Shown one piece after another: positions 1-64,000 of a DNA stretch of 64,000 nucleotides. A program made the position numbers and the translations under genes. The notes under the pieces are model-generated. The model made no database searches and was not told where the DNA came from. It saw only the letters and a program-made list of their open reading frames with translations. Each line of letters starts with the position of its first letter. The stretch's first letter is position 1. The DNA is from Candidatus Korarchaeum sp. (GTDB lineage Archaea; Korarchaeota; Korarchaeia; Korarchaeales; Korarchaeaceae), in the NCBI GenBank assembly GCA_020833055.1, contig JAJHQZ010000004.1:1-64000 (forward strand). The letters are read 5' to 3'.

Positions 1-40
1 TACTACATAGTGACGTATTCACCACAGGCATTCGTCGAGT

Positions 41-693
41 GTCTCGATGAAAAGAGGATTGAAAGACAGGTTGAACCGCTTGGGATTACCATCACGAACT
101 GTGTCTCGATGAAAAGAGGATTGAAAGTTATGTCTAACTGAAATATAGCCCGACACACGTGCACCGGTCTCGATGAAAAGAGGATTGAAAGGAAAACGAC
201 GAATTAGTGAACTCCGAACCGATAAACGTGGTCTCGATGAAAAGAGGATTGAAAGCATAAAATAGTCCCCCCCAAAAAGAAAAATTAATAGGTCTCGATG
301 AAAAGAGGATTGAAAGCTTTATTGCCTAAGTAATAACCGTTGAACTGTACTTTGTCTCGATGAAAAGAGGATTGAAAGATTGAGGAACGGAGCACGCCTG
401 AGTGAAGCTTACGATGGTCTCGATGAAAAGAGGATTGAAAGTAACCTTTAATTATTGCCCATCCTGAGAAAACTTTTAGTCTCGATGAAAAGAGGATTGA
501 AAGTTTTGTCAAGGTTCGCCTTTCCCCTCATTGTTCCCGTGGTCTCGATGAAAAGAGGATTGAAAGATAGTTGTGTGGGCAATAGCTAACGCTCTCAAAG
601 CCAAAGTCTCGATGAAAAGAGGATTGAAAGCTCGTTTCCCACTTACCTGCCGCGGGGTTTCCCCCGCTGTCTCGATGAAAAGAGGATTGAAAG
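41..693 (+). CRISPR. CRISPR array, 11 repeats and 10 spacers
   Basis: Eleven identical 25-base repeats begin at 41, 103, 167, 231, 292, 354, 417, 479, 542, 606 and 669. Each starts GTCTCGATG and ends GGATTGAAAG. The ten spacers are 36-39 bases and all differ. The ATTGAAAG end is the usual 5' handle of archaeal type I/III crRNAs, so transcription should run left to right, with the leader to the left. Bases 1-40 before the first repeat hold no recognisable repeat; they could be a spacer of at least 40 bases cut by the window edge, or the end of the leader. The last repeat is not degenerate. No cas gene lies within the window. Short open frames crossing the array are artefacts of the repeat. Confidence 0.97.
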
Positions 694-1120
694 GTTCTTT
701 TAGCTCAAAAATTCTTTTGGATAATAATGTTCTTTCATTTGGGATAAGCTCCTAGAAGTTCCGCCGAAAGCTTCTCTTCCTATGCGATCCAAATACACGG
801 ATCTTTGATTCATATATGACCCATATTTCGTTTAATTCTCTAAAGTTTCTGACGCATGTATATGCTAAACTATACCATATTTTTTGAAATTGTTAGCTTT
901 CCTTACTACTCGAAACGCTCAACGAGTTCTAAAGATTATATCAGGTAGCAGAATTGTTACCCTGATTGAATGATAACTCAGGGAGCTGCCCTCGTGGCAG
1001 GAGCCCTCGCAGCGCCTCAGAAGGCCCCCTGCACAGGGAGCCTAACTTATGATCCGCGATACCCGCGGGCTGATCACTATATCCTAAAATTTTATAAATA
1101 CCTCGAACACGAGATATCCT
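694..1120. other. CRISPR trailer and intergenic region
   Basis: This 427-base stretch follows the last repeat. It begins AT-rich, which fits a trailer. I see no further repeat and no convincing gene. Its right end carries the promoter of the CPBP gene: a TATA-like TTTATAAA at 1091-1098. Confidence 0.6.
1091..1098 (+). promoter_or_regulatory. TATA box of CPBP protease gene
   Basis: TTTATAAA is centred about 26 bases before the ATG at 1121, so the transcript should begin at or next to the start codon. No Shine-Dalgarno site is seen. Confidence 0.6.
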
Positions 1121-1822
1121 ATGGGAGCTCGAAGGAGAGCTCTCCTTTACCACACCTCTATTCTAAGCATCCTGCCCCTAGTACTGAACGCTCTGATCAC
1201 CCCTATAATAGTTATCTCAGCCGTCTCCCTGCCGGAGTTCATTAGGGATCCGGTCTACTACATATACTTGTACGGCTACTTCCTCTGGCCCCTCTACCAT
1301 TTGCTGCTCGCGGGGGTCGCGCTGAAGTTCCTCAAGGCGGAGGGAGAGGATCTTAAAGATATCATAGGACCTTTTAGGGATAAGCCCCTGTTCACAGTCC
1401 TTCTAACAGTTCTGATGCTCGGCTTCTCCATACTGATATTTCAGGTGATCGAGCCCATCGTAGCTGAATTGATCTCCGGCCCCGGGACTTGGGAGCAGGT
1501 TGCGAATCTCTTCAAGAGGATCCCCCGCGCTCTAGCTACGTACAGCTTGCTCGTCGTACCCTTAACAGCGGGGATCTGTGAGGAACTCGTTTGGAGGGGA
1601 TACTTGCTCACTAGATTCGAGATACTGATGAAAGGAAGGGTTTGGGCCATACTCCTTCAGGCTACACTCTTCGGCCTCTGGCACGCATCCCCCTTCCTTC
1701 CTTTCTCAGTCCTGGTGGGAGCTGTGGCCGGTTACCTCTACGTCAGGACTAGGAGGCTCTTACCCCTGATGCTGAGCCACTGGCTGGGGGATGCCATAGG
1801 CTTAGCTATCATGTACTCCTAG
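1121..1822 (+). CDS. CPBP-family intramembrane metalloprotease (CAAX/Abi type)
   Basis: This 233-residue membrane protein has about six hydrophobic segments. It shows the CPBP signature: EELVWRGYL at residues 154-162 (EExxxR), then a His at 188 in FGLWHAS, then LSHWLGD at 218-224. In this family these residues form the intramembrane metal site of a protease related to Rce1 CAAX peptidases; some bacterial members act in immunity or toxin processing. The ATG is chosen because the TATA box at 1091-1098 would give a leaderless message. Its 3' end overlaps the convergent kptA gene by 14 bases. It is the first gene after the CRISPR array, but nothing shows a link. The substrate cannot be told from sequence. 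Confidence 0.85.
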   Translation: MGARRRALLYHTSILSILPLVLNALITPIIVISAVSLPEFIRDPVYYIYLYGYFLWPLYHLLLAGVALKFLKAEGEDLKDIIGPFRDKPLFTVLLTVLMLGFSILIFQVIEPIVAELISGPGTWEQVANLFKRIPRALATYSLLVVPLTAGICEELVWRGYLLTRFEILMKGRVWAILLQATLFGLWHASPFLPFSVLVGAVAGYLYVRTRRLLPLMLSHWLGDAIGLAIMYS

Positions 1823-2450
1823 CTCTCGGGAACCAAACTGCTCTCTGGCTACAGTCCTCCCATGAGTTAGAGTATTGAATATGCTCCGACTCAGCTTCCC
1901 GAGCCCTCTCCTCAACCTTCAGGCCGATTATATAATTTGGAGGCACTTCTCTCACGAGATACACCTTTCCAGCTTTCCTTATCTCGAATCCATCGTTTAT
2001 CATGGCTCTAGCATCAACTTCGAGCACGACGACATCTTCACCATGCCTCCTAGCTACGATAAAAGCATCCTCAACCGATGGGGAGAGGTGCACGTACTTC
2101 CTCTTCCCGGACCTTATTCCCTCCTCCCTTATCCTCCTCCAGGCCCTCAGAGTGGTACCGTGGTATAGAGTAGCCACGTCCCTTACAGGTACTCCCGCCT
2201 CGACATCGATGCTGTGACCGTAAGCTGCCCTTATCCTCCCATCCCTCACCTCGAACCTGCCCTTCTCATCGGCCTCGACCACTCTGAGTATGTGCTCCGG
2301 CCTGACCCACTCGTATCCCCTCTTCTCAGCGATCCTCCTGGCAATTTCCTCGAGGGTGACGCTGGAGAATCCCTTCTCATCTAAGGAGATCCCTATGTAA
2401 GAGGGGTTGTGCCTCAGTATGTATGAGAGGAGCTTGCTCAACTTCACCAT
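1809..2450 (-). CDS. kptA: RNA 2'-phosphotransferase (Tpt1/KptA)
   Basis: About 213 residues, matching KptA/Tpt1, which moves a 2'-phosphate from spliced RNA to NAD+. Family motifs include KLSKLLSYILRHNP near the N-terminus, YHGTT in the middle, and HLSPSVEDA. The last 25-30 residues extend beyond the usual family end and run into the convergent CPBP gene. The start is uncertain: ATG 2450 is listed, but TTG 2462 or GTG 2447 are in the same frame around a GGAGG and would change only a few residues. In archaea this enzyme may clean up after tRNA splicing or RNA ligation. Confidence 0.92.
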   Translation of the reverse strand: MVKLSKLLSYILRHNPSYIGISLDEKGFSSVTLEEIARRIAEKRGYEWVRPEHILRVVEADEKGRFEVRDGRIRAAYGHSIDVEAGVPVRDVATLYHGTTLRAWRRIREEGIRSGKRKYVHLSPSVEDAFIVARRHGEDVVVLEVDARAMINDGFEIRKAGKVYLVREVPPNYIIGLKVEERAREAESEHIQYSNSWEDCSQRAVWFPRARST

Positions 2451-2576
2451 CCTCCGCTCCAATTTCCCACCTAGGTCTGGGGATTCCAGCTGGGGCTATT
2501 AGCTTGACTGTGCTTGAGGACTGTTGATGAGCGGCGAGGATGGAGTAAAAGCTTGAAGATCGAATAAAAAGGGATT

Positions 2577-2798
2577 TCAAGCCTCCTGAATCATGACTTT
2601 TATGTGCTCTAGCAAGCTCTTCAGTACATTTTCTCTCGCTCTCCAGACCTCCAGACCAGCTATGGAGCCGTCCTCCGCTATCTCGATGAAGAGATCCTCC
2701 GCTATCTCTACAGTATCCTTCAGGGGACCTTCCTTGATGAGTATGTAGAGTATGTCCGCCTCCGGATCGAATCGCACCTTCATCTCACCCTTATCCAT
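2577..2798 (-). CDS. DUF2283 family protein, probable antitoxin
   Basis: This 73-residue acidic protein has the DUF2283 pattern: MKVRFDPEADILYI, then an acidic middle, then IAGLEVWRA. It starts seven bases after the DUF4258 gene ends, with a GGAGGTGAG ribosome site before the ATG, so the two are co-transcribed. In other prokaryotes DUF2283 genes commonly follow DUF4258 genes, and the pair is thought to be a toxin-antitoxin system. That role is inferred here from the pairing. Confidence 0.75.
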   Translation of the reverse strand: MDKGEMKVRFDPEADILYILIKEGPLKDTVEIAEDLFIEIAEDGSIAGLEVWRARENVLKSLLEHIKVMIQEA

Positions 2799-2805
2799 CT
2801 TCCTC

Positions 2806-3081
2806 TCACCTCCCTATTGCGGACACTATCTTCTCAATATTGCTGGTATCCAGAACACTTATAACTCTTTTCAGCTCATCGCGTTTCTCATATACTACGA
2901 TGAGCCAGTGTCCAGCTTTCTTTCTCGGACCTATGCACACACTATATCCGGTGAGTATATCAAAATACGTCATCACTGGATTGTTGAGCGTTTCCTCTAC
3001 TTCTTTTTCATCTATAACTCTTTCTTTAAGCCTATTTTTGGCATGTTCAGTCAATTCGAAGCTATTGTCCGAGCATTTCAT
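2806..3081 (-). CDS. DUF4258 protein, RelE/BrnT-like putative toxin
   Basis: About 91 residues with the DUF4258 features: FELTEHAKNRLKER near the N-terminus, a central GYSVCIGPRKKAGHWLIVVY strand region, and a C-terminal VISVLD. The fold resembles RelE/BrnT ribonucleases. ATG 3081 is preferred over GTG 3096 because a TATA-like run at 3104-3112 is centred about 27 bases upstream, giving a leaderless start. It heads a two-gene unit with DUF2283. Toxin activity is inferred from family pairing. Confidence 0.72.
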   Translation of the reverse strand: MKCSDNSFELTEHAKNRLKERVIDEKEVEETLNNPVMTYFDILTGYSVCIGPRKKAGHWLIVVYEKRDELKRVISVLDTSNIEKIVSAIGR

Positions 3082-3207
3082 TCGTAACTCTCTCACTTAA
3101 AATCTTTTTAAATTTGAAGTTCCAGAATTATCCTGAGAGGCGGAGGTACTATTTAATAACTGAATTCGACTCATTCAATAAAGGGAAACTCCTGATTAAA
3201 TTGCAAT

Positions 3208-3804
3208 TTACCTGAATGCATTATATATGAACTCCAGCCCGAAGAAGATCAGGATGAGGCTCAGGATACCCATTATCGCTTTGAGGAGGGACTCGTTCAA
3301 CCTGCTACCCTTGTAAAAAGCGTAAGCTACGAAAGTGAGCCATGCGAAATCCATCCAGACGTGAAGGGCGTACATGAGCATCACCCCCAGTGGGAACTGC
3401 ATGGAGTCCATGACTAGCTTAGCCCCTACGGTGAGCCACCAGATTATGAAGTATGGGTTGAGCGCAGTTAGTAAGATGCCCGCGACGAAAGCATTCCCAT
3501 TTCTCTCGGAGGCATCTATTCTGACCTTCCCCAAAGATCTGATCTGAGTGAGGGCGAAGTAGAGGAGGAAAGCTCCCCCTATGATGGAGAGGAGCTGTTT
3601 GAAGCTCTGAGCTATGGAGAGGCCAGCTGATATGAGGAGGACTAGGGGGAGCTCGAAGGCCATGTGACCTAAGGATATCAGGAGCCCAGCTCTCTTCCCG
3701 CTCCTGATCCCTAGGCCAGCTGCTGACACCGTTAGGGGCCCAGGGGAGAGGGCTCCGGACACCGTTATCGCTTCCACCTCCGCTATGAATGAGAGCAAAT
3801 CCAT
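3208..3804 (-). CDS. LysE/RhtB-family exporter
   Basis: A 198-residue integral membrane protein with about six hydrophobic segments. The N-terminal GALSPGPLTVSAAG (residues 17-30) carries the SPGP signature of LysE/RhtB amino acid exporters, and ALNPYFIIWW is the matching motif of the second repeat. The gene has its own promoter: CTTATAAAAGG lies about 25 bases before the ATG. The substrate (basic amino acid, homoserine, or a cation) cannot be assigned. Confidence 0.85.
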   Translation of the reverse strand: MDLLSFIAEVEAITVSGALSPGPLTVSAAGLGIRSGKRAGLLISLGHMAFELPLVLLISAGLSIAQSFKQLLSIIGGAFLLYFALTQIRSLGKVRIDASERNGNAFVAGILLTALNPYFIIWWLTVGAKLVMDSMQFPLGVMLMYALHVWMDFAWLTFVAYAFYKGSRLNESLLKAIMGILSLILIFFGLEFIYNAFR

Positions 3805-3926
3805 AGGCGAAGTCCCTCATCGCCTTTTATAAGAATTGATTGCGTTGAAATCCGCAGATTCCCCAATCCTCTCAGTATAGAGTATCAGCCTTTTTAATTC
3901 CCATTGCCTTGAGTCGAGGTGATGAG

Positions 3927-4736
3927 TTGCTTAAAGCCATAATGCTCATACTCATCCTGCAGCTCCACGCCCCCTCCCAGGCTTCTGATCTCTCCTTCAG
4001 AGGGGCTAATATCGCCCTCTGGGGATTCGATTATGATTGGCTCGAGTCCACCCTCCGGAAGCTGAGGGAGATAGGGTTCGATAGCGTCCTCCTGACCGTA
4101 TACCTCAAAATGGATTCCCCTAATTCGAGTTACGTCAGGAGGTTCGAGTACACGCCGGAGGATGACGAGATAAGGCTCGCTATCTCTAAGGCGAGGGAAA
4201 TGGGGTTCAAGGTCCTCCTGAGGGTAGCTATCTACCTCGACTCTGGATGGGGAGGGGATGTGATGCCAGAGGATATGGGCTCCTGGCTCGAGAGCTACAA
4301 ATCTTACCTCATCCGCTACTCCAGGCTTGGAGCTGACGGCTTCATCTTAGGGGCTGAGCTCTGCTCCATAGATAAGAGGGAGGAATTCAGAGAACTCGTG
4401 AAGGAGATAAGGAGGAATTACAGCGGAATCCTCGGTTACTCGGCCAACTGGGGGTCTGAGGAGACTTCCTTCTGGGACCTGCTCGATTTCATAGGGATAG
4501 ATGCTTACTATCCAGTGGGGGACTGGGACAGGATTCACGCAGAGCGCATAGAGCCCCTCCTCAAATACGGGAAGCCGATAATATTCACGGAGATCGGTTA
4601 TAGAAGCATAAAAAATGCTCATGAGAGACCATGGGATTGGAAAATTAAATCTGAGGTGGATTACGGTGAGCAGGCCCGCCTATGGAGCCTTTTCTTGGAG
4701 GTAGAGGCTCCCAGGATATCGGGCTTCTTCCACTAG
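3927..4736 (+). CDS. Secreted GH113-like glycoside hydrolase, ends at in-frame TAG
   Basis: The N-terminus is a hydrophobic signal peptide (about 20 residues to QAS), followed by a TIM-barrel domain resembling GH113 endo-mannanase-like enzymes. Likely catalytic residues are the Glu in LGAEL (acid/base) and the Glu in IFTEIGY (nucleophile). TTG 3927 is chosen because GAGGTGAT lies three bases upstream, the same spacing as at the NAD(P)HX repair gene; TTG 3909 and ATG 3942 are in frame. The frame stops at TAG 4734-4736 just after GFFH, before the last barrel strand is finished. The same frame continues open to 5231 (next entry). Activity is inferred from fold only. Confidence 0.72.
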   Translation: MLKAIMLILILQLHAPSQASDLSFRGANIALWGFDYDWLESTLRKLREIGFDSVLLTVYLKMDSPNSSYVRRFEYTPEDDEIRLAISKAREMGFKVLLRVAIYLDSGWGGDVMPEDMGSWLESYKSYLIRYSRLGADGFILGAELCSIDKREEFRELVKEIRRNYSGILGYSANWGSEETSFWDLLDFIGIDAYYPVGDWDRIHAERIEPLLKYGKPIIFTEIGYRSIKNAHERPWDWKIKSEVDYGEQARLWSLFLEVEAPRISGFFH

Positions 4737-5231
4737 GCTGAGGCCCCCTGGGGGGATGATGGGACCGGCTACTCCATAATTGGAAAGCCAGCTGAGGGTG
4801 TGATGAGGAGGGGTCTCATGAAGCTGCTCCTATCATCGAATCCAGCTTACTGCGTGGCATCTGAAGTGGATGAGAGGTCGCTTAGGGAAGCGCAGCCGGG
4901 AGCCGAGGTGGGGGAGGATTGCAGGATAATAGTGGGTGGGCCCCTCGCCAACCCGAGGAGCAGGATCTACGAGGCCAACTTCGGGAGGGATGAGCTCAGG
5001 ATAAATCGGAGCGTTTACAGGAGCGTATGGGGGAAGTTGGATTATGCCCTCCTGACCTTCAGGGAGGGGAGGATTTACCTCATGGGGGTGCACAGGTTCG
5101 GGACCAAGGCTGCGATAATGTGGCTCTCTAAAGGGCTTCACTTCACCTCAGCTGTAATAAGGTGGAGGGACCTCAACGGGGACGGGGACGTCGAGATGGA
5201 GGAGATAGATGTTATCTACGTGAGGGCGTGA
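4737..5231 (+). pseudogene. In-frame continuation past TAG: barrel end plus S-layer-like domain
   Basis: In the same frame as the glycosidase, and directly after its TAG, the sequence reads AEAPWGDDGTGYSIIGKPAE, the normal C-terminal end of a GH113-like barrel. A further 140 or so residues follow, with IIVGGPLANPRS, a pattern common in archaeal surface-layer proteins, and an EF-hand-like DLNGDGDVEMEEI. The tract is open for 164 codons with no decay. A separate start at ATG 4800 or 4803 is possible but would cut inside the joined protein. Three readings fit: a Trp codon (TGG) mutated to TAG, a sequencing error, or readthrough. Confidence 0.6.
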
Positions 5232-5576
5232 GCTCCTTGGGAGGGCCTATCGAGGATAAGAGCCTACTGTTCATCCATAAATGCTGTCCTCTCAGCTCCT
5301 CTCCGACAGCCAGGAGCGTTGAGAGTAGCTTCATCGGCCTCTTTGTTAGACAATATAGGCCGCGTCCATCATGTAAGAGTGAGCTGAAGAGATCCTAAAA
5401 ATTGATGGTGCTCATGCGAGCGTTCTGTGGAGTTGCATGTCTCGAACCCCCTCTATGGCATTCCGGAATATTCCGGAATATGCCGGAATCCTTATTGCTC
5501 TTAGAACAATAGGAACTCAATTGAATAAATGTTGAGTAATCCCCTAACCGGAGACTCTGGCCTCAGCCCATATTAG
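5232..5576. other. Convergent intergenic region with palindromic repeats
   Basis: This stretch lies between the ends of two convergent genes. I see no gene in it. Its only clear structure is the triple palindrome at 5460-5489, listed separately. Confidence 0.5.
5460..5489. repeat. Three tandem 10-bp palindromes
   Basis: ATTCCGGAAT occurs at 5460-5469 and again at 5470-5479. A third unit at 5480-5489 is ATGCCGGAAT, one base different. Each of the first two units is its own reverse complement. The 10-bp period puts all three on one face of the helix. It sits between two convergent gene ends, so it is not an ordinary promoter operator. Confidence 0.85.
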
Positions 5577-6032
5577 CTAGAGCTTTATCGTCTTCCTCTC
5601 CGAGAACTTCACTTCGACTGGTATGAAGATGACATTGACTTTCATAGTCCCGTTGACGTTCAAATCGACCTTCCCCTCGGAGAGGAGATTTGCAAGCGCT
5701 TTCCCGAGGCCAGAGTAGTAGAGATCCATGAGACCGCTCTCGCATACCCTCGATTTGGGAGGAATTGCTATCTTATTCAAGCTCCCGTTCCCTACTTTCG
5801 CATCCTCAACGTATATCCCATACCTCATTTCCTCGGCCGAGTAATAGTAGCTGGAGGGGTTCTCCATGCAAAGAGTAACATTTATTGTGACTTTTTCGAA
5901 GCTGGCTCCTGCTATCTCCATCCTCTCAACGTTCACGCTTATCCTCTTAGCCGATGAGATCATATCGTTCAGATAGAGAGCTGAGGCTACGATGAGCAGC
6001 ATTATGGGGATTAGGATGAGAGAATTCCTCAT
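5577..6032 (-). CDS. Membrane-anchored LEA-2/WHy domain protein
   Basis: About 151 residues. A single N-terminal hydrophobic segment (NSLILIPIMLLIVASALYL) is followed by an all-beta region resembling the LEA-14/WHy domain: VEKVTINVTL-like strand pairs, IPPKSR in the middle, and a repeat-like VDLNVNGTMKVNVIF near the end. The domain would lie outside the membrane. ATG 6032 is preferred over 6056 because a T-rich TATA-like element lies about 28 bases upstream. The role is unknown; related proteins are linked to desiccation or stress. Confidence 0.65.
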   Translation of the reverse strand: MRNSLILIPIMLLIVASALYLNDMISSAKRISVNVERMEIAGASFEKVTINVTLCMENPSSYYYSAEEMRYGIYVEDAKVGNGSLNKIAIPPKSRVCESGLMDLYYSGLGKALANLLSEGKVDLNVNGTMKVNVIFIPVEVKFSERKTIKL

Positions 6033-6212
6033 AAGGGGGAGAGGAAGGGGAAGCATAAAAATTCAATCGCCTAGGATTTCATGCCCAATGAAGGGATGAG
6101 GGTAGTGGTGCAGACATGCCCTTTCCAGCAGAGCCTCCAGCTGATGTGGAATTCTCCTGAGGACTAACTCCACTGACTCAAGTTTTTTAGGGGGAACCGC
6201 ATGAGATAGCGT

Positions 6213-6566
6213 ATGGGCCATATATGGGTTAAGGTGAGGATAGGCAGACCCGATGGAACTAAGTACGTGGATACTGATGCTCTAGTCGACACTGGAGCAA
6301 CTCTCACCGTAATCCCGAGGAGCTTGGCATCGGAATTAGATCTGCAAGTGACTGGTAAGACTTACGTCGAGACCGCTGCTGGGAGGATAGAGCAAGATAG
6401 GTCGAGAGCGTTCATAGAGATAGAGGGTAGAAGCGAGATCGTGCCCGTCCTAGTATCTGATATCGTAGATAAGGTGTTGATAGGAGTAACGACGCTAGAG
6501 GTACTGGGGCTCAGGGTGGATCCCGTGACGGGGAAGCTCGTGGAGTGGACTATACTCATGTTCTGA
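6213..6566 (+). CDS. Clan AA (retropepsin-like) aspartic protease domain protein
   Basis: A 117-residue single-domain protein. ALVDTGATLTVIP (residues 23-35) is the hallmark DTGAT loop of retropepsin-fold proteases, with Asp26 as the catalytic residue, followed by the hydrophobic VLIGVTTLEVLGL pattern of clan AA. At this size it would need to dimerise to form an active site. A TATA-like TTTTTTA lies about 27 bases before the ATG. A diverged relative at 48552-48968 lacks the Asp. The biological role of these small archaeal proteins is unknown to me. Confidence 0.8.
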   Translation: MGHIWVKVRIGRPDGTKYVDTDALVDTGATLTVIPRSLASELDLQVTGKTYVETAAGRIEQDRSRAFIEIEGRSEIVPVLVSDIVDKVLIGVTTLEVLGLRVDPVTGKLVEWTILMF

Positions 6567-6687
6567 ATATCTTAGTCGTTCTCCAGAATTTATTTGGAGC
6601 TCAATGGTCTCTTTGAAAGAAGTTCAGGGATGGAGCGATCTCAAGGCCCCTGAACGTTTAGCTCCTCCGTAAATCCCCATCGACCAA

Positions 6688-7029
6688 TCAGGACTGAAGA
6701 ATCTCTAATCTCAGCTTAGGCTCTATCTCTCCGATGATCTGAAAGTGACTGTCGAGGGTCACGAGTGTCATGTCATTATTGAGCGCAGTAGCAGCTATAA
6801 CGAGATCAGCAGCTGGTAGAGGGTTCCCTATCTCACGCAACTTCATCTGCCAATTGATAGCTGTCTTATAGTCCTCTTTAGTGGGATACAGTACTTCGGG
6901 AACGTAGAGCAAGGATGGAGGCCACTCGACGGCGGTTATGATTGAGATAGCCCCTATCAAAGTTTTATATCCTCTGTGGAGCACTAACTCAATTACTGCG
7001 CTTGTGTCATAGAGCTTAACCTTTTCCAC
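6688..7029 (-). CDS. vapC: VapC-type PIN-domain toxin
   Basis: A 113-residue PIN-domain protein. The acidic residues of the nuclease site are visible: Asp in KLYDTSAVIE, Glu in ITAVEWPP, and the pair in PAADLVIAATA and LVTLDSHF. PIN toxins cut RNA, often tRNA or rRNA, and need a divalent metal. It starts with GTG at 7029, overlapping the upstream antitoxin gene by 37 bases, which implies translational coupling. The toxin role rests on this pairing. Confidence 0.88.
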   Translation of the reverse strand: MEKVKLYDTSAVIELVLHRGYKTLIGAISIITAVEWPPSLLYVPEVLYPTKEDYKTAINWQMKLREIGNPLPAADLVIAATALNNDMTLVTLDSHFQIIGEIEPKLRLEILQS

Positions 7030-7274
7030 TCTCTCTCCCTCATCAATTCGTACATCCTCATCTCTTCATCAGCAGACATCGGCCTCAGATCATCCTTCGA
7101 GACCCCGAGCCTCTCGATGAGCTCCTCGCTATGCTCCCTATATTTGATCCCCTCTAACATCCTCAAATACTCCTCAATGCTCCTCCTGACGACCTCGCTC
7201 CAGTTGATCTCGCTGTGCTCCCTCATCCTCTCAGCGAGTCTCTTGGGGATCCTCACGGTGAAGTTCACGGACAT
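6993..7274 (-). CDS. vapB: VapB-type antitoxin, ribbon-helix-helix
   Basis: About 93 residues. The N-terminal SVNFTVRIPKRLAERM followed by an INWSEVVRRSIEEYL helix is the ribbon-helix-helix DNA-binding fold. The C-terminal half is charged and should bind the PIN toxin encoded next. ATG 7274 is chosen over the longer frame because the RHH domain begins there and because a TATA box (about 7302-7310) and a direct repeat (7277-7293) lie just upstream. Autorepression through that repeat is likely. Confidence 0.85.
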   Translation of the reverse strand: MSVNFTVRIPKRLAERMREHSEINWSEVVRRSIEEYLRMLEGIKYREHSEELIERLGVSKDDLRPMSADEEMRMYELMREREWKRLSSMTQAQ

Positions 7275-7276
7275 GC

Positions 7277-7293
7277 ACGTACACCTACGTACA
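7277..7293. promoter_or_regulatory. Direct-repeat operator upstream of vapB
   Basis: ACGTACA occurs at 7277-7283 and 7287-7293, one helical turn (10 bp) apart. It lies between the vapB TATA box and start codon, where transcription should begin. RHH antitoxins usually bind paired short sites at such spacing, so this is a likely autoregulatory operator. Confidence 0.6.
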
Positions 7294-7576
7294 GAGAGGC
7301 AGGAAATATAAAAGCTTTTTGCCTTCGTAAATCGAGGAGATTGAAGTAGAATATCTTTTTCCAATCGATGATCGTTCACTATATGCAGCTATTCCCTTTT
7401 AATCTTCTTTCAATCCCCGATGCGAGTAAAGGGCTGAGAATGGCTTCAGGGGTCGAACGGGCTGAGATAACTCCAAGATCTATTCATGAGAGATCCTAAG
7501 TGCGAAGTGCACACTACCTATCAGAGTCATCCCGGAAAGCTTTTATTTTTTCCTGAGGGGGAGCGGAGGTGTTCCT

Positions 7577-8167
7577 ATGGATGTAATATTCGACCTAGCG
7601 CTAGCTCTACTCCTCTTCGTCATAATAATCCTGACCGTCATACTGACCAAGAGGTTCAGCAACCCCTGGGTGAACAGGAAGATAATACACCTCTCCTCAG
7701 TACCGGCTGTCATCAGTTATATGTACTTATTCACTGAGCCCTATATCTTCTTCTCATTCGCCCTCTTCTTCACTCTAATGCTCCTCATACCTCACTTGAA
7801 GAAAAGGGAGATGAGCTGGTTCCAATTGAAGGAGAACTACGGTGAGGTCTATTATACAGTGAGCTTCGCCGCCCTATCCCTACTCCTCTGGGATTTCGAT
7901 AGGATCTTAGCCGGTTTATCGATGCTATTCATGGCTGTGGGAGACTCCGTAACTGGATTGGTCAGATCTAGGATATTGAAGGAGAGGGGGAAACACGTAT
8001 CTGGGAGTATAGCGATGTTCATAGTATGCTCGATCATGGGGTACTATCTGTACGGAGCTGAGGGCCTGCTCCTATCCGCTGTAGCTACTCTCGCGGAGTA
8101 CCAGCCTTGGCTCGATGATAATATCGCCGTACCTCTCGTGACGACCCTAACAGGTATCCTGATATGA
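7577..8167 (+). CDS. Dolichol/phytol kinase-like integral membrane enzyme
   Basis: A 196-residue protein with about six membrane segments. RKIIHLSS (residues 34-41), MAVGDSVTGLVRSRI and the later HVSGSIAMF match the SEC59/phytol kinase family, which phosphorylates polyprenols with CTP and is related to phosphatidate cytidylyltransferases. A polyprenol kinase role in lipid or glycan-carrier metabolism is inferred. GGAGGTG lies a few bases before the ATG. The gene stands alone. Confidence 0.8.
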   Translation: MDVIFDLALALLLFVIIILTVILTKRFSNPWVNRKIIHLSSVPAVISYMYLFTEPYIFFSFALFFTLMLLIPHLKKREMSWFQLKENYGEVYYTVSFAALSLLLWDFDRILAGLSMLFMAVGDSVTGLVRSRILKERGKHVSGSIAMFIVCSIMGYYLYGAEGLLLSAVATLAEYQPWLDDNIAVPLVTTLTGILI

Positions 8168-8339
8168 AGCTCACGAGAGCTTCGATTTTTCAGGGGTTTC
8201 GATGCCTCCAGCTCTATCGCAACCCCACTGAATTCACTTCAGGTACGAGATAGCCCTTTTCATAGGGGGTATTATTTTGAGTTTGTGATGAGGATGTCCG
8301 AGAGGGGCTTCGGTTATCTGGAATGAGACGCTCCTGCTT

Positions 8340-8546
8340 TTAAGGATGCATCAACAGTTCAGCAGCATAGATCAAAGCCGCTCTTATGTCCTCCTCCTTT
8401 AAGTTTGGGTAATCTTCAAGTATGTCCTTTATACTCGCTCCTTCCGCAAGCCTCCTTAGTATGACATCAACAGGAATTCTAGTTCCTCTTATCACGGGCT
8501 TCCCAGCCATTATATTGGGATCTACTACTATTCGATCCCTCCACAT
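8340..8546 (-). CDS. DUF433 protein, antitoxin-like
   Basis: A 68-residue DUF433 protein with the family pattern VVDPNIMAGKPVIRGTRIPV, then a winged-helix part ending LLRRLAEGASIKDILEDYP-like and ALIYAAELL. DUF433 proteins are usually antitoxins of PIN-like (DUF5615) toxins encoded just downstream. The 170 bases downstream hold no such gene here, so it appears to be an orphan. Confidence 0.82.
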   Translation of the reverse strand: MWRDRIVVDPNIMAGKPVIRGTRIPVDVILRRLAEGASIKDILEDYPNLKEEDIRAALIYAAELLMHP

Positions 8547-8765
8547 ATGGCATTAGGCTTCCCAATCTCATAAAGATGGGAATGTGGCAGGCCAGTATAA
8601 TCGGAGAAGTGTCCCTAATATCAATTCGATATCAAAGGCTCGATTTCATTAATATTAGATTCATCTTCTTGGGGTCCGATGTACAAAGATAAAATGAGGT
8701 CAAATGACATGCGTTACCCCAAACATTAGTGTATCCATACTGCTAGCATAGGTCACCTTTAGCAG

Positions 8766-8960
8766 TTATATTTCTTGTAATAGCCTGAGAAACTCCTCTT
8801 TTGTTAACCCCGCATCCTTAATTATTTTGGAGAGCAGACCTCTCCCTATTTCCTCGCCTCTGTGAACTGGAATGACAGTTACTCTTCCATCATCGTGCTT
8901 TAGTATTATATGGCTTCCCCTTTGCCTCACTGGCTTAAAGCCCACCTTCACAAGAACCAT
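8766..8960 (-). CDS. hicA: HicA-family mRNA interferase toxin, short N-terminus
   Basis: A 64-residue HicA protein: VKVGFKPVRQRGSHIILKH with the catalytic His in GSH, then VTVIPVHRGEEIGRGLLSKIIKDAG. HicA proteins bind dsRNA and cut mRNA. The usual N-terminal helix is partly missing: the frame is closed by a stop nine codons before this ATG. The ATG overlaps the TAA of a small open frame upstream (TAATG), so it is probably coupled to it. No HicB-like gene follows. Confidence 0.82.
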   Translation of the reverse strand: MVLVKVGFKPVRQRGSHIILKHDDGRVTVIPVHRGEEIGRGLLSKIIKDAGLTKEEFLRLLQEI

Positions 8961-9142
8961 TACCTTATCGGCTGGGACTTAGGCTCACTTGCACCGACCT
9001 CAATGAACTGGACTCCGATGAGCTCCCTCTCTACCTCAGGTCCCTCAACCTCTAGGTAGAGCTCGCTGCTCTTCCAAGGATGAGGAATTGTGATATCTAA
9101 TTCTAATGCGTGTGCGAGAATAAAGAGTTAGTGGACATAATA
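8960..9142 (-). pseudogene. Broken small gene upstream of hicA, possible partner
   Basis: On the minus strand about 50 codons are open and end at TAA 8962-8960, which overlaps the hicA ATG by one base. The reading includes ITIPHPWKSSELYLEVEGPE and ends EPKSQPIR. There is no in-frame start codon. Just upstream an ATG begins MSTNSLF in another frame, and one frameshift near 9110-9125 would join the two into a protein of about 60 residues. The position suggests a HicA partner or antitoxin, but the sequence is not a HicB I recognise. Confidence 0.4.
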
Positions 9143-9290
9143 ACTGATAGATAGTTCCAATTAAAGCTCTTCAGCTTATGATAGGAGAGCTTCCCGTAGA
9201 AATCGATCCCCTTCTGTTGAATAATCTCTTGAGCTCCTTAAACCTATTCCATACTCTAAAGGGATTTAACTTCAGGCCTCTACTTCCCTT

Positions 9291-9698
9291 ATGCGGCTCA
9301 TGGATACGAGCGTCAGGTCCAGCTACCTAAGGGGCTTCAGGAAGATCCTCCTATACGGCTCCTGCCTCAATGAAGATCTATTACGGGGATTTGACGATTA
9401 TGCGAAACTGAGTTGCTGTCTCGAGGAGGAACACGCTAATATGATAGGATTTAAGCTCGCTGGAATCCTAGCTAGAGGCGATTATGATGAGATAGCTGTG
9501 CTCACAGTTGACGGTTCCCTCCACTGCGTCCAACTCCATCATTTGGTTGAGGAAGTTTGCAGGATAGTCAGAAATCCGCCAAAGAGGAGGCATATGGTTG
9601 TAGTGGATGGGGAGATAAGGGACATACCTGAGGATGCCGTTAAGATCTCGAGGTACCTCTCGAAAGTCTCGAAGCTCTACAAGTGCGAGAACCCTTAG
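9291..9698 (+). CDS. Conserved-looking Cys-rich protein, function unknown
   Basis: A 135-residue soluble protein I cannot assign. It has several Cys residues (YGSCLNED, LSCCLEEE, LHCVQLHH, EEVCRIV and a final KCENP) and a basic PPKRRHMVVVDGEI segment, compatible with metal or Fe-S binding, though no standard motif is present. The reading frame has normal local codon use. TTTAA at about 9264 lies roughly 25 bases before the ATG, fitting a leaderless start. It precedes the methyltransferase by 41 bases. Confidence 0.6.
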   Translation: MRLMDTSVRSSYLRGFRKILLYGSCLNEDLLRGFDDYAKLSCCLEEEHANMIGFKLAGILARGDYDEIAVLTVDGSLHCVQLHHLVEEVCRIVRNPPKRRHMVVVDGEIRDIPEDAVKISRYLSKVSKLYKCENP

Positions 9699-9739
9699 TA
9701 GCTTCAAGGACCACTAGTCAATTTTTAAGGTAGATCAAG

Positions 9740-10399
9740 ATGCTGCCAGAGGGGATACCTTTCCCCGGGACCAGATTCTACTCATTCCTCGCTAAGAGCA
9801 GGATAATGCAGGCATTTTACAAGGATGTAGCGCTCGACGTAGCTGAGGAGGTGAGCGGAGGCAGGATACTGGACGTGGGCACAGGGCCGGGTTACTTGCC
9901 CCTCCGGATATCGGAGTCGCTTCCGGGGTCTGAGGTGATAGGCATTGACGTATCGGAGGATATGATAAGGATAGCTAGGAAGAACGCTGAGGGGAAGAAT
10001 GTGAAGTTTCTAGTGGGAGATGCGAATAAAATGCCCTTCGAGGATGATTCATTCGATCTCGTGGTGAGCACAGGATCCCTCCATCACTGGAGGAACCCTG
10101 TCAATGTGCTCAATGAAATATACAGGGTCCTGAGACCCGGGAGGAAAGCGCTTATATACGATCTCTGGGGGGAGGCCCCGAAGGAGCTTCTGAGGGGGAA
10201 GCTCACTGAGTTAGGTTATGGCTTTACGGCAGGCCTGATAGCTTATGGTATCGTGAGAATGCACTCCATAACCTCATCGGAATTGATGAAGATATTGAGG
10301 AATGAGGGAAACTTTTTCAAGGAGTGTACGATTGAAGAGGGCTGGAAATCCTATCCAGTCGTTAAAGTTACCCTCCTCAAGTCCCTTAAAACCATCTGA
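9740..10399 (+). CDS. Class I SAM-dependent methyltransferase
   Basis: A 219-residue methyltransferase. ILDVGTGPGYLPL (residues 43-55) is motif I, GIDVSEDMIRIA is the acidic loop after strand 2, VKFLVGDANKMPFEDDSFD carries the adenine-contacting Asp, and DLVVSTGSLHHW is motif IV. The pattern is closest to UbiE/Methyltransf_11 proteins that act on small molecules or lipids. It is followed 77 bases later by the PadR gene with its own promoter. The substrate is unknown. Confidence 0.88.
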   Translation: MLPEGIPFPGTRFYSFLAKSRIMQAFYKDVALDVAEEVSGGRILDVGTGPGYLPLRISESLPGSEVIGIDVSEDMIRIARKNAEGKNVKFLVGDANKMPFEDDSFDLVVSTGSLHHWRNPVNVLNEIYRVLRPGRKALIYDLWGEAPKELLRGKLTELGYGFTAGLIAYGIVRMHSITSSELMKILRNEGNFFKECTIEEGWKSYPVVKVTLLKSLKTI

Positions 10400-10437
10400 A
10401 GGGCGCTTCAAGCTCGAAGCCTCCAAGTGCAAAAAGT

Positions 10438-10478
10438 TTTTATATAAAATATATCTCTAGATGTATCGATAGATATAT
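10438..10478 (+). promoter_or_regulatory. Promoter and dyad operator of the padR-ABC operon
   Basis: TATA-like sequence TTTATATAAAATATA lies at about 10438-10452. An inverted repeat with arms ATATATCT (10449-10456) and AGATATAT (10471-10478) covers the predicted start of transcription and the ATG at 10477. This is a natural site for PadR autorepression. Confidence 0.55.
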
Positions 10479-10926
10479 GTTCCACGGGCCTCCTGTGAAG
10501 GGCCTCTTCAGGCTCCTAGTGCTGGACGCGATAAGGGAGGAGCCCCTCCACGGGTATGAGATCATGAGGAGGATAGGGGATACGCTAGGTCATCCGCCTA
10601 GCCCGGGGGTAGTTTATCCTACCCTCCGTTCCCTGGAGAGCGAGGGTTTAGTGAGATCCGGCAGGGAGGGGAGGAGGACCGTCTACAGCATAACGGAGGA
10701 GGGGGTAAAATACTTAAAGGAAAATGAGGACAGGATAAGATGCTTCATGGAAAGGGCCGATAGAATTAAGATATTGAAAAAGATGGTGCCCCACGATATT
10801 TTCCCCCTCCTCGAGGAGCTGGCCTCCAAGTACGGGAGGATGACGGAGGAGCAGAGGGATGAGGTGAGAAGGGCCTTCTGGAGGCTGATCCAGGATCTGA
10901 GCAGGATATTGGGTGATGTTAGATGA
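10477..10926 (+). CDS. PadR-family transcriptional regulator
   Basis: A 149-residue PadR protein. The winged helix is clear: LLVLDAIREEPLHGYEIM, then PSPGVVYPTLRSLESEGLV, then the wing RRTVYSITEEGVKYL. The C-terminal helices serve dimerisation. It overlaps the ABC ATPase gene by four bases (ATGA). PadR repressors often control the exporter encoded beside them and respond to its substrates. A dyad overlaps its own start codon. Confidence 0.92.
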   Translation: MFHGPPVKGLFRLLVLDAIREEPLHGYEIMRRIGDTLGHPPSPGVVYPTLRSLESEGLVRSGREGRRTVYSITEEGVKYLKENEDRIRCFMERADRIKILKKMVPHDIFPLLEELASKYGRMTEEQRDEVRRAFWRLIQDLSRILGDVR

Positions 10927-11912
10927 GAGCTATCTCAGTCAGGGATCTAGTTAAGAAGTTCGGTGACCTGAGGGCTGTGGATGGGATAAGCTTCGATGTT
11001 AGGAAAGGGGAAATCTTCGGATTTCTCGGACCGAATGGAGCTGGGAAAACGACCACTATAAACATACTGGTGACTTTGATGAGGCCTACTAGCGGGGAAG
11101 CTTACGTGGCTGGCTATAATGTTGTCGAAGAGCCGGTGAAGGTCAGGGAGAGGATAGGGATAGTTTTCCAAGATCCATCTGTCGACAGGAACCTCACGGG
11201 TTGGGAGAACCTCTACATACACGGCCTGATATACGGGCTGAGGGGTGAGGAGCTGAAGAGGAGGATAGAGGAGAGCCTGGAGTTCGCTGAGCTGACGAAG
11301 TTCAAGGACGTAGAGGTGAAGAACTACAGCGGGGGCATGATAAGGAGGCTTGAGATAGCCAGGGGCTTGATGCATGAGCCCGAAATACTCTTCCTGGATG
11401 AGCCGACGATAGGATTGGATCCGCAGACTAGAGCGAAGATATGGGAGTACGTGGAGAGGCTGAGGAATGAAGCCGGGGTCACCGTTTTCCTGACGACTCA
11501 CTACATAGAGGAAGCTGAGAGGCTCTGCGATAGAGTAGCTATAATAGATCACGGAAGGATAGTGGCTATTGGGAGCCCCGATGAGCTGAAGCAGGGGATA
11601 GGAGGAGATGTAATTTACGTGAGAGCTCGGGACAAGGGCAGCTTGATGAGACTCGTCGAGGAGCTTCAGGAAGATGGCATGGTTTTGAGGTACAGGGAGC
11701 TAGATGGGGTGCTCGCTCTTAGCGTCAATAATGCATCTAGGGTCATACCCAGCGTCTTCGAAGTAGCTAATAGGATGGGGATAAGGATAGAGGAGATAAA
11801 GTACACTCAGCCCTCTCTGAGCGATGTCTTCCTCCATTACACCGGGAGGGAGATAAGGGATGAGGAAGCGGATTGGAGGGAGAGCGTGAGGATGAGGCAC
11901 AGGGTGAGGTGA
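10923..11912 (+). CDS. ABC-2 exporter ATP-binding subunit (DrrA-like)
   Basis: A 329-residue ABC ATPase. Walker A GPNGAGKTT is at residues 36-44; the Q-loop, signature YSGGMIRRLEIA, Walker B ILFLDEP and the switch His in TTHYIEEAE follow in order. The C-terminal extension of about 90 residues is typical of DrrA/CcmA drug and lipid exporters. It works with the permease encoded immediately downstream, under PadR control. Confidence 0.93.
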   Translation: MRAISVRDLVKKFGDLRAVDGISFDVRKGEIFGFLGPNGAGKTTTINILVTLMRPTSGEAYVAGYNVVEEPVKVRERIGIVFQDPSVDRNLTGWENLYIHGLIYGLRGEELKRRIEESLEFAELTKFKDVEVKNYSGGMIRRLEIARGLMHEPEILFLDEPTIGLDPQTRAKIWEYVERLRNEAGVTVFLTTHYIEEAERLCDRVAIIDHGRIVAIGSPDELKQGIGGDVIYVRARDKGSLMRLVEELQEDGMVLRYRELDGVLALSVNNASRVIPSVFEVANRMGIRIEEIKYTQPSLSDVFLHYTGREIRDEEADWRESVRMRHRVR

Positions 11913-11917
11913 TTAAG

Positions 11918-12682
11918 ATGAACGAGAGGAATATAGTCTACGCTATGCTGTACAGACAGCTGAAGAGATATTTCAGGGCTAGATCCAGGGTCTTAGGGAC
12001 CATAATAAATCCCCTCATGTTCTTCCTCTTCCTGGGGATGGGATTCAGCGCCTCCATGAGGGGGATGTCCGCGGCGATAGGGGTGGATTACCTCGCCTTC
12101 TTAGCTCCCGGGATAGCTGTAATGACTGCTTTCTCCTCCAGCTTCATAGGGGGCATCTCGGTGATATTTGACAAGGAGTTCGGTTTCCTCAAGGAAGTGC
12201 TAGTTGCACCAGCTTCCAGGACTTACGCTATAATCGGGAGGGCCTTGGGGGATTCCATAACATCCGCCCTTCAGTCTCTACTGATAATAGCTTTGATGTA
12301 CGTCATAGTACCATCCCTCAGGATAGAGGGCCTCCCATTCGCTATCGCGATATGCTTCATAACTTCGCTGATGTTCAACAGCTTGGGAATAGCTATAGCC
12401 TCGAAGATGAGGAGCCCTGAGGGATTCCAGCTCATAGTGAATGTCCTGATATTCCCGCTGATATTCCTGAGCGGTGCATTCTACCCGATAAACAACCTAC
12501 CTGATGTGGTGAAGCCCATATTCTACATAAACCCGCTGACTTACTCAGTCGATTTAACCAGATATTTCATGACGGGGATCTCCTCGCTCCCCATATATCT
12601 GAGCCTCTCAGCTCTCCTGCTGCTCACATCGATATTCACGCTCCTATCGGCTAGGGTGTTCAATAGGAGCACTCTAGACTGA
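11918..12682 (+). CDS. ABC-2 type permease
   Basis: About 254 residues with six membrane segments of the ABC-2 family; FLSGAFYPINNLPDVVKPI near the end is the characteristic motif. ATG 11918 is chosen over 11873 because GAGGTGAT lies four bases upstream and the protein then begins MNERN before its membrane part. It completes the PadR-ATPase-permease exporter operon. A T-run terminator follows at once. The substrate (drug, lipid or peptide) is unknown. Confidence 0.9.
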   Translation: MNERNIVYAMLYRQLKRYFRARSRVLGTIINPLMFFLFLGMGFSASMRGMSAAIGVDYLAFLAPGIAVMTAFSSSFIGGISVIFDKEFGFLKEVLVAPASRTYAIIGRALGDSITSALQSLLIIALMYVIVPSLRIEGLPFAIAICFITSLMFNSLGIAIASKMRSPEGFQLIVNVLIFPLIFLSGAFYPINNLPDVVKPIFYINPLTYSVDLTRYFMTGISSLPIYLSLSALLLLTSIFTLLSARVFNRSTLD

Positions 12683-12683
12683 A

Positions 12684-12689
12684 TTTTTT
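12684..12689 (+). terminator. T-run terminator after the ABC exporter operon
   Basis: Six T residues directly after the permease stop codon, the usual form of an archaeal transcription terminator. Confidence 0.4.
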
Positions 12690-13017
12690 ATGAATATACT
12701 AGAGCTGTGATGCGAAGCTAAGGAATTAGATCAGGGAGTCGACTGGTTCAGTGATCAACACTTTTAATAGTAGTCCGTTTAGTACATGAGACCTCCCGGC
12801 ATACCAACCGCATCACCAGGAGATAACTACTATGCATCTAGAGCTCGAGGTCAACTATTAAAATAAGAGATTTCTCCAGTCAAGAAATCCCTGAAGTATT
12901 CTATTATCAATCCCCATCACTAATTTCTTCTATGATCACACTATGATTTTTGTAGATATTTACCTTCAAAGATGTGGCGAGCCCGTAATGGTTATATAAC
13001 GATTAACAAAAAATTAC
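12690..13017. other. Intergenic region before second vapBC
   Basis: I see no gene here. The perfect 10-bp palindrome GTTATATAAC at 12991-13000 contains the TATA box of the next gene, whose ATG lies about 23 bases further on, and it could double as an operator. Confidence 0.5.
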
Positions 13018-13248
13018 ATGATGACATATACCACAATACCCGTGAAGAGAGAGGTAAAGGAGAGGCTTGAGAAGTTTAAGGGTGAGAGGGAGTGGAGCGA
13101 CTTTCTAAACGATCTTATCGATGAAGTCATTAGGGTGAAGAGGGAGGAATCCTTCAGAAAATTGAGAGAGCTCACTCTGAAGCATCTGGATGAGATAGAA
13201 GAATCTCATAGGAAATTCAGGAGGGAGTTCTCCCTTGATTCTCGTTGA
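13018..13248 (+). CDS. vapB: VapB-type antitoxin
   Basis: A 76-residue protein. The N-terminus TYTTIPVKREVKERLEKFK and SDFLNDLIDEVI fit the VapB (DUF217-like) antitoxin family, and the C-terminal tail is highly charged. It overlaps the PIN toxin gene by 14 bases. A palindromic TATA box 23 bases upstream suggests a leaderless, possibly autoregulated transcript. Confidence 0.82.
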   Translation: MMTYTTIPVKREVKERLEKFKGEREWSDFLNDLIDEVIRVKREESFRKLRELTLKHLDEIEESHRKFRREFSLDSR

Positions 13249-13585
13249 CACAGATGCTCTAATAGATTCCCTGAGAGAGGGAAGAAGACTGGGCGATGCC
13301 ATATCAGTGCTTACAGCTTTGGAGTACCTCAGAGGGATTCCCGAGGAGGAGAGAGAAGAGGCGAAGAAGCTTTTGGAGGAATCCTTTGATATAATAGGAT
13401 TAGATAATAGCGTAATATTGAAGTACTGTGAGCTCTATGAGAAGTTGAGGTCAAAAGGGGAGATCGTGAGCGATGTGGATCTCATAATAGGTGCTACAGC
13501 TATAGCCAAGAAGATGAAGCTACTCACTAGAAACTATAAGCACTTTGAAAGGCTCGAGAAATATGGCTTGGTCCTAGAGAAATAG
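13235..13585 (+). CDS. vapC: VapC-type PIN-domain toxin
   Basis: A 116-residue PIN protein. Active-site acids are in ILVDTDALID, VLTALEYLRG, and DVDLIIGATA; LLTRNYKHFERL is the last conserved element. TTG 13235 is the start, preceded by GGAGGG, and it lies inside the antitoxin gene, so translation is coupled. RNase toxin role from family and pairing. Confidence 0.87.
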   Translation: MILVDTDALIDSLREGRRLGDAISVLTALEYLRGIPEEEREEAKKLLEESFDIIGLDNSVILKYCELYEKLRSKGEIVSDVDLIIGATAIAKKMKLLTRNYKHFERLEKYGLVLEK

Positions 13586-14138
13586 CGCTCTCTCAGGGGC
13601 TCTGATAAGAAGATATACACTGAGATGAGAGTAGAGGTAGTTCAGAGATCTCTCGGGATCTGGGATCTCACATTTCTCTTGATGATATCCATGCAGTATA
13701 AGCAGAAACAGGGGATTTCATGTTCTTTTTCGAAGGGCGAGATATCTATCATATTGAAGTATAATAATATCGAGAATAGTAAAAATTGATGAATTCATAA
13801 GGTCTGCTTTTGTCATTCTAGGTGAAGCTGCAGGAGATGTAATGGAAGCTATAAGAGGGGAATCTAAGCAACTGTTGTGAACTCAGATCCACACTATGCT
13901 GCTATAGGGGGAACTTGAAATCCGCGATGAGCCGCTGAGAGTTCTCGCAAAACCTCAATTTTCTGGTAAAATCATATCCTCAATAATGAATTCTGAGGAC
14001 AGAGAGCCAATACATTTATCCGAACGAACTCCGCTCGAGCGTATCCAAAAAAAGATAAATAAGGTCCCTCCAATGACCTGCAGTGAGGTAAGTTGCCTGA
14101 AAATGAGGAAGATCTGATGAGAGAGGTGGAGAGGCTTA

Positions 14139-14163
14139 CTTTCAATCCTCTTTTCATCGAGGC
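14139..14163 (-). repeat. Orphan CRISPR repeat, 24 of 25 bases identical to the array
   Basis: On the minus strand this reads GCCTCGATG... to ...GGATTGAAAG. It differs from the array repeat (41-693) only at its second base (C for T). No second repeat lies within a spacer length on either side. Upstream on the same strand a TATA-like GGTTAAATAG (14199-14208) is placed to start transcription about 15 bases before the repeat. Confidence 0.9.
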
Positions 14164-14198
14164 ATATACTCTAAAATCCATATAATAGCTCAAGGCTC

Positions 14199-14208
14199 CT
14201 ATTTAACC
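14199..14208 (-). promoter_or_regulatory. TATA-like element facing the orphan repeat
   Basis: On the minus strand this reads GGTTAAATAG, preceded by purine-rich GGAAAA like a BRE. Its centre is about 41 bases from the repeat edge, so transcription would begin about 15 bases before the repeat. Function is inferred from position. Confidence 0.35.
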
Positions 14209-14284
14209 TTTTCCACAGAGCCTTCCCGAACATAAGCAGCTGATGGAAAAGTTTAAGGGTCATCTCGAGAGTGTTCGAGGGAAA

Positions 14285-14295
14285 GTTTATATATT
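14285..14295 (+). promoter_or_regulatory. TATA box of the membrane-oxidoreductase fusion gene
   Basis: GTTTATATATT is centred about 26 bases before the ATG at 14315, giving a leaderless or nearly leaderless message. Confidence 0.6.
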
Positions 14296-14314
14296 CTGAG
14301 CCCCTGGGAGGCTT

Positions 14315-16339
14315 ATGAAAGGCATGCTCTACATCTTAATTTCCTTCATACCATGGATCCTCTACTGGACACTCTGCGGGATCGGGAGCTACTTAGGGAT
14401 CATAATTCCACTAGCGATATCCTCGATCCTCCTGATACCTCAGATCTTTAAGCGCAGTTTCAACATAATGGATCTCGTTTCCTTCTTATACTTCTCCCTA
14501 GCTTCTCTCGCCACTTTCGCGTTCGGCCTCAGCATCTTCTTGGATGAGAGCGGTTTCCTGGGCTACTTGACCCTCTTCCTAATGGCAGCATTATCCATAA
14601 CCCTCAGGAGGCCTTACACATTGCAAGTCTCTATGAGGGATTATCCCGAGGTTTACTGGAAAGATGAATCCTTCATAATGATAAATAACATTATAACGGC
14701 TTCCTGGGCCTTCATCTTCGCATTGAACTCCCTCATATTCTTGCTCCTGAGCTTCCCCCTCACTCTTATACTCTCCAACTCCCTGATAGCTTTAGGCATA
14801 TTCCTCTCATCCATCCTCCCCGTGAAGCTCCCAGCCATGAGAGCTGTGTCCGAGTTCAGGAAGTACGATTGGGAAGTGAGAGCTGGGGGCGGGGATTACG
14901 ATGTGATAATAGTCGGCTCGGGCATAGGAGGCCTCACATGCGGGGCCCTCCTCTCCAAGAGGGGCTACAGAGTATTGGTTTTGGAGCAGCACTATCAAGT
15001 GGGTGGCTACTGCTCCTCCTTCAGGAGGAGGGGCTTCGTTTTCAATTCAGGAGTAGAGGATGTGAGCGGTCTATGGGAGAAAGGACCTATAACGTATCTT
15101 CTCAGAGAATTAGGTCTCAAAAAGGATGATTTGTTCGTGAAGAACTCCAGGATGTTCATATTCAGGGGGAAGGCCATAAGGGCTGATAGCTTGGAGGAGT
15201 TCATCGCTGCCCTATCTGAGATGTTCCCAGGTGAGAGGGAGAACATAGAGAGGTTCTTCTACGAAGCTGAGAGGGCTTATGAGGAGTGCTACAGGGAAGC
15301 TGATGTATACGGGGTCCCCCTACCGGCTGAGTTGATAGTGAAAGTCTTTGGGGAGAGGAAGCTCCTCGATTACCCCAGGGAGCATCCTCACTTCTACGAT
15401 TGGATGGGGAAGAGCTTCAAGGAGAAGCTCGATGAGTACTTCAGGGATGAGGGGCTGAAGGAACTCTTAAGCGCCCTCATAGGTTACGTTGGGACATCCC
15501 CGGATAGAGCTCCAGCTAGTAGCGCTTTAACAGCCTGCGTCTCCTACTACATCCACGGTGGCTTCTTCCCTAAGGGAGGAGCGGGTGCTTTCGCCGAGGC
15601 CTTGGCTGAATTCATAAGGGAGCATGGAGGCCAAGTACTGGTCAATAAGAGAGTCGATAAGATAGTGGTGAGGGATGGTAGAGCTATTGGAGTGATTGCA
15701 GGCGGTAATTCGATCAGAGCCCCGATAATAGTTTCGAACGCGAACGCCAAGACCACCTTCCTCGAGTTGGTCGGGGAGGAGCACTTGAGGAGGGAGTTCG
15801 TTGATTACATAAGGGGACTCAAGATGTCCCCATCGTGCTTCATGGTCTTCCTGGGCGTCGATATGGATCTATCCAGCTACCCGACGCTGATAAAGAACTT
15901 GGACGGGAGTTGCGATATCGTCATAAACTCTAACGCTGACAGGAGCTTAGCTCCACCCGGTAAGGCCAGCGTCACAATAATAGCTCCAGCCAACTATAGG
16001 GATTTCCCCGAGAGGGGGACCGATGAGTACCTGAGGATGAAGAAGGAGATTGCCGAAACTCTGATAAGTGAAGCAGATAGGATAATCCCCGGTATAAGGG
16101 AAAAGATAGTTGTGCAAGATGAAGCCACTCCCAAGACATTCGAGAGGTACACCTCGATGCCTGAGGGCGCTATATATGCCTTCGATCAATCCATAGGCGT
16201 CAAGAGGCCCTACTTCAAGACGCCGATAAGGGGCCTCTATTTAGTGGGGGCATCGACTTTCCCAGGAGGGGGAGTGGAGGCTGCGGTAATCTCAGGCATA
16301 ATATGCGCCAACGATATATGCGGCTGGCCGAGGCATTGA
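14315..16339 (+). CDS. Membrane domain fused to CrtI/CrtISO-like FAD oxidoreductase
   Basis: A 674-residue fusion. Residues 1-170 contain about five or six membrane segments, with a conserved-looking linker LRRPYTLQVSMRDYPEVYW near 98-115. From residue 195 comes an FAD oxidoreductase of the phytoene desaturase/carotenoid isomerase/RetSat family: DVIIVGSGIGGL (GxGxxG at 201-206), VLEQHYQVGGYCSS, and near the end PIRGLYLVGASTFPGGGVEAA, the FAD C-terminal motif. The enzyme part would sit on the membrane surface and could act on isoprenoids. No other carotenoid gene lies nearby, so the substrate is open. The gene is on its own transcript. Confidence 0.85.
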   Translation: MKGMLYILISFIPWILYWTLCGIGSYLGIIIPLAISSILLIPQIFKRSFNIMDLVSFLYFSLASLATFAFGLSIFLDESGFLGYLTLFLMAALSITLRRPYTLQVSMRDYPEVYWKDESFIMINNIITASWAFIFALNSLIFLLLSFPLTLILSNSLIALGIFLSSILPVKLPAMRAVSEFRKYDWEVRAGGGDYDVIIVGSGIGGLTCGALLSKRGYRVLVLEQHYQVGGYCSSFRRRGFVFNSGVEDVSGLWEKGPITYLLRELGLKKDDLFVKNSRMFIFRGKAIRADSLEEFIAALSEMFPGERENIERFFYEAERAYEECYREADVYGVPLPAELIVKVFGERKLLDYPREHPHFYDWMGKSFKEKLDEYFRDEGLKELLSALIGYVGTSPDRAPASSALTACVSYYIHGGFFPKGGAGAFAEALAEFIREHGGQVLVNKRVDKIVVRDGRAIGVIAGGNSIRAPIIVSNANAKTTFLELVGEEHLRREFVDYIRGLKMSPSCFMVFLGVDMDLSSYPTLIKNLDGSCDIVINSNADRSLAPPGKASVTIIAPANYRDFPERGTDEYLRMKKEIAETLISEADRIIPGIREKIVVQDEATPKTFERYTSMPEGAIYAFDQSIGVKRPYFKTPIRGLYLVGASTFPGGGVEAAVISGIICANDICGWPRH

Positions 16340-16350
16340 GGAATGGAAAA

Positions 16351-17364
16351 TTAAAATCTTATAACTGTTCTGAGTCCACTATATCTCCCAGAAACCATCT
16401 CATCGATGATCTTAGGCACTTGTGCAATATCTACTATTCCACTTATTGAATTCTGAAAATTCAAAGCTCTTCTCTCCATAAGTCCAAGTAACTCCTTCAG
16501 ATCTTCCCTAGTGTGATCGATAGATGTGATGATTGCTTTCTCATTAAACAGTAAATCGGGTAATGGTAATGTTAGGGAGCTCCTGGTGAGTCCAACTAAA
16601 ACAACTCTTCCTCCTTTTTTCGTGATCTTAAGTGCTTGTAAAATAGTATTTATGCTTCCTACGAACTCAAATGAGACATCTACACCCCCCGTCTCCTCCT
16701 TCACTACCTCAACAGGATCCGTCTCCAGCGGATTTACAACTAGATCCGCTCCATATTTCCTAGCTACTTCAAGCTTAGGAGAATGTATATCTACCCCTAT
16801 TATCTTGCTCGCTCCCATCATCCTCGCTATCGGTACTGCATTGATACCCACACCTCCTAGACCGATTATAGCTACGGATTCCCCCGGCGATAGTCTTGAT
16901 ATCTTGATAGCATGGAAAGGGGTGACTAGCGCGCATCCACTTATGGCCCCTTCCTCAAAAGAGATATTATCTGGGAGTTTCATTAAACTTTTTTCAGAAA
17001 CTATTATGTATTCAGCCCACGTACCATCTCTATCAAATCCTATAAGTTCTACATTGTTACATAAGTTATCTCTCTTGATCTTACAGTACTCACACTCCCC
17101 ACAGGAGGAGACGTAATTTATCACGACCCTATCCCCCTCCCTGAGCTCGCTACTATCTTCAGCGATCTCCACTACACCAGCTCCCTCATGACCAGGAATT
17201 ATGGGAATTTTCGGGTATTGGAACTCTCCTTTTATGTAATTAACGTCAGAACCGCATATTCCAGCCGATTTTAATCTGACTAACACTTGACCTGGTTTAG
17301 GCTCGGGCACTGGGATATCTTCAACAGATAATTTCGAGGGGCCTGCGTACACGATCGCTTTCAT
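16351..17364 (-). CDS. Zinc-dependent alcohol dehydrogenase
   Basis: About 337 residues of the medium-chain Zn dehydrogenase family. Catalytic zinc ligands are in SAGICGSDV and IIPGHEGAGVV; the structural zinc site is CGECEYCKIKRDNLC (four Cys). The NAD(P) fold has IGLGGVGINAVPIA. Close to archaeal ADHs that act on alcohols or on threonine/sorbitol-type polyols. ATG 17364 is chosen over TTG 17376. It starts 15 bases after the ECF T-component gene and is the last gene of that operon, so it may act on the imported compound. Confidence 0.9.
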   Translation of the reverse strand: MKAIVYAGPSKLSVEDIPVPEPKPGQVLVRLKSAGICGSDVNYIKGEFQYPKIPIIPGHEGAGVVEIAEDSSELREGDRVVINYVSSCGECEYCKIKRDNLCNNVELIGFDRDGTWAEYIIVSEKSLMKLPDNISFEEGAISGCALVTPFHAIKISRLSPGESVAIIGLGGVGINAVPIARMMGASKIIGVDIHSPKLEVARKYGADLVVNPLETDPVEVVKEETGGVDVSFEFVGSINTILQALKITKKGGRVVLVGLTRSSLTLPLPDLLFNEKAIITSIDHTREDLKELLGLMERRALNFQNSISGIVDIAQVPKIIDEMVSGRYSGLRTVIRF

Positions 17365-17379
17365 AATTCTCAACACTCC

Positions 17380-18180
17380 TCATGTTGGGAGGATGAGCAT
17401 TATCTTTCCATATATTATATTGAGCACTAGTAGAGTTATTGACACTGCTGCCACAATACCTATAAATACTATATCGTAAATCGTGAATTTTGGTTCACTT
17501 ATATACGTTCTCCTTTTAGATGCCCCGAAAGCTCTAGCCTCTATAGCTAGATCCATAGTGGATGCCTTCTTCAGAACTAAAAGTATTAGTGGGGTGAACA
17601 GAGGAGCGTAGCCCTTTATGATCCTCTTTAAGAAGTTCATCTCATCGATAGAATATCCTCTTAAGAGCTGAGATTCTTTTATGTTCTGATATATCTCACT
17701 TATCATATCCGTGAAGTTTATAGCAGTAGCTAGTATGAATGTTAGAGTATACGGGATCCTCATTTTAGCGAAAGAACCTATGAGATCTGATATCGTGGTA
17801 GTCCTAGTCAAGATTGGGATCGATGAAACTATGCATAGAACTTTCAAGCTGAGAGTTATTCCGAATAAGAGCCCCTCTACTGTGAAGGGATACCCTAGAA
17901 CGTAAAACAACGGGGTCTTCCCTCTGAAGTACATGAAACCATTTATTATAGTGAATACCAGAAATATGAGTAGGAGAAGCTTTATTATAGTTACCATCTC
18001 CCCTAGTGAAATTCTCCCTAGTATCCAGAATATCAGTAGTAAGGATAGGAGTACGAGGAATGTCATCATATCGAAGCTAACGAGGGATGTTATCCAGACT
18101 AATACTATTATCATTAACTTAGTTATCGGATTCAGCTTATGTATGATCGAGTCTCCTGGAGTATATGCTAAGATGGGCAT
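17380..18180 (-). CDS. ecfT: ECF transporter transmembrane (T) component
   Basis: A 266-residue membrane protein of the CbiQ/EcfT family. It has about five or six membrane segments and the two cytoplasmic coupling motifs that contact the ATPases: SQLLRGYSID and EARAFGASKRRTY. It overlaps the end of the fused ATPase gene by 13 bases. It links the S component (20153-20929) to the ATPase. Confidence 0.92.
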   Translation of the reverse strand: MPILAYTPGDSIIHKLNPITKLMIIVLVWITSLVSFDMMTFLVLLSLLLIFWILGRISLGEMVTIIKLLLLIFLVFTIINGFMYFRGKTPLFYVLGYPFTVEGLLFGITLSLKVLCIVSSIPILTRTTTISDLIGSFAKMRIPYTLTFILATAINFTDMISEIYQNIKESQLLRGYSIDEMNFLKRIIKGYAPLFTPLILLVLKKASTMDLAIEARAFGASKRRTYISEPKFTIYDIVFIGIVAAVSITLLVLNIIYGKIMLILPT

Positions 18181-19910
18181 GTTAAACCAACCTCCCTACT
18201 CTCTAAAGAGCACAAAAATTCCTCTACTGAGAGGATATCCTGTCTAATTCCCCAATTTGAAGCTGATCGCGCTAGTAAAGTTATCCTCGGTGGCATTAGA
18301 CCAGCTTGCCTCAGGATATCTATACGCTTAAAAGCCTCTCTCGTAGGGCCGTCGAATATCACCCGTCCCTCGTTCATCACTAATACTCTCTCAGTATACT
18401 TCGCGACGAGATCCATATCATGAGTTACCATGAGGATTGTTATCCCCCTCTTATTGAGCATCTTAGCTAAATCGCATATCTCATATCTGCCTCTATGATC
18501 CTGCCCTGTCGTAGGCTCATCCATGATTAGGACTTTGGGGTTCATTGCTACTATAGATGCAACTGCGAGTTTCTTCCTGTCACCGAAGCTTAGCTGGAAA
18601 GGATGAAGGTTTTTATATTGTTCCAGGCCTACTAGCTTCAATACTTCATCTCTCCTCCTTACTATCTCCTCTTGAGATAGCCCTATATTTCTCAGTCCAA
18701 ATTCTATCTCCTGAGAGACCGATAGAGAGAATAATTGAGTATCTGGGTTTTGTAGCACGAGTCCTATCCTCTTGGCTCTCTCCTTAGCTGTGAAGTTCGA
18801 TATATCCTCTCCTTCAAATAATATTTTCCCGCTATCTGGTTTTAGCAGACCCACTAGACACTTCATGAGTGTTGTCTTACCTGAACCATTCTTGCCGATT
18901 ATTCCCACAAACTCCCCCTCCCTTATCGTGAATGAGACGTTATCTAATGCCTTAACTGGAGGCTGCGTCTTATATTCGAAACTCACATCTCTCACTTCTA
19001 TAACGATATCTCCATATGTCCTCTGTCGCCCATTAGGAGTAAAATCTTTAGCTATAATAATACCTCCCTCAAAGAGTTTCCTTAGAACATCTTCTCCCTC
19101 TGTTAACGTTACGGGTAATTTATCGACTGGAACACCCCTCCCTTTAAGCTCCCAGTAGAACTCACCTATCTCAGGCGGTTTCAACATTAATTTCCTGAGT
19201 AGCTCGATATTTGTCAGTACTTCAGCGGGTTCTCCCTCCTCTACTATCCTTCCTCCCTCCAGAACTACTACTCTATCAGAAATTTCCGCGATTTCATCTG
19301 TCTTATGCTCTGTCATCAAAATAGTCATCCCTTCCTCTTCCTTTAGTTTTTTAAGCGTAGCTAGGACCTCTCTAGTTCCCACTGGATCTAGCTGAGATGT
19401 GGGTTCATCTAATACGAGCATTTTCGGTTTAGTCACTAAAGCAGCAGCTATCGCTAACCTCTGCTTCTGGCCTCCGGATAAATTCCTAGGATGAGCTTTC
19501 TCAAAACCCTTCAAATCAACTATCTCCAACGCCCAATTCGCTCTCTCTATAATCTCATCTCTAGGGAGACCCAAGTTCTCGGCAGCAAATACTACCTCTG
19601 AGAGAACGGAGTGAGTAAATATCTGGGACTCGGGGTCCTGTAGTACGAGACCTATGTCCTTAGTTATCTCGTAAACATAATGCTCAATGGGATTCTTGCC
19701 CATTATATTAATTCTCCCTTTTATCTCCCCGGGGAATATGTTAGGGATTATACCAACTATACTAAGACATAGAGTGGTCTTTCCCGCTCCATTTCTCCCC
19801 ATTACGGTTAATAACTCACCTTCGTCCACTTCTAAGTTTATTTCTTTTAAAGCCTGTGTACCGTCCGGATACCAAAAAGAATAGTCGGATATCTCGAGTA
19901 CTTTCGGCAT
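18168..19910 (-). CDS. ecfA: ECF transporter ATPase, fused A1-A2
   Basis: A 580-residue protein with two complete ABC ATPase domains. Domain 1 has GRNGAGKTT, LSGGQKQRLAIA and MLVLDEPTSQLDP; domain 2 has GKNGSGKTT, LSFGDRKKLAVA and VLIMDEPTTGQD. In bacteria these are often separate EcfA and EcfA' proteins; fusions are common in archaea. A linker of about 40 residues joins them. It is preceded by the small membrane protein and the S component. Confidence 0.94.
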   Translation of the reverse strand: MPKVLEISDYSFWYPDGTQALKEINLEVDEGELLTVMGRNGAGKTTLCLSIVGIIPNIFPGEIKGRINIMGKNPIEHYVYEITKDIGLVLQDPESQIFTHSVLSEVVFAAENLGLPRDEIIERANWALEIVDLKGFEKAHPRNLSGGQKQRLAIAAALVTKPKMLVLDEPTSQLDPVGTREVLATLKKLKEEEGMTILMTEHKTDEIAEISDRVVVLEGGRIVEEGEPAEVLTNIELLRKLMLKPPEIGEFYWELKGRGVPVDKLPVTLTEGEDVLRKLFEGGIIIAKDFTPNGRQRTYGDIVIEVRDVSFEYKTQPPVKALDNVSFTIREGEFVGIIGKNGSGKTTLMKCLVGLLKPDSGKILFEGEDISNFTAKERAKRIGLVLQNPDTQLFSLSVSQEIEFGLRNIGLSQEEIVRRRDEVLKLVGLEQYKNLHPFQLSFGDRKKLAVASIVAMNPKVLIMDEPTTGQDHRGRYEICDLAKMLNKRGITILMVTHDMDLVAKYTERVLVMNEGRVIFDGPTREAFKRIDILRQAGLMPPRITLLARSASNWGIRQDILSVEEFLCSLESREVGLTCPS

Positions 19911-19946
19911 GAGCTACCCCCTAGTAGTACTTATGTAGCGTAGTCT

Positions 19947-20153
19947 CTACTTCTTCTTGAAGTAGCCTATAACCGTCATTATGATCCCGATTATGAAGAC
20001 AGCTAAGGATCCATATACACCAGCGGTACCAGCGGTCTCAGCGGCCTCAGGGGATGCTATAGCCGTTGAGAATGTAACTAAACCATAAGCTAGTACTACA
20101 AGACCTATCCAGAAGACCCAGAACCAGATACCGGGCTTGACCTTCTCACTCAT
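19947..20153 (-). CDS. Small two-helix membrane protein in ECF operon
   Basis: A 68-residue protein with two hydrophobic segments (FWVFWIGLVVLAYGLVTF and VYGSLAVFIIGIIMTVIGYF), a short Ala/Glu/Thr loop between them, and a basic C-terminal KKK. Its ATG overlaps the S-component stop (TAATG), so the two are coupled. No family is recognised. A subunit that stabilises or helps the S component, like CbiN in cobalt ECF systems, is a possible analogy only. Confidence 0.8.
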   Translation of the reverse strand: MSEKVKPGIWFWVFWIGLVVLAYGLVTFSTAIASPEAAETAGTAGVYGSLAVFIIGIIMTVIGYFKKK

Positions 20154-20929
20154 TACACGACACCTCCCGGGGGTCTGTACATACCACTCTTCCTCATCGC
20201 CTCAACGACTGCGTAAGCTATTATCGTAGTAGCTACTACCATCGGTAATGTATACGCCCACCAACTGATAATGTTGTCAGCTACGACAGTCTCAGGTGGA
20301 TACTTGAGTAAAGCGAAGTATATTATCTTCCACGGGACCATCCACGCTGTGTTTGCTATGAAATTGTATATTATGAAGCCAGCTATTTTTTTAGTAGTTG
20401 TTGAATTTTCTGAGATCCAGTTGTTTAAAAACTTTAATGTTGCTAAATATAGAGCGAATCCAATATAAGTCCATGCCCAAGAAAGACTGTAGTACGGCTC
20501 AGGGGCCTCTTTGTAGCCACCTGCTGGACCCGGGATGTGATATGGCCATATGAGCGCGACAATTATCCATAGGATCCACCAGGGTATCATGAACTTCCAG
20601 TAATTCTTTTTTACTAAACCCCAATAGAGTGGGATAAAAGCGCCCGATAGATTCGCATCTATGAATCCCAACGGATAACTAGCAGGAGATATTAGCATCC
20701 CTATAAGTCCACCGATTAACCCAGCGATATATCCGGCCCAAGGTCCCATGATGATCCCGGCGAGGGGTGAAAATATTACCATACCTGCGGAGATGAACCC
20801 GCCACCGAATATGTAGAAAATCATGGGGACTATCGAGAAGACCCCAATTAAGGCACCAAAAGCTGCGATCCAAGCGAGGGGGACTCCGAATATAGCTGCC
20901 TTCCTCTTAGGAGTGGGAGTAATGGACAT
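20153..20929 (-). CDS. ECF transporter substrate-binding (S) component, substrate unknown
   Basis: A 258-residue, very hydrophobic protein with about six membrane segments. Its N-terminal part shows the S-component style: GVPLAWIAAFGALIGVFSI and FSPLAGIIMGPWAGYIAGLI, with small residues that pack against EcfT. It is unusually rich in Trp and aromatic residues in the middle (YWKFMIPWWILWIIVALIWP). It is first in the operon; on the minus strand a TATA-like CTTTATAAAG lies at about 20975-20985. The downstream alcohol dehydrogenase hints at an alcohol-like or precursor substrate, but that is weak. Confidence 0.8.
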   Translation of the reverse strand: MSITPTPKRKAAIFGVPLAWIAAFGALIGVFSIVPMIFYIFGGGFISAGMVIFSPLAGIIMGPWAGYIAGLIGGLIGMLISPASYPLGFIDANLSGAFIPLYWGLVKKNYWKFMIPWWILWIIVALIWPYHIPGPAGGYKEAPEPYYSLSWAWTYIGFALYLATLKFLNNWISENSTTTKKIAGFIIYNFIANTAWMVPWKIIYFALLKYPPETVVADNIISWWAYTLPMVVATTIIAYAVVEAMRKSGMYRPPGGVV

Positions 20930-21263
20930 ACTCTACCTCCCTAACCCATAGACCTAGCTCGGATTCACGACCTGTTCTTTATAAAGTTATCGTGAATCTC
21001 GTAATTCTTCCAAATCACTAGTCTTTTTTCTCTCCTTTCTCTAAGTTGGAAATTAAACGTAATAAGTAAGAGTTTACTTAACGAGGAGATCTCTGGAGAG
21101 TTATTAAATCGTAGTCGCCTACCTGACATCTGAGAATAGTGAAGGCCCTCACGGAATTACGTCATCAGGGATGCTATGATATCAAAATCCGGGGTTCGGA
21201 ATCTCATAAAGGGAATCGAGACATTTAGAGGCATATAATGGTTCTAATAAAGAATTGATTGGA
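20930..21263. other. Intergenic region with ECF operon promoter
   Basis: It holds the TATA box of the minus-strand ECF operon near 20975-20985 and the end of the antitoxin gene to the right. I see no other gene or repeat. Confidence 0.5.
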
Positions 21264-21497
21264 TTAAACAATTACGGGAATTCTAGCTGACCTAAGGAGT
21301 TCCCTGAACTCCTCTATACTCATATCAGCTATCCTAGATGCCAATCTTATGTCCCCCGTCTCCACGTAGAACTTCAGGGCTGCCCTCAACCTTGGGGGTT
21401 GCGATTCTATGAAGTCCCAATCAGCTTCCCTCCTCCTCATCTCCCTGGCTTCCTCCTCGAGCTCCCTCCATCTCTCAATCTTCTCCTCTAAGTTCAC
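21264..21497 (-). CDS. Putative antitoxin, downstream copy
   Basis: A 77-residue protein: a charged helical N-terminus (EEEAREMRRREADWDF), then SQPPRLRAALKFYVETGD, then an HTH-like ASRIADMSIEEFRELLRSAR. It overlaps the end of the PIN gene by 23 bases. A near-identical gene lies on the other side of that PIN gene; 115 bases are identical between them. This type of small protein accompanies PIN toxins in thermophilic archaea, so an antitoxin role is inferred. Confidence 0.7.
   Translation of the reverse strand: MNLEEKIERWRELEEEAREMRRREADWDFIESQPPRLRAALKFYVETGDIRLASRIADMSIEEFRELLRSARIPVIV
21351..21465. repeat. 115-bp perfect direct repeat, copy 1
   Basis: Identical base for base to 22094-22208. 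It covers the central part of both antitoxin genes, in the same orientation, and stops abruptly at each end. Confidence 0.9.
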
Positions 21498-22017
21498 GGA
21501 GCATCACCTCCAGATCCCTCCTAGGGAACCTGTGCCCAGTGTCCCTCTCATATTCCTCGAACACCTTGAGGGGATCCCCTCTTATCAGCTCCCTCCTCAA
21601 CCCCTCAGTTATTAACTCGAGGGACCTCCAGACCCTCACGCCCGAGAGTTCCTCTAGGATATCGGCTGCCATCAGTGCGCCCCTGTTCTCAGTTATCACG
21701 GTATAATTCCTCATCTTACCGGCAGCTAAGCATATGGCCTCGGGGAGATCTATCCCCCTTATCGGGAACAGCTTAGATCTCTCGACTAAGTCCCTAGCGA
21801 GAGAGAGTATATCGGGGGTCTCAGTGAAGAGAGATAATGATCCGGACGCTAGAGAACTCGCGATCCACTCAACTGTCCTCTCGCTCCTTATCTCCCTGAT
21901 GACAGATTCTGGGACGAAAACTGTCTTGAAGAGCTTGAATAAGAGGTCCCTCTGCCTCCAAGATGCCCAATCTATTAGAAAGCAAGTATCGGCTATAGCG
22001 AAGGCCTCAGCAGACAT
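21475..22017 (-). CDS. PIN-like nuclease, putative toxin
   Basis: A 180-residue protein with a PIN-like layout: ADTCFLIDW near the N-terminus, VFVPESVIREIRSE, then GIDLPEAICLAAG and YTVITENRGAL, which carry the acidic residues. It is longer than a typical VapC, with about 45 extra residues at the C-terminus. It overlaps both neighbours: the upstream antitoxin by 11 bases and the downstream one by 23. The toxin role is inferred from this context. Confidence 0.75.
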   Translation of the reverse strand: MSAEAFAIADTCFLIDWASWRQRDLLFKLFKTVFVPESVIREIRSERTVEWIASSLASGSLSLFTETPDILSLARDLVERSKLFPIRGIDLPEAICLAAGKMRNYTVITENRGALMAADILEELSGVRVWRSLELITEGLRRELIRGDPLKVFEEYERDTGHRFPRRDLEVMLRELRGED

Positions 22018-22234
22018 TCGGAATCCTCGCCCTCTTCCTGAGATCGTTGAACTCCTCTATGCTCATATCGGCTATTCTGGATGCTACGTAAAGGTCCCCC
22101 GTCTCCACGTAGAACTTCAGGGCTGCCCTCAACCTTGGGGGTTGCGATTCTATGAAGTCCCAATCAGCTTCCCTCCTCCTCATCTCCCTGGCTTCCTCCT
22201 CGAGCTCCTCCCACTCCTCGATGCTGGGCATCAA
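22007..22234 (-). CDS. Putative antitoxin, upstream copy
   Basis: A 75-residue paralogue of the gene at 21264-21497. The centre from EEAREMRRRE to KFYVETGD is identical. The copies differ at both ends: here the N-terminus is MMPSIEEWEE and the HTH-like part reads YVASRIADMSIEEFNDLRKRAR. It is first in the three-gene unit and overlaps the PIN gene. Different C-terminal ends could give the two copies different DNA or toxin contacts. Confidence 0.7.
   Translation of the reverse strand: MMPSIEEWEELEEEAREMRRREADWDFIESQPPRLRAALKFYVETGDLYVASRIADMSIEEFNDLRKRARIPNVC
22094..22208. repeat. 115-bp perfect direct repeat, copy 2
   Basis: Second copy of the 21351-21465 repeat, 743 bases away, on the other side of the PIN gene. 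Third codon positions are also unchanged, so the cause is recent duplication or gene conversion and not protein-level selection alone. Confidence 0.9.
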
Positions 22235-22676
22235 TTATTATCATTTTTCGAGAATAAAAATCTGCCGCCGAGCTTATATTTGAGCGTGGGGCTGATCTTA
22301 GAGCTCGGTGATCTAGCTCAATGGCCGAGGTTCGAGTGGGCCTCAGGTTAGGGGATCTATTAAGGAGATGAGGGACTTAGAGGATAATTTCGGCTTGAGG
22401 GGGATTCATGAAAGCTACTAATTGGAAAATTCCCTGAAAGAATATATAGCTCATCTATGAGTAGCTCTGAGGATCGCTTCACACCTCGGCATCACGTGAT
22501 TTCGAAGTGACCCCCCTGAGCGAAGACTCTACGCTTGACCTAGGGAAATGGGCTCATCAGGGGCAACTTGGATAGCCGAACAACAGTTGCACTGAAGTGG
22601 AGAAAAGCGTGCGCCTAGGAAAACTTTCCCCCAGTGAAGTTTATATATTTCTCTCTTCAGTTCTGAGTGATGCCGA
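22235..22676. other. Intergenic region, no gene seen
   Basis: I find no gene. A TATA-like GTTTATATATT at 22639-22649 serves the next gene. Some short imperfect hairpins occur between 22490 and 22620, but I could not match them to a known RNA. Confidence 0.4.
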
Positions 22677-23024
22677 ATGGAGTCGCTCGCGGAGAGAGTG
22701 ATAAATGAGATAGAAGCCGATAAGAGGTTGAAGAAGAGGCTCGCGGAGCTTCTCGTGACGGAACCAGATGTGAGAATTTTGATGATAAATTCGATTATAG
22801 CTGACGTGGCCAAAAAGGAAGACATAAGGGAACTGAGGGGAGAGATTAATCAGTTAAGAGGGGAAATTAGTCAACTTAGATGGGAAATTGACCAATTGAG
22901 GGAGGAAATTAATCAGTTGAGGGAGGAGATGCACAGCGACTTTAAATGGGTCATAGGGACCGTTCTGACGATATGGGGAGCGACTGTAATTCCAATACTC
23001 CTCAGGTTGGTAGGAGCCATATAA
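22677..23024 (+). CDS. Coiled-coil protein with C-terminal membrane anchor
   Basis: A 115-residue protein. A helical N-terminus (residues 1-50) leads to a run of seven-residue repeats of the form QLRxEIx from about residue 56 to 87, a textbook coiled coil. It ends in one membrane segment (VIGTVLTIWGATVIPILLRL). This layout resembles DUF1640-like archaeal proteins. The heptads are nearly identical at the DNA level, so copy number could vary. The TATA box at 22639-22649 lies about 33 bases upstream. Function unknown. Confidence 0.75.
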   Translation: MESLAERVINEIEADKRLKKRLAELLVTEPDVRILMINSIIADVAKKEDIRELRGEINQLRGEISQLRWEIDQLREEINQLREEMHSDFKWVIGTVLTIWGATVIPILLRLVGAI

Positions 23025-23395
23025 CTCAAAGTTTTTAAGCTACTCCATAGATTGTATGGATCCCTAAAGGGAATTTTGTTAAACTTACTGTTTGGAAACA
23101 TTTCCTCAAAATAAATCGGCTGCCCCCGATGCTTAAGGATCCATGATCCTATTCAGTAGAGGAGAATTGGAGCAGCGATCTGGCATCTAAACTGTTACCT
23201 ATTGAGCCCCGGGAGCTCTCTAAACAAGCATTCTGGGATTGATGAGGCCTTGGGGTAAGAAAGTCATAACAGGGATCGGAGCATAAGTAGAATATTTCTG
23301 ATATTGAATTAGATGATTCAGTTCAACGCACTGAAGGGGTCGGGATGGGGAGCCTCAGGAGAAAGTTGAGGAGGTGAAGGGGAAGAGCTTGAAGG
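23025..23395. other. Intergenic region, no gene seen
   Basis: It lies between the convergent coiled-coil and serpin genes. Nothing recognisable was found in it. Confidence 0.4.
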
Positions 23396-24535
23396 TTAAG
23401 GATGGACGAAGCTCCCAGCGAAGATTATCGCCTTATTTTCTGGATCGACTAGGAAGAAAGCGAAGGGCCTGTCTATCTTCACTGAGATCTCCTGGTAAGG
23501 TACTGCTGTCAATCTTATTATTACGGATGTCGCAGCCGCAGCCTCGGTCCCGTAGAGATCCACCTTCACCCTAGCCCTGTGCAGCACTTTATCGACGCAC
23601 AGCTCCTCGCTCCCCTCCACCATGGGGCTTAAATCAGCCTCCCCTGGGATGAATGCCTTCTTTATGCCCATCGATACCAGCACGCTTTCGAGGTCGAGGG
23701 GGCCGCTATCTATATCGAACTTCGGTAATGATAGATCTATATCACTCTCAGACGAGTTGAAGAGCTTCTCGAATATCTTCAGCAGCTTCTCCCTTCCCAT
23801 GCCACTCAAGAATCCCTTCAGATCGCCCTTAGGCATGAGGACGACGAACTTGACATCAGTACCACTATAACTGAGGGCCAGAGCTACGTAATCCCCAGAA
23901 TCTAAGTAATTGGCCTTAACTCGGCCCCTGAGATAGTCAGCTGTCTCAATGCCGTCAGGGGAGTGGAAATCCCCCTTCTCAACTCTCTCGAACGGAGTCG
24001 TCCAGTTCGCCTCGAAGTAGACCGTATTCGCTAGCACTATCACGGTTCTGGGATCTAGCCCATCGACTACCTTATCTATCAACCCGTTAGTTCTATTGGA
24101 GATCCACCTATTTATCCTGGGCACGGCATCAGCTGGATCGCTGAAGCTGAGCACTTCAGCTAAGTAGTATTTTCTGACGACCTCCAGATATTTCTCACTG
24201 ACCGGGAATCCCTCCTTCACCCATACGCTGTCAGCTACCTCAGCCCTCGCCCCCCTCTCGACACTCGTGAACCTCTCGATGCTCGAGTTGAACCAATTTC
24301 TAGCTCCATCCAGGGAGGAGATCTTCATCGCTCTCATGAGCTCGTCCTTAGTATCGCCTCCAGCACCTTCTGTCAGCATGAGAAGGGCGATGTAGACGCT
24401 ATATGGGGAGATAGCTGTGTTCCTCTCCCCTAGCCCTATCCTGGAGGCGAGATCTATTGAGAAATCCGTGTAAGAATCTAGGGGACTCGCCACAACGAAG
24501 CCGGGCTTCCTCTCATATAGCACTAGTGCACCCAT
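23396..24535 (-). CDS. Serpin (serine protease inhibitor)
   Basis: A serpin of at least 379 residues. Family landmarks are NTAISPYSVYIALLML, ANTVYFEANWTTPF, and the hinge of the reactive loop, YGTEAAAATSVIIR, followed by IDRPFAFFLVD. The small-residue hinge (G-T-E-A-A-A-A-T) is that of inhibitory serpins. Counting from it puts the P1 residue near Thr in RLTAVPY. Serpins trap proteases by loop insertion. The frame stays open upstream of ATG 24535: a CTG codon at 24583 would add SRDSIKFLAALLLLIM, a membrane or signal segment. So the protein is probably exported, with the real start upstream. Confidence 0.9.
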   Translation of the reverse strand: MGALVLYERKPGFVVASPLDSYTDFSIDLASRIGLGERNTAISPYSVYIALLMLTEGAGGDTKDELMRAMKISSLDGARNWFNSSIERFTSVERGARAEVADSVWVKEGFPVSEKYLEVVRKYYLAEVLSFSDPADAVPRINRWISNRTNGLIDKVVDGLDPRTVIVLANTVYFEANWTTPFERVEKGDFHSPDGIETADYLRGRVKANYLDSGDYVALALSYSGTDVKFVVLMPKGDLKGFLSGMGREKLLKIFEKLFNSSESDIDLSLPKFDIDSGPLDLESVLVSMGIKKAFIPGEADLSPMVEGSEELCVDKVLHRARVKVDLYGTEAAAATSVIIRLTAVPYQEISVKIDRPFAFFLVDPENKAIIFAGSFVHP

Positions 24536-24583
24536 GATGAGGAGCAGAAGAGCTGCTAAAAACTTGATCGAATCCCTACTCAG

Positions 24584-25036
24584 CCTCTCACCCGGTGATC
24601 TGCCAACGCAGTGATATAACAGTTCCCATTTCCTTCGATGGGCTCCGAACTTAATGAGAGGAACGCTAGTTTTTATATAAAAAGTCTATCGATCGCTCCA
24701 ATCATGCATTCCGAGTATCGCTTGCTTCAGCCATAATCTCCCATTCAGCATCTTTCCGTGCTGGATACAGTACCGTTGTCGGGTAGTTAACCGTTGTCGG
24801 GTAGTTAACATTTACTACCCGTTCCATCTCGGATAGCACTGCTGCTATCCTCATTGATGGCTTTCAGGGGCAACGGGGCTCCCCTCATCCTGTGTATATG
24901 CCCATTCGGTGCTACGTACCACCACATATCGGGCACGAAATGCGAGATCTCTCAATTTATAAATTTATCGTGTAGGTATATCCAGATAAGGTTATATAAA
25001 GTTAACTTTCTGGAAACTGCTGAGGAACCCTTCTCC
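24584..25036. other. Intergenic region with repeat-rich regulatory element
   Basis: It holds the upstream side of the serpin gene, including a TATA-like GTTATATCA on the minus strand at about 24611-24619, and the repeats at 24773-24820. A second TATA-like TTATATAAAG lies near 24990-25000 on the plus strand with no clear gene behind it. No gene is seen. Confidence 0.5.
24773..24820. repeat. 18-bp tandem repeat plus inverted half-site
   Basis: CCGTTGTCGGGTAGTTAA occurs at 24773-24790 and again, unchanged, at 24791-24808. The second copy's GGGTAGT (24799-24805) is mirrored by ACTACCC at 24814-24820, eight bases away. So there are three copies of a CGGGTAGT-like core, two direct and one inverted. 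Confidence 0.85.
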
Positions 25037-26035
25037 TCACCGGCTCAGATACCTTTTGACCCAGCCCTCCGCATGGAGATATGCTATCGCTAGGACAGGT
25101 TGGATCATCGGTATTAGGGCAGGCGCTAGGGCTGATTGAGGGCCTAGAGCTGATACAGCAATCGCAGCCGCGACGCTCTGGTTCTTGGTTATCGATATGA
25201 GAGATATAGCTTGGTGATCCTCGTAAGATATTCTGAGGAGCTTGCTGATGAGCAAGGATACCAGCAGCAGAGCCGCTATGACTAGCGATTGGTAGAGGAT
25301 TATAGATATAGCTGTGGCTGGATTCGCGATTATCCTCATCGCTTGATTGAGTACGAGCACGAAGACGAGGGCTAGCATCGATAGCATCGTTGCCAAGGAA
25401 AGGTGGGGCCTGATCGTCTTCTCAACGTAGGGCAGGCCTCTGCTCCTCGCGATCATATACCTAGTCAGCTGACCCGCGATCAGTGGGAGAATGAGGACCT
25501 CTATTAAGGACATCAAAATGGGGTCCATTGGGACTTGAACGGATACTCTGCTGCTATATAAACTTATAAGGATCGGAATTGCTGGTATCCCTATCAAAAG
25601 GCTTAAGATTGCCAGGACTGTAGCTAGCTCAATGCTTCCTCCTGCTATGAGCACGTAACCGAGGGAAGCGCTCGATGCCGGGACCACGTTAGCTGCGACA
25701 TAACCCACTCCTATATGAGGATCTCCCAGGCTCGGGGCTATGAGGAACGCTAGGAGTGGAGAGATTACGAAGACATAGAGAATCGAGAGCACTATCTGCT
25801 TAAATTGTCTAGCACTTTTAAGGAGTCCTTCGGTCTTGAGCTGTATCATAGATGGATAGATCGTCAATATCGCTAGGAATATCACGAGATTCGAGATCAG
25901 AGCCTTGTTTAGGGCTATGGCCTCCTTGAAGTAATATCCGATCGGTAGAGCGAGCAGAGTGGAGAGTATCGTATATACTATGAGGTACTTCCTGACGTGG
26001 TTCGATAAGCTCACTACACTCCTCTTGGGTTCCAT
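25037..26035 (-). CDS. BASS/ACR3-family membrane transporter
   Basis: A 332-residue protein with about ten membrane segments of the bile acid:sodium symporter superfamily. LTIYPSMIQLKTEGLLKSA and the discontinuous helix motif ITKNQSVAAAIAVSALGP resemble both BASS and ACR3 arsenite carriers; VVPASSASLGYVLIAGG is the first crossover helix. The Cys typical of ACR3 arsenite carriers is not evident, so an organic-anion role is as likely. The gene has no operon partner. Confidence 0.8.
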   Translation of the reverse strand: MEPKRSVVSLSNHVRKYLIVYTILSTLLALPIGYYFKEAIALNKALISNLVIFLAILTIYPSMIQLKTEGLLKSARQFKQIVLSILYVFVISPLLAFLIAPSLGDPHIGVGYVAANVVPASSASLGYVLIAGGSIELATVLAILSLLIGIPAIPILISLYSSRVSVQVPMDPILMSLIEVLILPLIAGQLTRYMIARSRGLPYVEKTIRPHLSLATMLSMLALVFVLVLNQAMRIIANPATAISIILYQSLVIAALLLVSLLISKLLRISYEDHQAISLISITKNQSVAAAIAVSALGPQSALAPALIPMIQPVLAIAYLHAEGWVKRYLSR

Positions 26036-26202
26036 AGTGAGCTCAGTGAAGATTTCTTATATAAAGGTTGTAGTACAGAAGCACATCTTTTGTTACAATT
26101 TGATACCTAGGATCGATCCGACTTCAGTCCATGCTCGGAGTTCTTCAGCGATTCCCCACCTTGGTAAGAGCGCTCCCGAGTATCTGACCTTTAGCTTGAG
26201 CT

Positions 26203-26514
26203 CTACTGCCTATCAGCCCTCTTGACGATCTTAGCTAGTTCTAGAGACGCTTCATCTAGGAATTCTATGAAGCCAGCTTCATCGTACATAATAAGGTCCA
26301 TTTTCTCTCTTATCAGATCCCTGAGCTTCAGAAGATCCTCATTAGCTAGCCCCTCCTCTTCCATTATGTCTATGAGCCTGGAAGCTGCATCTATGAGCCT
26401 CAAGGATCCGTAGAGCTCCGGCTCATCTACGCATCCTTTAGCGCTACTTATCAGGAAGGAGAGGAGTTTGAAGTGCGGATCCTCAATCAATTTCCTACTG
26501 GAATCCGTCAACAT
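26203..26514 (-). CDS. DUF6092-like helical protein
   Basis: A 103-residue all-helical protein. LLSFLISSAKGCVDEPELYGSLRLIDAASRLI matches what I recall of DUF6092. It starts inside the nitroreductase gene (20-base overlap), so they form an operon. The function of the family is unknown; perhaps an accessory to the nitroreductase. Confidence 0.65.
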   Translation of the reverse strand: MLTDSSRKLIEDPHFKLLSFLISSAKGCVDEPELYGSLRLIDAASRLIDIMEEEGLANEDLLKLRDLIREKMDLIMYDEAGFIEFLDEASLELAKIVKRADRQ

Positions 26515-27049
26515 GCACCACCTCCTCCAGGGGCCTCCTCTTAGGGGGTTTCGGCATCTCCTTGGGATAGCCGAGCGTTACCATTAGCATCGGCTCTATA
26601 TGAGGGGGGATGTTGAGTAGCTCCCTCAGAGCAGCTTTATTGAAGGATACTACTGGGCATGAGCCTATCCCCAAAGCATAGGCCATTAACATCATATTCT
26701 GAGCTGCCATAGAGATATCCATAACTGGCATGAGTTCCGAAAGCTTTCCAGCTCTCTCGGATATCTTCCTGTTTATGCATATAATTACTACAGCCGCGGG
26801 CCTGCCGAAGAGCCCGGGGGAGAAGAGCTTTACCCTCTCCAATAACTCCCTATCCTTAATCAGGATGAACTCCCAGGGTTGCATATTACTTCCACTCGGA
26901 GCCCAAATCCCAGCTTCTAATATGATCCTCAAATGCTCATCTGGTATCTCCTTAATATCGAAGTCTCTGATGCTCCTCCTACCCTTGATAACCTCGAAAA
27001 CTGTCGCAGCCCTATCAGGCAACTCCATAGAGACCCTAGAAGGTCTCAT
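26495..27049 (-). CDS. Nitroreductase-family FMN oxidoreductase
   Basis: A 184-residue nitroreductase. FEVIKGRRSIRDFD (FMN phosphate contact), GIWAPSGSNMQPWEFILI, and the later YALGIGSCPVVSF and VTLGYP are family landmarks. These enzymes use NAD(P)H and FMN to reduce nitro groups, quinones or flavin-like substrates. First gene of a two-gene unit. Confidence 0.9.
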   Translation of the reverse strand: MRPSRVSMELPDRAATVFEVIKGRRSIRDFDIKEIPDEHLRIILEAGIWAPSGSNMQPWEFILIKDRELLERVKLFSPGLFGRPAAVVIICINRKISERAGKLSELMPVMDISMAAQNMMLMAYALGIGSCPVVSFNKAALRELLNIPPHIEPMLMVTLGYPKEMPKPPKRRPLEEVVHVDGFQ

Positions 27050-27151
27050 GCATTAAGATAAAAGAGTTACTGAGCTCACCCAAGATTTAGGGCCCCTGAG
27101 AGCATAACTCGAGCTCCGAGTCGAATGTTCTCAACTAAAATAGAATGGAAT

Positions 27152-28198
27152 TCAGCCATATCTCAACTCCTTCGCGAGATCTACTAGCTCGGGGTGTACG
27201 AACTCCCCATCCTCTATTATCTTCTCCCCATCCCCTATCACTGTCGGAGAGAGGCATATCCCATCTGTGTGGGATGAAGCCCGGCCGAGCTTACCCTTGA
27301 ACGTAGGGGACTGGTATCCTATCCCCCACTCCACGGCACCCCAAACCCTCTCATCCTCCAATATGTTCCCAGTGAGCTTAGCTCCGGGATTGCAACCGTA
27401 GGATAAGTGAGCTATCCTGAGCATATTCGGATCTCTGAAAGACTTGAGCCAAGCTTCGAAGACCCTGGCCTCGCTACCCCCCTCCACTTTGACTATAGCC
27501 CCATCCCTAACGTGCAGCTTTATGGGATTCCTGAGGAGTCCTAGCTCGGATGGGGGCCATACGGATCCATCGAATACTATGGATCCATTTATGCTATCCT
27601 CTACTGGGGCCCAATCAACCTGACCGAAGAGCATGTACTCCCCGGGCCCTTCTACCTCCCCTTCCACGAGCACGGGCCTCTCCCTATCATTCTCAAATTC
27701 TACATCAGTTCCAGCTGGTGTTTTTATCCTCATGTGCCTCGATCTCTCCGTTATCCTGGCTAACCTCCTCTGGAACTCGTAGAGGAGCGGGACTTTCACC
27801 CTCCCTATAGTCCTAGTGGCCATATCAGTATCCATCCCAACGAGGCAGATGTAACGAACCTTACCGGTGCTCATCGCACTCTCATAAGGTGTCGAATAGA
27901 GCAACCAGGATTTATTGAACTCGATCCAGACATCCGACTCACTCAAAAGGGCCTTCAAGGCTTTCAGGGGTATGTGAGGATCTGCTGCCTTCCCCACACC
28001 TGGAGGGGACATGTACCACGCTACTATGGGCTTCGCGTTCAGTTGGGCGGCTGCTTGAGCGGTAGCTTCGGCGACCCTCCAGTCACTGCCAGTATCGACA
28101 GTTATGACTACCTCCTCCCCCTCCCTCACTTTCATAATGTCCCTAACGAGCTTCAGAGCTGCTACAGCTAGCTCTAGATCCAAGCCCATGGGGCACAT
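27152..28198 (-). CDS. M29 aminopeptidase/NicX-like metalloenzyme
   Basis: About 348 residues, resembling aminopeptidase T (M29) and the related ring-opening dioxygenase NicX (2,5-dihydroxypyridine). Metal-binding regions appear as EVEGPGEYMLFGQV, HLSYGCNPGAKLTGN, and RASSHTDGICLSPTV. ATG 28198 is chosen because GGAGGTGAT, which contains the stop of the racemase gene, lies four bases upstream. Operon context (DUF917, racemase) suggests work on a small cyclic or modified amino acid and not general peptides. Confidence 0.75.
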   Translation of the reverse strand: MCPMGLDLELAVAALKLVRDIMKVREGEEVVITVDTGSDWRVAEATAQAAAQLNAKPIVAWYMSPPGVGKAADPHIPLKALKALLSESDVWIEFNKSWLLYSTPYESAMSTGKVRYICLVGMDTDMATRTIGRVKVPLLYEFQRRLARITERSRHMRIKTPAGTDVEFENDRERPVLVEGEVEGPGEYMLFGQVDWAPVEDSINGSIVFDGSVWPPSELGLLRNPIKLHVRDGAIVKVEGGSEARVFEAWLKSFRDPNMLRIAHLSYGCNPGAKLTGNILEDERVWGAVEWGIGYQSPTFKGKLGRASSHTDGICLSPTVIGDGEKIIEDGEFVHPELVDLAKELRYG

Positions 28199-28203
28199 GA
28201 ATA

Positions 28204-28881
28204 TCACCTCCTGTATGGGACGCCAGTTATCCCCAGCTTAATTAAAGCTTCAGCCACTTTTATAGCGGCTCCCGTAGGATCTATAGTGAAGATTCCAGTC
28301 TCCCTCTGAACATCAGCAGCTAGCCCAGCTAATCCCGTGCATCCCAGGATTATCACATCCACTCTCTCCTCCTTCCTCGCTCTCTCAGCCTCCTTGATGA
28401 GGAGCCCCTTCACTGCAGCCCTATCCTTATCTATATCGAGGACCCCCACTGGTATCCCCCTAACGGACTTCACCTTATCGCTCATGCCGAGCTGCCTGAC
28501 TCTCTCCTCTATCATCCAATCCCCATCCTCCCCTCCGACTGTGATTATCGAGATCCTATTCCCAACTACAGTAGCTAGGGAGAGGGAGGCTTCGCAAGGC
28601 CCTACGACCGGTTTGCTCAGGATCCCCTTGAGGAAATCGACACCCGGATCCAAGAAGCAGTTGACGATTATCGCATCGAAACCCTCATGATTCCTCCTCG
28701 CTACATCGAGGACGAGGGGTATCACTTCTGCATGGGCTTCAGGCGTCTCGATACTAGCGGGGCCCTTCGGGAGCGAGATGACTTTAACTTCGGTCTCCGG
28801 GGAGGAGAAGCTCCTGCAAATCTCCTCATCGAATCTATCCCATTTATCATGGCCGACTGGGTTTATGACGAGTATCCTCAT
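28204..28881 (-). CDS. Asp/Glu/hydantoin racemase-family protein
   Basis: About 225 residues. The two catalytic Cys are seen in VNCFLDPG and ILGCTGLAG. The second half has IFTIDPTGAAIKVAEALI. This family includes hydantoin racemase, maleate isomerase and Asp/Glu racemase. ATG 28881 follows GAGGTGAT by four bases. It overlaps the end of the DUF917 gene upstream and its stop codon is part of the next gene's ribosome site: a tight operon. Confidence 0.88.
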   Translation of the reverse strand: MRILVINPVGHDKWDRFDEEICRSFSSPETEVKVISLPKGPASIETPEAHAEVIPLVLDVARRNHEGFDAIIVNCFLDPGVDFLKGILSKPVVGPCEASLSLATVVGNRISIITVGGEDGDWMIEERVRQLGMSDKVKSVRGIPVGVLDIDKDRAAVKGLLIKEAERARKEERVDVIILGCTGLAGLAADVQRETGIFTIDPTGAAIKVAEALIKLGITGVPYRR

Positions 28882-28886
28882 TGAGA

Positions 28887-29975
28887 TCACCTCAAGAGCT
28901 CCTCAACGGGTATGTAATCGTAATCGAAGCCGAAGTGCCTCGGTCCGAAGTACTTAAGCCCCTCAGGTGTCCTCCATATCTCTGGTGCCTTAGCAGCGAT
29001 TCCATATACCTTCTCCCCCTCTCTCAACTCAGTGTTAGTTACGGGCTCGCCATCCTCCCTCAATAGCGAGAAGATATCGGGCGGCATGACCGCAGGCTTC
29101 TCATTGATCCAGACCATTATATGCTCGTTCTTTATCCAAGACCTGAGAGTACTTCCGCTGAAGTCCCCGGAGCCCTTTATCAAGACCTCTCCCCTCAGGA
29201 AACCGCCTTCATCCTTCCAAACGTATCTATCCACGATCCCCTCGAATACCCTCCACCCCTCTATAGCAGTTACGACAGCATCTATAGGGTCCCTTCCCTC
29301 CCTCCTAGCTTTGATCACCTCCTCCCCAAGCTCAATAGATTTCGATATAGTCTTCCTTATCACAGCTCTCCTAGCATCATCGTACCTCATTGGCGTATCG
29401 ACGACCGATACGTACTTCCCGCTGAGCACTGAGAGGTACCTCGCTATCGCCTCATAGTCATCTATATCAGAGCACTCGCTCACGATAATCACGTTACCCG
29501 TCTCCCCGACTATCACAGAAGGGTACATCGGTATGCCTAGGACGTTAACAGTAGACTGATGCAGTTCAGGAGCAGCCCTCCCTACGAGATCTCCATCTAT
29601 CGCGGGGATATCTAGCTCAGCAGCTATACTCAAGGCCACTGGCGTATTCCCTCCCCCGATCTCAGTAGCTACGACAGCTACGATACTCCCCCCAATTAAA
29701 CGCTCCATTTCCTCAAAAGCCCTTTTGATGGGATCCTTTATCTTAACAGGTTTCTTAACTCCAGTGCTAGGAGCTATGGAACCTACATTATAAGGAACGA
29801 CGGTGAATCCATCCCTCGGGATCTCCTCCACATCTATCAGCCTTATCTTCCTCCCCTTCCTTAAGGCATCGCTGAGCATCTTTAGACCTTCATCAGGGCT
29901 CCCTCCCCCTCCCGTCCCCAGGATCGTGGCCCCTAGGACGAGGGGCTCTATCTTATCCTCTCCTAACTCAATCAT
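28887..29975 (-). CDS. DUF917 family protein
   Basis: A 362-residue DUF917 protein. LGATILGTGGGGSPDEGL at the N-terminus is the family's nucleotide- or phosphate-binding-like loop; EIGGGNTPVALSIAA and DLVGRAAPELHQSTVNVLG follow. DUF917 genes often neighbour hydantoinase and OPLAH-type genes, and have been suggested to handle hydantoins or cyclic amides. It heads this three-gene operon. Confidence 0.85.
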   Translation of the reverse strand: MIELGEDKIEPLVLGATILGTGGGGSPDEGLKMLSDALRKGRKIRLIDVEEIPRDGFTVVPYNVGSIAPSTGVKKPVKIKDPIKRAFEEMERLIGGSIVAVVATEIGGGNTPVALSIAAELDIPAIDGDLVGRAAPELHQSTVNVLGIPMYPSVIVGETGNVIIVSECSDIDDYEAIARYLSVLSGKYVSVVDTPMRYDDARRAVIRKTISKSIELGEEVIKARREGRDPIDAVVTAIEGWRVFEGIVDRYVWKDEGGFLRGEVLIKGSGDFSGSTLRSWIKNEHIMVWINEKPAVMPPDIFSLLREDGEPVTNTELREGEKVYGIAAKAPEIWRTPEGLKYFGPRHFGFDYDYIPVEELLR

Positions 29976-30367
29976 AAAGACACCTTAACTCTTATTGGAT
30001 GATTGCTTTTAATTTTTCGCTCACAATAGCGTGAACGAGGGATCTGTAGTGACGTTCGCTCTCCGAGGCAGTGAGAGGGACTCACGCTATCTTGATCGGG
30101 AAATTAATTGAATCATTGTCTTAGTTTAAATGTTAGGTGAGGGAGCTGGGAACGATTAGACTCTTAGATAGCTATGGATCTTCAGATAGATCCTCTTGGA
30201 GCGTGAGAGCGTCCCATTAACTCAAAAATTTTTACTATCATCTCCAGGAGCCCGAGGCTATCTTACTTATGATGAAAAACTTATATACCGGAGGCTCCCC
30301 TATCCAGGGGCCGTTGTGGATTAGTATTCCGGGAAGCCCCCTCGGGAAATCTAAGTGAGGTGGGATC
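29976..30367. other. Divergent promoter region, catabolic operon and ABC transporter
   Basis: 392 bases between two divergent operons. A TATA-like CTTATATAC at 30280-30288 points right; the transcript would have a leader of about 50-60 bases before TTG 30368. On the left, an A/T-rich TATA-like run at about 30008-30018 points at the DUF917 gene. No other gene is seen. Confidence 0.5.
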
Positions 30368-32008
30368 TTGAGGAGAGCTTTATCTAAACTCTCGATAGCT
30401 GTTATCCTGATAGTAATCCTCGCAGTTTTAATCGCCGGTGTATATTATTACAGTAGCACCACAGGAGTCAAGAAGAAGACCGTCGTTATTTACGCATCGC
30501 TCTCGGAGATGACGGGAGCGGACCCTAGCCCTGAGGCCTCGAACTCGATAATGTGGATGGCAGTCGTATATGAACCCCTCATACACTACGATCCACTCAA
30601 TAATGTCTTCCGCCCAGCCCTAGCTGAGAAATATGAGCATGATCCGAGCGGATTGATATGGACGTTCCACTTGAGGAAGGGCGCCGTATTCCACGATGGG
30701 ACCCCCGTGACCTCTAAAGCCGTGAAGTTCTCCATAGAGAGGACTAGGTCCCTGGGCCAAGGGGAGTATTTCATATGGGATGCTGTCGACAGGATAGAGA
30801 CCCCAGATGATTACACGGTCGTATTCTACCTGAAGTATCGGGCGCCCTTGGAAGTCATAGCTTCTGCAGCGTACGCTTCCTATATATTCAGCCCGAATGT
30901 AGTGAAATATGCGAACGCATCGAATAGTACAGATCCTAAGGTAGCCGAGTGGTTCAACTCAGGGAAGGATGCCGGCTCAGGCCCTTACAGATTGGTGAAA
31001 TGGGATCCGGAGAATGAGGTCATCCTGGAGAAGTTCGATGATTGGTGGGGATGGAAAGATCCCAACTACCCATATAAGTCCGATAAAGCACCTGATGTCT
31101 TCATAATAAAGATAGTCAAGGATAGCGTGACTCAGGAGAGGTTGGTCAAGTCGGGGGATATACACATAGCGGAATACGTCCCATTAGAGGACATTGAGAG
31201 CTTAAAGAAGGATCCGAACTTGCAGGTAGTGATAAAGCCGAATTATCAAAATCTCCACCTCTTGATGAATACGAGGAAGCCTCCTCTTGATAACGTGCTC
31301 GTGAGGAGAGCTATAGCTCACGCGATACCCTACGATGATATAGTGACCGTGGCCAGGAGCGGGCTGGCTAAAGTAGCGTCGGGACCCATACCCCACAATA
31401 TGTGGGGTCACTTCGATAACCTGACGTATAAGTACGATTTAGATCTGGCTAAGCGTCTCTTAGCTGAGGCAGGTTATCCGAATGGTATCAACAGGACCCT
31501 TGTGCTCACATACACAGCTGGAGATATCTATGAGCAGAGGACAGCCGATCTAATTAAATCGAGCCTAGGGAAGATAGGGATTAACGTTGAGATAAGACCT
31601 ATGAGTTGGGAGGAGCAATGGGCTTTAGCTCAGAGCGGTTGGGATAACCCCCAGGCAGCTCAAGATCTCTTCATATTCTACTGGTGGCCCGATTACATAT
31701 CGCCATTCGATTACTTATTCAACATGTTCCACAGTGAGAGCAAGTCCTTCGATCTATGTTACTACAGCAACCCGGAGTTCGAGAAGACAATAGAGGAAGC
31801 TGTTTACTGGGAGGGGATAAACAGGACGAAGTCCTTAGAGCTTTATTACAGAGCTCAGAAGATCTTATATGACGATGTCCCCGCTGTAGCTCTCTGGGAT
31901 ATGGTCGATGTTAGAGTGGCTAGGAGCAATATAAAGGGCCTGGACATGGCCATAAACCCAGCTTATACGACAGTGATCTTCCCACAGGTCCTCAGCGTCG
32001 AGGGGTAA
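30368..32008 (+). CDS. ABC transporter substrate-binding protein, peptide/opine type (SBP family 5)
   Basis: A 546-residue secreted, membrane-tethered binding protein. The N-terminus KLSIAVILIVILAVLIAGVYYY anchors it, followed by a Thr/Ser linker. FHLRKGAVFHDGTPVTSKAVKFSI is the SBP_5 signature and SGPYRLVKWDPENEVIL is typical. Start is TTG 30368. It feeds the two permeases and two ATPases that follow. It lies divergent from the DUF917-racemase-hydrolase operon, so the cargo may be its substrate. Confidence 0.93.
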   Translation: MRRALSKLSIAVILIVILAVLIAGVYYYSSTTGVKKKTVVIYASLSEMTGADPSPEASNSIMWMAVVYEPLIHYDPLNNVFRPALAEKYEHDPSGLIWTFHLRKGAVFHDGTPVTSKAVKFSIERTRSLGQGEYFIWDAVDRIETPDDYTVVFYLKYRAPLEVIASAAYASYIFSPNVVKYANASNSTDPKVAEWFNSGKDAGSGPYRLVKWDPENEVILEKFDDWWGWKDPNYPYKSDKAPDVFIIKIVKDSVTQERLVKSGDIHIAEYVPLEDIESLKKDPNLQVVIKPNYQNLHLLMNTRKPPLDNVLVRRAIAHAIPYDDIVTVARSGLAKVASGPIPHNMWGHFDNLTYKYDLDLAKRLLAEAGYPNGINRTLVLTYTAGDIYEQRTADLIKSSLGKIGINVEIRPMSWEEQWALAQSGWDNPQAAQDLFIFYWWPDYISPFDYLFNMFHSESKSFDLCYYSNPEFEKTIEEAVYWEGINRTKSLELYYRAQKILYDDVPAVALWDMVDVRVARSNIKGLDMAINPAYTTVIFPQVLSVEG

Positions 32009-32031
32009 TGATAGAGGTCAACCCCTTCCCC

Positions 32032-32037
32032 TTTTTT
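32032..32037 (+). terminator. T-run between binding protein and permease genes
   Basis: Six T residues 24 bases after the binding-protein stop. It may partly terminate transcription and so keep the binding protein more abundant than the permeases, a common arrangement. Confidence 0.35.
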
Positions 32038-32048
32038 AGGGTGTCATT

Positions 32049-33071
32049 ATGCCCCTGAGTCGCGATTATCTGATTAAACGCCTCATCCTCCTCATCTTCG
32101 TTGTGTTCGGTGTGCTGATAATAACTTTCGCGATCACTAGAGTCATACCGGCTAGGCCCGAGCTCCTCTGGGCGGGCCCTCATGCGACGATAGAGCAGAT
32201 TGAGAGAGCGAAGAAGGAACTCCACTTAGATCAGCCTATCTATGTGCAACTAAGCTACTATTTGATAGATTTCATCCGAGGGAACTGGGGGGTATCTTGG
32301 AGGACCAAGTCCCCAGTCCTATACGATCTTTTGAGCGCGCTACCAGCTACGCTCGAGCTCATAATATTGGCATTCTCCTTAGCTGCAGTACTGGGGATAT
32401 CACTCGGGATCTTCGCTGCTCTCAGGAGGAATAGGATCGCAGATAATATCATAAGGGTCTTCAGTGTTTTAGGAGCTTCTATGCCTGTATTTTGGCTTTC
32501 ACTCATCGCCCTACTTCTCTTCAGCAGTTGGTTGGGCTTGTTGCCCTCATCAAAGAGAGTAGATGAGATCCTAGTGATAGAGACCGGTTTCCATCCGATA
32601 ACTGGTTTCTATTTAATCGATTCACTCCTCCAGGGCAACCTCCCTGTGTTCGTAAACGTGCTCAATCACATGATCCTCCCAGCAGCCGTGCTCTCCCTCT
32701 ACCCTATGAGCTTGAGCATAAGGATGACCAGGGCGATGATGGTAGAGGTAATGCAAGAGCCTTTCATAAGGAGTTCCATAGCTTGGGGCCTTCCAAAGAG
32801 ACTTGTCATCTATAAATACGCTCTTAAGAATGCTATAGTTCCCGTGATAGCATCTCTCGGCCTCTCATTCGGGTATACGATAATAGGAGCTTTCATGGTG
32901 GAGTTGATATTCGTTTGGCCAGGGATAGGCCTTTACACATCTATGGCACTCTTGAGCTTCGATTATCCAGCTATAGTAGGCGCTGTGATAATAGTAGCAC
33001 TCTTCTACTCCGCTATAAACTTGATAGTCGACTTGATACACGCTTGGATGGATCCCAGGGTGAGATTGTGA
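32049..33071 (+). CDS. dppB: ABC transporter permease, DppB/OppB type
   Basis: A 340-residue permease with six membrane segments. The N-terminus YLIKRLILLIFVVFGVLIIT and the EAA-like loop SIAWGLPKRLVIYKYALKNA are typical of DppB. It overlaps the next permease gene by four bases (GTGA). Confidence 0.93.
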   Translation: MPLSRDYLIKRLILLIFVVFGVLIITFAITRVIPARPELLWAGPHATIEQIERAKKELHLDQPIYVQLSYYLIDFIRGNWGVSWRTKSPVLYDLLSALPATLELIILAFSLAAVLGISLGIFAALRRNRIADNIIRVFSVLGASMPVFWLSLIALLLFSSWLGLLPSSKRVDEILVIETGFHPITGFYLIDSLLQGNLPVFVNVLNHMILPAAVLSLYPMSLSIRMTRAMMVEVMQEPFIRSSIAWGLPKRLVIYKYALKNAIVPVIASLGLSFGYTIIGAFMVELIFVWPGIGLYTSMALLSFDYPAIVGAVIIVALFYSAINLIVDLIHAWMDPRVRL

Positions 33072-33943
33072 GCGAGATTAGTGTGATGTTCAAATTGATG
33101 AGGAGGAGCGCTGTCTCAATGGCCGGCTTTATAATAGTGATCTCCTTCATAGCTCTGGGGATGATATCGCCCTACGTACTCACGAGACCGGAGGACGCCT
33201 GGGGGACTACTTACGATGTATCGAAGAGGTACCTACCCCCCTCACTAGAGCACCCCTTCGGCACTGATGAGTACGGGAGGGACATGTTTAACAGAGTGAT
33301 ACTGGGGGCCAGGTTCTCCCTGATGATAGCAGTGGGCGTAGTGGGATTGGCGCTCATAATAGGGATCCCTCTGGGATTGATAGCTGGTTACTTCGGGGGC
33401 AAGTTGGGGAACGCTGTAATGAGAGTGACTGACATGTTCCTAGCTTTCCCTCCCCTCCTCTTAGCTATAGCCTTAGCAGCGACACTAGGGAGGGGCTTGG
33501 AGAATGCCATACTCTCTTTAGCTATCTCTTGGTGGCCTTGGTACACGAGGCTCATCTACGTCCAAGTGAACACAGTCAAGAGCATGCCCTACGTAGATGC
33601 AGCTAAGGTAATGGGGCTGGGGGACCTCACTATAATGTTCAAACACGTGCTGCCGAATGCCCTGACCCCTGTGATGATACAAGCAGCATTGGACATGGGA
33701 TCAGCTGTCCTAGAAGCCGCTGGACTGAGCTTCCTAGGGATCGGGGTCCAGCCCCCAACACCTGAGTGGGGCCTCTTAGTGAGCCAGGGCTGGCACTCCA
33801 TAAACGTAGCTTGGTGGATCTCCTTCTTCCCTGGACTAGCTATACTAGTAACTGTCTTGGGATTCAATCTATTAGCGGACTTCGTCAGGGAGTTCATGGA
33901 TCCGAGGCTCAGGATAACGATGATGGCGAAGAGGGTGATATAA
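33068..33943 (+). CDS. dppC: ABC transporter permease, DppC/OppC type
   Basis: About 291 residues with six membrane segments. The EAA loop (AAKVMGLGDLTIMFKHVLPN) is clear, as are HPFGTDEYGRDMFNRVI and FLGIGVQPPTPEWG of DppC. GTG 33068 is chosen: it overlaps the dppB stop and gives the usual length. ATG 33086 is the alternative. Confidence 0.93.
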   Translation: MSEISVMFKLMRRSAVSMAGFIIVISFIALGMISPYVLTRPEDAWGTTYDVSKRYLPPSLEHPFGTDEYGRDMFNRVILGARFSLMIAVGVVGLALIIGIPLGLIAGYFGGKLGNAVMRVTDMFLAFPPLLLAIALAATLGRGLENAILSLAISWWPWYTRLIYVQVNTVKSMPYVDAAKVMGLGDLTIMFKHVLPNALTPVMIQAALDMGSAVLEAAGLSFLGIGVQPPTPEWGLLVSQGWHSINVAWWISFFPGLAILVTVLGFNLLADFVREFMDPRLRITMMAKRVI

Positions 33944-34906
33944 ATGGAGTTCCTGAGATTGGAGGACTTGAGCATCGCATACGAGACCCCATTCGGCTTA
34001 ATTCATGCGACCACAGGCGTCAATTTCGATGTCAGGAGGGGGGAATCCGTCTGTTTAGTCGGTGAATCGGGATCTGGGAAATCGACAGTTGGCTTAGCGA
34101 TAGCGATGGCCCTCCCACCGAATGCGAGGGTTATGAGCGGCCGCATCCTTTACGGGGGTGTGGATCTCCTGAGACTTAGCGAGGAGGAGAGGAAGAAGTA
34201 CTCTGGCCGCGAGGTATCGATAGTCTTTCAGGATCCAGCCGCTACATTGAACCCCCTCTTCACGATAGGGGAACAGATATCGGATGTCCTCATGAGTAAT
34301 CTCGGATTGAGAAAAGATGAGGCATTGAATAGGGCGAGGAAGTTCCTTGAGATAGTTGGTTTACCGGATTCCGAGAGGGTGCTTAAGTCGTTCCCCCATG
34401 AGCTATCGGGAGGGATGCTCCAGAGAGTCAACATAGCTATAGCTATATCAACGGAACCCAAGGTATTAGTAGCTGATGAGCCGACAACTATGTTAGATGT
34501 TATTCTCCAAGCACAAATACTGGAACTTTTCGAAAAACTAAAGAGGGAATTGAAGCTAACTTTGATATTCATAACTCATAACTTAGGGGTGGCATCTGAG
34601 GTATGCGATAGGATAATAGTGATGTACGCCGGGACTATAGTCGAGGACGGTCCAGCGGACGAGGTCATCTCGAGGCCCATGCATCCTTACACAATTGGAT
34701 TGCTGGACTGCGTCCCAAGAGCTCACATAAGGGATAGGAAGTTGAGGAGCATCCCGGGATCACTCCCGGATCTATCCAAGCCCTTGACCCATTGCCCCTT
34801 CGCCGATAGGTGCGAGGAGGTCAGGGAGATCTGCACGCGAGCTATACCTACCTCAATTGATGTGAATCCGGGGCATAGGGTCTCTTGCTTCAAGTACATA
34901 GGGTGA
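33944..34906 (+). CDS. dppD: ABC transporter ATPase, DppD type
   Basis: A 320-residue ATPase. Walker A GESGSGKST, signature LSGGMLQRVNIA, Walker B VLVADEPTTMLD and the switch His in FITHNLGVA are present. The C-terminal CPFADRCEEVREICTRA is the Cys-rich motif of the oligopeptide ATPases, which binds an Fe-S cluster in some members. Its ATG directly follows the dppC stop. Confidence 0.94.
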   Translation: MEFLRLEDLSIAYETPFGLIHATTGVNFDVRRGESVCLVGESGSGKSTVGLAIAMALPPNARVMSGRILYGGVDLLRLSEEERKKYSGREVSIVFQDPAATLNPLFTIGEQISDVLMSNLGLRKDEALNRARKFLEIVGLPDSERVLKSFPHELSGGMLQRVNIAIAISTEPKVLVADEPTTMLDVILQAQILELFEKLKRELKLTLIFITHNLGVASEVCDRIIVMYAGTIVEDGPADEVISRPMHPYTIGLLDCVPRAHIRDRKLRSIPGSLPDLSKPLTHCPFADRCEEVREICTRAIPTSIDVNPGHRVSCFKYIG

Positions 34907-34910
34907 GATA

Positions 34911-35888
34911 TTGGCCCTCTTGGATGTAAATGAATTGGTTAAGCACTTCCCGATAAAGTACGGGTTGTTCGGGAAGGTGATAGGATATATAAGGGCTGTG
35001 GATGGTGTCTCCTTCTCGATAGATAAGGGGAGCGTGTTATCGATCGTCGGTGAATCGGGGTCGGGGAAATCGACAGTCGCGAGATGTTTACTCAGGCTCT
35101 TAGATCCAACATCAGGCACTATCTCTTTCGAAGGGAAGGATGTACTCTCATTGAAGGGGAAGGAGCTGAAGTGGTATCGGAAAAACGTCCAAGCTGTTTT
35201 TCAAAACCCATTCTTATCCCTGAACCCCAGGATGAGTGTAGAATCCATATTAACTGAGCCGCTGAGGGTCCACATGGGTATGGATGGGAGCGAAGCTAAG
35301 GGAGAAGCTCTGAGATTGCTAGAGAGGGTTGGGCTCTCTCCGGAGATAGCGAAGAGACATCCTCATGAGTTGAGTGGAGGTCAGGCTCAGAGAGTTGCGA
35401 TAGCTAGAGCTATAGCCCCACATCCCGAGCTTCTCATTCTGGATGAGCCTACATCAGCTCTAGATGTCTCAGTCCAGGCCCAGATACTCAACCTCCTCGC
35501 TGAGCTGAAGGATGAGCTCGGGCTCTCCTATCTCCTGATATCTCACGATCTCTCCGTCGTGAGATACATAAGCGATCGCGTCGCAGTGATGTACTTAGGG
35601 AGGATAGTTGAAGAAGCTCAGATCGATGAGCTCTTCAATAATCCAGTCCATCCATATACGAAAGCACTCCTCTCCTCAGTGCCTGAGCCCGATCCTAAAG
35701 CGAGAGTACTGAGGAGCAGGATTATATTACCCGGTGAGCCCCCGAGCCCAGTCAACCCTCCTCCGGGATGCAAATTAGCTACGAGATGCCCATACGCGAT
35801 GGAACTGTGTATGAGCAGGGAGCCCGAGCTCGTGGATATAGGGGGAGGTCATCTCGTCAGGTGCTGGCAGCTCACTAGCTTGAAATGA
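34911..35888 (+). CDS. dppF: ABC transporter ATPase, DppF type
   Basis: A 325-residue ATPase. Walker A GESGSGKST, signature LSGGQAQRVAIA and Walker B LLILDEPTSALD are present, with the C-terminal CKLATRCPYAMELCMSREPE motif. Start is TTG 34911 with GGGTGAG upstream. Last gene of the five-gene transporter operon. Confidence 0.94.
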   Translation: MALLDVNELVKHFPIKYGLFGKVIGYIRAVDGVSFSIDKGSVLSIVGESGSGKSTVARCLLRLLDPTSGTISFEGKDVLSLKGKELKWYRKNVQAVFQNPFLSLNPRMSVESILTEPLRVHMGMDGSEAKGEALRLLERVGLSPEIAKRHPHELSGGQAQRVAIARAIAPHPELLILDEPTSALDVSVQAQILNLLAELKDELGLSYLLISHDLSVVRYISDRVAVMYLGRIVEEAQIDELFNNPVHPYTKALLSSVPEPDPKARVLRSRIILPGEPPSPVNPPPGCKLATRCPYAMELCMSREPELVDIGGGHLVRCWQLTSLK

Positions 35889-35964
35889 TAGGCTTCTGTA
35901 GAGGCTTAGAGCTCACCCCTTTTATTCGCGTGATTTAAATAAGAGGTGATCTCAATAGGAGGGT

Positions 35965-36618
35965 ATGATAGAGCTGGGAGAGGACGCTAGAGCCCTCGGA
36001 ATCTCGATAGCCTTCTCGAGAGTGAGAGGCGTGGAAGTGAGGGGGTCCGGGAGTAATGTCATAGAGCTAGCTGTCAAGGAAGTTAGGGGGAAGTACACTC
36101 TGGAGAGCTTGAAGGAGGATCCGGTAATCAGGGCGTACAGGGACTTCTACTGGAGGATAGGAATAGATCCAACTAAGGTGAGGCCCAGCAGCGAAGCCCT
36201 AGTCAGGAGGATCCTTAAGGAAGGTTTGCCATCTATAAATAGCGTCGTCGACTCTGGAAACGCTGCTAGCGCGATCACATTGGTGCCAATAGGCCTCTAC
36301 GATCTGGGGAAAGTGAGGGGGAAGTTGGAGCTGAGGTTAGCCAGGCCTGGGGAGATCTTCAAGCCGATAGGAGGGGGTGAGAAGGTCCTGTCCGGAGGGG
36401 AGCCTGTCCTAGCTGATGAGGATGGCCCCATCTTCCTCTACCCTCACAGAGATAGTGTGAGGACCATGATAACCAAGGGGACGAGGGAAGTCCTCATAGT
36501 GGCCGCTGGAGTCCCTGGTGTAGATGCTTCCCTGCTCAGGAGAGCCGCCTCCCTCACCCTGGAGTTCATACTGGAGACATCAGGGGGAGAGGGGGAGGAG
36601 GTGAGGGTCATCTTCTGA
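35965..36618 (+). CDS. B3/B4 domain protein (PheRS beta-like)
   Basis: A 217-residue stand-alone B3/B4 domain as found in phenylalanyl-tRNA synthetase beta subunits. DFYWRIGIDPTKVRPSSEAL and RRILKEGLPSINSVVDSGNA are the hallmarks. Free B3/B4 proteins are thought to edit mischarged tRNA or bind amino acids. AGGAGGG lies upstream of the ATG, and a TATA-like TTTAAATA near 35934 suggests its own promoter. It comes after the transporter operon but need not belong to it. Confidence 0.85.
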   Translation: MIELGEDARALGISIAFSRVRGVEVRGSGSNVIELAVKEVRGKYTLESLKEDPVIRAYRDFYWRIGIDPTKVRPSSEALVRRILKEGLPSINSVVDSGNAASAITLVPIGLYDLGKVRGKLELRLARPGEIFKPIGGGEKVLSGGEPVLADEDGPIFLYPHRDSVRTMITKGTREVLIVAAGVPGVDASLLRRAASLTLEFILETSGGEGEEVRVIF

Positions 36619-36628
36619 AGTTTTATTA

Positions 36629-36919
36629 TCAGCTCACCCTCCTGACTTTATACTCCATGTCTATTCCCTTATCCCTCCTATCATCGATCCTCACAGCGGT
36701 CACGATCCTCATGACCCCCAGTCTGTTGAGCTCATCGTGTATATCTTGGAGGAGTTCCCCGAGCTCCTTAAAGCTGGATATCTCGATTGAAGTCCCCATG
36801 GGCCCTACCCAGTGCTTCAATCCCCTCCTCTTTATCACCCCCACTACCCTCCTTATGTAATCCCCGACGCTAGGGGAACTAGTGCCTATCGGATCCACAG
36901 CTATCTCGACTATGAGCAT
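36629..36919 (-). CDS. MTH1187/UPF0045 family thiamine-binding-like protein
   Basis: About 96 residues of the MTH1187/YkoF-like fold. IVEIAVDPIGTSSPSVGDYI at the start and HWVGPMGTSIEI in the middle are the family motifs; some members bind thiamine or its pyrimidine part. ATG 36919 is chosen over TTG 36940 because the beta strand begins there. It converges with the B3/B4 gene with an 11-base gap and lies back to back with purP. Confidence 0.85.
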   Translation of the reverse strand: MLIVEIAVDPIGTSSPSVGDYIRRVVGVIKRRGLKHWVGPMGTSIEISSFKELGELLQDIHDELNRLGVMRIVTAVRIDDRRDKGIDMEYKVRRVS

Positions 36920-36992
36920 AAGATTACCCGATACCCTCAAATAAAATCCGATGCATGCTACTTTTTTAATAGCTGTGAGATGAGCTCACTCG

Positions 36993-38132
36993 ATGGTAAG
37001 CAGGGTGGAGATAGGGAGGATCCTCGAGGGCTACTCAGGGCGGGAGCTGACGATAGGTGCCCTGGGGACCCATTCCGCCTTGGAGATATGCAGAGGCGCG
37101 AAGGACGAGGGTTTCAGGACGCTAGTCATATGTCAGAGGGGGAGGGAGAGGACTTACTCGAGGTACTACATCTCGAGGGAGAGGTTCGGTAGGAGAGTAG
37201 GTATAGTCGATGAGGTGATCGTCCTCGATAAGTTCCGGGATATCGTTAATGAGGAAGTTCAGGAGGAGATGAGGGAGAGGAACACTATCTTAGTGCCCCA
37301 TAGAGGTCTCTGCGTGTACGTAGGTTATGAAGCTATAGAGAACTCTCTTAACATACCGATATTCGGGAACAGGTACTTACTCAGGGTAGAGGAGAGGGGG
37401 GGAGAGCTCAATCAGTACGTGTTGCTCGAGAGGGCCGGCATACCCCACCCCAGGATATTCAGGGACCCTAGTGAGATAGACGGGCCAGCTATAGTCAAAG
37501 TATCTGAAGCGGCTAGAGGTTATGAGAGAGCTTTCTTCATAGTATCCTCTCCTGAGGAGTTCGAGGAGAGGTCCAAGGAGCTTTTAGAGAGGGGTTTGAT
37601 AGAAAAGGAAGCTTTAGATGGAGCTGTCATAGAGGAGTTATTGATAGGGGCTTATTTCAACTTCAACTTCTTCTACTCACCTCTGGATGGTGAGATAGAG
37701 CTCCTAGGGATAGATATGAGGAGGCAGACTAATATAGATGGTATAGTGAGGCTGCCCGCTACACAACAGCTCGAAGCCCTGAGGTATCTTGAGGTGAGGA
37801 ACATAGAGGTGGGGCACGTGGCTTGCACTATAAGGGAGTCCCTCTTGGAGAGAGCTTTCGAACTAGCTGAGAGGTTCGTGAGAGCAGCGAGAGAGCTATG
37901 CCCACCTGGAGTGATAGGTCCTTTCGCTCTCCAAAGCGTGGTAATCCCCGGCCCTCCTCATGAGGATATAGTAGTTTACGATGTGAGCGTCAGGGTCCCC
38001 GGATCCCCCGGTATAAAGTTCACCCCATACTCAGAGGACCTCTGGGGGGTTCAGATGAGCGTGGGTAGGAGGATCGCCCTAGAGATAAGGGAAGCGTTGA
38101 AGAGAGGTATGCTGGAGGAGGTAGTGACATGA
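36993..38132 (+). CDS. purP: PurP-family ligase (FAICAR synthetase), copy 1
   Basis: A 379-residue ATP-grasp enzyme of the PurP family, which makes FAICAR from AICAR, formate and ATP in archaeal purine synthesis. TIGALGTHSALEICRGAKDE at the N-terminus, IPIFGNRYLLRVEERGGELN, IVEELLIG-type AVIEELLIGAYFNFNFFYSP and GVIGPFALQSV are family landmarks. TTTTTTAATA about 27 bases upstream gives a leaderless start. It overlaps the second copy by four bases (ATGA). Confidence 0.92.
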   Translation: MVSRVEIGRILEGYSGRELTIGALGTHSALEICRGAKDEGFRTLVICQRGRERTYSRYYISRERFGRRVGIVDEVIVLDKFRDIVNEEVQEEMRERNTILVPHRGLCVYVGYEAIENSLNIPIFGNRYLLRVEERGGELNQYVLLERAGIPHPRIFRDPSEIDGPAIVKVSEAARGYERAFFIVSSPEEFEERSKELLERGLIEKEALDGAVIEELLIGAYFNFNFFYSPLDGEIELLGIDMRRQTNIDGIVRLPATQQLEALRYLEVRNIEVGHVACTIRESLLERAFELAERFVRAARELCPPGVIGPFALQSVVIPGPPHEDIVVYDVSVRVPGSPGIKFTPYSEDLWGVQMSVGRRIALEIREALKRGMLEEVVT

Positions 38133-39229
38133 TACCTAGGGAGAGGATACTCAGTGTCCTATCGAAGTACGATGAGTCCGATGTGAAGATAGGTACTATA
38201 TGCTCCCACTCCTCCCTCCAGATATTCAACGGAGCCCGGAGGGAAGGTCTCGGGTGCGTCGGTATAGTCCTTAGGGGGAACAAGCCCTATTATGAGAGCT
38301 TCCCGAGGGCATCGCCAGATATATTCATCGAAGTCGATAGTTACGGGGATCTTTTGAGCGAAGAGATTCAGGAGGAGCTCATCTCCGAGAACGTCATAAT
38401 GATACCTCACGGATCTTTCGTAGAATACGTAGGGAGTGAGAACATACTGGAGAGGTTCATAGTGCCCATGTTCGGCAATAGGTTGACGCTCTACTGGGAG
38501 GGGGATAGGAGGAGGCAGAGGGAATGGCTGGAGGATGCTGGTGTATCGACCCCTAGGATATATAGGAGCCCCGATGATATAGACAGGCCAGTGATAGTCA
38601 AGCTTCATGGAGCTAAAGGTGGAAAAGGATATTTCAAAGCCTCGAGTCCTGAGGAATTCTACGGAAAGTTCAGAGAGCTCGAGGAGAGGGGTTTAGTTGA
38701 GGGTCTAGATGATGTCGTGATAGAGGAGTTCATAGTCGGGGTGAGGTTCTACCCCCACTTCTTCTTCAGCCCGATCGAGAGTGAGAATATAGCAGATTTA
38801 GAGGGAGGGAGGCTTGAGTTACTTGGGATGGATCGCCGTCTCGAGGTTATCGATGAGATACATAGGGGCTTACCAGATCTCATAGAGGACTTCATGGATT
38901 ACACTGTCACTGGCAACATACCAGTGATCGTGAGGGAGAGATACCTAGTCGATTTGCTCAGAGATGCCGTTAAGATAATTTCCTCATCTAGGAGGCTGTT
39001 CTATCCCGGCTTGATAGGTCCCTTCTGCATGGAGACTATATACAATCCCTCCAGGGGCTTCATAGTATTCGAGGTATCCGCTAGGATAGTAGCTGGGACG
39101 AACCTCTACACAGATGGCTCACCTTACTCTTACTACTATTACGATGAGCCTATGTCTATGGGTAGGAGGATAGCTAGAGAGATAAAGAAAGCCGTGAAAC
39201 TCGGTCTTCTCGATAAATTAATTTACTAA
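38129..39229 (+). CDS. purP: PurP-family ligase, copy 2
   Basis: A 366-residue paralogue of the preceding gene, with IGTICSHSSLQIFNGARREG, FGNRLTLYWEGDRRRQREWL, DVVIEEFIVGVRFYPHFFFS and GLIGPFCMETI. The two differ widely, so the duplication is old. Archaea with several PurP genes may use one for FAICAR synthesis and others for a different formylation or ligation. It is translationally coupled to copy 1. Confidence 0.92.
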   Translation: MIPRERILSVLSKYDESDVKIGTICSHSSLQIFNGARREGLGCVGIVLRGNKPYYESFPRASPDIFIEVDSYGDLLSEEIQEELISENVIMIPHGSFVEYVGSENILERFIVPMFGNRLTLYWEGDRRRQREWLEDAGVSTPRIYRSPDDIDRPVIVKLHGAKGGKGYFKASSPEEFYGKFRELEERGLVEGLDDVVIEEFIVGVRFYPHFFFSPIESENIADLEGGRLELLGMDRRLEVIDEIHRGLPDLIEDFMDYTVTGNIPVIVRERYLVDLLRDAVKIISSSRRLFYPGLIGPFCMETIYNPSRGFIVFEVSARIVAGTNLYTDGSPYSYYYYDEPMSMGRRIAREIKKAVKLGLLDKLIY

Positions 39230-39323
39230 ATTGCCGGGCTCGACTTAGAGGGGCTCATCGGGGAGCCGGACATGAAAAGCATCTTACATGATCTTGTTAA
39301 TTTTCAAAGTACTTGTCAGTCAA

Positions 39324-39334
39324 TTTTATATAAA
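39324..39334 (+). promoter_or_regulatory. TATA box of the purine ECF operon
   Basis: TTTTATATAAA is centred about 26 bases before ATG 39354, so the ECF S gene is probably leaderless and the operon has its own promoter separate from purP. Confidence 0.6.
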
Positions 39335-39353
39335 TGAAGTAAGATCTTATCGT

Positions 39354-39920
39354 ATGAGTCAGGAGGGCCCCGTCGAGTTCAAGAGACCCGATGTCCTCAC
39401 AGCTGTAACGTATATGGCCGTTTCATCAGCTGTCACGGGCATAGGATTCCTACTAACGGCGCCTATACCCCTCATCCCCGGTGCCATACACTGGCGTGTC
39501 CTAGCATTCTTACCATGCGTCTTCGGTATACTCTACGGACCCGTCACGGGATTCGTAGCTGGAGCCCTGGGTAACACGCTCTGGGCTATAGTAGGTGGGT
39601 ACTTCAACCCTGCAACGCCTATCTTCGACTTGATAGGAGTAGGTCTGACTGGATTGATTCCAGGGTACTTCTGCAAGCCGAATGACTCTCTATCTAAGAG
39701 AGGATTGCTGAAGATAGCTTTAGTCAGCTTGATCTCAGGTATGATAATGGTACCTATAGTCGCTATAGGGTTCGATCTCGTGGGCGCAGCCCCGTTCTTA
39801 CCGGCTGTGATATTCCTGATATTGAGCGATATACCTCCGATACTCATAGGGACGCCCATAGTAGTGGGCGCTATAACGCCGCCTCTCCTCAGGAGGGGGC
39901 TGATCAAGTGGAGACTTTGA
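39354..39920 (+). CDS. ECF transporter S component, predicted purine-related
   Basis: About 188 residues with six membrane segments. The N-terminal region VLTAVTYMAVSSAVTGIGFL then PIPLIPGAIHWRVLAFLPCV and FGILYGPVTGFVAGALGNTL are typical of S components. ATG 39354 follows the TATA box by 26 bases; the longer frame from 39288 would place the box inside the gene. It precedes the ATPase and T genes, then two phosphoribosyltransferase genes. Substrate by context: a purine base or related compound. Confidence 0.85.
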   Translation: MSQEGPVEFKRPDVLTAVTYMAVSSAVTGIGFLLTAPIPLIPGAIHWRVLAFLPCVFGILYGPVTGFVAGALGNTLWAIVGGYFNPATPIFDLIGVGLTGLIPGYFCKPNDSLSKRGLLKIALVSLISGMIMVPIVAIGFDLVGAAPFLPAVIFLILSDIPPILIGTPIVVGAITPPLLRRGLIKWRL

Positions 39921-41341
39921 GGGCATTGGAAGTCGTGGATTTGAGTTGCAGATATCGAAATTCCAGTTGGATACTCAAAGATATATCTTTTTATGTCAGA
40001 GCAGGCGAGTCATTAGCTATCGTAGGTCCCTCGGGTTCGGGTAAGACGACTCTAGCTCACTGCATCTCCGGGATAATCCCGAATAGGATACCCGCTGAGT
40101 TCAGGGGGAGCATAAGAGTCGATGGGGAGGACTTGTCGAGCAGCCCTATAAGGGAGAGGATAAGTTCCGTCGGCGTAGTCCTCCAAGATTACGAGTTACA
40201 GATATTCGGCTTGACAGTGGAGGAGGACCTCGAGATAAGCCTCAGGGAGGGAGGGGATATCGAGTGGATATTGGAGTTCTTCGGGCTCGAGAAGTATAGG
40301 GATTACTATACTCACGAGCTCTCAGGGGGGTTGAAGCACAGGCTAGTCGTAGCATCCATGATGCTATCCGACCCGAAGTACATCGTAATGGACGATCCCT
40401 TAGCGAACCTCGATTGGAATGGTAGGAGGATAATAGCTAAGACAGTAGATCTATTGAAGAGAGAGGGGAAAGGGGTCGTCTTGCTCACTAGGAAGCTGAG
40501 GGGGCTGGAGGACGTGATAGATAGAGTGATCTACCTGGGGCAGAGTAATAGGAACCCGCTGAGGGGATTGAGGATCCCGAGGATGTGCAACGGTAATTAC
40601 GAGGGGCCTGTGATTGAGTTCAATAGAGTTTACTTCAAGTACAATAAGGAGAGGGATTACGTATTGAAGGATATAACGCTGAGCGTGAGGAAGGGCGAGA
40701 TATTCGCGATAATGGGGCCTAACGGCTCCGGTAAGACGACTTTAATGAAGCATATAAACGGTCTCCTCAAACCCTCTAGGGGCTCCGTGATAGTTAAGGG
40801 CATAGATACACGGAGCGTCAGCCCGGCATCTATGTCTAAGTTCGTTGGTATGGTCTTCCAGAACCCGGAGAGGTATTTCGTCTCTGAGACAGTATGGGAT
40901 GAAGCCGCTTTCGGCGCTAGGAATCTCGGGTTGGGCGAGGAGAGAGTCGAGGAAGCCCTGCGTATGATGGGCCTATTAGATAGGAAGGAAGATAGCCCCA
41001 GTTCCTTGAGCATGGGGGAGAAGATCAGGCTCTATGCCGCTTCAGTGCTAGCGATGGATCCTGAGATAATAGTCTTCGACGAGCCCACTACGGGCCAGGA
41101 TGAGGAGACATTGGAGCAGATGAGGGAAGTGATAGGGAGACTCTCAGATTCCGGTAAGACTATCGTGATAGTGACTCACGATTCCGATTTCGCTGTATCG
41201 GTAGCTGATAGATTGGCTATACTGAAGGACGGCACTATATACGCGGAAGGGGATCCTTTGAAGCTCTTGAGAGATGATAGATTGGTTGAAGAAGCGGGAA
41301 TAGAGCCTCTATCGATGAGAGGTGAGGTGAATGCATCTTAA
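39908..41341 (+). CDS. ecfA: ECF transporter ATPase, fused A1-A2
   Basis: A 477-residue double ABC ATPase, shorter than the one at 18168-19910. Domain 1 has GPSGSGKTT and LSGGLKHRLVVA, and MDDPLANLD as an altered Walker B (Asp-Asp in place of Asp-Glu). Domain 2 has GPNGSGKTT, LSMGEKIRLYAA and IIVFDEPTTGQD. GTG 39908 lies inside the S gene (13-base overlap). The missing Glu in domain 1 suggests that only site 2 hydrolyses ATP well. Confidence 0.93.
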   Translation: METLRALEVVDLSCRYRNSSWILKDISFYVRAGESLAIVGPSGSGKTTLAHCISGIIPNRIPAEFRGSIRVDGEDLSSSPIRERISSVGVVLQDYELQIFGLTVEEDLEISLREGGDIEWILEFFGLEKYRDYYTHELSGGLKHRLVVASMMLSDPKYIVMDDPLANLDWNGRRIIAKTVDLLKREGKGVVLLTRKLRGLEDVIDRVIYLGQSNRNPLRGLRIPRMCNGNYEGPVIEFNRVYFKYNKERDYVLKDITLSVRKGEIFAIMGPNGSGKTTLMKHINGLLKPSRGSVIVKGIDTRSVSPASMSKFVGMVFQNPERYFVSETVWDEAAFGARNLGLGEERVEEALRMMGLLDRKEDSPSSLSMGEKIRLYAASVLAMDPEIIVFDEPTTGQDEETLEQMREVIGRLSDSGKTIVIVTHDSDFAVSVADRLAILKDGTIYAEGDPLKLLRDDRLVEEAGIEPLSMRGEVNAS

Positions 41342-42050
41342 GATAGGGTTGGATCCCAGAGCTAAGCTCTTCTTATTCGTAGTATGGTTCTCCTCAGTCT
41401 TCTTTTGCAAGAGCGTTTACTCCCTAATGTTGATACTCGCCTCATCTACGCTAATACTATCTCTCATAAGCTCCCCCGCATCCGTTCTCTCTAGATTGAG
41501 GAACTTCGTACCTATCGTACTCTTGGCGTTCCCCCTCTGGACCTTCCTAAACAAGTGGTCCTTATTCCATGCATCGAAGGGGTTCGACTTATCTCTAGGC
41601 CTATTCATGACGATCAGGTTGCTCTCGATCGTGATAATATCGATAGCTTTCTTGATATCCGTCAGGCCCACCGAGATAGTTAGAGCTCTGAACTCATTGA
41701 GAGTGCCGCCGGTAGTCACTGCAGTTCTAGCTCTAGCTCTCAGGACTCTATACATAATAGCTGAAGATTACAGATCTATCAAGGAGGCTCACGCTTCTAG
41801 AGGCCTCGAACTCGATAGGGGCTCCTTGATCAGGAGGATCAGATCGCACACCCCCCTACTCCTCCCACTGATGATCAGGAGTATAGATAGCGCGGAGAAG
41901 ATGGTATTGGCCCTAGAGCTCAGGCCCACTCTATTGACTAGTAGGAGGTCCAGTCCCCTGAGGGCTAGAGATTTGCTTATCTCACTCGGATGCCTCTCTC
42001 TAATAGCTCTCCTACTCTATTGCGATAGGATCTTGGTGAGTTCAGTATGA
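41331..42050 (+). CDS. ecfT: ECF transporter T component
   Basis: A 239-residue membrane protein of the EcfT family. GLDPRAKLFLFVVWFSS at the N-terminus is the usual LDPRxK opening. The coupling motifs are EAHASRGLELD and LALELRPTLLTSRR. It overlaps the ATPase gene by 11 bases and the next gene by four (ATGA), so all four are translated together. Confidence 0.92.
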   Translation: MHLKIGLDPRAKLFLFVVWFSSVFFCKSVYSLMLILASSTLILSLISSPASVLSRLRNFVPIVLLAFPLWTFLNKWSLFHASKGFDLSLGLFMTIRLLSIVIISIAFLISVRPTEIVRALNSLRVPPVVTAVLALALRTLYIIAEDYRSIKEAHASRGLELDRGSLIRRIRSHTPLLLPLMIRSIDSAEKMVLALELRPTLLTSRRSSPLRARDLLISLGCLSLIALLLYCDRILVSSV

Positions 42051-42628
42051 GTAAGAGGGTCTCAGAGTACAGAGGGCAGAAGAGCTATACTATCGATATA
42101 GGTGGAGTAGTCAGAGAGCTCCCATTGGTGAAAGTCTCGGAGGATCTGTGGATAGCTTCTAATGCAGATATCATCCTCGGGGATATAGAGTTCATACAAG
42201 CTGCAGCGGAGTTGATGCTCGATAAAGTCAGGAGGTACGATCCCGAGATATTAGTCACGCCTGAAGCTAAGGCGATAGCGTTCGCTTATGAACTAGCTAA
42301 GAAGCTCGGGCATAAGAGGCTAGTGATAGCTAGAAAATCTTTGAAAGCATATATGACTGATTACCTCATTGAGGAGTGCTCCTCTATCACTACGAAAGCT
42401 GAGCAAGTCCTGATATTAGTTAAGGAAGATGTAGATAGGATTAGGGGAAAGAGAGTATGCTTAATAGATGACGTAGTCTCGACCGGAGGGACTATCACTG
42501 CCCTGGAGAGATTGGTCGAGAGAGCCGGGGGGATCGTTGTCTGCAGGGCTGCGATATGGATAGAGGGCCCTTGGTACGAGGGCGATCTCATATACCTAGA
42601 TGAGCTCCCTGTTTTCATGAGAGTCTGA
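42047..42628 (+). CDS. apt: Purine phosphoribosyltransferase (Apt-like)
   Basis: A 193-residue type I phosphoribosyltransferase. VCLIDDVVSTGGTITAL is the PRPP-binding motif; LVTPEAKAIAFAYELAKKLG is the adenine-PRTase-type region and LVIARKSLKAYM the flexible-loop region. It would turn a purine base and PRPP into a nucleotide. It is fused by overlap to the ECF T gene: import and trapping of the base in one operon. Confidence 0.85.
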   Translation: MSKRVSEYRGQKSYTIDIGGVVRELPLVKVSEDLWIASNADIILGDIEFIQAAAELMLDKVRRYDPEILVTPEAKAIAFAYELAKKLGHKRLVIARKSLKAYMTDYLIEECSSITTKAEQVLILVKEDVDRIRGKRVCLIDDVVSTGGTITALERLVERAGGIVVCRAAIWIEGPWYEGDLIYLDELPVFMRV

Positions 42629-42674
42629 ATTTTATCCTCCTCATATTCAATATCTAGAGGGGGTCTAATAGTAA

Positions 42675-43388
42675 ATGAAGAAATTCGAGGAGTTGACTTA
42701 CAGACTCAATTCTATAGAAGCCCTGAGGATACTGAAGACGAGGATGTCTTATAAGGAGCTATCTTCAATGCTGAATATACCGCCGACAGCTCTGAGTAGG
42801 TACGTGAACGGGCACGTCATACCCGGCCTCGAGATAGCACGCTCTATATTCAATCTCCTCAAGAAAAAATACTTAGTAGCGGAAGTTAGAAATAGAATTA
42901 TAATTGATGAATTCGGTGTAATAGATAACAGTTTTATAATATATGACCCGATTCTTCTAAAATATATAGTATTATCTGAGTATGAGAGGGTGAACTCGGT
43001 GAAGATAGACAGAGTGTTGACGATAGAGACCGATGGGATACCTGTAGCATATCAGATAGCCTCTATATTCGGTAAGGAAGTAGCAGTAGCTAGGAAATCG
43101 AAGGAGATAGGTGTGAGGAAGTTCATAGAGATAAAGCAAGTCTTCGAATCCGGGACTTACAGGTACATCTACTTGCACAAGGATGCCCTGAGGAGAGGGG
43201 AGTACGTGCTCCTAGCCGATGATATAATCAGGACGGGAGCTACGATAAGGGCGTTGATGAATCTCTGCAGAGAGGCCAGAGCTAACGTCTCAGGTATATT
43301 CACTGTGATATCCATCGGGAAGATGAGCGAGAGACTCGAGGAGGAATTCGGGGTGCCAGTGATATCTTTCATGGAGTTGAGTGCTTGA
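42675..43388 (+). CDS. HTH-phosphoribosyltransferase regulator (GfcR/PurR-like)
   Basis: A 237-residue protein. The N-terminal 65 residues form a helix-turn-helix: MSYKELSSMLNIPPTALSRY. From about residue 110 a phosphoribosyltransferase fold follows, with LTIETDGIPVAYQIASIFG and the PRPP motif YVLLADDIIRTGATIRALM. Archaeal GfcR and bacterial PurR have this layout and use the fold as a PRPP or nucleotide sensor. It lies 46 bases after the apt-like gene and probably regulates this purine locus. Confidence 0.85.
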   Translation: MKKFEELTYRLNSIEALRILKTRMSYKELSSMLNIPPTALSRYVNGHVIPGLEIARSIFNLLKKKYLVAEVRNRIIIDEFGVIDNSFIIYDPILLKYIVLSEYERVNSVKIDRVLTIETDGIPVAYQIASIFGKEVAVARKSKEIGVRKFIEIKQVFESGTYRYIYLHKDALRRGEYVLLADDIIRTGATIRALMNLCREARANVSGIFTVISIGKMSERLEEEFGVPVISFMELSA

Positions 43389-43445
43389 GACCAGCGTCCA
43401 GGGATCCCTATCGAAACCTCGACTTACGCGAGGATCCCTGTAGAA

Positions 43446-44099
43446 TCACGCGATCCAGCACCCTGATATCGCAAGCATGAGGGTCGAAGCTAGTATGAAG
43501 GGGATCATAGGATAAGTGGGAGCTATCCACTTCCCTTCCTCCGGCATCCCATCGCTTATAGGCTCTAGAGCAGCTCTCAATACGAACTTCCTCTTCCCTC
43601 CCACTTCAGTCTCAGCTACCGTTGCGTAGAAGGAGAGGGGCCTCCTGTAGGGAGTCAATAGTAGCAGAGCAAGCAACTTCCTCCAAGTAGGCTCATCGAA
43701 TCCCTCAATTAACTCGGGATGCCTCATCACTGTGATCAAGTTCAATAAGAACTGGAAGGGCAGAGTTAGGACCATCAGTACCTTCGATGTCACGTATATG
43801 ATGAGGGCGTCTGGAAACCAGCACTTTCCGGTCATCAATGATGCCAGTGTGAGGTAAGCTAGGAGGTCCGCTTCACCGGATGTAGAGAGGAACCACTCTA
43901 TTAAGAGCATTATCGCGAGGAGAAGGAGGAAGGGCCAGTAATTCTCTAGGAATTTCACCGTTCGCTCCCATTCCAATACCTTGATGGATAAGCCAACCGC
44001 TACCCCCGGTACCCAGAGCTCATCGGGGACCTGCCTATCCCTCAGGTCGTATAAGCTCGCTATCAGTAGCGTGATGATCGCCAAGATCAGGGGGAGCAT
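43446..44099 (-). CDS. A24 prepilin/preflagellin peptidase
   Basis: About 217 residues with six membrane segments. The two catalytic Asp of the A24 family are in SLYDLRDRQVPDELW (D19) and the GxxD motif GEAD (D79). It cuts class III signal peptides of pilins or archaellins. The C-terminal half has an extra soluble loop (about residues 125-190) that is unusual. No pilin gene is nearby. Two ATGs in tandem open the frame. Confidence 0.85.
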   Translation of the reverse strand: MLPLILAIITLLIASLYDLRDRQVPDELWVPGVAVGLSIKVLEWERTVKFLENYWPFLLLLAIMLLIEWFLSTSGEADLLAYLTLASLMTGKCWFPDALIIYVTSKVLMVLTLPFQFLLNLITVMRHPELIEGFDEPTWRKLLALLLLTPYRRPLSFYATVAETEVGGKRKFVLRAALEPISDGMPEEGKWIAPTYPMIPFILASTLMLAISGCWIA

Positions 44100-44300
44100 C
44101 ATGGGAGCTTCCCTCGATCTTTTTAAAGATATATGAGCGGAGCTTCTCCTTCCCCATCGTAGAAGGGATAGAGGATAGATTCAGAGTAAAGGAGCGATGC
44201 GGATTTCAGCCGCCTAAATACTCAATGAAGCTGAAGTGCGTTAATCGCGATTATAACGCTATGATCGATTAATTCATAATTAGCCGGTTTTAGGGAATTA

Positions 44301-44744
44301 TCAGTCAATTGAAGATTTCTCCCACTTCTCTACCCCACCCTCAATTACTATGAAGATCGGATTGGGCTCCAAGTCTCTAAGATCTAAATTCTTCAGCTCC
44401 TCGAACTTCCTCCTATCACGCATTTCTAATTTTCTCAGCAGATGAGTGAATTCAAACTCAAGTTGCCCCCTAGTTACTTTCAGAATCCCTAGAAGCTCAA
44501 TGTCCCTTATTTTAGAGATATCGAACGAATACCCCCTCCTCCTCGCCTCTAGATATATCTGAAAGAGATACGCATCGATTGAATCCAGCGGTCTCTCGCT
44601 CTCCTTAAATCTCAAGAGTTGGGGGTGATTTCGGTAACCTTTCGTCTTCCCCTCGAGAACTCGCTTAGCCAATAGACCTTCCCTCCAAACGGCAACTAGA
44701 CCGATGCGATCTAAGTACTTGGGATGGATTGACCAGAGCCTCAA
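44301..44744 (-). CDS. Pyrimidine dimer DNA glycosylase (T4 endonuclease V-like)
   Basis: About 147 residues. LWSIHPKYLDRIGLVAVWRE followed by KGYRNHPQLLRF is the pattern of the Pyr_excise family, related to T4 endonuclease V, which removes UV dimers from DNA. The Glu in VAVWRE (about residue 22) matches the catalytic Glu23. TTG 44744 is preferred over GTG 44750: it gives the usual MRLW start, and GGGGTGT lies four bases upstream. Single-gene unit. Confidence 0.88.
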   Translation of the reverse strand: MRLWSIHPKYLDRIGLVAVWREGLLAKRVLEGKTKGYRNHPQLLRFKESERPLDSIDAYLFQIYLEARRRGYSFDISKIRDIELLGILKVTRGQLEFEFTHLLRKLEMRDRRKFEELKNLDLRDLEPNPIFIVIEGGVEKWEKSSID

Positions 44745-44871
44745 CTTCACACCCCCGAGATTGCGTGAATAGACCTTCCTCCACCCATTTTAAAATGAAT
44801 TTTCTCGCTTCTGTAAAAGGCTTGTATGTTCGGTGCACTAGTTGAGCGTTAGGTAGCTTCTATCCATAAAC

Positions 44872-45345
44872 TCAGAAGAGCTTCCTCACCTTCTCCACAA
44901 ACTTCTTCACATCCCTGATATTTCCCTCGACCATATCAGGAGGGAGCCAGTTTTTCATAGGAGTTCTGGTGAAGCGCTGCCGCAGATTGCCATAGAGCTC
45001 TTATCTTATCATCCCCTGTGCCCTTCGATATCCTAGAAACCTCCTCATTCAGCTCCCTGTGGCTCCTTATCTCCTTCCCCTCTCTCGCAGCTAATGCTTT
45101 AACTATCTGAGCGGCAGCTCCCCAGGCTTTCTCGGAAGCCTGAGCGTAATCCCCCTTAGCCAGGAGATCCTCCGCCTCCCTCATGTATTTCTCGGAGAGC
45201 TTTAAATGGATCTCAACTAGCTCATCTGGATCGAGGGGCATTGAGGGCCTCCGATAGTATCTTAAATATTAGCTCCTCTTCCGAGGCCCCTCTCAGCTTC
45301 CTTAAGCCTTCTCTCGATTTTCTTCAGGGGTATTATGAGATCCAC
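44872..45345 (-). pseudogene. Broken PaREP1/HEPN-like gene, three frameshifts
   Basis: A decayed paralogue of the gene at 46835-47317. The reading starts at GTG 45345 (DLIIPLKKIERRLKEAERG), shifts near 45292-45300 to SEEELIFKILSEALN, shifts again near 45233-45243 to PLDPDELVEIHLKLSEKYM..., and shifts a third time in a run of five T (44951-44955). The last frame ends KKFVEKVRKLF and stops at 44872. The middle 140 bases are 98% identical to the intact copy. Confidence 0.8.
45063..45202. repeat. 140-bp near-identical repeat, copy 1
   Basis: Matches 47031-47170 with three mismatches in 140 bases, same orientation. It lies in the broken copy of the PaREP1/HEPN-like gene. Confidence 0.9.
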
Positions 45346-45580
45346 GACATAAGTTACCCTCTAGAAGCAAAAAGTATGAGGTGCCCCAGTGAAAGCTCGA
45401 AGGGAGCGGAATTGAATCAGCTCTTCATCTATATCGTCTCTTCTCAGATTTCGTTGAGCAGTTGCGAGTGAAAGTTGAGTTATGAAATGCTTTTTCACAT
45501 CCTTTGTAGCCGCAGAGATCCCGGGTATATGGAGGGAATGTATATTAACTTCGGGGGGCAAAGTACTTTGGGGGGCGAAG

Positions 45581-46600
45581 TTGTTCAGACAGGGTCCGTG
45601 TGAGAAGAGGGATGAGCTCTTTGATAGGGAGGAGGAGCTGAGAAGGACTATAGAAGCATTGAGAAACAATATATGGGTTGCTATACTCGGAATGAGGATG
45701 TCAGGGAAGACGAGCTTAGCAAAAGTAGCTGCGAGTATTCTGAGTGAGGAAGGGTTCTCTTACATATACGTCGACCTGAGAGGGGCCAGTAACCTCTCAG
45801 AAATGTCCAGGAGGATAGTGAATTCTATCCCCAAGGACTTCTTCAGTAGAATGAGGGACATTCTAGAGAAAATTAGGGTTTGGGAGGTGGAAATGAGCTT
45901 GAGGAAAACTAGCAAGACGAGGACGATGGAGGAAATCCTGACAGAGCTCTCTAAGAGGAGGAGACTCATAGTGATATTGGATGAAGTTCAAGAGATAAAG
46001 GGAGGGATAAATCACTTCCTCTCCATGTTAGCCAGGCTCAGGAACTCTACTAGAAACCTGAGTTTTTTGTTCACTGGATCCTCAATAGGACTCATGGACA
46101 CACTCCTCCATCCATCCAGAGGGAGCCCGATGTATGGGAGGAGCCCGCTTGAGATAGAGCTCGGTCCATGGTCGGGGAGGGTGGCATTCCAGTTCGTCAG
46201 AGAGGGGCTTGAAAAGTGCGGTGTCGAGTACGATGATAATGAGATAGAGGATGCCTTGAGAGTGCTCGGGACCCTTCCAGGATGGTTGAGCTTTTACGGA
46301 ATCAGGAGATGCCTTGGAAAGGACCATGAGAATGCCCTGAGGGACTCTGAAAGTGAGGCAATTGATGTGGCCTTAGGGGAGCTTAGAAACGCTATAAGGG
46401 ATAGGGGAGAGTGGGCGAGGAGAGCGCTTAGGATGATCGCTGCATATGGTGCGAGATGGTCAGATTTAGATGTAGGAGTCTCCGATAGTACTTTAAGCGA
46501 TTTTCTGAAGAGGCTCAAGAAGCTCTATATAATATCGGAGGAATCTGGGACTTATATAGTGCCGGATCCCATCTATAGGAAGGCTGCAATGAGGCTCTGA
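45581..46600 (+). CDS. Archaeal AAA/STAND-like ATPase (PF01637 type)
   Basis: About 339 residues. The N-terminal DELFDREEELRR and Walker A LGMRMSGKTSLA (P-loop GMRMSGKTS) with Walker B RRLIVILDEVQEI and sensor LSFLFTGSSIGLM fit the archaeal ATPase family. A C-terminal winged helix begins near LRMIAAYGARWSDL. TTG 45581 is preferred (GGGGGGC four bases upstream); ATG 45482 in the same frame would add 33 residues that do not look like the family. It lies between the broken and the intact PaREP1/HEPN-like genes, on the opposite strand. Role unknown. Confidence 0.8.
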   Translation: MFRQGPCEKRDELFDREEELRRTIEALRNNIWVAILGMRMSGKTSLAKVAASILSEEGFSYIYVDLRGASNLSEMSRRIVNSIPKDFFSRMRDILEKIRVWEVEMSLRKTSKTRTMEEILTELSKRRRLIVILDEVQEIKGGINHFLSMLARLRNSTRNLSFLFTGSSIGLMDTLLHPSRGSPMYGRSPLEIELGPWSGRVAFQFVREGLEKCGVEYDDNEIEDALRVLGTLPGWLSFYGIRRCLGKDHENALRDSESEAIDVALGELRNAIRDRGEWARRALRMIAAYGARWSDLDVGVSDSTLSDFLKRLKKLYIISEESGTYIVPDPIYRKAAMRL

Positions 46601-46834
46601 GAATCCCCATATATTTTTCAATTGAAGAACTCTCTTCAATCACTATCTCTCGGTCTTCAGGAATCTCGGAGTCGATGAACTCCAAACTGAACTGAGGGAC
46701 TTAAGGCCTCTTAGGGATATATGGATGCATCGAACTCCCCACATTCAGGTACTCCGCACGCTTTGCAATAAGTCAACGTCCTTCAGGATGGGGATTTTAC
46801 GATATAGTCCTTCGGAACATCTCAGGAACTGAAT
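46601..46834. other. Intergenic region with possible gene remnant
   Basis: On the minus strand short segments such as YCKACGVPECGEFDAS and FSLEFIDSEIPEDREIVIEE can be read in one frame but are broken by stops. They could be remnants of a zinc-finger-like protein gene. No intact gene is seen. Confidence 0.3.
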
Positions 46835-47317
46835 CTATTGAGAGAGGATCACCTTTAGTCTCTCCACGAACATTTTGACATCATTTACAGCTAGTCTGAC
46901 ATCCCTAGCCGGCATCCAGTTCTCATAGGAGTTCTGATGTAAGTTGTTCGCTCTCCCCCATAAGTGCCTCAGTTCGATCTCCCCGAGCTTTTCAGCTAGC
47001 TCATCCACGTACTCCCATAGGCTAGCATGACTCCTTATCTCCTTCCCCTCTCTCGCAGCTAATGCTTTGACTATCTGAGCGGCAGCTCCCCAGGCTTTCT
47101 CGGAAGCCTGAGCGTAATCCCCCTTAGCCAGGAGATCCTCCGCTTCCCTCATGTACTTCTCGGAGAGCTTCGAATGGACTTCTAATCTTGCCTCCGGATC
47201 GAGGGGTTCATTAAGTGCTTTGGATAGAGCCTCCAGCACAAGTTCCTCTTCTGAGACTCCAGTTCTCTCAGCTTCCTCCTTCAGCTTCCTCTCGATCTTC
47301 TTAGGCAGTACGATCAA
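46835..47317 (-). CDS. PaREP1/HEPN-like protein with ribbon-helix-helix start
   Basis: A 160-residue protein. The N-terminus IVLPKKIERKLKEEAERTGV then EEELVLEALSKAL looks like a ribbon-helix-helix or coiled start, followed by a HEPN-like four-helix part: LSEKYMREAEDLLAKGDYAQ, ASEKAWGAAAQIVKALAARE. PaREP1/PaREP8 proteins are expanded in Crenarchaeota and have been linked to nucleotidyltransferases or RNA cleavage. The Rx4-6H motif of active HEPN RNases is not evident. It may work with the nearby ATPase. Confidence 0.75.
   Translation of the reverse strand: MIVLPKKIERKLKEEAERTGVSEEELVLEALSKALNEPLDPEARLEVHSKLSEKYMREAEDLLAKGDYAQASEKAWGAAAQIVKALAAREGKEIRSHASLWEYVDELAEKLGEIELRHLWGRANNLHQNSYENWMPARDVRLAVNDVKMFVERLKVILSQ
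47031..47170. repeat. 140-bp near-identical repeat, copy 2
   Basis: The intact-gene copy of the repeat at 45063-45202. The two bracket the ATPase gene. Confidence 0.9.
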
Positions 47318-47571
47318 GGTTCCCTCCGAATTTAGCTGAGGGATGTCTTATAAAATTGCTGAGCCCTATTCAGCTTGAAAAATAAGAAACGTGAGTGCTA
47401 GTGAGAGCCAAGGCTCCTTCAAGAACCTTGGAGTCTATGAAATTGCGAGGAGATAATGTGAGTTCTTTGAACTAGTAAGGACAGCAGTTCATTGGAAAGC
47501 AATAGGCTCACTCGAATAAAGTATTTAAGCATAATAATCTCACATAGCTATTCCCCGATCCTAAGGCCCCC

Positions 47572-48384
47572 CTAGTCGTTTACGACATCACCTCGAATTA
47601 CTATTTCCAGACCCACTCCGCCCCCTCTATAGCTTTCGCCGTAGAGGTAGCTCCTTATTGCTTCCCCGCTGCAGTGTAAGGGGTATATCTTCTCCACACC
47701 CATCTCCAGGAGCTGAGATACGACTCCCTGAACTTCTTGAGGCTTAGCTCCGGCCATATGGAACCCCCCTAGGACGATGTAGGGCCTCGCTCCTATATCC
47801 CTCGCGGCCTGCCTGACGATGTTCACGATACCGGGATGACTGCAGCCCACTACTATAATCAATCCTCTGCTCGTCTCTATGGCTAGGGCCTCCTCGATAG
47901 GAGGGCCGTAGAGCGGTTTAACTACGTATATCCCTCTGGATATCTCCAGAGTACTGTTAACTTGAACTGGCCTCAGGCCCAAGCTCCTAACGTACCTCTC
48001 GAGGCCCTCATCCGGTGGAATGTAAACGACGATCCCAGGCTCAATCGAGGCTAAGAGCTTCAATCCATTCGTGTGATCCCCATGCGAATGACTTATTACG
48101 ACGAAATCCACCTTGCTCAGATCTACACCTAGCTCCTCAGCGTTAACCTTCAGGACAGCTGGTTCTGGCCCGGTATCGAAGAGCAATCTCATTCCATTAG
48201 CCTCAACGTAAACTGAGAGACCCCAGGCTGTCCTAAGTCCCTGCTTTTGAGGATTATTGTCCACGAGGACCACTAAGCGTGCGTTCTCAATGTATCTTTT
48301 CGAAATAGCGGGGACCCTAGATGTGCAAACGATTGAGAGGGCGATGACTCCCGCGAGTATTATCAGAGGGATGAGCCAACGCAT
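47572..48384 (-). CDS. Exported metallo-beta-lactamase-fold hydrolase
   Basis: A 270-residue MBL-fold protein. The first 25 residues form a membrane or signal segment. VVISHSHGDHTNGL (HxHxDH) is the zinc motif, with further ligands in VVGCSHPG, VLGGFHM and YPLHCSGE. This pattern fits the subfamily with methanopterin-pathway and 7,8-dihydropterin-like enzymes. It would act outside the cell or at the outer membrane face, odd for a cofactor enzyme. Substrate unknown. Confidence 0.85.
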   Translation of the reverse strand: MRWLIPLIILAGVIALSIVCTSRVPAISKRYIENARLVVLVDNNPQKQGLRTAWGLSVYVEANGMRLLFDTGPEPAVLKVNAEELGVDLSKVDFVVISHSHGDHTNGLKLLASIEPGIVVYIPPDEGLERYVRSLGLRPVQVNSTLEISRGIYVVKPLYGPPIEEALAIETSRGLIIVVGCSHPGIVNIVRQAARDIGARPYIVLGGFHMAGAKPQEVQGVVSQLLEMGVEKIYPLHCSGEAIRSYLYGESYRGGGVGLEIVIRGDVVND

Positions 48385-48551
48385 ATGGGAGGTTATAGTA
48401 CACGCTAATAACTCTCCTCTCCTAAGTTGAGATAATTCCTAGATATTTGAAGGGGGTTTTGTTCTTTATGCGTGGGGATATTTACGGAACATCATGAGCC
48501 CGATGATATAAGTCTAGTATACACTCTCCACTAGTCCGCTCCCTATCTGCA

Positions 48552-48968
48552 TCATGAGGGGCTCCTCTCACTACTCCTTATTGAAGATTCCCCTCTGAGT
48601 CTCCATAAACCCTTAGCAGGGTCCTCGATCACTATACCGAATTCACTAGCTAGTTGATCGCTTATTAATACTTCATCAGTATACTCCGAGATCACGATAT
48701 ATGTCTCAACGCTCCTCCCCTCGACTCCCCCTATGAGTAAGCTCGCATGAGCTCCTCCCACTCTGTGAACTCTCATAAATCCAGATGCCGTTTTATAAGT
48801 CTCGATGATAGTCCCTTCAGGTAATTTAGGCAATAATCCGAGCTTCTCAGCGACGCTCACCGGGACGAGGATTTCCGGGACATCGGTCTCATAACCAGTA
48901 TTAACTAGAGCAATTAGATCTAGTAACGCATCCCGATACTTTATCCTGACCTTAACTCTGACTCCCAT
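48552..48968 (-). CDS. Clan AA protease relative lacking the catalytic Asp
   Basis: A 138-residue protein with the same layout as the clan AA protein at 6213-6566. The catalytic loop reads ALVNTGYETDVPEILVP, so Asp is replaced by Asn23 and the normal DTGAT is NTGYE. The C-terminal VLISDQLASEFGIVI still matches the clan. It is probably not an active aspartic protease and may be a binding or regulatory form. Confidence 0.7.
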   Translation of the reverse strand: MGVRVKVRIKYRDALLDLIALVNTGYETDVPEILVPVSVAEKLGLLPKLPEGTIIETYKTASGFMRVHRVGGAHASLLIGGVEGRSVETYIVISEYTDEVLISDQLASEFGIVIEDPAKGLWRLRGESSIRSSERSPS

Positions 48969-49802
48969 GAGATCCCATCCTCAGCGGTCTGATGTAACCT
49001 ACTCTCTTCTTAACATAGAGTCTCAAAGGCTTGACGTACCAGACTTTAGTCAACGGAGCACACCAATTGGAGCCAGTGAGCTGGAATTTAAACTTTCCGT
49101 CCGGATTTTCCGCTTAAAGAGAGAGTCCTTAAACCAGTCCATGAGATTTCCAGCTTCAGCGTGGAGGATGTCAACTCTAGGGATTCTTATTGCATTATCT
49201 CGGATCTCTCTTAAGAGAGTACGTGATGTATGAAGCATATGCACTAAAAATTCTCGAGATCAAGTTACTCGGGCGGCCGAGGGTCCTCTATCCCCTCGAG
49301 GAACTCTCTGAATGATAATCAGCCACTTCATATTTCCGGGCCCTACTCCACTCGAGCAGCTATATCGTTGAGGGGGTGAAGCGAGTCCAGAGACTCGACG
49401 AGGCCCGTTGGTAGACTCCAGTTATTTTAGTAGCTAGTAGCCCGGCAACCCCTATTTCCTCCAGAGGGTGACTACCTGTCTCTATACTGCCCTCATACAG
49501 TATTAAAGCGGCTGTCGTTTTGAATAGAGTTTCCCGCTCCATCAGGTCTTAATATTATGTGTTCACTCTCGCATCTAACCCTGGAGATCTCACTGCCTCC
49601 CAGCTCCACATAAAAACTCCTCGATCATCGAAATCCCTTTCATCCGCATGGAAAGTGATATGAAATCGGTAGAAACTCTCAATTTAGGAGCGAGTTACGT
49701 TCAAAAAGCTTAAATTTAGTGTGTTGAATTATATATAAAGGATCGTCTACCTCAGGGGCTGACTGCGGGAGTGATGAAAGGGGATTGAGCGAGGTGAGTA
49801 GC
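48969..49802. other. 834-base gene-poor region
   Basis: No convincing gene. A 60-codon minus-strand frame at 49360-49542 (with TTAALILYEGSIETGSHPLE) is open but has no clear promoter or ribosome site and no family I recognise; it could be a small gene or a remnant. The region ends with the TATA box of the next gene at 49729-49739. Confidence 0.4.
49729..49739 (+). promoter_or_regulatory. TATA box of the MntP-like gene
   Basis: TTATATATAAA; transcription should start near 49760, giving a leader of about 45 bases before the TTG start. Confidence 0.55.
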
Positions 49803-50378
49803 TTGGATTACTTAACTCTCATCTTATTGTCCCTAGGATTATCTTTAGATGATTTCGGCCTAGCTTTCGCCTTAAGTCTATTGATGCAGGGTGGGACCCT
49901 TAGGAATTTGATAGTTAAAGCTAGTAAGATAGCGGCCGCATTCTCAATATCTACCGCATTACTGCCCCTGTTAGGCTGGCTAGTCGGATTAGCTATATAT
50001 GAGTGGATCGCTCCCTTCAGCGCTTGGGTGGTCTTGATAGTCTTCTCACTCGTCGGACTCCGGATAATTAGGGAAGCTCTCGAGGATGAAAGGCATGAGG
50101 TTATGGAGAGAGTCTCCTCCTTTTGGGCAATGACAGCTATGGGCACCTTAGCGAGTATAGATGAGGGAGCCGTGGGGATAAGTTACCCCTTCTTAGGGAT
50201 CCCGGTATTATGGATAGTGATCGCCGTCACCCTGGCCAATACTGTACTGATATCACTAGCAGCTCTCCTGAGCGATAGGATAAGGGATTTGAGTGGGAAG
50301 CTCCCATCAATCCTCTCAGGCGTAATCCTGATAATTTTGGGGATACTAGAGTTCCTGGATCTGGCTTTTGGGATTTGA
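49803..50378 (+). CDS. MntP/YtaF-like membrane transporter
   Basis: About 191 residues with six membrane segments in two inverted halves. LSLGLSLDDFGLAFALSL corresponds to the SxDxFA motif of MntP, and TAMGTLASIDEGAVGISYPF is the second-half match. MntP exports manganese; YtaF relatives are less known. TTG 49803 is chosen because GAGGTGAG lies four bases before it; TTG 49785 is the alternative. Substrate inferred, a divalent cation is likely. Confidence 0.78.
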   Translation: MDYLTLILLSLGLSLDDFGLAFALSLLMQGGTLRNLIVKASKIAAAFSISTALLPLLGWLVGLAIYEWIAPFSAWVVLIVFSLVGLRIIREALEDERHEVMERVSSFWAMTAMGTLASIDEGAVGISYPFLGIPVLWIVIAVTLANTVLISLAALLSDRIRDLSGKLPSILSGVILIILGILEFLDLAFGI

Positions 50379-50508
50379 GTATCAATGGAGAGAGCTCACT
50401 GGAAGTGCTGAAGTTATCTGCCCTATCCTAGAGTAATGTTAAGCGATATCTATGAGAATTCCCTTCAAAGCGCAGCTCACTTAGTCTGAGGAGAGTCATG
50501 ACTGGACA

Positions 50509-50934
50509 TTAAGTGGATTGAGGGAGCTCTGGGATCACAGGCAGCTCTAACTTGATTGCCTGTTTCCTGAGCTTTATATCGTAAGTCGCTAGCGGTACAC
50601 CTCTATGAAACGCTATTGAGAGGATGACTTTGTCATTAAAGCGGGCAAGGGATAAATTCTCCTCCTCTAATATTGAGATAGCCCATCTGATATCTTCTAA
50701 ATCCTCTTTAACGATTCTAAATTTCTCACATGTCGTATACTCAAGCAATTTTTCCTTAGCATCTATTAAGCTTATGGAAAGGCCCTTCAGAAGCCAGACA
50801 TATTCGTATATTGAGATAAGAGGAACGAGCCAGCGATCTAGGTCATCTAGAAGCTTTGATGCACTCTCATGGTAAACAGAGTCCTCGAAAGTATCGTAAA
50901 CTAGCACATTAGTGTCTATCACTGCCTCCCGCAA
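50509..50934 (-). CDS. vapC: VapC-type PIN-domain toxin
   Basis: A 141-residue PIN protein. AVIDTNVLVYD at the N-terminus, ISIYEYVWLLKG, FNDKVILSIAFHRG and PLATYDIKLRKQA carry the active-site acids and fold elements. It overlaps the AbrB-type antitoxin gene by 26 bases. Confidence 0.88.
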   Translation of the reverse strand: MREAVIDTNVLVYDTFEDSVYHESASKLLDDLDRWLVPLISIYEYVWLLKGLSISLIDAKEKLLEYTTCEKFRIVKEDLEDIRWAISILEEENLSLARFNDKVILSIAFHRGVPLATYDIKLRKQAIKLELPVIPELPQST

Positions 50935-51151
50935 TCATCTCACCCAGTCCCCTCGCTATTATTCCATCGATCTCCTCTATAGTGAGAGGTCTGCCAGACC
51001 TAAGCACTCTTCTTCTTTTTTTAACCCTTTCCATCACTACTTTACTTCCTTCTACACGTACCTCAAGATAATCGCCCACTCTTATCCCTAATGCTTCCCT
51101 AACCTCCCTTGGGATGGTTACTTGGAAGCTCCTAGTGACCTTGACTCTCAT
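50909..51151 (-). CDS. vapB: AbrB/MazE-type antitoxin
   Basis: About 80 residues. VTRSFQVTIPREVREALGI and GDYLEVRVEGSKVVM form the SpoVT/AbrB swapped-hairpin DNA-binding domain; the charged C-terminal tail should bind the PIN toxin. ATG 51151 (MRVKV) is preferred over 51166, as the domain begins there. A TATA-like TTTAAATA on the minus strand at about 51172-51180 lies about 25 bases upstream. Confidence 0.88.
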   Translation of the reverse strand: MRVKVTRSFQVTIPREVREALGIRVGDYLEVRVEGSKVVMERVKKRRRVLRSGRPLTIEEIDGIIARGLGEMIAGGSDRH

Positions 51152-51181
51152 AGTATTTGAGATCATATACTTTTATTTAAA

Positions 51182-51540
51182 TTTTTCTACTTTAATTTAG
51201 CCGGTGTGAGAGGCCCTGAGGAGAGGAATTCCAGGAAGCTAATTGTCTGCCCCTTAACGTTCAAAGGTTCTGCGAATGATATTGAGATATTTTTACACTT
51301 AAATAAGGTGGCTATTCTCATCCCATCTATCTTTTTAATTCTTTTCGTCCCGTACCCTCCTAAGCGTCCCTTGCTACTCGGCTCCCGCCTCTCACCTTGG
51401 GATTAATCGCTATCTGATTCCGAGGAACCTCACAAGCCGAGGGATGGTATTATATACCGAGGCTGACGTGATAATACAGGGATAGAGGGAGCTAAAGGAC
51501 TGCACAGTACCGTTATGAGAAAAGAATCGGGGGTGAGTGA
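51182..51540. other. Intergenic region, no gene seen
   Basis: It separates the vapBC pair from the nuclease gene. No gene or repeat was recognised. GGGGGTGA at 51529-51536 is the ribosome site of the next gene. Confidence 0.4.
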
Positions 51541-52500
51541 TTGAAAAGAGTATTGGTTCTATGCACTTCTTGGAGCGGCGATTACTGGGAGAGTAACGAT
51601 AAGATACCTTATCTCAAGACATCCATGAAACTGATACAGATACAGCACCTGAAAAGTTTGAAAAGTGAGCTGCCACTCGCAGGAATAGGAGTCTACACGA
51701 AGGGAAAGGACAGGGACTTCACTAGTCAACCCCCTTGCTTCCTCATAATTAAGGATATAACTGAGAATGAGAGAGGAGAGCTACAATTCGATTTTCAGTA
51801 CGTTTCAAAAATGCGAGAGATAACTAGCTCAACTTTCTTAGATGAGATGAAAATACAGAGCCTGATCTCCACACTCCCAGGGGGGAAAGTCCTCTCTACT
51901 TTAAAGAGATTCGGAATTAAACCACCCGCAGAATGGCAAAAACTACTTGAAGCAAAAACTACACTGATGCCGACGTGGCAGGACTGGATAGGCAAGCGCT
52001 TCCAAGAAATCCTGCAGACGATCTCCAATAACGATTATGAGGATAGGATTGCCGAGATATTCAGAGCATTAGGGTTTGAAGTTGAACAATTGGGATATAA
52101 AAAAGAAGGTGAATATCCGGATGGAATAGCATATGCTAAAGACTTCGCCATTATATACGACTGTAAGAACAGATCCAATTACTTCCTGACCGCGAGCGAT
52201 AAGAGAGCGATTATAACCTACATCCAAGATGCGAAGAGGAGGATTAAGGAGCAAAGGGGAATAGAGAGGGTCTATTTTGCTATTATCGCTCACTCTTATG
52301 GCGGAGTAGAGAGCATAAACGATATTGAAAAAGAGACGTTTTCAAAGGGTTTTCTGCTTACTAGCGAAGCTATGCTCTACTTACTCTATAAGAAGATCTC
52401 AATGGGCCCATCATTCCTCCTAGTAGATTTTGAGAAATTGGCTTCAACTAAGATTGTCACGATAGAGAGTATAGAGAAGATTTACAGTGGAAGGGCCTGA
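51541..52500 (+). CDS. Stand-alone PD-(D/E)XK restriction-endonuclease-like protein
   Basis: A 319-residue protein. From about residue 165 it has a nuclease core: YEDRIAEIFRALGFEVEQLG (E167), then EYPDGIAYA (PD at 193-194), then AIIYDCKNRSN (D207-x-K209). This E...PD...DxK pattern is that of type II restriction and similar nucleases. The first 160 residues are unassigned and may bind DNA or sense a signal. TTG start with GGGGGTGA four bases upstream. No methyltransferase is adjacent, so it is not a normal restriction system. It is somewhat richer in A+T than its neighbours. Confidence 0.72.
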   Translation: MKRVLVLCTSWSGDYWESNDKIPYLKTSMKLIQIQHLKSLKSELPLAGIGVYTKGKDRDFTSQPPCFLIIKDITENERGELQFDFQYVSKMREITSSTFLDEMKIQSLISTLPGGKVLSTLKRFGIKPPAEWQKLLEAKTTLMPTWQDWIGKRFQEILQTISNNDYEDRIAEIFRALGFEVEQLGYKKEGEYPDGIAYAKDFAIIYDCKNRSNYFLTASDKRAIITYIQDAKRRIKEQRGIERVYFAIIAHSYGGVESINDIEKETFSKGFLLTSEAMLYLLYKKISMGPSFLLVDFEKLASTKIVTIESIEKIYSGRA

Positions 52501-52574
52501 TAATTTAAATCAATGTAAATTTCTACAACTTTAAATCTCTGAAGTAACTGTTCTCTCGATCGATCTTAAAAATC

Positions 52575-53198
52575 TCAGGGTCCACCTTCAGGTAAACTCT
52601 CCTCCCTCTTCCTCACTCTCAGAGCACCAGCTACTCTCTCGCCGAGCTTCCTGAAGTCTATGAAAACGAATATCACAGCTATCACTATGCCGATTACAGC
52701 GGAGAATATCCAGGTATTGCCCCCGAAGATCCCCTCAGCTATCGGGGCCAGCCCGTATCCTATGTAAGCCGCGGGTATCGTTATCACAAGCTTCCCAGCT
52801 AGGTAAGATAGGAAGAACCAGATGGGGCTCATCCTCCCCAAGCCCATGGGTATTACTATCCACTCATCCGGTAGGGGGGTAGCGGCAGCTATGAAGTTCA
52901 TGATGTACATCATGACCCTGCTATACTTCCCAAGCCTCTCATCACCTATCTTCCTCTCTATGACCTTACCCACTCCGTAGGATGCTGAGAAGTGCACCAG
53001 TTTCGCTAAAGTAGCTCCTAAAGCGACAGATACGCCTATCCAAAGCTTATCTATGTTGGGGAAGCTCATAGCTATTAAAGCTGCTATCACAGCGTTTGAT
53101 GGGGAGGCGAAGGGGACCAAGCTTATCAGGAATGTGAAGGCCAGTATCCCGAGAGGGCCCCATAGACCTATCAGAGCTTCGTATCCCGTGTGCTCCAT
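52575..53198 (-). CDS. VTT (DedA/SNARE-associated) membrane protein
   Basis: A 207-residue protein with about five membrane segments of the VTT family. FASPSNAVIAAL and FIAAATPLPDEWIVIPMGLG, the F/Y..R-less re-entrant loop, are recognisable. DedA-type proteins are linked to lipid flipping and membrane homeostasis. A TATA box at 53222-53229 lies 26 bases before the ATG, with an inverted repeat between them. Confidence 0.8.
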   Translation of the reverse strand: MEHTGYEALIGLWGPLGILAFTFLISLVPFASPSNAVIAALIAMSFPNIDKLWIGVSVALGATLAKLVHFSASYGVGKVIERKIGDERLGKYSRVMMYIMNFIAAATPLPDEWIVIPMGLGRMSPIWFFLSYLAGKLVITIPAAYIGYGLAPIAEGIFGGNTWIFSAVIGIVIAVIFVFIDFRKLGERVAGALRVRKREESLPEGGP

Positions 53199-53207
53199 CT
53201 TAGACCA

Positions 53208-53221
53208 CTCGATCGGTCGAG
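53208..53221. promoter_or_regulatory. Inverted repeat between TATA box and start of VTT gene
   Basis: CTCGA (53208-53212), four bases, TCGAG (53217-53221). On the minus strand it sits right after the TATA box CTTATAAA (53222-53229), where a repressor would block transcription. Confidence 0.4.
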
Positions 53222-53488
53222 CTTATAAATATATATTCACGAGATGAGGAGAGTCTCTGGAGGCTTGAAGTAGCTGGGGCTATTATAAAGGAATTTATAA
53301 GGAAATGCAGGGGGCTCGATTCCCTTTATTCTAGGAATCGCTGAGGTCTTTCGAGAGGATTCCGTAAAAAGCTCAGTGAGAGTTCCGAGGGGAGATCTTA
53401 GATGCTCAAAAATCTAAGGCGTTTCATTGCTGAATTACCTTTTTATAACTTCGGATAAGCTTATATCATCTCCCGCTTCCTCATCTTT

Positions 53489-53938
53489 ATGAGGCGTACC
53501 GATAAGGAGATGAGGGATGGAATAGAGGAAGTCCTGAGGAGGGCTAAGATCTGCAGGATAGCTATGTGCGATGGAGGAGTGCCTTACTGCGTCCCCGTCA
53601 TCTTCTGCTACTCCGATGGGTTCATCTACATACATTCCGCGAGGGAGGGGAGGAAGATAGATATCCTGAGGAGGAGCAGCTTAGTCTGCTTCGAGACAGA
53701 GATTGATATTAGCCCCATAAGATCTGGAAGCCCCTGCAAATGGACTCTCGCTTACAAGAGCGTGATAGGAGTTGGTAGAGCTAGTTTCGTTGAGGATAGG
53801 GAGGAGAAGAGAAAAGCATTGAACTGCATAATTAAGAAGTACTCGGATGAGGATTTCGAGATCTCAAATGAGGAGTTAGATAAAGTGGAGGTAATAAGGA
53901 TCGAGATAGAGGAGATGAGTGGGAAGAGGTCACCATGA
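53489..53938 (+). CDS. Pyridoxamine 5'-phosphate oxidase-like flavin protein
   Basis: A 149-residue split-barrel flavoprotein. RRAKICRIAMCDGGVPYCVPVIF-type strands, FIYIHSAREGRKIDILRR and VCFETEI match the PNPOx-like group that binds FMN, haem or F420. TTATATCA about 26 bases upstream of the ATG gives a leaderless start. It overlaps a small membrane protein gene by four bases (ATGA). Confidence 0.85.
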   Translation: MRRTDKEMRDGIEEVLRRAKICRIAMCDGGVPYCVPVIFCYSDGFIYIHSAREGRKIDILRRSSLVCFETEIDISPIRSGSPCKWTLAYKSVIGVGRASFVEDREEKRKALNCIIKKYSDEDFEISNEELDKVEVIRIEIEEMSGKRSP

Positions 53939-54102
53939 GCTTGTCTATTGACATACAGAGCTATAGGGCGTCCATAATACTCCTGGTGGCCGTAGCTCTG
54001 AGCTCATACATACTCTACAGGATGAGGAGGACTTGGATAGAGAGAGCTTTAGAGGAGTATCTTAGGGCGATGGGGGAGGAAGTGGATCGAGGAGATACTT
54101 AA
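53935..54102 (+). CDS. 55-residue single-helix membrane protein
   Basis: This small gene begins with ATG overlapping the flavin-protein stop (ATGA) and encodes MSLSIDIQSYRASIILLVAV, continues with one membrane segment to SSYILY, then a basic-acidic amphipathic tail (RRTWIERALEEYLRAMGEEV). Overlap, good codon use and the membrane segment make it likely real. It converges with the NAD(P)HX gene nine bases away. Function unknown. Confidence 0.65.
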   Translation: MSLSIDIQSYRASIILLVAVALSSYILYRMRRTWIERALEEYLRAMGEEVDRGDT

Positions 54103-54110
54103 GAGGAGAT

Positions 54111-55715
<1,605 letters not shown>

Positions 55716-55727
55716 CTAGTAATCTAG

Positions 55728-56477
55728 ATGGCCATGCTTAAAGTCGAGGGGTTGAGCGTAAGGATCAAGGGGAGGGAGATACTGAGGGAGGTCAACTTCG
55801 AAGTCGGGGAGGGGGAGATAGTCGCCCTGCTAGGGCCCAACGGCTCTGGGAAATCCACTCTCCTGCACGCTATAATGGGGAGGCCGGGGTATGAGGTATC
55901 CGGTAGGATAATCTTCAATGGAATCGACATAACTGGGATGAGCTCTAGCGAGAGGGCGAAGCTAGGGATAGGGTTCATGATGCAGATACCCCCAGCTATT
56001 AAAGGGGTTAGGCTCAGGGATCTCATAAAGAGGCTCTCTAAAATATACGGGACTGATCAAGATACCCTCAAGAGGATCTCGGAGGAGCTGAGGATAGAGG
56101 GGCTATTGGATAGGGAGCTCCACAGGGGCTTCAGCGGAGGGGAGATTAAGAAAGTTGAGCTCCTGCTCCTCGCTGCTCAGAACCCCAAATTAGCTCTCTT
56201 GGATGAACCCGACTCCGGAGTTGATCTGGAGAGCCTCCCTATAATTGGGAAGGTCATAGATGAGATAGTTGGGGCTTCCGATAGTAGAGCGAGGGAGAAG
56301 AGATCCGCTATAATAGTGACTCACATGGGGAAGATATTGAAGCACGTTAGGAACGCTAACAGAGCTTATATAATCCTGAATGGGGAGGTGAAGTGCTTCG
56401 GGAATCCATCTGATCTGATAGAGGACATAGAGAAGTACGGGTTCTCAGAATGCCTCAGGTGCGTCAGGGTGGTCTGA
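55728..56477 (+). CDS. sufC: Fe-S cluster assembly ATPase SufC
   Basis: A 249-residue ABC-type ATPase of SufBCD. Walker A GPNGSGKST (residues 36-44), IGFMMQIPPAIKGVRLRDL and the signature FSGGEIKKVELL with LLDEPDSGVDLESLPIIGKV are specific to SufC. TTTTATAAC about 22-26 bases upstream fits a leaderless start. It overlaps sufB by one base (TGATG). Confidence 0.95.
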   Translation: MAMLKVEGLSVRIKGREILREVNFEVGEGEIVALLGPNGSGKSTLLHAIMGRPGYEVSGRIIFNGIDITGMSSSERAKLGIGFMMQIPPAIKGVRLRDLIKRLSKIYGTDQDTLKRISEELRIEGLLDRELHRGFSGGEIKKVELLLLAAQNPKLALLDEPDSGVDLESLPIIGKVIDEIVGASDSRAREKRSAIIVTHMGKILKHVRNANRAYIILNGEVKCFGNPSDLIEDIEKYGFSECLRCVRVV

Positions 56478-57640
56478 TGTTGAAGGAAGCAGTTGAGGAA
56501 GCTTTGAATAAGCCATCCCCCTACGGGATAGACTTGAGGATAGAGGACTTCCTGAAGCCCAAGGCCAGTCCCTCCATGAGTTTGGAAGCCCTCTCCAGAA
56601 TCGGAATAGATCCTGAGAGGGCTTCTTACATCCAAGTAGATAATAGGCCAGTTGAGGTCAGGCCCTCTATACCTGGAGTCAAGGTATTGACTCTCTCTCA
56701 GGCTCTGGAGGAGGGGCTAGTTCAAGATTACTTCTGGAATGCCGTTAAAGTCGATACTGATAAGTACACAGCAGCAGCTGAGTTATTCGGGGGGCATGAG
56801 GGCTACGTATTCATAGCCGAGAGGGGTAGGAAGGTCGAGCAGCCCGTCCTATCGTGCCTGCTCCTCTCCACCCCCGGATCCTTACAAGCTCCTCACAACA
56901 TAGTTATAGTGGAGGAGGGAGCGGAGCTCCACGTTATAACTGGATGCCTCACCTCCGCTGAGGCTCCGGGCTTGCACGCTGGTATCTCAGAGTTCTACGT
57001 TAAGGAAGGGGGGAGGCTGACTTTCACGATGATACATCAGTGGGCCCCGACCTCCCACGTGAGGCCAAGGACTGGAGTGATAGTGGAGAGGGGAGGGGAG
57101 TACGTCAGCCACTACATAAACATGAGCCCCATAGCCAGCCTCCAGACGGATCCTAAGGTCTATTTAGTCGGTGAGGGAGCGAAGGCTTACCTCTCCTCAG
57201 TTATAGTGGCCCCAAGAGAATCGAAGATTGACGTTGGAGGGAGCGTCTTCTTGAGAGCTGAGAATACGTCAGCTGAGATAGTATCAAAAGTGATAACGAA
57301 GGATAGGGCTGATGTTATAACTAGATCCCTGATATCAGCTGAGGGCAGAGGTGCTAGGGGGCACATAGAGTGCGATGGGCTCCTCCTCTCCGATAGCTCC
57401 AGGATACTCACTCTACCAGCTCTTGACGCTAAAATAGATGATGTCCAGCTCTCCCATGAGGCTGCTGTAGGTAGGCTCAGCGAGGAGCAGCTCTACTACT
57501 TGATGACAAAGGGCTTCAGCGAGGAGGAAGCTAAGAGCATATTGGTGAGGGGGTTCATGGAGGTCAAGATAGAGGGTCTCCCCAGGCCTGTGGAAGCTCA
57601 ACTCAAGATGGCTCTAGAGCTAGCGGCCAGGGGTCTCTGA
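56477..57640 (+). CDS. sufB: SufB/SufD-family Fe-S assembly scaffold
   Basis: About 387 residues of the SufB/D beta-helix family, shorter than bacterial SufB. It has EEGAELHVITGCLTSAEAPG, VRPRTGVIVERGGEYV and the C-terminal LSHEAAVGRLSEEQLYYLMT and EEAKSILVRGFMEV. ATG 56477 is chosen, since it overlaps the sufC stop. With SufC it forms the minimal archaeal Suf scaffold. Only one SufB/D protein is encoded here, so it may act as a homodimer. Confidence 0.93.
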   Translation: MLKEAVEEALNKPSPYGIDLRIEDFLKPKASPSMSLEALSRIGIDPERASYIQVDNRPVEVRPSIPGVKVLTLSQALEEGLVQDYFWNAVKVDTDKYTAAAELFGGHEGYVFIAERGRKVEQPVLSCLLLSTPGSLQAPHNIVIVEEGAELHVITGCLTSAEAPGLHAGISEFYVKEGGRLTFTMIHQWAPTSHVRPRTGVIVERGGEYVSHYINMSPIASLQTDPKVYLVGEGAKAYLSSVIVAPRESKIDVGGSVFLRAENTSAEIVSKVITKDRADVITRSLISAEGRGARGHIECDGLLLSDSSRILTLPALDAKIDDVQLSHEAAVGRLSEEQLYYLMTKGFSEEEAKSILVRGFMEVKIEGLPRPVEAQLKMALELAARGL

Positions 57641-58228
57641 TTGGGATGGGAGGAGAGGAAGAGAGCTGCTCTAGAGAGGTTGAGAGTTCACTTAGCTCAA
57701 GGCAGGGTTGATCCCGATATCTTGAGCCTCCTGGATGCTATAAACTCACTCCCCTTCGCTTACACTACTAGCAGTTGCTCCGGGAGGATACAGCTCTACG
57801 AAGCTAGGGCACCGGGGGAGAAGTTCGGTATGGTGAGCCTGGGGAAGTGGCACTCACCAGTGGAGCCGGATGAGATCCTGAGCAGGATGAGGGGAGATAA
57901 CTTATGGCTGGCCCTACTCCCACCCATAATACACGCTTTCACTTGCAGTTTGGAGGCCTCTATCTTCCTCCTGAAGATAATGAGGGGAGCTGGATTCAAG
58001 AGAGCCTGCATAATGAACTTATCCAGGCCCTTTATAGAGGCCAGAGGGACTGAGAGGCTCGAGATCCCCCTCAGGTTGGAGGGTAGGGATATAGTCGATC
58101 CAGAGGGGATCCGCTTAATAGTGGGGACCGCTAATCGGATGTTGAGTAGGGCCAAGTTGAGGATAAGTAAGCTGGAGGTGATGCTGAGGGATGAGGCTTC
58201 CAGAGGCTTGGATAATCTCTGTAGGTAA
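57641..58228 (+). CDS. taw3: tRNA wybutosine-synthesis methyltransferase Taw3/TYW3
   Basis: A 195-residue protein of the TYW3 family. SLPFAYTTSSCSGRIQLY near the N-terminus and WLALLPPIIHAFTCSLEASI are the conserved segments. It methylates the wyosine precursor in tRNA-Phe. TTG 57641 directly follows the sufB stop. Its 3' end overlaps the CinA-like gene by 38 bases. The Fe-S enzyme Taw1 of the same pathway is not in the window. Confidence 0.9.
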   Translation: MGWEERKRAALERLRVHLAQGRVDPDILSLLDAINSLPFAYTTSSCSGRIQLYEARAPGEKFGMVSLGKWHSPVEPDEILSRMRGDNLWLALLPPIIHAFTCSLEASIFLLKIMRGAGFKRACIMNLSRPFIEARGTERLEIPLRLEGRDIVDPEGIRLIVGTANRMLSRAKLRISKLEVMLRDEASRGLDNLCR

Positions 58229-58979
58229 TGAGCTCCTGAACGGGAGGATAGTCAATTCTAACCTCTCCTGGCTATCTAAGAAGCTCACTATCGATGGCTA
58301 CTTAGTTAGATACGCGATAACAGTGAGGGACGATTGCGATGATATAGCTTGGGCCTTCAGGCTGGCTATAGATAGGGGAGCTGACTTAATAGTCTCAACG
58401 GGAGGTCTAGGGCCTACTTTCGATGACATGACCTCGGAGTGCCTCTCCAAGGCACTAGGAAGGAAGCATGTGATTAATGAGGAAGCATTAAGGATTGTCG
58501 AGAGGAAGTACGCTGAGAGGAACCTCCCTCTAACTGAGCACAGGATTAAGATGGCTATGATGCCCGAGGGATCTAAAGCCATTTATAACGCTGTGGGGAC
58601 GGCCCCGGGGATCTTAGTTGAGGAGGGGAAAGCCCTCATACTTGTCCTGCCTGGAGTACCTTCTGAGATGATGGATATATTCGAGAGGGTCGAGGACGTG
58701 ATAAGATCGAGGGCCCCGAGGCTATATCATAGCAGCGTAGATATCATCGTCAAGGGAGTCCCGGAGTCCGATGCAGCTCCCGTAATAGAGGAAGCAATGA
58801 GGAAGTACGATGTCTACGTGAAGAGCCATCCCTCGGGCCAGGAGGTCATGAGACCCGTCCTGAGGATAAACGTGACGTCATCGTCCCTGAATGAGGATGA
58901 GGCTGAGAGGAACGTTAGAGCTGCATCGGAGTTCATATCGAATAAACTGAGGGAGAGGGGAGGGATAATTGAGGCCTAA
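58191..58979 (+). CDS. CinA-like molybdopterin-binding-fold protein
   Basis: A 262-residue protein of the CinA N-terminal (MoCF) family. AWIISVGNELLNGRIVNSNL, LIVSTGGLGPTFDDMTSECL and GTAPGILVEEGKALILVLPG are its hallmarks. Bacterial CinA acts as an ADP-ribose pyrophosphatase and carries a C-terminal NMN deamidase, which is absent here. It overlaps the next gene by 11 bases. Confidence 0.88.
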   Translation: MRLPEAWIISVGNELLNGRIVNSNLSWLSKKLTIDGYLVRYAITVRDDCDDIAWAFRLAIDRGADLIVSTGGLGPTFDDMTSECLSKALGRKHVINEEALRIVERKYAERNLPLTEHRIKMAMMPEGSKAIYNAVGTAPGILVEEGKALILVLPGVPSEMMDIFERVEDVIRSRAPRLYHSSVDIIVKGVPESDAAPVIEEAMRKYDVYVKSHPSGQEVMRPVLRINVTSSSLNEDEAERNVRAASEFISNKLRERGGIIEA

Positions 58980-59448
58980 GGTGATAGTGTTGGATCTCGA
59001 TAAAGTGCTCTGGGATCATCACAACGTGAGCGAACTGACTCCCCCGTTCAGGAGGATAAGCGAGAGGATGATAGAGGACAGGTTTGGCGAGGTAGTGACG
59101 CTTAGGGATGATGTCAGGGAGTTCCTCTCATTCGCTAAGAGGAGAGGTATAAAGCTCTCGACTTGCAGCTGGAACCACTTCGATAAGGCCCTAGAGGTCC
59201 TCAAGGCCTTCGATTTAGATAAATACTTCGATCTCCTCATGATAGAGCCGCATCCAGAGAAGCAGTTGATGATGGAGAGGATCCTGAGGAGCTTAGGGGT
59301 GAGGGAGGAGGAAGTAGTCTACGTAGATGACAGGGACTACATGCTCGAGAAAGTTAGATCGAAGTTCCCTAGAATAATTACGATAAGATTCCATCCAGCT
59401 GGGGATTGCTTCTCCTTCAGGAAGTTGATGGAGCTAATAGGTGATTGA
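58969..59448 (+). CDS. HAD-superfamily phosphatase (MDP-1-like)
   Basis: A 159-residue HAD protein. Catalytic Asp residues are in VLDLDKVLWD (D9, D11), motif II is STCSWN, and VVYVDDRDYML is motif IV. The pattern is near magnesium-dependent phosphatase 1. TTG start inside the CinA-like gene; its end overlaps the longest trpS frame by eight bases but ends before ATG 59450. Substrate unknown, perhaps a sugar phosphate or damaged metabolite. Confidence 0.85.
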   Translation: MRPKVIVLDLDKVLWDHHNVSELTPPFRRISERMIEDRFGEVVTLRDDVREFLSFAKRRGIKLSTCSWNHFDKALEVLKAFDLDKYFDLLMIEPHPEKQLMMERILRSLGVREEEVVYVDDRDYMLEKVRSKFPRIITIRFHPAGDCFSFRKLMELIGD

Positions 59449-59449
59449 G

Positions 59450-60535
59450 ATGCTCCCCAGCTTCAGAGTGACTCCTTGGGAAGTTAGGGGGGATAGAATA
59501 GATTATGAGAGGCTCCTATGCGATTTCGGGATAGAGAGGATAGATTCTAATCTTAAGGTTTTGATCAGGAAGATCCTGGGGGATAATCACCTCATAGATA
59601 GGGATGTATTCTTCGCTCACAAGAATCTGAGGGGCTTCCTCCTCGGGATCAGAGGAGGAGATCCTTCTTACATATTCACCGGGAGAGGAGCTTCAGGACC
59701 TATGCATATAGGAAATTTGGTCCCTCTAATGCTAGCTAAGTTCATTCAGGAGAAGCTAAATTCCCCTCTTTACTTCCAGATATCGGATGATGAGAAGTAC
59801 TCCCTAAGGCCGGATCTCAGCTTCAGGGAAGTTAGGAGATGGGCAAGGGAAAATATAGTTGATGTTTTGGCCTTCTTCGATGGAAATGTCAAGATAATAT
59901 GGGACAGCGAGTCAAGCTGGCTCTACCCAGCTAGCTTGATAATAGCTAAGAAGCTCAGGATAGCCGAGCTCAAGAGCTTCATTAAGCTGGATGATGCATC
60001 GAATCCAGCTATACTGTATTACGCACTACTTCAGTCATTGCCAGCTCTGATGTTTCAGCTCTTCAGGGGGAAGTATAGGTGCATCGTCCCTATGGCCGTG
60101 GATCAGCACCCCCTCATGATGCCCTCCTTAATAGCAGCTAGGAGGCTCGGTCTCGAGGAGCCCGCGTTGATACACTCAGTCTTCCTCCCCGGGATAAACG
60201 GCGAGCCTAAGATGGGGACTAGTGACCCTAGCTCAGCTATATTCCTAACGGATGCAGCGGATTCGGTATCTGAGAAGATAGATAGGTCCTCATGCAGCGA
60301 GCTCCCTCCATCGCTCCATTACTTGAGGGCATTCGATACTCAGGGCTACGAAGATGCCTTAGCCTCTTACATCGAGAATAAGGCTTATGGATGCGAGGAA
60401 GCTAAGAGGAGGGCGAAGGATATTCTGATAAATCTAATTGAGGATCATGAGAGGAAGAGGAGGGAATTCATAGATAAGGTCGATGAATACATCTTGAGAG
60501 AACCACCCCTCGGGCTCGATTTGGAAATGTTTTGA
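59450..60535 (+). CDS. trpS: Tryptophanyl-tRNA synthetase
   Basis: A 361-residue class I synthetase. The N-terminal FRVTPWEVRG is typical of archaeal and eukaryotic TrpRS. The HIGH motif reads HIGN (residues 86-89) within GRGASGPMHIGN, and the KMSKS motif reads KMGTS (254-258). VAVDQ-type MAVDQHPLMMPSLIAARRLG is the tryptophan/ATP site. ATG 59450 follows AGGTGAT by four bases. It is the last gene of the suf operon. Both signature changes are unusual but do not remove the catalytic Lys. Confidence 0.9.
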   Translation: MLPSFRVTPWEVRGDRIDYERLLCDFGIERIDSNLKVLIRKILGDNHLIDRDVFFAHKNLRGFLLGIRGGDPSYIFTGRGASGPMHIGNLVPLMLAKFIQEKLNSPLYFQISDDEKYSLRPDLSFREVRRWARENIVDVLAFFDGNVKIIWDSESSWLYPASLIIAKKLRIAELKSFIKLDDASNPAILYYALLQSLPALMFQLFRGKYRCIVPMAVDQHPLMMPSLIAARRLGLEEPALIHSVFLPGINGEPKMGTSDPSSAIFLTDAADSVSEKIDRSSCSELPPSLHYLRAFDTQGYEDALASYIENKAYGCEEAKRRAKDILINLIEDHERKRREFIDKVDEYILREPPLGLDLEMF

Positions 60536-60579
60536 TGGTTAAGGTTAAAGCTTCGTAGTGCGGTATCGCTAGATGTATT

Positions 60580-61302
60580 ATGAGCGTTGATATAATAGAG
60601 AACGCCCCTGAGGTTAGGAACCCCATACTCATACTCTCCGTCCCCGGAGCCGGTTTAGTTGGGACTATCTCAGCCGATCACATAATAAGGACAGCCGGCC
60701 TCGAGGAAGTCGGGAAGATAGATTCCCCTATATTCCCGCCTGTCGTAGAAGTCAAGGAGGGAGTGGCATCGCATACGATCAAGATATACAGTGGGAAGGG
60801 CCTCTACATAGTCAAGGTAGAGGTCCCCCTGCCCGTGGAACCCCTCCTCAGGATGACAGAAGCAGTCCTAGATTGGGTAGCTAAGAAGAGGCCGAGGCTC
60901 GTCATGGTGATAGGAGGTATACCCGATGAGAACAGGATGAACATAGAGAGGCCGCAAGTCATGATAGTATTCAGCAGTGAGGAAGCTAAAGCTGCTGCGA
61001 ACAACATAGGCGGGGAGTTGATGAAAGGCGGTTATTTATCAGGTTACGCTGCTTACTTCCTCAGGGAGGCTATAAGGAGGGGGGTACCAGCTGCTGCAGT
61101 CATGGTACAGAGCTTCGATGCTTATCCAGATCCAGGAGCTGCTGCAGAGCTCCTGAAAGCTATAGAGCCTGCATTGGGTTTCAGTATAGATACAACTCAA
61201 CTTAAGGCTGAATCTGAGACAATAAGGCTCAAGATGAAGGAATTGATGGCTAAGACCCTCCAGACAGTCAGAGAGACGCCTACGACTGCTTACATAGGTT
61301 AG
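60580..61302 (+). CDS. PAC2-family proteasome assembly chaperone-like protein
   Basis: A 240-residue PAC2 protein. LILSVPGAGLVGTISADHII at the start, VMVIGGIPDENRMN, SGYAAYFLREAIRRGVPAAA and FDAYPDPGAAAELLKAIE match PAC2. Archaeal PbaA/PbaB proteins help fold or assemble the proteasome. TTAAAG at about 60545 may be its promoter. Confidence 0.9.
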   Translation: MSVDIIENAPEVRNPILILSVPGAGLVGTISADHIIRTAGLEEVGKIDSPIFPPVVEVKEGVASHTIKIYSGKGLYIVKVEVPLPVEPLLRMTEAVLDWVAKKRPRLVMVIGGIPDENRMNIERPQVMIVFSSEEAKAAANNIGGELMKGGYLSGYAAYFLREAIRRGVPAAAVMVQSFDAYPDPGAAAELLKAIEPALGFSIDTTQLKAESETIRLKMKELMAKTLQTVRETPTTAYIG

Positions 61303-61314
61303 GGGGGTGATGCG

Positions 61315-61650
61315 ATGGGTTGGTTCTATAGGGAGGTGAGGTGGGGTTACTTCGCCGTTAGGGATGTTGAGGAACCCCTCTACGATGTGAGGCTCACTAA
61401 GGATGGTGTAGTCATAACAGTCGACCTCCCCGGCGTCAGGAAGGAGGACTTAGTACTCAACGCGAGCGAGGAAGCTATATACGTGGAGGCCATCTCTTAT
61501 ATAGGCGGGGCTAGGGTCAAGTACAAGAAGCTGATAAGGACGCCCATACAAATAGATCCCGAGAGGGTAGAGGCTAGACTGAGCAATGGGATCCTCTACA
61601 TATGGGCCCCGCCCAAGGAAGTCGCTTTCAGGAGGGTGAGGGTGGAGTGA
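61315..61650 (+). CDS. Small heat-shock protein (Hsp20-like)
   Basis: A 111-residue alpha-crystallin-domain protein. EEPLYDVRLTKDGVVITVDL, DLPGVRKEDLVLNASEEA and ARLSNGILYIWAPP (the A-x-x-x-n-G-I/V-L motif) are present. The usual C-terminal IxI motif is not clear. GGGGTGAT lies three bases before the ATG, 12 bases after the PAC2 gene, so the two are one unit. It overlaps the ligase gene by four bases. Confidence 0.88.
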   Translation: MGWFYREVRWGYFAVRDVEEPLYDVRLTKDGVVITVDLPGVRKEDLVLNASEEAIYVEAISYIGGARVKYKKLIRTPIQIDPERVEARLSNGILYIWAPPKEVAFRRVRVE

Positions 61651-63431
61651 ATTTCATAGATGTAGCGAAAATATACGAGAAGATAGAGGCTACTACAGGA
61701 AGATTGGAGATGATAGACTATCTGAAGAACCTCTTCCTCAGCACTCCTCCTGAGATATTGGATAAGATAGTCTATCTCACCTTAGGGAATATAGCGGCTT
61801 CCTTCGAGGGCGTCGAGCTCGGGGTCGGGGAGAAGCTATTCCTCAGGGCCCTCTCCTTAGCCACCGGAATCCCTCAGGAGAGACTGGAGGAGGAATACCC
61901 TAAGCTAGGGGACATAGGGAAGTTAGCTGAGTGGGCCGTCAGTAAGAAAGCGACTCAATCGTTCTTCACTGAGGATCTCACTGTCGAGAGAGTCTTCGAT
62001 ACTCTGAGCAGGGTAGCGAGAGCTACTGGGGAGGGAGCCCAGGACTTGAAGGTGAGGCTGATAGCCGGTATTTTGAGCGATGCTAAGCCTCTGGAAGCTA
62101 GATACATAGCTAGGATAGTCACTGAGAAGCTTAGGCTTGGAGTGAGGGATATGACTGTCTTAGATGCTCTATCAGAGGCTTTCCTCAAGGGGAGGGCTTA
62201 CAGGGATAAGCTAGAGAGGAAGTATAATATATACCCCGATATAGGGAAGATAGCTAAGGTCGTTGCGGAGAAAGGGATTAAGGGCTTAGATGAGATAACT
62301 ATAACTCTCGGAATCCCAGTCAGGCCAATGCTAGCTCAGAGGCTGAGGTCGGCTGAGGAGGTAATGGAGAAGATAGGCCCCAGGATATTCGCGGAGTTCA
62401 AGTACGATGGGGAGAGGATGCAGATACACGTTTGGAAGGATGGGAAAGTGAAGATATTCTCCAGGAGGCTGGAGGACATAACTGAGCCTTATCCCGATGT
62501 GAGGGAATACGTTTCTAAGGCCGTTGAGGGACATGAAGTAGTTTTAGATTGCGAGACAGTCGCTATAAACCCTGATACTGGCGAGATACTCCCCTTCCAA
62601 GAGCTGATGCACAGGAGGAGGAAGTACGGTGTCGAGGAGGCGATGAAAACATACCCCACTGTGACTTACGTGTTCGATGTACTCTACTTAGACGGTAGGG
62701 AGCTCTTAGATGAGCAATTAGATTATAGGAGGAAGGTATTGAAGGAGATATTGAAGGAGAATGAGAAAGCTAAGTTAGTCCAATATGAGGAGATAGATGG
62801 TAATGTTGAGGAACTAGAGAGGTTCTTCGAGCACGCTGTTGAGATGGGGACTGAGGGCTTGGTAGTCAAGGACCCGAGATCTATATATCAAGCTGGAGTC
62901 AGGGGATGGTCTTGGATAAAGCTGAAGAGGAGTTACATAAGCAAGATGGTGGAGCCCGTCGATCTAGTAGTTGTGGGAGCTTTCTGGGGGAAGGGGAAGA
63001 GAGCTGGGACTTATGGAGCTCTCCTAATGGCAGCTTACTCCCCCGAGGAGGATGTCTTCAAGACTGTATGCAAGATGGGATCCGGTTTCACAGATGAGGA
63101 GCTCGCTAGACTACCTAAACTGCTAGAAGATTACAAGATAGATCACAAGCACCCGAGCGTCATATCTAACATAGAGGCCGATGTTTACTTCGTCCCCGTC
63201 AAGGTAGCTCAGGTCCTGGGGGATGAGATAACCCTGAGCCCCACTCACACGTGCGGATGGAGTAAAGTGAGGAAGAACGCTGGCCTCGCTATAAGGTTCC
63301 CCAGGTTCATGGGCTGGAGGGATGATAAGGGGCCTCAGGACGCGACGACTGAGGAGGAGATAATAGAGATGTACAAGGAACAGCTGAAAGTAGTTGAAGT
63401 TGAGGAAGCTAAGTCCGAGGAGGAAGCTTAG
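61647..63431 (+). CDS. lig: ATP-dependent DNA ligase
   Basis: A 594-residue archaeal DNA ligase I. Residues 1-215 are the N-terminal DNA-binding domain. The AMP-accepting Lys is K252 in AEFKYDGERMQIH; motif III is YVFDVLYLDG, motif IV EGLVVKDP, and motif V WIKLKRSY. GTG 61647 overlaps the Hsp20 stop and gives the usual N-terminus; the longer frame from 61602 would run inside that gene. It converges with the radical SAM gene with 23 bases of overlap. Confidence 0.96.
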   Translation: MNFIDVAKIYEKIEATTGRLEMIDYLKNLFLSTPPEILDKIVYLTLGNIAASFEGVELGVGEKLFLRALSLATGIPQERLEEEYPKLGDIGKLAEWAVSKKATQSFFTEDLTVERVFDTLSRVARATGEGAQDLKVRLIAGILSDAKPLEARYIARIVTEKLRLGVRDMTVLDALSEAFLKGRAYRDKLERKYNIYPDIGKIAKVVAEKGIKGLDEITITLGIPVRPMLAQRLRSAEEVMEKIGPRIFAEFKYDGERMQIHVWKDGKVKIFSRRLEDITEPYPDVREYVSKAVEGHEVVLDCETVAINPDTGEILPFQELMHRRRKYGVEEAMKTYPTVTYVFDVLYLDGRELLDEQLDYRRKVLKEILKENEKAKLVQYEEIDGNVEELERFFEHAVEMGTEGLVVKDPRSIYQAGVRGWSWIKLKRSYISKMVEPVDLVVVGAFWGKGKRAGTYGALLMAAYSPEEDVFKTVCKMGSGFTDEELARLPKLLEDYKIDHKHPSVISNIEADVYFVPVKVAQVLGDEITLSPTHTCGWSKVRKNAGLAIRFPRFMGWRDDKGPQDATTEEEIIEMYKEQLKVVEVEEAKSEEEA

Positions 63432-64000
63432 TCAAGGGAGCTCTAGGGCAGAGAGGGTCTATTGAGGGGAGCCTCCCCCAATAATTGAAAGCTCTAGCGT
63501 AACATCCTCCTCTACAAATTCTACAATCGGAGCACTCTATTGGTAGCTCCTTCACCCTAAGGTAAAGCTCACTCTCATTCAGCTTCCTCCAGGCCCCCCT
63601 TATCCCATCCTTCGTGATGTCAGCTACCTCTATCCCCATGACATCGCATACCAGAGCCTTACCCCCGGGCGATACATCAAGTTCCCTGAACTCCCTGCAG
63701 TCACTGTAATAGAGGTTCCTCAGCTTCAGGACCCCTAAGAATGGGGAGCACCAGACACTGACCCTTATCCCTATTTCCTCAGCTACTCTATCAGCCTGAA
63801 TGACGCTCTTCAGGAACTCCTCCCTTCCTATGAAGCTCTTAGTCTCCAATGCCCTACCGAATGCCATCGATGGTATTATGGAGATACTATCAGCTCCCAG
63901 ATCATTAGCTAGTATTATCGCATCCCCTACTCTCTCATAATTCACAGTCGATACCGTTATATTCACGTGAAACGGTATGTTCCTTCTCTTGAGCTCATCT
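63409..64000 (-). CDS. Radical SAM/SPASM protein, C-terminal part
   Basis: At least 197 residues, open to the right edge, so the N-terminal CxxxCxxC is outside. The visible part has barrel strands (ITVSTVNYERV, GADSISIIPSMAFGRA) and a C-terminal Cys-rich SPASM region: DCREF, ALVCDVMG, CSDCRICRGGCYARA and PLCPRAP. Such proteins modify peptides or build cofactors. GTG 63966 is an internal candidate only. Function cannot be told without the rest. Confidence 0.8.
   Translation of the reverse strand, partial: DELKRRNIPFHVNITVSTVNYERVGDAIILANDLGADSISIIPSMAFGRALETKSFIGREEFLKSVIQADRVAEEIGIRVSVWCSPFLGVLKLRNLYYSDCREFRELDVSPGGKALVCDVMGIEVADITKDGIRGAWRKLNESELYLRVKELPIECSDCRICRGGCYARAFNYWGRLPSIDPLCPRAPLTKLPPRT

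Follow-up and report, generated by a model that had tools for sequence, protein, structure and literature searches.

How should an amber codon be read that interrupts a predicted archaeal glycosidase inside its catalytic barrel, with a long open frame directly behind it? The question is raised by a gene in the window, the 64,000-nt stretch of a Candidatus Korarchaeum genome analysed here. An in-frame TAG at 4734-4736 (+) closes an ORF of 275 aa with a TTG start (3909-4736), and the 164 codons downstream of it are open in the same frame up to a TGA at 5229-5231, just as the initial annotation of this DNA had described. Counted along the longest ORF, the TAG is residue 276, rather than residue 270 as given there. 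The locus is laid out as follows:

3909-4733, + strand: barrel part before the stop, encoding an N-terminus that resembles a signal peptide and the greater part of a (beta/alpha)8 barrel of GH113 type
4734-4736, + strand: in-frame TAG where Trp276 (TGG) would end barrel strand beta-8
4737-4838, + strand: barrel end past the stop (residues 277-310), with the beta-8/alpha-8 loop and helix alpha-8
4839-5231, + strand: C-terminal module with a VGGP..NP segment, an RFGT motif and an EF-hand-like loop, ending in the TGA at 5229-5231

The first part of the gene matches the curated Pfam GH113 profile PF22612 over residues 46-265 (E=7.4e-39, 134 bits, cut-off 27), and this match lengthens to residue 276 once the TAG is counted as a residue. 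Solved GH113 endo-mannanases in the PDB align with the upstream part at E about 1e-28. When the TAG is again taken as a residue, homology to the GH113 mannanases is unbroken to about residue 300, which places the stop within the catalytic barrel rather than at a boundary between domains; the profile match and this continuous homology bear out the earlier placement of the TAG within a GH113-type barrel. Both members of the putative catalytic Glu pair, E150 and E228, are conserved and encoded before the stop, so that a curated profile match, the Glu pair and a match to the barrel fold all point to membership of GH113. The sequence is best explained as encoding a mannanase-like GH113 enzyme that is predicted to be secreted and carries a C-terminal module. 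Judging from the sequence around the start, translation is more likely to begin at TTG 3927, behind an GAGGTGAT that is common to this genome and its nearest relative (G010, below), than at TTG 3909 of the longest ORF.

The tail beyond the barrel, at about residues 310-440, is a module that recurs at the C-termini of many other proteins in the genus and family, and we found it at over 100 places in 25 genomes of the archaeal family. Its copies share an ending, R[FY]GT..A and then an EF-hand-like D.NG.G.V...E, which lies 1-7 residues from the stop codons. Such a recurrent module with a common ending is expected of real coding sequence and not of a chance open frame. Among the curated Pfam and NCBIfam families searched with the module, none reaches its cut-off. 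It is plausible that the tail serves as a putative surface-anchoring module, and the segment at 4839-5228, widespread as it is in the archaeal family, is possibly a module for attachment to the cell surface.

The history of the codon can be read from its relatives. The nearest of these, G010, is a genome of the same genus in one contig that is 99% complete. Its copy of the gene is syntenic, with a LysE gene, the GH113 gene and then conserved downstream genes shared between the two genomes, and is 98% identical in DNA over the gene. At the site of the stop G010 has TGG in an uninterrupted frame (CACTGGGCTGAG, compared with CACTAGGCTGAG in the window). Tryptophan stands in this column in 6/6 family homologues aligned. 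It is likewise present in 74/74 GH113 loci whose alignment covers the column, out of 80 broader loci taken from a profile scan of named genomes, none recognisably of this genus. The earlier suggestion that related enzymes have Trp here, and that TGG to TAG is the change involved, thus holds. The TAG is confined to this genome, and no relative read carries a stop at the site. Every relative that has the tail encodes barrel and tail in one fused gene, the opposite of the two separate genes for which a comparison with related genomes had been proposed. Because the G010 gene is uninterrupted and Trp is present in all readable homologues, the fusion of barrel and tail is ancestral, the frame having been open in close relatives, and the TAG is a private and recent G-to-A change. 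A scan of named genomes with a single sequence only found no relatives, and a search of viral contigs with a DNA pattern covering both alleles (TGG/TAG) found nothing.

The two genomes also differ in other respects around this gene. Between LysE and GH113, G010 carries a stretch of ~2.4 kb whose open frame of 576 codons encodes a multi-pass membrane protein that by eye resembles an APC transporter; this stretch is flanked by short similar stretches in G010 and is absent here (window 3880-3930). The start region of the GH113 gene differs as well, with TTG here and ATG in G010. Near the window edge, positions 1-712 hold a CRISPR array with 11 copies of the repeat GTCTCGATGAAAAGAGGATTGAAAG at a spacing of 61-64 nt, and in G010 array-like matches lie about 10-20 kb from its GH113 gene. 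G010 has a single 345-codon ORF where, at 25030-27335 of the window, an SBF-type transporter gene and a nitroreductase gene are found inside the corresponding sequence; the difference reflects an insertion in this genome or, alternatively, a fusion by deletion in G010. Among the GH113 homologues, an additional domain of ~250 residues with a YYGYPS... motif precedes the barrel at the N-terminus of L005, L006 and L007 (in G005, G012 and G018); this domain is missing in this genome and in G010.

How long has the stop been there? Between this genome and G010 the barrel differs by 7 synonymous and 5 nonsynonymous changes (dN/dS 0.19) and the tail by 6 synonymous and 5 nonsynonymous changes (dN/dS 0.24), and comparison of the tail with G010 revealed neither a second stop nor a frameshift. 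The tail has thus been constrained like the barrel for nearly all of the time since the lineages split, which makes the stop recent; an intact, conserved tail without further decay would be equally expected if full-length protein were still made. The enzyme gene is accessory, and since only 4 of 16 genomes in the genus have it, the organisms evidently tolerate its loss. We consider it very likely that a recent nonsense mutation, TGG to TAG, has struck an accessory secreted GH113-like gene in a genome that keeps to the standard code.

An error of consensus or assembly, such that the organism has TGG and an intact gene, is in our view unlikely. Only a single base is at issue, in a genome of 25 contigs, and the relative G010 has TGG at the site. 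Against this, no other comparable gene in the 64 kb contains a mid-gene stop and a single shift was seen, near the end of one small ORF, from which we conclude that the consensus is clean. In addition, ~2% of the bases of the gene differ from G010, a proportion well beyond the usual consensus error rate, which makes it much more probable that any one difference is genuine. When the 64-kb window is set against G010, the GH113 gene alone has a mid-gene stop among 36 G010 genes (at least 150 aa, matched in the window), a frequency that indicates neither poor consensus quality nor widespread suppression.

Functional readthrough, in which UAG would at some rate be decoded by a near-cognate tRNA, tRNA-Trp for example, or with insertion of some other residue, giving some full-length protein alongside the short form, could explain why the tail is intact and conserved, and interrupted archaeal glycosidase genes can indeed be expressed by recoding, for example the Saccharolobus solfataricus alpha-L-fucosidase (PMC8211752). 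It is nevertheless improbable here. The stop is private to this genome and is not conserved among relatives; the short form would lack parts of the barrel; and, according to a review (PMC8211752), selenocysteine and pyrrolysine are the only demonstrated cases of stop readthrough in archaea. We looked for a suppressor tRNA, PylS and an RNA structure, and found none of them. The 100 nt past the stop fold no better than their shuffles (z=0.31), which offers no sign of a stimulatory structure, and an Rfam search of the window gave no match. None of the 45 tRNAs of the genome (Rfam matches) has the anticodon CUA, and tRNA-Trp has CCA. With its default settings ARAGORN overlooked three tRNAs that contain introns and assigned no amino acid to a fourth; with introns allowed, these four appear as Met(CAT), Tyr(GTA), Trp(CCA) and a tRNA labelled Gly(CCC). 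Read by hand, the last of these is Ile(TAT), since its anticodon stem is then fully paired. The proposal that readthrough yields both a short soluble enzyme and an anchored form therefore finds no support in decoding machinery, in a shared stop or in RNA structure. Also improbable is a low-level rescue of full-length, putatively surface-anchored enzyme by a sense tRNA that leakily decodes UAG; if true, this would be a mode undocumented in archaea outside selenocysteine and pyrrolysine.

Pyrrolysine, or a genome-wide reassignment of TAG, would also predict an open frame following an in-frame TAG, but the rest of the genome makes this exceedingly improbable. The PylS profile had no hit above its cut-off in this genome (G000) and 16 relatives, the best scores being 18-20 bits against a cut-off of 178 bits. 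A tRNA-Pyl of aberrant form might slip past the Rfam tRNA model; a CUA-anticodon tRNA and PylS are both absent, however. TAG is moreover the normal terminator of eight other genes in the window, namely the CPBP gene (1820-1822), already pointed out in the initial annotation, and seven that are conserved in G010, and in most of the TAG-ended genes checked the next stop is 0-33 codons further on. The sole other long open frame behind a TAG follows the PAC2 gene (60580-61302), which is one of these seven. At 60580-61650 a PAC2-family gene and an HSP20-like gene lie in the same frame, with only the TAG and a short RBS-containing gap between them, an arrangement conserved in G010. Readthrough is rejected for this pair, since G010 shares the TAG and the HSP20-like gene has its own start behind GGGGGGTG. 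It shows the pattern of two real genes, which the GH113 case does not.

Could the tail of the GH113 gene have become such a second gene, re-initiated internally and acting as a separate protein? An SD-like AGGAGGGG does lie a few bases upstream of an ATG at 4818. In G010, however, those bases are ordinary codons of the fused gene, a tail translated from there would lack an obvious signal peptide, and the two parts are separate in no relative, so that a split gene is highly improbable. A change of the genetic code, internal re-initiation and an RNA readthrough element were thus all considered and rejected. With regard to the three readings offered at the outset, the fresh mutation is well supported, readthrough is unsupported and an error is the less likely account.

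The predicted structure suggests what the nonsense mutation would do to the protein. Strand beta-8 comprises residues 272-276, with Trp276 at its end, and helix alpha-8 comprises residues 294-310, encoded past the stop. The closest solved structures to the model are the GH113 mannanases 5YLI and 4CD7 (TMt 0.81-0.82); the tail region has pLDDT below 50, and we restrict the fold claim to the barrel. A 275-residue product keeps the putative catalytic Glu150 and Glu228 and loses the end of beta-8, the conserved Trp and helix 8. Lacking the Trp and the helix, the short form is unlikely to be a working 'short soluble enzyme'; on the model it is very probably unfolded or inactive, and activity would be lost. 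In the mechanism that we propose, one G-to-A change has turned the TGG of Trp276 into TAG. Ribosomes would terminate there, and the released product of ~270 residues would be missing helix 8 and the tail as well as the invariant Trp276 and the last part of strand 8.

An ordinary loss of the gene, and a very recent one, is thus most likely, rather than any special reading of the stop. The gene is best read as a young pseudogene, in which the stop would be fixed in the population, or as a nonsense allele for which the sampled population is still polymorphic. It should be annotated as an interrupted GH113-type enzyme, and neither as two genes nor as a recoded gene. Beyond annotation the case has little significance; for expressing an archaeal mannanase-like enzyme with an unclassified C-terminal module, the intact G010 gene is the better choice.

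Three known systems help to place this locus. The GH113 endo-beta-1,4-mannanases (AaManA, 3CIV/4CD6/4CD7; 5YLH/5YLI; BaMan113A, 7DV7) resemble the encoded enzyme in sequence (E about 1e-28), in predicted fold (TMt about 0.8), in the putative catalytic Glu pair and in the Trp that ends beta-8. In contrast to them, the gene here is interrupted by TAG at that very Trp and has an extra C-terminal module, and its mannanase activity is putative. The fucA1 alpha-L-fucosidase of Saccharolobus solfataricus, expressed by -1 frameshifting with an efficiency of about 5% in E. coli (PMC8211752), is likewise an archaeal glycoside hydrolase with an interrupted ORF; it is, however, a proven -1 programmed frameshift with a slippery site and a stem-loop (PMC8211752), whereas here we see an in-frame stop of single-base origin with no stimulatory element. 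The closest parallel is provided by young prokaryotic nonsense pseudogenes, which show the same single-base stop in an accessory gene, an intact copy in the nearest relative and no further decay, and from which we found no difference.
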